Source of the DNA: a virus
Virus record (IMG/VR): IMGVR_UViG_3300042923_000254
Location: 1 to 22,314 of that record
Strand: one strand, 5' to 3'
DNA: 22,314 nucleotides
The position numbers were made by a program, and so were the translations under genes. Shown here in pieces: positions 1 through 22,314 of the stretch; positions within the stretch are counted from its first letter, which is position 1, and the number at the start of each line of letters is the position of its first letter. Under the pieces are notes generated by a model. It worked only from the letters and a program-made list of their open reading frames with translations, ran no database searches and was not told the DNA's origin.

Positions 1-103
1 ATACACCAATAACATGAGCGAACTCACATTCTGTAAGACCCTTAACCTTCATCAGACTGTTAAGGAATTCTACATCAATTGTCACTGATTTTTTCATTTT
101 CAT
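1..103 (-). CDS. XRE-type regulator, 3' part cut off by window edge
   Basis: The first 34 codons are visible, read leftward from ATG at 103-101 behind a perfect GGAGGTGA ribosome site; the rest lies beyond the left edge. The visible part (VEFLNSLMKVKGLTECEFA, then HVIGV) has the helix-turn-helix spacing of lambda-repressor/Cro-like XRE proteins (alanine and IGV after the recognition turn). It diverges from the repressor-like gene at 250, so this is probably the Cro/antirepressor side of the lysogeny switch and the first gene of the leftward early operon. Its promoter overlaps the operator-like repeats at 114-214. A second ATG two codons downstream is possible but less well spaced. Family call is moderate because most of the protein is missing. 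Confidence 0.6.
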   Translation of the reverse strand, partial: MKMKKSVTIDVEFLNSLMKVKGLTECEFAHVIGV

Positions 104-113
104 CTCACCTCCA

Positions 114-214
114 TTACCTTTTGTCATTACCTTATGTCAATAATCTAGCATGAATTTTACCTAATGTCAACACTTTTTGGTAATGGATATTTTGCTTTCG
201 TTGCCTATTGTCAA
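114..214. repeat. Four 14-bp operator-like repeats in the switch intergenic
   Basis: Four same-orientation copies of TTACCTWWTGTCAA are seen at 114-127 (TTACCTTTTGTCAT), 127-140 (TTACCTTATGTCAA), 157-170 (TTACCTAATGTCAA) and 201-214 (TTGCCTATTGTCAA). Each copy is a weak palindrome, since the complementary strand reads TTGACAWWAGGTAA. Clustered copies between divergent XRE genes are the expected layout of repressor operators. Copy 157-170 supplies the -35 hexamer of the leftward promoter, so a bound repressor would block that promoter. That the 250-687 product binds here is inference. Confidence 0.7.
142..170 (-). promoter_or_regulatory. Leftward early promoter (switch)
   Basis: On the minus strand a perfect TTGACA (170-165), a 17-bp spacer and TAGATT (147-142) preceded by TG (extended -10) form a strong sigma-A promoter. 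The -35 lies inside operator copy 157-170 and the predicted start falls in copy 127-140. It drives the partial gene ending at 103. Confidence 0.7.
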
Positions 215-249
215 CGCTAATGAGAGAATGATTATCATGAGGAGGTGAA

Positions 250-687
250 ATGATTTTGAGTTTCGGAGAGGAACTTAAAAAATTAAGAGAGAGTAAGGGC
301 ATGACGGTCAATCAGCTTGCAATATACTCAGGAGTTAGTGCAGCATCCATATCGAGATATGAAACCGGCGAAAGAGGCATACCAAAACCACCAACCATAG
401 AAAAGTTGGCTAAGGGATTACGTGTTGATTACAACGATTTAATGAAACTTGCCGGCCACATTAGAACTCAGCCTGAAAAGATGGTCGAGGACAAACATCC
501 TGCCGATAAGCTGCTAGAATATATTGAATCAGGGCTGACAGATGAGCAAATAAAAGAAAGAATGGATTTCTTTGTAGACATATTGAAACTAGATGATGAG
601 GAAATAGAAGAATTTATGTCTTTTGTTCGATGGCAGTTATCTAAGAAGACGCAACGGTCTGCTGCTTCAAAATCTGATGAGCCATAA
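250..687 (+). CDS. XRE-family phage repressor
   Basis: 145-aa DNA-binding protein. Residues about 5-65 are a classic XRE helix-turn-helix (FGEELKKLRESKGMTVNQLA, then VSAASISRYETGERGIP). The C-terminal part is acidic and helical (residues about 85-130) and probably dimerises. There is no S24 peptidase Ser/Lys region, so this would not be a RecA-cleaved CI type. The ATG sits 4 nt after GGAGG; a TTG two codons later has a longer spacing and is an alternative start. It diverges from the leftward XRE gene across the repeats at 114-214 and is the best candidate for lysogeny repressor. No convincing promoter of its own was found. Its last 47 bases overlap a convergent small gene (641-805). Confidence 0.85.
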   Translation: MILSFGEELKKLRESKGMTVNQLAIYSGVSAASISRYETGERGIPKPPTIEKLAKGLRVDYNDLMKLAGHIRTQPEKMVEDKHPADKLLEYIESGLTDEQIKERMDFFVDILKLDDEEIEEFMSFVRWQLSKKTQRSAASKSDEP

Positions 688-805
688 CGTGTACTGGTTT
701 AAGTTTTATCGCATCTTTGTTCTCGAGATATTTTATTCCCTCTTCTGGATCAATGCCTAAACGCTTAAAAAACTCATAATCAATAAAAAGTTTATCTTTG
801 TCCAT
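641..805 (-). CDS. Small convergent protein, 54 aa, function unknown
   Basis: Leftward ORF with ATG at 805 behind AGGTGGTG (spacing about 6) and stop at 641. The product is charged and helical (MDKDKLFIDYEFFKRLGID at the start, VHVMAHQILKQQ near the end) with no recognisable domain. It overlaps the 3' end of the repressor gene by 47 bp tail to tail. The good ribosome site and lack of any other explanation for 688-805 support it. The overlap means transcripts of the two genes are complementary at their ends. Not recognised; function unknown. Confidence 0.5.
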   Translation of the reverse strand: MDKDKLFIDYEFFKRLGIDPEEGIKYLENKDAIKLKPVHVMAHQILKQQTVASS

Positions 806-899
806 AGAAGCACCACCTGTTAATTGATAGTTAAGATCAGTATATTACGATCATAACAGGAACGACAGTTCTCATGAAAGATGACGAATATGACGGTGC

Positions 900-927
900 T
901 TGACAATTAAAGGAAAACATATGTTCT
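900..927 (+). promoter_or_regulatory. Possible promoter with LexA-like half-palindrome
   Basis: TTGACA (900-905) lies 59 nt upstream of the 964 gene, but the hexamer 17 bp on (GTTCTG) is a poor -10. The overlapping AAAACATATGTTCT (914-927) differs from the Bacillus LexA consensus (CGAAC-N4-GTTCG) in the outer bases and one core base. The rest of 806-963 shows nothing further I can support. Confidence 0.25.
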
Positions 928-963
928 GTTTTTAAGTAAAAAAAATGATCGAGGGATTGGTAA

Positions 964-1194
964 ATGGGCTTCCGAGTCGGGAGAGTCCTTCTACATCCTC
1001 AACTAAAATCACGTGGCCTAACACAGATCGATTTAGCTCGATACATGAAAGTGTCACAATCATTCATATCCCAAATATCTAGAAAAAAGAAACCAATGTC
1101 ATTTGAATTCGCCAAAAACGTTTCCCACTTTTTAGGCTGTGAAATGAATGACATTGTAGAATGGGAATGGGTGGATGAGGATGAAGGCGAGTAG
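964..1194 (+). CDS. Small XRE/Cro-like DNA-binding protein
   Basis: 76 aa, almost entirely one helix-turn-helix: LTQIDLARYMKVSQSFISQI (residues about 19-38), followed by SFEFAKNVSHFLGCEMNDI, the usual XRE helix 4-5 region, and an acidic tail (EWVDEDEGE). The ATG is preceded by GAGGG about 8 nt away. Its size and position, second regulator between repressor and integrase, suit a Cro/Xre accessory regulator, perhaps controlling the rightward genes to the integrase; that role is inference. A perfect 6-bp hairpin with a GAAA loop (1189-1204) covers the stop codon but lacks a T-tract. Confidence 0.8.
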   Translation: MGFRVGRVLLHPQLKSRGLTQIDLARYMKVSQSFISQISRKKKPMSFEFAKNVSHFLGCEMNDIVEWEWVDEDEGE

Positions 1195-1267
1195 GAAACT
1201 ACTCTCCCCCGGATCGAATATAAGCCCAAGCTTTTAAAGTAAGTGCTTTCATGAAAAATATACCACG

Positions 1268-1393
1268 CTAAGACAGGTTTTGAATAGCAGATTTCAGACA
1301 ATTCTTTCTATTTGGTAATAATTGCCCTGTTTCAATGTCGAAATAATGGTTAAACGACAAAATAACCATATCTTTTGGATTATATATAGACAT
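1268..1393 (-). CDS. Possible 41-aa protein, function unknown
   Basis: Leftward ORF from ATG 1393 to TAG 1268, with a modest AGGT site 6 nt upstream. The residue mix (MSIYNPKDMVILSFNHYFDI at the start) looks protein-like and fills the otherwise empty 1195-1454 interval. It runs against the surrounding rightward genes. No family recognised. It may be a chance ORF. Confidence 0.3.
   Translation of the reverse strand: MSIYNPKDMVILSFNHYFDIETGQLLPNRKNCLKSAIQNLS
1346..1369. repeat. 7-bp inverted repeat in 1195-1454 intergenic
   Basis: ATGGTTA (1346-1352) and TAACCAT (1363-1369) are perfect inverted copies separated by 10 bp, upstream of an AT-rich stretch (TATATATAG near 1381). It could be an operator for the 1455-2315 gene pair, or a chance feature inside the possible 41-aa ORF. 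Confidence 0.3.
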
Positions 1394-1454
1394 GTATTAC
1401 CTGTTTGTGGATTAATAGGAATTGACAGAAATAGATAAAAAGGTGGTGAGAATC

Positions 1455-1805
1455 ATGAGTGATGAATTAAAGTGTCAGAATTGTAACCATCTGAACAAGA
1501 TACAAAAGTTTTGTGGTAATTGCGGATCTCGGTTAATTTTCTTACAGGAAGAGATATACGAAAAAGAACGTATCATAGTCCGTAATAAAATGATGAATAA
1601 GGCCGGGAATATTGTCGGTGGAATCATTGCATTTGTCGCGATTTGGATAATTGGAAGTGCAATATTGAACTTTGTATTATCAGAATCTGACAGAATATTT
1701 TCTGGTGGAATCGCCTTTTTAGTTGGACTCGTTGTTATGTTGTTTATGATATTTGGTGATTTCGGAAAAAAAGAAATTCAACAAGATGACCAAGCAAATA
1801 CCTGA
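1455..1805 (+). CDS. Zinc-ribbon protein with two membrane segments
   Basis: 116 aa. Residues 7-23 form a zinc ribbon of the CxxC-x9-CxxC type (CQNC ... CGNC), then a basic linker, then two hydrophobic segments (about 51-74 and 83-101) and a short polar tail. The start at ATG 1455 is chosen because AAGGTGG lies just upstream; an upstream TTG at 1422 has no ribosome site. The topology predicts a membrane protein with a cytoplasmic zinc ribbon. Together with the next gene (30-bp gap) it forms a two-gene membrane unit between the regulators and the integrase, a common place for superinfection-exclusion or other lysogeny cargo. No specific family recognised; that role is inference. Confidence 0.75.
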   Translation: MSDELKCQNCNHLNKIQKFCGNCGSRLIFLQEEIYEKERIIVRNKMMNKAGNIVGGIIAFVAIWIIGSAILNFVLSESDRIFSGGIAFLVGLVVMLFMIFGDFGKKEIQQDDQANT

Positions 1806-1835
1806 TCCGATCGGGATACTACTGGAGTACTTAGA

Positions 1836-2315
1836 ATGGAATCAGAAAATGAAATACTAGAAACACAAAACCGTCAAAATTTGAGGCCAAACATAATCGG
1901 TTGGGTTATTGGATTAGTGGCAATTGCGGTTGTATATTTAGTCTTTAATCTTGTTTTTGTCGGAGGGCAAAAATTATGGCATAGTGGCGACCAGAAAAAG
2001 TTAGACCAGATAAAGGCTGTTCTAGAAACAGAAAAGAATGCTATTGATGATGTTGAAGCACAATTAGTTGTGAAAAATATAAACATGGATAAGTTAAAAA
2101 AGGATATAGACGCTCTAAAGAACAGCAGAGACATTGATCGTTATAACAGACTGGTAGATGACTATAACATGAAATTAGGAGCGTATAATCAGCAATATGA
2201 TGACTACGAAAAGCGATTAAACTCCTACAACCAAAAAGTGAATGAGGCAAATGAATTAGCAAAAAAGATAGGATCTACCTGGTACGTTATACCTGTTCCA
2301 GTAGGAAAACACTAA
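1836..2315 (+). CDS. Membrane-anchored coiled-coil protein
   Basis: 159 aa: a polar N-terminus, one transmembrane segment (about residues 19-43), then a long charged coiled coil (about 51-147, e.g. KLKKDIDALKNSRDIDRYNR), ending in a small hydrophobic patch (WYVIPVPVGKH). With a single N-terminal anchor the coiled coil probably faces outward, but orientation is not certain. The gene sits 30 bp after the zinc-ribbon membrane protein, likely co-transcribed, and ends in a terminator. GGAG lies about 10 nt before the ATG, so initiation may be moderate. No family recognised; it could be an exclusion or surface-blocking protein. Confidence 0.75.
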   Translation: MESENEILETQNRQNLRPNIIGWVIGLVAIAVVYLVFNLVFVGGQKLWHSGDQKKLDQIKAVLETEKNAIDDVEAQLVVKNINMDKLKKDIDALKNSRDIDRYNRLVDDYNMKLGAYNQQYDDYEKRLNSYNQKVNEANELAKKIGSTWYVIPVPVGKH

Positions 2316-2336
2316 GCCCTTATTTGGGCTTTTTCT
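2314..2336 (+). terminator. Terminator after the membrane-protein pair
   Basis: AAGCCC (2314-2319) and GGGCTT (2326-2331) form a 6-bp stem with a 6-nt loop, followed by TTTTTCTT. It overlaps the stop codon of the coiled-coil gene and precedes the next ribosome site by a few bases. Confidence 0.8.
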
Positions 2337-2350
2337 TATAAGGAGGAACT

Positions 2351-2551
2351 ATGTACCTTTGGTGCTCGCGATGCTGTTATGCCACACACAGGGACCGGTG
2401 GAGGTTTGACCTTGGCAAGTATGGTACGTGCCCGAAATGTGGTTGTAGCTCAAACAGGAACGCGATAGAATGGGGATACATCGCTTTGGCGAATGGATAT
2501 CCCGACATACCCATAGAAGGTTATTATACGATTCAACCCGTTTTATTCTAG
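2351..2551 (+). CDS. Small Cys-rich zinc-ribbon protein upstream of integrase
   Basis: 66 aa, start ATG 2351 after a perfect AAGGAGG. Cysteines at 5, 8, 9 and 27, 30, 32 (WCSRCC ... CPKCGC) give a two-knuckle zinc ribbon; the C-terminal half has no cysteine. The integrase starts 13 bp after the stop with its own strong ribosome site, so the two are co-expressed. Small proteins encoded beside serine integrases are sometimes their recombination directionality partners, and zinc-ribbon domains are also used in such complexes. That is a hypothesis; a general DNA/RNA-binding role is equally possible. Confidence 0.7.
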   Translation: MYLWCSRCCYATHRDRWRFDLGKYGTCPKCGCSSNRNAIEWGYIALANGYPDIPIEGYYTIQPVLF

Positions 2552-2564
2552 GAGGTCGCCCACC

Positions 2565-3974
2565 ATGAAAGCTGTCATCTATTCGCGTATCTCGCGTGAC
2601 GAGCAGAGTAAATACTCGATCTCTGAACAAGTTCAAATATGCCAAAAGGAAATGGAAGCTGCCGGACATGAAATCGTGGATATCTTTATCGATGAGGGTT
2701 TTTCGTCCAAGACAATGAAACGGCCAGCTCTGCAAAAGATGTTATCGCAGATTGGACAGAAAAAGTTTGACATCATTTGCGTCTGGAACTCGGACCGGTT
2801 GACTCGTACCACGTTGGACGGACTAACGATGGTGACGACGATGTTTCGGCCGGCTGGGATCGATTTCGTATCGGTTACCGAAGACATAGACACGTCCACA
2901 TCAGACGGTATGATGATGTTCACTATACGGCTTTCTATGGCTCAGAGAGAGCGCGAACGGATTGCAGAACGGGTTATTATGGGACAGATCGGACGAGCCA
3001 AGAAAGGCAAGCGTAATTCGTCTAGCCGCCCATATGGGTACGATGTCGGGGAAGATTTGGCTTTGTTCATCAATGAACGCGAGGCCGAAGTTGTCCGTAA
3101 AATCTACGCCTGGTACATCAAGGGACATGGGAAGAACAAAATAGCAGGTATGCTCAATGAGGAATCAATTCCTACATTAGAAGGATCGTTCTGGCGTGAA
3201 CGGACGATCGGGGATGTGCTTCGGAATATCACTTACACGGGTTCCACTCACTTCAAGCCGAAAAATAGCGAACGTATCGTTATTGAGCACGTACATGAAG
3301 CCATCATTTCCATGGAGACGTTTGAGAAGGCGCAGGCTGTCACGGCCCGTAAACAAGAGGAAACGATGAGCCAATCCAGTTACGACTTCCCGTTCTCGAC
3401 GATCTTAAAATGCGCGGTATGCGGACGTTCCTTTCATGGAAAAAAGAGCAGTCGCGGCGTCCGGTTCTATCGGTGCTCCGGGAAGTATCGTCAAGACCCA
3501 TGCTTTGTCTCGGATATCGCGGAGAACAAGTTGGTAAACATGCTATTCGATTTATCCAAACTCGACCTGGAGGAAAGCAACACGTTTGCTAAGGAAGCGC
3601 CTGAAAAGGACGTATCGAAAGAACGGAAAAAGATTGAAAAGAAACTTGAAGAAAGTTCAAACCGTCGTAGAAACTGGTCTTATGCTATGGGCGATGGAAA
3701 AATGCGATACGAGGATTTCTCTCGGTTAATGGATGAAGAAAACAAACGAGTGGCCGAGTGGGAAAAGCAGTTGACCGAACTTGGGAACTCGGAGGAAAAG
3801 AAAGCGCCGGTTCGATCTCGAAAAGAATTCGCACGGCAGATTGGGGATATCAAGATCAACTGGAGCAAATGGGATCATGAGGAACGGAAGGAAGTCATTC
3901 AAAACCTGTTCAAGCGCATCGCTATCGCGAAAGTACAGGGTGAATGGTTCATAGTTGGGTACGAAGAATTGTAG
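2565..3974 (+). CDS. int: Large serine recombinase (phage integrase)
   Basis: 469-aa site-specific recombinase that integrates and excises the phage between attP and attB. The N-terminal resolvase domain (about 1-145) carries the nucleophile Ser10 in YSRISRDEQ and the arginines of DRLTR (78, 81). Then comes the long helix ending in the recombinase domain (about 150-260, RPYGYD at 155-160), a zinc ribbon with Cys283, 286, 304 and 313 (CAVC ... C ... C), and a charged coiled coil (about 345-420). The length is typical of shorter TP901-1-like integrases, and all landmarks are intact. Start ATG 2565 follows AGGAGGT. Phage genes lie on both sides. Confidence 0.95.
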   Translation: MKAVIYSRISRDEQSKYSISEQVQICQKEMEAAGHEIVDIFIDEGFSSKTMKRPALQKMLSQIGQKKFDIICVWNSDRLTRTTLDGLTMVTTMFRPAGIDFVSVTEDIDTSTSDGMMMFTIRLSMAQRERERIAERVIMGQIGRAKKGKRNSSSRPYGYDVGEDLALFINEREAEVVRKIYAWYIKGHGKNKIAGMLNEESIPTLEGSFWRERTIGDVLRNITYTGSTHFKPKNSERIVIEHVHEAIISMETFEKAQAVTARKQEETMSQSSYDFPFSTILKCAVCGRSFHGKKSSRGVRFYRCSGKYRQDPCFVSDIAENKLVNMLFDLSKLDLEESNTFAKEAPEKDVSKERKKIEKKLEESSNRRRNWSYAMGDGKMRYEDFSRLMDEENKRVAEWEKQLTELGNSEEKKAPVRSRKEFARQIGDIKINWSKWDHEERKEVIQNLFKRIAIAKVQGEWFIVGYEEL

Positions 3975-4023
3975 CAGTTATCCCCGTCTCACTGTATCTA
4001 ACCGGGAATAACTGCTACTTTTT
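3971..4023 (+). terminator. Integrase terminator; also an attP-like palindrome
   Basis: Arms 3971-3986 and 4003-4018 are 16-bp inverted copies with one mismatch around a 16-nt centre, followed by TTTTTATATA. This is a strong rightward terminator starting at the integrase stop codon. The total of 48 bp with symmetrical outer arms and an asymmetric centre is also what a serine-integrase attP looks like; see findings. Confidence 0.85.
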
Positions 4024-4030
4024 ATATATA

Positions 4031-4055
4031 AAAAAGCGCCTTCGCAGGCACTCTT
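4031..4055 (-). terminator. Leftward terminator after the YolD-like gene
   Basis: On the minus strand GTGCCT-GCGA-AGGCGC (one T-G pair) followed by TTTTTTA lies directly after the YolD-like stop codon. It faces the integrase terminator, so the two convergent units are insulated from each other. Confidence 0.8.
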
Positions 4056-4056
4056 T

Positions 4057-4371
4057 TCATTCCACTCCGATGATATCGTCAATCTTCACAATTTCCTGAC
4101 CGACCACGACGATTCGTTTCCTCATATCAATCAGTTGTACAATCCCCCGCGCCGGATCACGTTCCCACACTTCCACGGTTACCGCCGTTTGCTCCTCCTT
4201 CGACTCGTACAGTTTCCGGCTCATGTCCTCGATCTCCTGTTCGTCCAACACCGGTCGTTCTTGCGGATCCGCCTTAAACCATTCCTTGTGTTGGATGATC
4301 GTCTTAACGTGTTCCGGCAGCATCATGCGGGAGGATTCCCACAAGCCGTTGTTTTCGAGTTTCTTTCCCAT
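4057..4371 (-). CDS. YolD-like protein
   Basis: 104 aa of the YolD-like family. The hallmark N-terminus NNGLWESSRMMLPEH (about 7-21) is followed by the usual short helical and beta-strand body. In Bacillus the family is usually encoded with a Y-family DNA polymerase (UvrX/YqjW) in SOS-induced operons; here the polymerase partner is absent. Start ATG 4371 is chosen because GGAGGTG stands 5 nt upstream and residues before it do not belong to the family. A LexA-box promoter precedes it and a terminator follows, so it is an independent SOS gene sitting after the lysis module and convergent with the integrase. Confidence 0.88.
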   Translation of the reverse strand: MGKKLENNGLWESSRMMLPEHVKTIIQHKEWFKADPQERPVLDEQEIEDMSRKLYESKEEQTAVTVEVWERDPARGIVQLIDMRKRIVVVGQEIVKIDDIIGVE

Positions 4372-4387
4372 AAAGCACCTCCAAATG

Positions 4388-4410
4388 GAACGTATGTTCT
4401 TATAATAACA
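4388..4410 (-). promoter_or_regulatory. SOS promoter with LexA box
   Basis: GAACGTATGTTC (4388-4399) matches the Bacillus LexA/DinR core GAAC-N4-GTTC exactly. On the minus strand TGTTATTAT (4410-4402) is an extended -10; the box covers the expected start site, where LexA would block initiation. No good -35 is visible (AACCGA at the right place). It drives only the YolD-like gene. Confidence 0.8.
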
Positions 4411-4411
4411 C

Positions 4412-4439
4412 AAAAAAGCCCCACTCGGTTAAAGTGGGG
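4412..4439 (-). terminator. Terminator ending the late operon
   Basis: On the minus strand CCCCACT (4439-4433) and AGTGGGG (4425-4419) form a 7-bp stem with a 7-nt loop, then C and TTTTTT. It lies 6 bp after the amidase stop and immediately upstream of the SOS promoter, separating YolD from late transcription. Confidence 0.9.
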
Positions 4440-4445
4440 TTAGGG

Positions 4446-5192
4446 TTATTTGAACCATCCTTCGGCTTTCATGAGCGAAAAGAACTTCTCGAAGTAATTC
4501 AGCGCCCATTGCTCATTGCCGTCGTTCTTATTGACGAGGGAATACATATATTGCGTCTGCTGCGATACAAGGTAAGCATAGCCGCGACGTGCTTCCATTG
4601 TACTAGCCGCATCGATTCGTATTCGGGTGTCCAATACATCGTTACGAAGTTTGTTCATGTCGATCCCCGGGCAAGCCGTCGGGGTAACCTCGCCATGCCC
4701 TTTGATGATCTTCACGTTCGGGAACTGCTCGTGCTGCTGCAGCATCAGGATGACCGCGATTAAGGCCGTTCTATCGTCGTCTGTCATGCCGTCCGTGTAC
4801 TTGTATTCGCCCGATACGCTGACATGAATCGTGTATCCGTTGTTGCTTGGTACGCCGTATTTGAGCGGTAACAGGTCGTTACAGAGGTAGGCCTGACCTC
4901 CACGAATCCAAATGTCATAGGGGAACCCCGGGTCTCCCTTCTCATGATTAACCTTGCTCCCGATATGCCCATTTGCGATCCGTGTCGCTAGTTCGACGTC
5001 CGTCACGCCTTCGAATTTATACTTCGGCAGCGCATCATGGTGTACGATGATCGTCGTGATAGCGTTAGGATTACGATTGCCGCAAAGCTGCTCCCACGTA
5101 TACGCCGGATTGACAGGGATCACGCCGCGAAGGTCGACGATCGGCTTTACATTCAGGTTATTTATTAGATTCGATTGGAATTGTATCTCCAC
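4446..5192 (-). CDS. N-acetylmuramoyl-L-alanine amidase (endolysin)
   Basis: 248-aa zinc amidase of the amidase-2/PGRP type, cutting the amide bond between muramic acid and the stem peptide for host lysis. Visible landmarks: IIVHHDA with His51/His52, GHGEVTPTACPG with His166 and Cys174 (the other zinc ligands), and the core strand HVSVSGEY around 123-130. The C-terminal approx. 60 residues (tyrosine-rich, YAYLVSQQTQYMYSLV) look like a small wall-binding or oligomer region, not a known repeat. The start is GTG 5192, inside the holin gene (35-bp overlap) with no clear ribosome site, so translation is probably coupled to the holin. Last gene of the late operon. Confidence 0.92.
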   Translation of the reverse strand: MEIQFQSNLINNLNVKPIVDLRGVIPVNPAYTWEQLCGNRNPNAITTIIVHHDALPKYKFEGVTDVELATRIANGHIGSKVNHEKGDPGFPYDIWIRGGQAYLCNDLLPLKYGVPSNNGYTIHVSVSGEYKYTDGMTDDDRTALIAVILMLQQHEQFPNVKIIKGHGEVTPTACPGIDMNKLRNDVLDTRIRIDAASTMEARRGYAYLVSQQTQYMYSLVNKNDGNEQWALNYFEKFFSLMKAEGWFK

Positions 5193-5574
5193 TGGCGGCA
5201 GCCCCTCCGTTGTTATTTTTCGTTTTCAGGAAGTCCTTGATTCCACGACCCGTTATATATGCTGCTGCTGCACCGGCGATGTACCATACTTCCTCGTCGC
5301 TCAGTTCGATATCCAGGTATGAAGCAAAGCCAATAATCAGACAGGCGAATACGAGCGTAAATAGCTTCGTACTTCCCCAATTGACCGGCTCGCCTTTCTT
5401 CATCTTCGCAATATCATTTACGATCGCTACCCCAACGAAGTTAACAGACAGCCCGATGGAGGCAATGAGCTGCGTCGGGTTCAAATGCCATCCAAACCGG
5501 TTATTACACGCAATGGCGATCATCGTAATCGTGGATACGAGAAACGACGGAAGCAACCATTTACTATTTGTCAT
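5158..5574 (-). CDS. Phage holin-like membrane protein
   Basis: 138 aa with three clear hydrophobic segments (about 6-23, 35-53, 70-86), a weaker fourth (95-109) and a polar, Asn/Gly/Lys-rich C-terminus. This is a usual holin layout: it would form the membrane lesion that releases or activates the amidase encoded directly downstream. ATG 5574 follows AAGGAG; its ATGA overlaps the stop of the preceding gene. No specific holin family was recognised; the call rests on topology and on position just before the lysin. Confidence 0.8.
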   Translation of the reverse strand: MTNSKWLLPSFLVSTITMIAIACNNRFGWHLNPTQLIASIGLSVNFVGVAIVNDIAKMKKGEPVNWGSTKLFTLVFACLIIGFASYLDIELSDEEVWYIAGAAAAYITGRGIKDFLKTKNNNGGAAASGDTIPIESNK

Positions 5575-5801
5575 ACTGCTGCACTCCTTCCGGGAGGTAC
5601 TCCGTTTGTTATGATGTCTACCACATGGTTCAGTTCTGCCGATCCATTTCGGCGTATTTCCTCCAACGGGGGGATGATCTGCTCATAGGTATACCGGTCA
5701 GCCGTTTCCTTGTCGTACAATTCGCATATGGTCCGGTAAAATTCGCTTTGGTCGGCCGGCTTATCCATGACACAGCACCATTTCACGATCATATGGATCA
5801 T
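5571..5801 (-). CDS. Small protein upstream of holin, 76 aa
   Basis: Soluble, charged protein (KPADQSEFYRTICELYDKET) with no recognised domain. ATG 5801 follows GGAGGTG by 4 nt; a second ATG three codons later is possible. It overlaps the holin start by ATGA. Small proteins in this spot in Bacillales phages are often XkdX-like or lysis regulators, but no such motif is visible. Confidence 0.65.
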   Translation of the reverse strand: MIHMIVKWCCVMDKPADQSEFYRTICELYDKETADRYTYEQIIPPLEEIRRNGSAELNHVVDIITNGVPPGRSAAV

Positions 5802-5813
5802 AGGTCACCTCCA

Positions 5814-5838
5814 ATAGAAAAGACGCCCGGAGGCGTCT
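5814..5838 (-). terminator. Terminator after the 1130-aa gene
   Basis: AGACGCC (5821-5827) and GGCGTCT (5832-5838) form a perfect 7-bp stem with a 4-nt loop; the minus strand then reads TTTCTATT. It lies between the structural genes and the lysis genes, so the lysis genes may get only read-through or another promoter. Confidence 0.8.
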
Positions 5839-5839
5839 A

Positions 5840-8800
5840 TTATCTGTTTATTTCTGCTATTGTGCGCGGCTTATTGCCGGTCTGTTGCTCGATGTATTTC
5901 AACAGGTCTTGCAGCTTTTGAAGCTCCTCTACTTGTTGGAAGTATTGAGCTTTATCGGCATCGTATTCCTTAAGGATGGAGCTTATTCCTAAGCCGGGAT
6001 CCCGGAACTTCTTATCTTGATCAGCATCAGATGGAGTTGTAAAGAAGTTGCTTACAGCACGTACCGGCTGGCCTCCAAGTTGTTCCGCAATGTAAGCTGC
6101 AGTCGAATCTATACCACCGAGACTCGCGCCAGCTCCGGGAATCGGGATTCCGAAAAAGTTCGTCGGAATAGAGTACTTCTTTTCCTGTCCTTCGAATTTT
6201 TCAATTGGCTTGTCGAAGAAGAAGCTTCGATTCAACGCCAACTCTGCAGGCAATTTCACAAGAGGTGTTGACGAATCGACGATTGTTTTTAATGGCGAGC
6301 TAAGTTTCGTAAGGTCGCCCACCGGAAGATTCAACCCAAGGAAACGCCCCTTACCCTCGTCGCCAGATACCGGAATAGCGAAGTTCTCCTTCATCCAATC
6401 CGGCACGTTTTCATCTTCAAGCCCAACGGCTTCCTGTGCATTCAGGCGGATCTTATTGACGTTCGCGTACTTTCTTGGATCGTTGATGAATTGCCGTAAT
6501 TGGAATGGTATATTATTTCGCATCCAGCGATAGAATGGCATCGCTCGAGTCATTATTTCGCGCTCAAACGGCGTTGTACGGCTGTAGTCGAATTGCACTT
6601 CGCGGACCTTATTCGCAGCTTGTTCAGCGCTCATTCCCTTATCTCGCGACCATTTGTACAGCGCAAAGCGCATGGCCTGATCGTTAAAGTCACCGAATTG
6701 TTGGGATGACTGAAAGGCGTTCAAAGGGTTTTTAAGATCGCCCAATTCCGTCTTTACCCGATTTCCAAATGTACCATCAAGTTTACTTCGCTTCTCAATG
6801 GTCCGGCGAATCGCTTCTTCCGGTTCTTCGCCACGCCGTGCAAACTCTACAGCAAGTTGTCCCGATGATCCTAACCCTTCCTGCCGAAACTCTCGGAACA
6901 ATGGGGATTCTTTACCGTTGACATAAGCCCGGAATGCTTCTTCGTATCCTTCCTTCGTATACTTCGCCAAGTTCTCCGGGCTCATCCCTGCGACATAGTT
7001 GTTGAACATCGCGCCCGCAATATTTCGAAGGTGGTATGGCACGGAAAACAAGGTCCCGCGCTTCCAGAAACTTTGTGCGGTGTCAAATGCCTTGATGAAG
7101 GAGTTAATGCCCTCGTCGGTAGTAAGCTTCTGGAATCGATCCAGCGCGACCTTGACCGACTTAGTAACGATATACTGGCCCCCGATTTCGTCGGACAATC
7201 CTAGGTCAGCACCGGCATCGTCACGGAGGAACTTATAATTGTTCGTATCGATAACAGTTTGATTTTTCGGCAAATCCGTTACCCGTTCGCCTTCTTTCAA
7301 CTTGCGGGCAAAGTTCGTATTCGATAATACTTGTCTTCGAAAATGTGCCGCATTTGCATACTCGATTAATCTTTTCTGACCAATTGCCGTAGCGAAAAAG
7401 GCATTTGGTTCAAACATTTGCCTTTCCAAGCGTTCGTTTATATCTTCAACGCTCCCGGGTACTTGGCGCGGCTTAACGACGCCTTTGCTGGGCTGTCCTG
7501 TGCCCTTATTCCCTCGGTCAATAGGGCTTATATTTCGTCTGCGTTTGCGCTCCTCGGCGGACAATACGTGTGTCATGTAGCCTTCCAATTCGCCAACGCC
7601 GATACCGTTGTTAGTGGCCCAATCCCTCATTTCATTGTTGGATCGGATGAGGGTTTCCGCCGCCTGACGCACGCCTTGCTCCTGCGAAAGCTCTCTTGCT
7701 GGACGTGGAATTTCCCGCTGCATGGTAATCGGATTTTTCGCGGCATTGCGAAGTGCCGAAACATCGTCTGACAATGATTGTATTTGTGAAATGTTTCCTT
7801 GCTTTTGAATCTTAAGATTATCGCGTAAACTATCTAATTGTTTTTGAAGTTCTTCCCTCCGTTGGAGCAGAAGGTTGAATTTAGGACTTCCACCTACAAC
7901 CTCAAATGCCTTACTTTCTGCTATTTTGTTCAAGTTGGCAGGTTGGTTTTTCTCCGATGTTAGTTTTCTTAATTCAGCGTTTTCTCTAGAAAAATACAAT
8001 CTCCTGATGTCGTTATCTACCTTATTCAAATCATTAACAGTTTGGGTTATGGCTTGGCTGATGTTTCCGATATCCGTAGTTCTCTGTTTCCCAATACCCC
8101 GAATCCGATTGACTGGAACGAATTCACTTTCGCCTTTGAACCGGAATTCCTTCGAACCATTGACGGTCCGTGTTTCTTCGATTTCACTCGTCTTTGAACC
8201 TTTAATCCGTTTTCCTTCCGACGAAAGCTTGTAAGCCTTATCTCCAGATTTCAGGTTTAAAGGATTGACTGATTCAATACGGGTATCACGAATATCTTTA
8301 CCAAGGTCTTCGATTTGCTGACGTTTTGCGTTCGCTGCGTTGGTTAGTTCTTTTCTACTTGTTGTGCGTGTTACACCATCCGGAAATTCGTAGGCTTTCA
8401 CCTCATCAAACTGACGCAACGGCGCTTCCATGATACGTCCGACGTCTGTTCCCTTGTCTAGACCTCCGGCAAGTTTCGCAGCGTCCGCAACGCGCTTCAT
8501 TGCCTCTTCCGTTTGGTAAGATATATTGTTTTCGGCCTTTCGCTTGGATCGTAGAATCGTATCGTCTGAACGTCCCTTCAAATCCTCGCCCAACTTGTAA
8601 TCCGGGACGAACAGGCGACCTAATGCCTCTTTACCACTCTCGGCTGCCGGTCTTGCACGTTCAGCCATAAACGTTGCAAACCCCGGTGATAAACGTTCTA
8701 TTGCCCCGATACCTGACTTTGCAGCGTTCCCAACTCCACGCGCCGCTGTTGATGCACCTCGCGCTAAAACTCCTCCTGGAACATACGTAAGGGGGTCCAA

Positions 8801-9232
8801 AGCGATATCTAATCCAGTACCGAGTGCGAACTTTCCAATCTTGTTTTCCACTCCGAGAGTTTCCGCTAAGTCAGCTCCGCGAGTACGATCAATGCCAGCG
8901 AATCCTCGACCAAATCCACGCAAGGCATTTTCACCTTGAATACCTTCGTTAATTGCATTAACCACACCGGATCCGGGGCGTCCTAGCAATTCCAAAGTAT
9001 CGAAAAAGGCGTTTTGTCCTTGCGGAAGATTGGTCAACTTCTCGAACCAGTTACGCCGGTCGGCGTCTGCTTTGACATAACCGGCGTCCTCGATTCTGCG
9101 TTCTGCATTGGAAATTGAATTGTTAACCTTGCTTACATCGAATGGATTGCTGGATTCTGGAGAGGTGAAGAAAGAACTTGTCTTTTGCGTTCTGTTACGC
9201 TGATTCGGCGTTTCCTCAGCAAAGAATGCCAT
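5840..9232 (-). CDS. Large internal virion / ejection protein, LPD38-like C-terminus
   Basis: 1130 aa, the largest gene. A polar N-terminus is followed by a Gly/Ala/Leu-rich, possibly membrane-active segment (about 130-190, LDIALDPLTYVPGGVLARGA), long helical coiled-coil parts (about 395-500), and a conserved-looking C-terminal half with LFSVPYHLRNIAGAMFNN (about 740) and MPFYRWMRNNIPFQLRQF (about 900). The last two resemble the large polyvalent protein-associated LPD38 type as I remember it. No lysozyme or transglycosylase motif was seen. Size, position after the tail genes and partner gene at 9246 suit an internal protein ejected with the DNA, as gp15/gp16 in T7-like phages. ATG 9232 follows AAGGAG. 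Confidence 0.7.
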   Translation of the reverse strand: MAFFAEETPNQRNRTQKTSSFFTSPESSNPFDVSKVNNSISNAERRIEDAGYVKADADRRNWFEKLTNLPQGQNAFFDTLELLGRPGSGVVNAINEGIQGENALRGFGRGFAGIDRTRGADLAETLGVENKIGKFALGTGLDIALDPLTYVPGGVLARGASTAARGVGNAAKSGIGAIERLSPGFATFMAERARPAAESGKEALGRLFVPDYKLGEDLKGRSDDTILRSKRKAENNISYQTEEAMKRVADAAKLAGGLDKGTDVGRIMEAPLRQFDEVKAYEFPDGVTRTTSRKELTNAANAKRQQIEDLGKDIRDTRIESVNPLNLKSGDKAYKLSSEGKRIKGSKTSEIEETRTVNGSKEFRFKGESEFVPVNRIRGIGKQRTTDIGNISQAITQTVNDLNKVDNDIRRLYFSRENAELRKLTSEKNQPANLNKIAESKAFEVVGGSPKFNLLLQRREELQKQLDSLRDNLKIQKQGNISQIQSLSDDVSALRNAAKNPITMQREIPRPARELSQEQGVRQAAETLIRSNNEMRDWATNNGIGVGELEGYMTHVLSAEERKRRRNISPIDRGNKGTGQPSKGVVKPRQVPGSVEDINERLERQMFEPNAFFATAIGQKRLIEYANAAHFRRQVLSNTNFARKLKEGERVTDLPKNQTVIDTNNYKFLRDDAGADLGLSDEIGGQYIVTKSVKVALDRFQKLTTDEGINSFIKAFDTAQSFWKRGTLFSVPYHLRNIAGAMFNNYVAGMSPENLAKYTKEGYEEAFRAYVNGKESPLFREFRQEGLGSSGQLAVEFARRGEEPEEAIRRTIEKRSKLDGTFGNRVKTELGDLKNPLNAFQSSQQFGDFNDQAMRFALYKWSRDKGMSAEQAANKVREVQFDYSRTTPFEREIMTRAMPFYRWMRNNIPFQLRQFINDPRKYANVNKIRLNAQEAVGLEDENVPDWMKENFAIPVSGDEGKGRFLGLNLPVGDLTKLSSPLKTIVDSSTPLVKLPAELALNRSFFFDKPIEKFEGQEKKYSIPTNFFGIPIPGAGASLGGIDSTAAYIAEQLGGQPVRAVSNFFTTPSDADQDKKFRDPGLGISSILKEYDADKAQYFQQVEELQKLQDLLKYIEQQTGNKPRTIAEINR

Positions 9233-9245
9233 TCGTCACCACTCC

Positions 9246-10883
9246 TTATTGTCCATTCAATGAAGGGTTTTCCTTGCTAATTCGGTCTAGATTGGCTTGA
9301 TCAATCAACTTAGAGAACCCAAGCATTCCATATCCGGCTAAATTCTTAAGCCAGTTTGTATTGAATGCTGAATTCCCGGAAGGTTCCTTTTCATTACTTG
9401 GATTAAGGTTCGGATAGAGCGTATATATAGCTTGCTTCATCCTTTCACCATCTTCCGATTGTTCCGCACCTATCTTTACCTTGTCGTCAATCTGTTTCAA
9501 AAGGTCTTTAGGCTGGGCTTTTCCTGTTGAAAGCATGTCGTACATTGCACTCAAATCCGCTGCATACCGCGGTGTGTTCATGCCTTGTACATCAATGCCG
9601 AATTCTTTCATAAAGTCAGGCATTTTTCCTGTTGCTTTAAACGAATCCAGACCTTGCGAGAACATTCTATCTATCTGCTGATTTTTTTGATTTTGGGCCT
9701 GTGACTCTAATTGCGCTTTGGTTTGTTGTCTATCAAGATCAAGTCGTTCCCGCGCAATCTGGTTACTAACACCTTGTTGCTTGACCTGATTATTGAATTG
9801 CGCTTGCTCCATCGCATAGTTCAGTCCGAAGCGTCGTACATCCTCGTCGAACTTCTGTTTATATTGCTCGTCTGCGATTTGGTCGCGGGCCTGCTTATAT
9901 TCGAATTCTTGGTCATATCGTTGGTCGCCTACTTGATCCCGACCGACTTGATAGTCGAAGTTCCGCTGGTCCGTCCTTGCTTGAAGCGTAGGCACTCCCT
10001 GATAGCTCGCCACATTGCGCGCAGCGTCCGCATAGTCGTTTTCGTACCCGGCCCCAACTTGATCCGCATTGATCCCGAAGCGGGAATAAAGAGCGTTACG
10101 GAGTGCCTCAGCTTGCGATCGGAATCCGGCCATTTGATCGGAAGATACGTTTCCACCCTCTGCCTGTTGCTTCAGCGCAAGGATGTCGCCAAGGATGTTC
10201 CGAGCTTCGGGGTTCAAGTATGTCCCCGTCAACCCGGCTTCGGTCACCCCTTGGTTAAACGTCTGATTCTCCCGCGCCAGTCCCTGATTGAACGATTGAT
10301 TCTGCTGCCCACTCAACAATTGGCTGAGTGCCGATAGGTTTCCGATTTGGTCCTGACCTACGCCGTAATTGTCGAGCATCGCCTGCCGTTGCCTATTCGC
10401 GTCGTCGTTGTAGCGCTGGTATGCTTTCTCAATCATGGTTGGGAGGAGATTCGTCTGCACATCACTTACTGCCCGTTGCTGGATCTGATTTGCCCGGTCT
10501 ACAGCTATAGACGAATTACCGATGCCCCGCGATCCGAGACTAACCATTGCATTGTTCTGCGCCGTTTTCGCGTTCTGCAAAGCTCCGGCGAGTGCAGATT
10601 GATATTGTTGATCCGTATTCGGGTTATAACTAAACGGTTGTGGCGCTGTATACGTAGGCTGTGACGACGTTAGACGCGATGCCAAGGCGTTGTTAACTTG
10701 CCCGATCTGTGAAGTCGGTGACGCGCTGCTGAATCCGCTGAGCGCCTGAGCGAGTGGCGTCTGTCCAGCCGATGTATTCGTTATCGTCTCAGCTCGCGGA
10801 GAAATCATATGCGGATATTGTACGGTCGTGATTTGCTGATCTTTATTGGGTCGTGGAGGCCCGTATGGTTGGGCTGTTGCCAT
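9246..10883 (-). CDS. Glutamine-rich internal virion-like protein
   Basis: 545 aa, extremely rich in Gln, Asn and Ala, low in hydrophobic segments. The N-terminus is Pro/Ser/Thr-rich and disordered (about 1-95); the middle is largely helical with imperfect Gln-rich repeats (about 95-400, e.g. NRQRQAMLDNYGVG, then repeated blocks around NQTFNQG and DYQVGRDQ). Such proteins occur as ejection or internal head proteins in short-tailed phages. The 13-bp gap to the 1130-aa gene implies they are made together. ATG 10883 follows AGGGGTG. Function is by context. Confidence 0.65.
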   Translation of the reverse strand: MATAQPYGPPRPNKDQQITTVQYPHMISPRAETITNTSAGQTPLAQALSGFSSASPTSQIGQVNNALASRLTSSQPTYTAPQPFSYNPNTDQQYQSALAGALQNAKTAQNNAMVSLGSRGIGNSSIAVDRANQIQQRAVSDVQTNLLPTMIEKAYQRYNDDANRQRQAMLDNYGVGQDQIGNLSALSQLLSGQQNQSFNQGLARENQTFNQGVTEAGLTGTYLNPEARNILGDILALKQQAEGGNVSSDQMAGFRSQAEALRNALYSRFGINADQVGAGYENDYADAARNVASYQGVPTLQARTDQRNFDYQVGRDQVGDQRYDQEFEYKQARDQIADEQYKQKFDEDVRRFGLNYAMEQAQFNNQVKQQGVSNQIARERLDLDRQQTKAQLESQAQNQKNQQIDRMFSQGLDSFKATGKMPDFMKEFGIDVQGMNTPRYAADLSAMYDMLSTGKAQPKDLLKQIDDKVKIGAEQSEDGERMKQAIYTLYPNLNPSNEKEPSGNSAFNTNWLKNLAGYGMLGFSKLIDQANLDRISKENPSLNGQ

Positions 10884-10904
10884 GGTATCACCCCTCTAGA
10901 GTAA

Positions 10905-10937
10905 TAAAAAAAGCCACCCGAATGAGCGACCTTGTGG
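10905..10937 (-). terminator. Weak leftward terminator before the 545-aa gene
   Basis: On the minus strand a short CCAC/GTGG stem (10937-10934 with 10917-10914) is followed by C and TTTTTTT (10912-10905). The stem is weak but the U-tract is good. It may attenuate late transcription or end leftward transcripts from the toxin locus. Confidence 0.3.
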
Positions 10938-10943
10938 TATTAT
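10935..10943 (+). promoter_or_regulatory. Extended -10 promoter of the toxin gene
   Basis: TGGTATTAT is a good extended -10 without an obvious -35. A start near 10950 would place the 5' arm of the inverted repeat (10950-10970) at the extreme 5' end of the toxin mRNA, as in known type I toxin messages. Confidence 0.5.
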
Positions 10944-10999
10944 ATGGATTGTACAACTGAACTTGGGCGGTTGCGTTCCTCCAGAAAGGGGGAATGCAT

Positions 11000-11077
11000 A
11001 TGACCTTTTCGACGTCAGAAGTTATCGCGTTAGGCATGTTCTTGCTTGCGCTGTTGGCTTACCTGAAACGAAAATAA
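11000..11077 (+). CDS. Type I toxin, BsrE/holin-like-toxin family
   Basis: 25-aa peptide: a short polar N-terminus (MTFSTSE), one transmembrane helix (IALGMFLLALLAY) and a basic end (LKRK). This matches the pattern of small membrane toxins of the BsrE/TxpA/'putative holin-like toxin' class, in particular the G-x-F-x-x-A-L-L-x-Y-x-x-K core that I recall from BsrE. These depolarise the membrane unless an antisense RNA blocks them. AAAGGGGG lies 7 nt before the ATG. The gene is the only rightward one among the late genes, with its own promoter and terminators and a candidate antisense RNA, which supports a toxin rather than a chance ORF. Confidence 0.75.
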   Translation: MTFSTSEVIALGMFLLALLAYLKRK

Positions 11078-11112
11078 CCCGCCCAGGTTAGCTGCCAGGT
11101 GACGGGTTATTT
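11072..11112 (-). terminator. Hairpin ending the antisense RNA (possibly bidirectional)
   Basis: AAATAACCCG (11072-11081) and CGGGTTATTT (11103-11112) form a perfect 10-bp stem over the toxin stop codon. Leftward it is followed by TCGTTT, rightward by CTTGTAG; either direction could terminate at moderate strength. Confidence 0.6.
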
Positions 11113-11158
11113 CTTGTAGAACCATTTAGCAGGAGGATCCCACCCAAGTGTTGTACAG

Positions 11159-11193
11159 GGAGTCGGCGGCAACCGGCTCCTGTTTCTATTTTT
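11159..11193 (+). terminator. Distal terminator of the toxin mRNA
   Basis: GGAGTCGG (11159-11166) pairs with CCGGCTCC (11173-11180), one G-T wobble, 6-nt loop, then TGTTTCTATTTTT. It would end a toxin message of about 245 nt, directly after the 3' arm of the inverted repeat. Confidence 0.7.
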
Positions 11194-11209
11194 ATGATAC
11201 TTCAATCTT

Positions 11210-11237
11210 TTTATACCCGCAATTGATGTATCTTCAA
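11210..11237 (-). promoter_or_regulatory. Candidate antitoxin promoter
   Basis: Minus strand: TTGAAG (11237-11232), 16-bp spacer, TATAAA (11215-11210). Located between the 44-aa gene and the toxin gene, pointing at the toxin 3' end. Confidence 0.45.
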
Positions 11238-11253
11238 CATTTACTAATCCAGT

Positions 11254-11388
11254 TCAGTCTTTCGTTATTACAAGTGGTTCTCCAATTTCATATTTTATTT
11301 GGACAGTCTCCAATTCTTGTTTCTCTTTAAAATCATCACAGGCACCGTGCGATATGCACAATAAATAGCATAATAACAATACAGTCAT
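11254..11388 (-). CDS. Small exported or lipoprotein-like peptide, 44 aa
   Basis: ATG 11388 lies 4 nt after GGAGGAGA, which overlaps the stop of the upstream fibre-like gene; stop TGA at 11254. Residues 3-13 are a hydrophobic stretch (VLLLCYLLCIS) followed by HGAC with Cys17, a poor match to a lipobox, then a charged tail (DDFKEKQELETVQIKYEIGE). It could be a short lipoprotein or membrane peptide made with the late genes. The very good ribosome site favours a real gene. No family recognised. Confidence 0.55.
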   Translation of the reverse strand: MTVLLLCYLLCISHGACDDFKEKQELETVQIKYEIGEPLVITKD

Positions 11389-11399
11389 ACATTCTCCTC

Positions 11400-12218
11400 C
11401 TAAGTGAGCGTTACAGAACTGATAACCCCACCGTTGGCATTCAACAAGTTCAATATTTTGGAACCGGAATCGTATGATAGTGATCGTCCAGCAAGTGATT
11501 CCATCGCGACAGGTTGATTATTTACGGTAACTGCTGTTGTTGCGTTGATTACTGGCGCAGTAATTTTTTCGTTTACCACCATTCCCTGCGAACTACCAAT
11601 AGTGAAAGTAACAAATCCGCCGGCTGTAAAGGACATGTCTCCGGACTGCGATGCGATTCGTCCAGCAGTTCCCCCAGATGAATTGTTGAATATGATTGCT
11701 TTGTCCCCAACGGTTGAGGCGTTCATATACAGGTTGTCTCCGATTGAAACATCTGAGGTAACGTTTATATCCGCGCCAGCGACTATATCGCCACGGAATG
11801 ATGCGTTTCCATTGGTGTCTATTTCAACGGTGTTAATCGTCCCATTATTAACGGTCATACCGCTAGGATCAAATTGGATATAAGCATCTCCGGAAAGGTT
11901 GATCCTGAACGTCGCATCGTGTATGGTTACATTTCCGTCGATGTCTACCGTAAACGTGTTTTGCGAACCATCATTTACCGTTATACCGGTACCATCAATA
12001 ACAACATAAGCGCCGCCGTTGAGATCTGATCTGATTGTGACTTTTCCGGCATCGAGCGTACCTGTATAAATCTTATTGGCCGTCAGGCGGCGTATATTCA
12101 CCGAGTCCAGACCGCCGTTGAGCAAATACTCGATTACATCGAATCCGGCTCCCACAGCGGTGCGTACTTTCTCGAACGAGTCATCATGTCCGATCTTTGG
12201 TAATGATTCTGTAGCCAT
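11400..12218 (-). CDS. Fibre-like tail protein with internal repeat
   Basis: 272 aa, beta-rich, Gly/Asn/Thr-rich. The N-terminus (about 1-45) is helical. NIRRLTANKIYTGTLDAGKV (41-60) is the 'ANKI-TGTLDA' element common in Gram-positive tail/baseplate proteins just before the fibre part. Residues 69-99 and 111-141 are an internal duplication (GAYVVIDGTGITVNDGSQN versus DAYIQFDPSGMTVNNGTIN). The C-terminus ends in another beta region. Likely a trimeric fibre or spike attached to the tail hub made by the neighbouring gene. ATG 12218 follows AAGGAGG. There is no enzymatic motif. Confidence 0.7.
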   Translation of the reverse strand: MATESLPKIGHDDSFEKVRTAVGAGFDVIEYLLNGGLDSVNIRRLTANKIYTGTLDAGKVTIRSDLNGGAYVVIDGTGITVNDGSQNTFTVDIDGNVTIHDATFRINLSGDAYIQFDPSGMTVNNGTINTVEIDTNGNASFRGDIVAGADINVTSDVSIGDNLYMNASTVGDKAIIFNNSSGGTAGRIASQSGDMSFTAGGFVTFTIGSSQGMVVNEKITAPVINATTAVTVNNQPVAMESLAGRSLSYDSGSKILNLLNANGGVISSVTLT

Positions 12219-12229
12219 GATATTCCTCC

Positions 12230-13678
12230 TTACACAATGGGTTTGGCGTCCTGGACGAGAGATATTTCTTTCATTGTGATGACGCCTGTAAAGTCGTATT
12301 TGATTGTGGCGAAGTTGGTTCGGTACAGTGACCCCGGGATGATTCCGACACGTTGGCTTTCAATTGTAGTCGTGGCCGAATACGTCTGTTGAATGGTGAA
12401 GCCTGACGTTTGTTCCGGGTCCGTGCTGGCCGATACCGTGACAGAGCCACCGGATTCAATATCCATGATGCTCCAGCCTCGTTTGAATACGACCTTTTGG
12501 GAGTACGATGGTGCTCCGAAAACTTTGCTCATCCAGTAACCGGATATAGCCGAACCATTGTCGGTAGCGAGTCCTCCGACCTTCCGCACTTGGCCTTCCA
12601 CACCACCGATGTATAGCGTGTTTTCAATGTTGGTCATGTTGAGTGGTGCAAAATTGCGCCAAACGCTCCATATTTGAAACTCTGTATTGTACTCAAGAAT
12701 CACGTTTGGTTCGGTAGCCCCATCAATGGGGAGACCCACATAAAGCATGCGACCGTCAGTAGACGCACAGCATTTATTTATAGCCGCACTATTAATCCGA
12801 TCCACGAAATTTTGTACGGGTTCAGAGAATGCTTTACTAACGCTAGTACCACCGTCGTACTTGAATATTCCGGTACGGTGGACAAAATAAATTTCTCCGT
12901 TTATAGTCGTTATCGCCTGATTGGATACGGCTCCAATAGAATCATCAATTCGCTTTAAGGTGAAGGCGTCGGCATAAGTTCCGAATAGGTTGTATATCGA
13001 ATCAGGTTTGAAAATGATAAGTCGATTCGGACCATTACGGATACCGCTGATAACTTGACCATCCGATGATTCTACCTCGATAAATCCGGGGTTAGAATCG
13101 TCGTCCGGGTCAGGCGCGGTCGTCCAGTTTGTTCCTACTCGATACTCGGAAAAGTGAAGCGTATTTTTGACCGCGCCCCATAATCGTTCGATGTAGGTTT
13201 CGATGAAGTTCAGTCCGCTCGGCGCATCGGTCAAATCCTGTACCGTTGATCCGTCGTATCGCTTCACCGGGTCCGTTCCATTTGCACCAATTAGGTTAAT
13301 ATCCGGGAATCCGCCTTGGAAGTTCGTGAACGACCAATTCGCAGTTGTGTTGAGCGATCCACCGCCCGTTACAGCGCTCCATGAACCTCCGCTATACTTG
13401 TACCATTGCCCATTCGACACGGCGTTCAATTCGCTGTTTTTCCAAGCGTACAGACCCAATACTCGAGCAGACAAAGCGGACCCGAGCACAGAAAATCCCG
13501 GCCTCGTTTTGATGACCGGGAAATCGGATGTTGTCATATTGGAGATATCTGCAGCAAACGTCGGATCGATGGACATGGGGTCAAGCCGATTGACGCCGCG
13601 AAACTGCCGGATCGTGAACGTCGGATTCGGATTCGACTGGCGTAATTCCAACGGCGGGTACTGAATTAATCGCCTCAT
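12230..13678 (-). CDS. Tail hub/stopper protein (T7 gp12 or P22 gp10-like)
   Basis: 482 aa, all-beta by residue pattern. The N-terminal signature FRGVNRLDPMSIDPTFAAD (about 28-46), followed by ISNMTTSDFPVIKTRPG, is what short-tailed phage nozzle or DNA-stabilisation proteins carry (gene products that close the portal channel). Later repeated beta segments (NGEIYFVHRTGIFKYDG, NTLYIGGVEGQVRKVGG) suggest a propeller-like body. ATG 13678 overlaps the stop of the adaptor gene as ATGA, so these two partners are translationally coupled, as expected for tail-tube A/B pairs. Confidence 0.7.
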   Translation of the reverse strand: MRRLIQYPPLELRQSNPNPTFTIRQFRGVNRLDPMSIDPTFAADISNMTTSDFPVIKTRPGFSVLGSALSARVLGLYAWKNSELNAVSNGQWYKYSGGSWSAVTGGGSLNTTANWSFTNFQGGFPDINLIGANGTDPVKRYDGSTVQDLTDAPSGLNFIETYIERLWGAVKNTLHFSEYRVGTNWTTAPDPDDDSNPGFIEVESSDGQVISGIRNGPNRLIIFKPDSIYNLFGTYADAFTLKRIDDSIGAVSNQAITTINGEIYFVHRTGIFKYDGGTSVSKAFSEPVQNFVDRINSAAINKCCASTDGRMLYVGLPIDGATEPNVILEYNTEFQIWSVWRNFAPLNMTNIENTLYIGGVEGQVRKVGGLATDNGSAISGYWMSKVFGAPSYSQKVVFKRGWSIMDIESGGSVTVSASTDPEQTSGFTIQQTYSATTTIESQRVGIIPGSLYRTNFATIKYDFTGVITMKEISLVQDAKPIV

Positions 13679-14238
13679 GCCGTCTCACGTCCTTGGTAAT
13701 TTTGCGCCGCAATGTTAAGGGCTTGTCGGTATTGTTGACCGAAGTTGCTCGCTTGCTCAATGTCGTTCTGAGCTTCAGCGATGTACTGGCAAAGCCCCAA
13801 TACGTAGATGTAATGGTACTCTGGAGGAGCATCTGGCGTCTGCGCAGTTGATGTAAGGTTAGTCGTTGCAGTCCTATGGTATCTGACTAATCCCTGCACC
13901 CCCGAGCTTGACGGCGCAGCGGACAGCGCGAGCGTCTTACTCGTATCGTTGAATGTGAACCAATTGTGTACCGGTTGTATGTCCTGATAGTTCAGGGAAT
14001 CGAACTTCAGCCGGCCTATGATGACCTTATCCATGTTCTTCTCGCGTAGTTCTGTTCCCGATAAGGTGTACGTTTTCTGACCAGACACGGACGTAAAGAA
14101 TACCGTTTGAGGAATTTTCACGGTATTAAAAAAGTCCTGATTGATATTATTCAACCAAGACACTTGCGTCGGCGTTCCGTATTCGTGTTGGATCATGCTC
14201 AGGGCTTCATCAATGATTTGTTGGATGGTAAGACCCAC
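13675..14238 (-). CDS. Second head-to-tail adaptor-like protein
   Basis: 187 aa from GTG 14238, chosen because GAGGGGTG stands 6 nt upstream; a longer TTG form (14259) would overlap the ribosome site. Helical N-terminus (GLTIQQIIDEALSMIQHEYG), a central beta part (SGQKTYTLSGTE), then PPEYHYIYVLGLCQYIAEAQ and a Tyr/Gln-rich end helix. This order of helices, 'GQ-x-Y-x-L' strand and PPEYH helix is seen in T7 gp11/P22 gp4-type adaptors and also in the 17194-17799 product. Coupled to the stopper gene downstream. It forms the ring below the portal, or a second ring. Confidence 0.65.
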   Translation of the reverse strand: MGLTIQQIIDEALSMIQHEYGTPTQVSWLNNINQDFFNTVKIPQTVFFTSVSGQKTYTLSGTELREKNMDKVIIGRLKFDSLNYQDIQPVHNWFTFNDTSKTLALSAAPSSSGVQGLVRYHRTATTNLTSTAQTPDAPPEYHYIYVLGLCQYIAEAQNDIEQASNFGQQYRQALNIAAQNYQGRETA

Positions 14239-14263
14239 GATCTTCACCCCTCGTGTCAAAAGT

Positions 14264-14305
14264 AAAAAGCACCCCCGAACAGTTAGAAAAAACTGCGGTG
14301 GTGCT
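14264..14305 (-). terminator. Terminator of the acetyltransferase cassette
   Basis: Minus strand: AGCACC (14305-14300) pairs with GGTGCT (14273-14268), with an inner CAGTT/AACTG stem, followed by TTTTTA. It overlaps the 3' end of the 44-aa gene and separates the cassette from the second adaptor gene. Confidence 0.8.
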
Positions 14306-14417
14306 TCATTTTTTGGTGGTGATATTCAAACGATGCCGTTTGCCATTTGCTCTTACGCTTCAGGATTCGTCTCACTATTCGGTAATACCCATAGGCAAGG
14401 ATATGGTATATTTTCAT
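14283..14417 (-). CDS. Small very basic protein, 44 aa
   Basis: ATG 14417 follows GAAAGGA, which lies in the last codons of the acetyltransferase gene. The start is 5 nt downstream of that gene's stop (TGA 14424-14422). The product (MKIYHILAYGYYRIVRRILK, then many Lys, Arg and His) is strongly cationic with an amphipathic N-terminus. It could be membrane-associated or nucleic-acid-binding. No family recognised. It lies inside the promoter-to-terminator cassette with the acetyltransferase and ends within its terminator. Confidence 0.5.
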   Translation of the reverse strand: MKIYHILAYGYYRIVRRILKRKSKWQTASFEYHHQKMKHHRSFF

Positions 14418-14421
14418 AATA

Positions 14422-15111
14422 TCATATCCTTTCTTTCAACCAATTAATGTTCTCCTTTACGACTTTCGCTGGGCTTCCGGCTAATATAACATTTCCTGTT
14501 TCAAACGATTTTGTAACAACCGCCCCGGTCCCTACAATGCTATTGGACGGGACCGACGAGCCCTTTAAGACGGTTGTTCTGTTACCCAACCATACATGAT
14601 CTCCTATTATAACATCCATTGCCAGGTTTATGCGGACCCCATTCATATCTACTATGGAGTGACTGTCTCCTGTGCGGATGATTACATCAGATGAAAACAG
14701 GCAGTCCCGTCCTATTATTACTTTCTTGCCTTCAGTAACGGCTATATGTGTATACCCACAAATGGCCGTTGAATCTCCTATCAGTATCGTGTTGTCACTG
14801 TCTTCGATATAAAAGTCACCCTTTTCGGCGCGGACTCTTTCCCCGATGACTATTTCATTGTTATTTCCATAAATAGTAAACGAACAATTGTGTAAATAAC
14901 TCATTTTTTGAATCGTAACTCGGTTATTATTTCCAACAATTTGAATTTTAGTTCTATTCAAAAAACCACGATTTAAACCACTGATTTCGTTTCCCTTCCC
15001 GCGAACTTTTACTCGATTTAACCCAATGGTTTTATTGAATATCACGGACATGGTGGTTTGCATTGATGGATATTTCGTAAGGTAGTCTCTGCCCATATGT
15101 AATATCGACAA
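14422..15111 (-). CDS. Left-handed beta-helix acetyltransferase (WbbJ/NodL-like)
   Basis: 229 aa. Hexapeptide-repeat turns run through the protein (IQIVGNNNRVTI, DNTILIGDSTAI, KKVIIGRDCLFS). The C-terminal part has the sugar O-acetyltransferase signature: SSDVIIRTGDSHSIVD with His151 as the likely catalytic base, then VWLGNRTTVLKGSSVPSNSI and AGSPAKVV. Such enzymes move acetyl groups from acetyl-CoA to surface polysaccharide or lipid-linked sugars. Start TTG 15111 lies 7 nt after GGGAGGTG; ATG 15096 is an alternative. It has its own -35-like element upstream, and the region is visibly AT-richer than its late-gene neighbours. Not a structural gene; best seen as lysogenic-conversion cargo. Confidence 0.85.
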   Translation of the reverse strand: MSILHMGRDYLTKYPSMQTTMSVIFNKTIGLNRVKVRGKGNEISGLNRGFLNRTKIQIVGNNNRVTIQKMSYLHNCSFTIYGNNNEIVIGERVRAEKGDFYIEDSDNTILIGDSTAICGYTHIAVTEGKKVIIGRDCLFSSDVIIRTGDSHSIVDMNGVRINLAMDVIIGDHVWLGNRTTVLKGSSVPSNSIVGTGAVVTKSFETGNVILAGSPAKVVKENINWLKERI

Positions 15112-15146
15112 AGCACTACACCTCCCCTTGACGATTGGATAACTTA

Positions 15147-15176
15147 ACCATCACATGTAAAGGGGTATATTGTCAA
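15147..15176 (-). promoter_or_regulatory. Moron-type promoter before the acetyltransferase
   Basis: Minus strand: perfect TTGACA (15176-15171), 18-bp spacer, and TGTGATGGT, an extended but weak -10 (GATGGT 15152-15147). In the transcript CCCCTT (15166-15161) can pair with AAGGGG just before the ribosome site, so the site may be partly masked. Confidence 0.45.
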
Positions 15177-15179
15177 TAG

Positions 15180-17192
15180 TTACTCTTTATAATGATATTT
15201 GTCCAATAAGGCATCAATAGACAAATTATAATCACTTGGCAGTATCTCGAACAGTAGAGCGCCGTCGATGGACATGGACAAATCTTCTCCGCTGAATCTT
15301 AGGTTACTAATCGTTACTCCATCGAAACCCGTAAACTTCACGCCAGTCCTTTGCCAAACATTCAATGTTGTTGTTTTTATGCCTTGATTGACAAACGTCC
15401 CCCCGGTGTTACCACTCAATTCGAACACGTAAACAGTGGGGTTTCCGTAAGCTGTAGAGTTGAAGGTATGGAGGTAAAAATAAGCTGCATATAGATAATA
15501 TCGATCTTTTTGAATGAACGTATTGTCATAATCCCGTTGTACCGATCCTCCAGTTCCAAAGGTGACTTTTTGGGATTTTAACCCGTACACTTTTTCCTCT
15601 GAGTTTAACGACTTGGTAAAAGCCCCCCCGCCAATAATGGACCATCCGTCCGCAGCTCCATCACCGTTTGTGTCTACTTCGAAGTTTCCAGCCTTCAATA
15701 ATATATTTTTTGCTATAAACTGCATTAACTCATTATTGAAACGAGTCAACGATGTAATTCCTGCTCTAATTCCATTATTGGTTATTTTCGACGGATTAAT
15801 GGTCTCACTGTTAAAACTAATATCCGAAGATGTTTCTTCTATAATGATGTCAGTAGGTTGTCTACTCATAACATCTGTGAATATAAGATTTCCGACAACT
15901 TTAGAAGAATTACTTACAATCATTCCAATACCCGATACAGTAGAAAGGCCATTGCTATCAAAGCTTGAACTAAATTCTATGTTATGACTATTTACGATCT
16001 TAGCACCAACGTAGTGCGCTGACTGTATATCGAAGTTAACAAACTGACTTGCATCGCAGGAACTCAAAATAATGTTAGCGCCATCCGATGGGTAAGGATA
16101 TGGATTGTCGTTTACAACCCCACTTCCGTCTATCTTGAAATTTACATATTTGTTATGCGATCCTCCGATCCACGCCCCAGCCAGTTCACAGTTCGAAATG
16201 TAGAAATTCGAAAATATATTATCAGTTGTTGCATTCTTAAACCCATACCCATCGCATTCCAAGATTTGAATATTACGGACATTGACGACCCAGTTATAAT
16301 ATTTGCTGTTTAAGTTCAACCCATTGTTCCTACTGTTTATTATTAATATGTTAGTGAGTTCCAACCCAAGGCTAGAAGCCTCATAACCTGGTTCTACTTC
16401 GACTAGAATCATATCCAGAGAGTCATACAACTCTGGTATTTCTCTTTTAAAAAAGGGATTATTTTCTTTATTACCATCTATGGTGAGGTCAGTAATTGAC
16501 GAATAAGTAGCATTTTGCATCTTGATGAATCCTGAATTCGACTCATCCTTTAACTTAAGGATGGTACGCCCTACACCGTCCCCGTAGATATGCATGTTAG
16601 CCGTCATCAGTATTGGGCCGCAAATGTATGTGCCTTGTGCTAAGCGTACAACGCCTTTGGTGTCGAGGAGATTTTGGATATTCTCCGTATCATCGATACC
16701 ATTCGGGAGATAAGGCATGATTTCTTCTTGGATTTCCTCAATCTCCGGGTACATGTATCCCGGCTTGAGTCGGAATCCGCCACGCGGGGCTGCGTTATCC
16801 GTGATCGTCGCTACAGTTGCGTTCGAATCTGTTGTAACTGTTGCGACCTGAAGATAGTCCACATCAACCGTTCCGGCTGGATGTGACGTTCCGAATGTGA
16901 AGTCACCGTCTTTAAAGTCGAGATAATATGTCGCGTTCGGTATGCTCACTTCCAGACTTGTCGCCGCGCGAACTACGAAATCATTGTCCAAATTAACGTG
17001 TATCTCTGTTATATCGATGTAGTTACTGCGTAGGACGTTTTTAGTGACGACGCCGCCATCGACTACGTAGTTTACCAGGAAGTATCCTACGTCTTCAAAA
17101 GATTTAATTCTATCGTAGTTGTCGTAAGCTGCTTTCGTTTGGGTTGCGATCTGTTGTGAATTCGTCGATCCATACCTACTGTTACCGTACAT
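15180..17192 (-). CDS. Tailspike with right-handed beta-helix (pectate-lyase-like)
   Basis: 670-aa receptor-binding spike, presumably a trimer that binds or cuts a surface polysaccharide. Residues about 1-150 form a virion-binding N-terminus. The beta-helix opens at about 165 with GIDDTENIQNLLDTKGVVRL and AQGTYICGPI, the entry motif of pectate-lyase-fold spikes, and runs through Asn/Ser-rich rungs (SSITDLTIDGN, NIQILECDGYG) to about 480. The last 170 residues begin with NGDGAADGWSI and look like a carbohydrate-binding or trimerisation domain. ATG 17192 is 1 bp after the adaptor stop, behind GGGGTGGTG. It is inserted between the two adaptor genes. Confidence 0.85.
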   Translation of the reverse strand: MYGNSRYGSTNSQQIATQTKAAYDNYDRIKSFEDVGYFLVNYVVDGGVVTKNVLRSNYIDITEIHVNLDNDFVVRAATSLEVSIPNATYYLDFKDGDFTFGTSHPAGTVDVDYLQVATVTTDSNATVATITDNAAPRGGFRLKPGYMYPEIEEIQEEIMPYLPNGIDDTENIQNLLDTKGVVRLAQGTYICGPILMTANMHIYGDGVGRTILKLKDESNSGFIKMQNATYSSITDLTIDGNKENNPFFKREIPELYDSLDMILVEVEPGYEASSLGLELTNILIINSRNNGLNLNSKYYNWVVNVRNIQILECDGYGFKNATTDNIFSNFYISNCELAGAWIGGSHNKYVNFKIDGSGVVNDNPYPYPSDGANIILSSCDASQFVNFDIQSAHYVGAKIVNSHNIEFSSSFDSNGLSTVSGIGMIVSNSSKVVGNLIFTDVMSRQPTDIIIEETSSDISFNSETINPSKITNNGIRAGITSLTRFNNELMQFIAKNILLKAGNFEVDTNGDGAADGWSIIGGGAFTKSLNSEEKVYGLKSQKVTFGTGGSVQRDYDNTFIQKDRYYLYAAYFYLHTFNSTAYGNPTVYVFELSGNTGGTFVNQGIKTTTLNVWQRTGVKFTGFDGVTISNLRFSGEDLSMSIDGALLFEILPSDYNLSIDALLDKYHYKE

Positions 17193-17193
17193 G

Positions 17194-17799
17194 TCACCAC
17201 CCCGTTACACTTATAATTTGTTGTGGAATAGGATCAATCTGGCTTGTTCTGAATTGATTCAGCAATTCGATATACCGGCCCATGTATTCGTTGCGTTGCT
17301 GTCCTTCTACAATGTCCGCCACGACGCCGTAAACGAGCAGCATGTGATATTCTTCGTTCAGTTCGGGAGTTGCGTCCATGGTGTTAATATCGAGGTCAGT
17401 AGGAAGGTATCGGCGGATCACTTGCAGACCTTCCGCGTAGTCCTCTGTTGGTGTAGGCCATATGCCCATCGTGTCGCGTAGAAGGTAATAGTACGGGGAT
17501 TTGGAGTATTCCCCAACTCGCCCTTTTCGCAACGTCCGGCGATGCCCGTTTGTGATTCCGTCCCATGGTCCGTTAAAGAATTCGTTGTATATAACGACTT
17601 CTTGTATATCTTGCCACGGGAAAGATATTGGATATTGTGATTGTCCAGTGATAATATCCCATGTACTCAAGTCTGAATCTTTCACATACAGCCGAAATAA
17701 CTGGTTCTGAAGGTTATTTACCTTCCGTGTTACCGATTCATCCGTGAGCGTATGTCCTGTTCTTTCTGCAATATCATCCAATATTTCACGAAGATACAT
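17194..17799 (-). CDS. Head-to-tail connector/adaptor protein
   Basis: 201 aa. A helical N-terminus (LREILDDIAERTGHTLTDES), a beta core (TGQSQYPISFPWQDI), a proline-rich strand (MGIWPTPTEDY), then NEEYHMLLVYGVVADIVEGQ and a terminal helix. The pattern is that of gp11/gp4-like ring adaptors and parallels the product of 13675-14238. It is placed after the small head genes and before the tailspike. ATG 17799 follows GAGGTG. It probably docks on the portal and completes the head. Confidence 0.7.
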   Translation of the reverse strand: MYLREILDDIAERTGHTLTDESVTRKVNNLQNQLFRLYVKDSDLSTWDIITGQSQYPISFPWQDIQEVVIYNEFFNGPWDGITNGHRRTLRKGRVGEYSKSPYYYLLRDTMGIWPTPTEDYAEGLQVIRRYLPTDLDINTMDATPELNEEYHMLLVYGVVADIVEGQQRNEYMGRYIELLNQFRTSQIDPIPQQIISVTGW

Positions 17800-17810
17800 C
17801 GATATTCACC

Positions 17811-18053
17811 TCAATATCCCGCGATGATGCCGGTTGCTGTCGTTCCTGTGCTTAGTACACGACTGACACTGATCGGATGGAATACAGATGCCGAGATGCC
17901 TGTGAAAGTCACTTCGGTTCCGTCCAGCATTTCGACAGCCAGATCCCCCGAGACAGAAACGAAAATCGCTTTTGTCGCTGGCAAATAATCCGTATCGCTC
18001 GGCGTCACATTCAGCGCCCGGGTAATCACCTGAAACTCTATTGTTCTCGACAT
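17811..18053 (-). CDS. Small beta-rich head or connector protein, 80 aa
   Basis: A compact beta-strand pattern (EFQVITRALNVTPSD, AIFVSVSGDLAVEMLDG, VFHPISVSRVLSTGTTATGI) with no cysteine or helix. Short proteins of this kind sit between capsid and connector genes in many short-tailed phages, and may be spike-base or decoration pieces. ATG 18053 directly abuts the stop of the preceding gene and follows AAAGGGG by 8 nt. Function not recognised. Confidence 0.7.
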   Translation of the reverse strand: MSRTIEFQVITRALNVTPSDTDYLPATKAIFVSVSGDLAVEMLDGTEVTFTGISASVFHPISVSRVLSTGTTATGIIAGY

Positions 18054-18347
18054 TTAGCTGACCCCTTTCAGATGCTTTCTAATGTCTTCCGTACCCCATT
18101 TATGCCACCCTTGAGGGTTGTTCGATAGTGTTGCCATACGTTTCAATAGTTCAGGCCGTTTGAGCGCGTCTAGATCGTTTGTAGACGTCTCTTTATGTTC
18201 ATCGGGTGTTTGGGTATCCCGTTCATTTTCGTTCGTGATATGCCGCAATAGGCGGTTCTGCTCGCATAGTTCGTCGTAAATCATGAGAAGCAATTGCCGA
18301 TCGATTGAATTCAAGTTCTTTGCTATTTCCTCACGAGAATATCTCAT
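18054..18347 (-). CDS. Small helical protein, 97 aa, function unknown
   Basis: Start ATG 18347 is chosen because GGAGGTG lies 6 nt upstream; a longer reading would cross a terminator. The N-terminal half is a helix (EEIAKNLNSIDRQLLLMIYD) that looks like a coiled coil. The C-terminal half contains a short KRPELLKRMATLSN, WHKWGTEDIRKHL segment resembling a DNA-binding SAP-like helix pair or a peptide that docks in the head. It sits between head decoration and connector genes. No firm family. Confidence 0.65.
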   Translation of the reverse strand: MRYSREEIAKNLNSIDRQLLLMIYDELCEQNRLLRHITNENERDTQTPDEHKETSTNDLDALKRPELLKRMATLSNNPQGWHKWGTEDIRKHLKGVS

Positions 18348-18361
18348 CACTGACACCTCCA

Positions 18362-18393
18362 TAAAAATAAAGAGGAGCCCGTGACGGCCCCTC
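18362..18393 (-). terminator. Partial terminator after the capsid/decoration genes
   Basis: Minus strand: GAGGGGCC (18393-18386), 5-nt loop, GGGCTCCTC (18380-18372), then TTTATTTTTAT. The stem has one bulge. It probably lowers transcription of downstream genes relative to the capsid genes. Confidence 0.7.
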
Positions 18394-18398
18394 ATGTT

Positions 18399-18755
18399 TT
18401 ATGCATCTGCTGTTACCCTTACGACTTCTGTTCCTGCCGAACTGATACGTACGATCGCAGTTTTCGTGGCCGCTACGGTTACTGCCGTGCCTCCGGCCAC
18501 CTTTATATTTGCAGCCAAGGAAGCATCGACGTTTGCGATGATGTATAATTTATCTTTCAAATTTGCGGCGACAGCAGCCGGAATAATAATGCTGTTCGTG
18601 GCATGACCCGTGGATACGGCCAAGATTCCGTTTACGGCTTCTGTAGCCGTCAATGTCCGGTCTGCCGCAAGCGAGAGGCCCGTTAAGGCCCCTGTTTGCA
18701 GCGTCACCACACCATCAATGTTCATGCCTGTATAACCTTGTATTTGCGTCGACAT
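18399..18755 (-). CDS. Putative head decoration protein, 118 aa
   Basis: Ala/Thr/Val-rich beta protein (GMNIDGVVTLQTGALTG, HATNSIIIPAAVAANLK, TAVTVAATKTAIVRISSAG), lacking charge clusters. It lies directly after the major capsid gene and before a terminator, so it should be made in large amounts, as capsid cement or head fibres are. ATG 18755 follows AAGGAGGG, which overlaps the capsid stop codon. No family recognised; the call is from composition and position. Confidence 0.6.
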   Translation of the reverse strand: MSTQIQGYTGMNIDGVVTLQTGALTGLSLAADRTLTATEAVNGILAVSTGHATNSIIIPAAVAANLKDKLYIIANVDASLAANIKVAGGTAVTVAATKTAIVRISSAGTEVVRVTADA

Positions 18756-18768
18756 CAGGCGTCCCTCC

Positions 18769-19785
18769 TTAGCTCAGTACGGTGCCGAGGCCCGGATCGA
18801 CCTTTGCGATAGCGCGCCAGTTGTTACCGGCAGCACCCCACCGGCAACGACCTTTCCAGATGTTGTTGTCCGTGTTTTCGTCGATGTATGATTTGACCGT
18901 CAATGGAATGCGCTCCAGCCATACCAACCCGGCATAGTTTTGATTGTATGTGCTGTCCATGATGTACCAACTGTCCGTGCCGGATGTGATTCCGGAAGTG
19001 TTAGCCAGGTACGGGGACATGATAACGTTCCAGCGACCGAATTGATACGAGAACGAGTTGTTTGCCGTTCCTGGTATCCCTTCAGCTCCAATTGCATCGA
19101 ACACCAGCTTTTTGATGCGTGCATTGGCTGGGATAACGATCGTATCCGGCATGATGTTCAGAAGGTTGCCGTCGTCGTCCTTGAACTTCTGCATGGCTTC
19201 CTCGACCAAGCAAAGCGCGTCATAGGAGAACGCATTTCCGAAGTAGTTCGATTGCTGCAGCGCCGTTCCTTGCGTCTTGGAAGGGTGGTCCGTAGCGAAC
19301 AACGCCTTCCCATCTGCCACACGGATATCGAACACCTTTTGGTTTGTGCCGAATGTAAGCGTGGTAGCTTGCCCGCTGTTCAGCAATGAGGAGGCGAACT
19401 TTTCCCGACCACGATTGTACGATGTGGCAAAAATGCCGGCCCGTTGCGTGGACTTACCGACCTTTTGGTCTTCGATCATTTGTTGCGTGATCTCGAACGA
19501 GTTTTTCCATTCCTCCGGTTCCACGACCTTACTGAACCCTTCTTGGAAGGAGTTTCGCGGATATGCCCCACCTTCGCCCACGGCTTCGAAGTCACCGAGC
19601 GACGTTTCGTATGTGTATTTTTCCGCGAAATTGTTTGTTTCGTCCTTCATGAACACGTTGTCGATGATGCTGTGGGCTTCGAATGCCTCGATTTGTTGTT
19701 CCAAGAACATTTTGATCGGCTCTTGACTCTTGCCATAAGCCGAGTTATTGACGTTGGATGCTTTCGAAAATACGATACCAGCCAT
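18769..19785 (-). CDS. Major capsid protein
   Basis: 338 aa, HK97-fold type by pattern: a helical N-arm (EPIKMFLEQQIEAFEAHSII), an E-loop region (GGAYPRNSFQEGFSKVVEPE), the spine helix (FEITQQMIEDQKVGKSTQRA), the P-domain (ATDHPSKTQGTALQQSN), and an A-domain with PDTIVIPANARIKKLVFDAI and RWNVIMSPYL. It lies between the scaffold/small head gene and the decoration gene. ATG 19785 follows AAAGGGG by 8 nt, downstream of a long leader hairpin. The scaffold is a separate gene, so no scaffold is fused at the N-terminus. Confidence 0.9.
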   Translation of the reverse strand: MAGIVFSKASNVNNSAYGKSQEPIKMFLEQQIEAFEAHSIIDNVFMKDETNNFAEKYTYETSLGDFEAVGEGGAYPRNSFQEGFSKVVEPEEWKNSFEITQQMIEDQKVGKSTQRAGIFATSYNRGREKFASSLLNSGQATTLTFGTNQKVFDIRVADGKALFATDHPSKTQGTALQQSNYFGNAFSYDALCLVEEAMQKFKDDDGNLLNIMPDTIVIPANARIKKLVFDAIGAEGIPGTANNSFSYQFGRWNVIMSPYLANTSGITSGTDSWYIMDSTYNQNYAGLVWLERIPLTVKSYIDENTDNNIWKGRCRWGAAGNNWRAIAKVDPGLGTVLS

Positions 19786-19808
19786 CTGTTTATCCCCTTT
19801 CTAGGATA

Positions 19809-19858
19809 AACATGGGGGAGTGACGGGAGTATACCCCGTCGTGAGTCCCTCCCATGTT
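19809..19858 (-). other. Long stem-loop in the capsid leader
   Basis: Outer arms AACATGGG (minus strand 19858-19851) and CCCATGTT (19816-19809), and an inner GACGGG/CCCGTC stem, form a 50-nt structured hairpin between the 134-aa head gene and the capsid ribosome site. The following TTTATCC is a poor U-tract, so processing or message protection is as likely as termination. Confidence 0.55.
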
Positions 19859-19860
19859 AA

Positions 19861-20265
19861 TTAGTGTTTGAAGTAGCCCCGTACCCGGGAGGTTGTTGTT
19901 GCTCCGTCCGTGCCGGAGATCAAGAACACGCCACTGGTCGTTGTTGCTGTAACGCCCGTAGCAGCAGTCGAAAGCGTCACTTTCGAACCGACCAATGTTG
20001 CCGCGACCGTAGCAGTCGACATGCATTCCCATTCGCGTTCATCATCCACACGTACAACCGGCAATGGGGTAATGCTCGTTGCTTCGGCTGCTTGTGTACG
20101 CAATGCGATGAATTCCGGCGTTGCCGTTGCGCCAACTTTGGTAAGGCGTCCGCTCGTCTGAACGAATCCTTCGCCCATTTCAGCAGCTTCATTGTCAGTC
20201 AACAGGTAATACTCGAACGGATCCGAAGCGCCGTCGAGCGATTTCACAGGCGTAAATCCTGCCAT
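19861..20265 (-). CDS. Small head protein upstream of capsid, 134 aa
   Basis: A helical start (SDPFEYYLLTDNEAAEMGEG) is followed by beta-rich Thr/Ala/Val sequence (TAATGVTATTTSGVFLISGT). The order scaffold, this gene, capsid, and a size typical of head decoration or capsid-stabilising proteins point to a head role. ATG 20265 follows AAAGGA. Stops 76 bp before the capsid ATG, with a hairpin between. No named family recognised. Confidence 0.65.
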   Translation of the reverse strand: MAGFTPVKSLDGASDPFEYYLLTDNEAAEMGEGFVQTSGRLTKVGATATPEFIALRTQAAEATSITPLPVVRVDDEREWECMSTATVAATLVGSKVTLSTAATGVTATTTSGVFLISGTDGATTTSRVRGYFKH

Positions 20266-20271
20266 GTATGA

Positions 20272-21150
20272 TCATCCTTTCACGCTCTTTTTGTAATGAT
20301 CTCGCATTTGGTCTTCCGTGAGCTGCTTGCCTTTCGGGAGTCGTCTATTAACCTCCCGGTACTGGCGCATCACATCATCAGGAACGACAAATACCTCTCC
20401 GGCGTCTCCATTACTCCCCGGCTTGAGGTGGTCCTTACTTTTGATTTTGTTGCGCGCCGCCTGTTCGGCTGCAGCCACTCGCTTTGCGATGATGTCGTTC
20501 TGATTCGCCAACTCGTAAGCATCCTTAAGCGAATACCCGCGTTGTACTCGCTTTACGATTTCTTCGCTGTTCGGCAGTTTCAAAATGTCGTCGATGCTCG
20601 CCAGTTTGACGTCTGGATAGGCTGTATTCAGTGCATTGATCTCACGTTGAATCTCAGCTTCCTCCTGCGTCTGACGGGCTTTTACAACGTCTGGATGGCC
20701 TTCCAACTCATCACGAATGGCCTTCTTCATTTCGTCGTAATCCAAGCCTTTATCGGCGTATGTTTCGCGCTTACGCTGTTCCTCGAGCGATATCCGATAG
20801 TCTTCCATCGTATTGATTCCGAGGTGACCGTAGTTCGTCTTAGCCCATTCGTCCTGCGCCTTGATTTTGCGTTCGGCTTCTTCGGCCTTCCGGCGCATTT
20901 CAGCGAACGCTTTATCTTTCTCGAAGTCCCGTTGCGGTGGTTCTTCCTCTTGTTCCGGGTCAGCGGCTTCCGGAGTTTCTTCGCTTTCCTCGGCTTCCTC
21001 ATGGGGCTTATCCGAGTCAAAGGATTCCCATTCCACATCTGCCGGTTCTTCTGGTTCGTTGTCGCCTTCTTCAGCGAACAATTGAAGGTTAAGTTTTAAT
21101 GGGAGTTTGGCGACTTCTCCCGCGTTTGCGCCATGTATAGGGTGATTCAT
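20272..21150 (-). CDS. Capsid scaffold protein
   Basis: 292 aa, start ATG 21150 behind AAGGAGG at 7 nt (an upstream in-frame start at 21204 lacks a site). The N-terminal LPLKLNLQLFAEEGDNEPEE is the 'LNLQLFAEE' opening frequent in Gram-positive phage scaffolds. Next comes an extremely acidic region (about 30-80), a coiled coil (about 90-200, e.g. MRRKAEEAERKIKAQDEWAK) and a basic C-terminus (RRLPKGKQLTEDQMRDHYKK), the usual capsid-binding end. It directs capsid assembly and leaves the head before DNA entry. No protease domain is fused. Confidence 0.9.
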   Translation of the reverse strand: MNHPIHGANAGEVAKLPLKLNLQLFAEEGDNEPEEPADVEWESFDSDKPHEEAEESEETPEAADPEQEEEPPQRDFEKDKAFAEMRRKAEEAERKIKAQDEWAKTNYGHLGINTMEDYRISLEEQRKRETYADKGLDYDEMKKAIRDELEGHPDVVKARQTQEEAEIQREINALNTAYPDVKLASIDDILKLPNSEEIVKRVQRGYSLKDAYELANQNDIIAKRVAAAEQAARNKIKSKDHLKPGSNGDAGEVFVVPDDVMRQYREVNRRLPKGKQLTEDQMRDHYKKSVKG

Positions 21151-21190
21151 TTGCGTGCCTCCTTGGGATTTTTGCGCGTCCCCATGCGAT

Positions 21191-21343
21191 TTACTTGCTA
21201 CCACGTGCGCGAAGATCGCCGCCTTTAACGACTTCCGGCTTTGCCGATTTTGCGGGCGTGTTCGGAGCTTTTACATACTGTGCCGATGCGCCTGTTACCT
21301 TGATTTGCCCTTGCGATCCATTCGGACGGTTCGTTCCTGCCAT
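21191..21343 (-). CDS. Small basic protein between portal and scaffold, 50 aa
   Basis: ATG 21343 follows GGGAGG by 8 nt; a longer reading from 21427 would begin inside the portal gene and lacks a site. Gly/Ala/Lys/Arg-rich, lacking hydrophobic residues (e.g. AGTNRPNGSQGQIKVTGASA), so probably disordered. It may be a DNA-binding or head peptide. Unknown. Confidence 0.6.
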   Translation of the reverse strand: MAGTNRPNGSQGQIKVTGASAQYVKAPNTPAKSAKPEVVKGGDLRARGSK

Positions 21344-21384
21344 GTTGGTTGCCTCCCTTCTAACTCGTAAACTGGACATGATAA

Positions 21385-21412
21385 AGGCCCGTTGGATTCT
21401 CACCAAGGGCCT
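21385..21412 (-). terminator. Hairpin after the portal gene
   Basis: AGGCCC (minus strand 21412-21407) and GGGCCT (21390-21385) with inner GG/CC pairing, followed by TTATC. The short U-tract suggests attenuation rather than full termination. Confidence 0.5.
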
Positions 21413-21413
21413 G

Positions 21414-22314
21414 TTATGCAGCTCCACTTTCTAACTGGGTACGTATCGCAATCCGTTCATCCTGCGGCAAAGAATTGAACATCTGTTGTTGCTCCGGTGA
21501 CAGATTCATAAACTCGTTATCAAAACTCGCTTTCGGCGGTTGCCCGCCTTGCGCCGACATCGCAGCCTGTTCAGCTTGCATTTGCACCTGTTGCATCTGC
21601 TGTTTTTGCTCGATCTGAGCTTTGATCTGCTTCGCCATCGGGAAGTTGAGGTATTCCAAGATGGTCCAGTACTGGAGCTGATCGATCGCACCGGCAGCAA
21701 GCATTTCCTTGACCTGGTTGTACATGAATATCGGATCCTTGGGAAGTCCGCTGCCAACGTCCGACGAGAACAGGAAGTCCGTGTTGTAGTAGAATTCCCC
21801 GTTAGCGTCCATCATCAGGAATTTGTACTTATCGAATTCGGCATATCGCGTATTTCCGTATTCATCCTTCGCGGTGTACGGCCTCGGCTCGTCATAGAAT
21901 GCAAGCATGAGCTGAAACATCAGCTCAAACAATTCTTTGAACGCCGCGTTTTTGTTGAACTGCTTCGACTGTAACCGTCCGGACGCTTGTTGAACCTGAA
22001 TCTGCTTGGCTACCCCGGACTTTGCGCTCGGGTCTTCCTTTCCCTGAAACGAATCCGTGATGCCGAGCATCGACTGCGCTTGTTTGTAGATGATCTCAAG
22101 GTATTGCACGTCCTGTGTGATGTCCGCCTTAAGATCGATCGTTTTAATCAGTGACAATTGCTGCGCTGTACCGCGAATCGATTGATATACAGCGTCTGTA
22201 ATCTGAGTTGTCATATCATCAGGCGTCAATACTGCACTACCTGATTTGATGACCTTCTCTTCCGTCTTCGTCAGTACCTTTTTGATTGTGTCCTGATGAT
22301 CCCGAATAACGTCA
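21414..22314 (-). CDS. Portal protein, 5' end beyond the window
   Basis: The frame stays open to the right edge, so only the C-terminal 300 residues are seen; a TTG at 22229 is internal (the frame upstream reads DQDTIKKVLTKTEEKVIKSG). Landmarks of short-tailed-phage portals: a helical stem region with YLEIIYKQAQSMLGITDSFQ, RLQSKQFNKNAAFKELFELM, a wing/clip strand (YKFLMMDANGEFYYNTDFLF), and a Gln-rich coiled-coil barrel (QIEQKQQMQQVQMQAEQ). It forms the dodecameric DNA channel at the head vertex. Lies upstream of the scaffold and capsid genes, as usual. Confidence 0.85.
   Translation of the reverse strand, partial: DVIRDHQDTIKKVLTKTEEKVIKSGSAVLTPDDMTTQITDAVYQSIRGTAQQLSLIKTIDLKADITQDVQYLEIIYKQAQSMLGITDSFQGKEDPSAKSGVAKQIQVQQASGRLQSKQFNKNAAFKELFELMFQLMLAFYDEPRPYTAKDEYGNTRYAEFDKYKFLMMDANGEFYYNTDFLFSSDVGSGLPKDPIFMYNQVKEMLAAGAIDQLQYWTILEYLNFPMAKQIKAQIEQKQQMQQVQMQAEQAAMSAQGGQPPKASFDNEFMNLSPEQQQMFNSLPQDERIAIRTQLESGAA

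Follow-up and report, generated by a model that had tools for sequence, protein, structure and literature searches.

Why does a phage keep a gene for a sugar O-acetyltransferase among its virion genes, directly behind the gene for its tailspike? The question is raised by a virus record of 22,314 bases, which comes without a host genome and is called here the window. The late genes of this DNA lie on the minus strand, in the order adaptor 1, tailspike, acetyltransferase, a gene for a 44-aa protein, adaptor 2 and a 482-aa virion protein. The features used in the analysis are the following.

17194-17799, minus strand: adaptor 1, SU10-type, 201 aa, a backbone gene upstream of the spike (Pfam SU10_adaptor 3.4e-13; 92% identity in the sister phage L008)
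15180-17192, minus strand: tailspike / receptor-binding protein, 670 aa, with a conserved virion-binding N-terminus and a variable middle
15147-15176, minus strand: candidate promoter scored with a sigma-A matrix; -35 TTGACA at 15176-15171, an 18-nt spacer, then TG and GATGGT at 15152-15147 as a weak -10
15112-15179, minus strand: leader of 68 nt; base pairing is possible between its 5' half and the Shine-Dalgarno/start region
14422-15111, minus strand: O-acetyltransferase, 229 aa, left-handed beta-helix, a relative of NeuO and OatWY (Pfam, PDB matches, catalytic residues)
14283-14417, minus strand: basic protein of 44 aa that belongs to the backbone and lies outside the exchanged unit (conservation in L008 and in prophage L102)
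14266-14307, minus strand: intrinsic terminator with a T run behind it; it overlaps the 44-aa gene at its 3' end (fold energy, conservation)
13675-14259, minus strand: adaptor 2, SU10-type, start probably GTG at 14238 (Pfam SU10_adaptor 1.5e-11)
12230-13678, minus strand: virion structural protein, 482 aa, the anchor for the slot survey (phrog_3287, 1.2e-23)

The spike, the acetyltransferase and the 44-aa gene all lie within the SU10-type pair, which agrees with the insertion between two adaptor genes proposed in a sequence-only reading of this DNA; many relatives have one adaptor only. Since repressor-like genes are present at the left end of the window and a serine recombinase is encoded at 2565-3974, the phage is probably temperate. 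The recombinase is of the large serine type, related to CcrB and XisF, and is likely the phage integrase. The hosts are probably Paenibacillus-like or Paenibacillales-like bacteria; the closest cellular relatives of the capsid protein are found in a Paenibacillus lutrae prophage (75%) and in one more genome of the same order (77%).

The family of the enzyme can be read directly from its sequence. The gene starts with TTG and is preceded by the Shine-Dalgarno sequence AGGGGAGG at 15128-15121. The 229-aa product carries a Pfam Hexapep domain (1.4e-6, over the cut-off). Its best matches among solved structures in the PDB are OatWY, the capsule O-acetyltransferase of meningococci (3e-32 over residues 35-226), and CUS-3 NeuO, an E. 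coli K1 prophage enzyme (9e-28); both are far ahead of maltose acetyltransferase (4e-10). The same matches confirm a hexapeptide left-handed beta-helix acyltransferase and support the sugar O-acetyltransferase that had been claimed. A defence-system protein was ruled out, with no match in PADLOC. The AlphaFold model of the enzyme is poor (pLDDT 61), and a Foldseek search with that model lists NeuO and OatWY with no significance.

The catalytic residues of OatWY are His121 and Trp145 (PMC3046976). His151 and Trp174 of the window enzyme align with them, so the catalytic pair is kept. Among the remaining conserved active-site residues, as read from the OatWY alignment, Trp195 alone is retained (as Trp224), while Met108 is replaced by Leu138, Arg148 by Asn177 and Arg197 by Lys226. 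The three residues that are replaced comprise the Met in the active site of OatWY and NeuO and the two Arg that are tied to sialic acid. With these three exchanged, the substrate is not predictable from the family, and a specificity for sialic acid is not implied.

The genomic surroundings of related genes point to the kind of substrate. Three cellular relatives of the enzyme were examined, and both intact ones sit in surface-glycan loci, whose members were named by reading their translations: one has LCP, capsule-export-like and KDO-synthesis-like neighbours and the other LicD-like neighbours. The third, at about 9133-9624 of the chromosomal locus L058, stands alone, contains stop codons and is apparently decaying. 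Because the cellular relatives lie in glycan loci, and because the slot behind the spike in related phages holds acyltransferase-3 or Wzy_C genes, the enzyme most likely O-acetylates a host surface glycan, with a polysaccharide as the putative substrate. Hexapeptide enzymes have many substrates, and the acetyl group could instead be passed to a phage glycan, a small sugar or an antibiotic such as streptogramin. Maltose and streptogramin acetyltransferases do appear among the NCBIfam matches of the window enzyme, but all of them fall far below the cut-off. OatWY and NeuO are preferred over maltose acetyltransferase by 20 orders of magnitude and the slot partners in relatives are all glycan enzymes, which makes such a substrate very improbable.

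We compared the locus with that of the sister phage L008, which has 99% identity to the window in the capsid protein and 83% in the spike. In exactly the same place L008 carries an acyltransferase-3 gene (PF01757, 1.5e-29), unrelated to the hexapeptide enzyme. As far as the spike stop codon the two phages have a nucleotide identity of 0.81, which falls to chance through the leader and the enzyme gene and is 0.85 from the 44-aa gene on; the window leader has no alignable counterpart in L008. The break of homology at the spike stop and its return at the 44-aa gene define the exchanged unit, namely the leader plus the enzyme.

The elements downstream of the enzyme are resident. The 44-aa protein is 82% identical in L008, with a dN/dS of 0.076 (purifying selection), and a 43-aa homologue stands behind the Wzy gene of prophage L102; this small protein therefore accompanies three unrelated enzymes. 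It is thus a real gene, as the sequence-only reading had assumed, but it is rejected as a member of the cassette into which it had been placed, since it stays where it is in L008 when the enzyme is swapped. The strong terminator that had been noticed behind it is also real (-20.5 kcal/mol, z -4.8, reached by 0 of 200 shuffles) and is kept in the sister phage (z -4.05); a simple scan of the window did not list it. The gene thus has the terminator expected of a moron, yet this terminator is backbone and lies outside the exchanged unit. The view that the whole stretch from promoter to terminator is exchanged as one piece has to be given up, as only the leader and the enzyme are swapped.

A more specific proposal was that of a matched pair, in which the enzyme alters exactly the polymer that is bound by the phage's own spike and both genes move as one block. 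The gene does lie directly behind the spike in the window, in L008, in L003 and in five Wzy loci, and the prophages L103 and L105 co-inherit their spikes (85%) and their Wzy genes (73%). Between the window and L008 it is the middle of the spike and not its ends that diverges, and here the enzyme differs too. In A. baumannii prophages, the C-terminus of a depolymerase appears to have been transferred along with wzy (PMC13228068). Against this, the window and L008 have the same spike family with unrelated enzymes, and phage L003 combines an acetyltransferase of 60% identity with a spike unrelated to that of the window; it follows that spike and enzyme are not tied as a rule. The exchange boundary also falls exactly between the spike stop codon and the enzyme leader. 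Block transfer as a rule was therefore rejected on the L008 boundary and the L003 spike and is retained for the single exception, L103 and L105. A lack of any link between enzyme and spike type, which the sequence-only reading had named as evidence against itself, is thus seen in part among the relatives; the position behind the spike, however, is kept. Together, these results leave strict matching of enzyme and spike a rather doubtful reading. In a search for more copies of this phage, scans of viral contigs with the spike, the 482-aa protein, both enzymes and the adaptor returned only the sister phage and L003, and a scan with the capsid protein found more distant relatives.

The spike itself has a modular appearance. 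Over the N-terminal ~150 aa it has 51-54% identity to spikes in which GDSL, pectate-lyase or beta-helix domains are found. Compared with the sister spike, the identity drops to 0.54 at residues 401-460, against 0.88-0.93 on the flanks, so that the middle is the most diverged part. A Pfam search gave the window spike no match of its own, and a phrog search gave a weak match to a pre-neck appendage protein (2e-5). The AlphaFold model is poor (pLDDT 30), and no PDB match was found for the spike. No spike homologue was detected at 1e-10 in 399 class-level genomes, in a search that had no positive control. The acetyltransferase gene has a GC content of 0.40 and is more AT-rich than the adaptors (0.45 and 0.48), as had been claimed, but the spike is equally AT-rich (0.41). 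In the prophage L084, in which the slot is empty, the spike (7470-9503) combines the conserved N-terminus with a C-terminal GDSL/SGNH esterase domain (3e-22). This could be a deacetylating spike, and the domain would agree with a receptor that is acetylated in these phages.

Next we surveyed the slot behind the spike with the 482-aa virion protein as an anchor. The anchor was found in 11 of 104 genomes at the family level and in 24 of 395 at the order level. This gave 30 loci in total, mostly from Paenibacillales, including the window, the sister phage and P. lutrae; one locus is cut at a contig end. A glycan enzyme occupies the slot in seven of the 30 loci: the acetyltransferase of the window, the acyltransferase-3 of L008 and five Wzy-like polymerases or ligases, one of them weak. 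The Paenibacillales Wzy cases are annotated by similarity to Wzy_C alone. This domain is encoded immediately after the spike gene in L083 (1e-10), L102 (2.5e-20), L103 (5.6e-18) and L105 (1.1e-15); the slot gene of L117 (6e-4) is below the Pfam cut-off. All five are chromosomal prophages, and the Wzy genes of L103 and L105 lie on the strand opposite to the late genes. A recognised glycan enzyme is absent from the slot of the other 23 loci. The gene is thus absent from relatives, as expected of a moron, being replaced in L008 and missing in L084 and L081, where adaptor 2 comes immediately after the spike; adaptor 2 orthologues in loci with an empty slot have about 45-50% identity.

Some of the slot genes are accompanied by small neighbours. 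In L103 (1850-2124) and L105 (8492-8694) a gene for a 59-aa ribbon-helix-helix-like regulator precedes the antisense Wzy gene. A promoter-like sequence of L103, TTGCCT-17-TATCAT, shares bases with the palindrome GATACATAATGTATC, which suggests an autoregulated conversion operon. In L083 a 75-aa probable membrane protein (5068-5295) is encoded between the spike and Wzy, downstream of a leader that contains a perfect extended -10, TGATATAAT.

The survey bears on whether the position of the gene has a meaning. The acetyltransferase could be a general fitness gene of the lysogen that changes the surface for reasons of predation, desiccation or biofilm formation, in which case the site would merely be a harmless insertion point between late genes. 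The two cellular relatives in capsule or glycan loci are in line with such a role, as is the fact that most relatives are without any slot gene. However, of the polytopic ORFs detected by an unbiased scan of all 30 loci, six lie in the slot and only one elsewhere, an ORF antisense to the late genes of L102 that is probably spurious. The occurrence of four independent Wzy loci at the slot has a chance of about 2e-4. Polytopic slot genes are confined to the border behind the spike and absent from the others, which suggests that the position matters, and we consider a position-independent fitness gene unlikely. The same membrane-ORF scan found no enzyme in such a slot in clostridial relatives that share only the capsid genes.

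When the gene is expressed is a separate question. The TTGACA promoter claimed for it is plausible but weaker than had been stated. The hexamer lies three bases past the spike stop codon (15182-15180), but the -10 is weak. The sigma-A matrix used for scoring was built by ourselves, with significance estimated from 500 shuffles. With this matrix the TTGACA-18 nt-TG-GATGGT arrangement is the second best site on the whole minus strand and is equalled in 10 of 500 shuffles. A usable -10 box at a 17-nt spacer from TTGACA was not found, and the site is missing from the output of a stricter first-pass promoter scan of the window. In L003, the leader in the gap between the spike and the 60% identical enzyme contains a strong near-consensus promoter, which none of 500 shuffles reached.

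The window leader folds with -23.2 kcal/mol (z -2.35). Opening of the Shine-Dalgarno sequence costs 9 kcal/mol, compared with about 4 kcal/mol if the RNA starts after 15160; 38 of 300 upstream shuffles are equal in this respect. As a translational switch the hairpin is a weak candidate, given this proportion of shuffles and a sister leader that is devoid of such a fold. No Rfam match to an RNA element was found in the leader. That the fold blocks translation of read-through late mRNA is a lead only.

These data are relevant for a scenario in which the enzyme is a late lytic protein, transcribed with the tail genes, that acetylates surface glycans late in infection, which would keep progeny phages from being lost to debris or to neighbours that are already infected. 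The gene lies inside the late operon on the same strand, the -10 of its promoter is weak, and the related enzyme of Enterococcus phage EH-TP1 is encoded among tail and holin genes; the leader that can fold over the Shine-Dalgarno sequence adds weakly to this side. The gene does have a leader of its own with a promoter-like site, however, and a conserved terminator behind it. The antisense slot genes of L103 and L105 cannot belong to the late operon. These genes, together with the strong promoter in the L003 leader, lend indirect support to expression apart from the late genes, and an exclusively late role appears improbable.

The closest parallel is found in phage CUS-3, whose NeuO is the main phage relative of the window enzyme and whose gene order is endosialidase spike, neuO and int. 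In both phages the gene directly behind the tailspike gene (siaK1 in CUS-3), and in the same direction, encodes a left-handed beta-helix enzyme from one clade of capsule O-acetyltransferases, with the catalytic His and Trp. The neuO gene of CUS-3 adjoins int and contains phase-variable heptad repeats. The window gene, in contrast, has no such repeats, lies inside the virion cluster between the adaptors, with the recombinase more than 10 kb away, and encodes an enzyme with different residues at the sialic-acid contacts.

Tailspike-adjacent conversion genes are a classic feature of Gram-negative P22-like phages. The best phage matches of the L008 acyltransferase-3 are the O-acetyltransferase of Sf101 and the O-antigen acetylase (GtrC) of BTP1, both of them acyltransferase-3 enzymes encoded beside a tail or tailspike gene. 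As in these phages, and in P22 and epsilon34 with their gtrABC genes, glycan genes of unrelated types are interchangeable beside a modular spike with a conserved N-terminus; in the present group they encode an O-acetyltransferase, an acyltransferase-3 or a Wzy_C protein. In P22-like phages the conversion genes run convergently to the tailspike gene and lie close to int, between tailspike and attP/int, and the hosts are Gram-negative. In the window the gene lies between spike and adaptor 2, within the late gene order and next to a resident 44-aa gene, and the hosts are Gram-positive. By analogy, the window gene is of the same kind as the P22-like conversion genes, but in Gram-positive phages and with a slot that is part of the virion gene order and does not adjoin int. 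It is reported that gtr clusters move between phage types (PMC2629481) and that P22 GtrABC blocks adsorption (PMC10883804).

Other systems share single aspects. The wzyPh prophages of A. baumannii combine a tailspike depolymerase with a capsule-changing Wzy, for which protection against close relatives was proposed (PMC13228068); they resemble the Wzy loci of our survey, although their capsule is Gram-negative. TarP of staphylococcal prophages, a wall teichoic acid glycosyltransferase, changes a surface glycopolymer (PMC9650247) and is likewise a Gram-positive prophage gene, albeit of another enzyme class and for another polymer. EH-TP1 has a 36% identical hexapeptide transferase, whose gene follows immediately on a tail gene with the annotation phosphodiester glycosidase-like; that enzyme differs by a long C-terminal extension and by its location between tail and holin genes. 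In the literature searched (open-licence papers) we found no report of a spike-adjacent glycan slot in Gram-positive phages.

The explanation that we consider likely is a lysogenic-conversion slot behind the tailspike. The acetyltransferase looks like an exchangeable lock-changing gene, because relatives carry quite different sugar-modifying enzymes, or nothing, at the same spot. The enzyme, an O-acetyltransferase of the NeuO/OatWY kind, would act in the cytoplasm with acetyl-CoA as donor and would be expressed in the lysogen at least partly from the promoter in its own leader. It would O-acetylate a surface or capsule-type polysaccharide of the host, and the changed glycan would hinder adsorption of phages that read the unmodified polymer, including close relatives, which is the most likely benefit. 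We infer the expression in the lysogen, the polysaccharide substrate and the effect on adsorption, whereas the enzyme family, the catalytic residues, the position, the exchange boundaries, the presence of unrelated glycan enzymes at this position and the empty slots follow from the sequence. The leader and the gene would be exchanged independently of most of the spike, with the 44-aa gene and the terminator remaining in place.

A wider idea, which we put forward tentatively, is that temperate phages of Paenibacillales keep a dedicated slot between the spike gene and the next virion gene for acetyltransferases of two unrelated folds or for Wzy-like polymerases, with their own leaders and, in some phages, the 44-aa protein as a helper, and that a rapid turnover of enzymes in this slot is driven by selection against re-adsorption of phages with the same spike. 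If this is true, unrelated enzymes that replace one another at a single defined site in Gram-positive phages, as in P22-like ones, would speak for convergent selection towards a changed receptor. The natural pairs with the same spike and different enzymes, or with the same enzyme and different spikes, would allow a direct test of receptor masking, and in unannotated phages the slot could be searched for enzymes that act on surface glycans.
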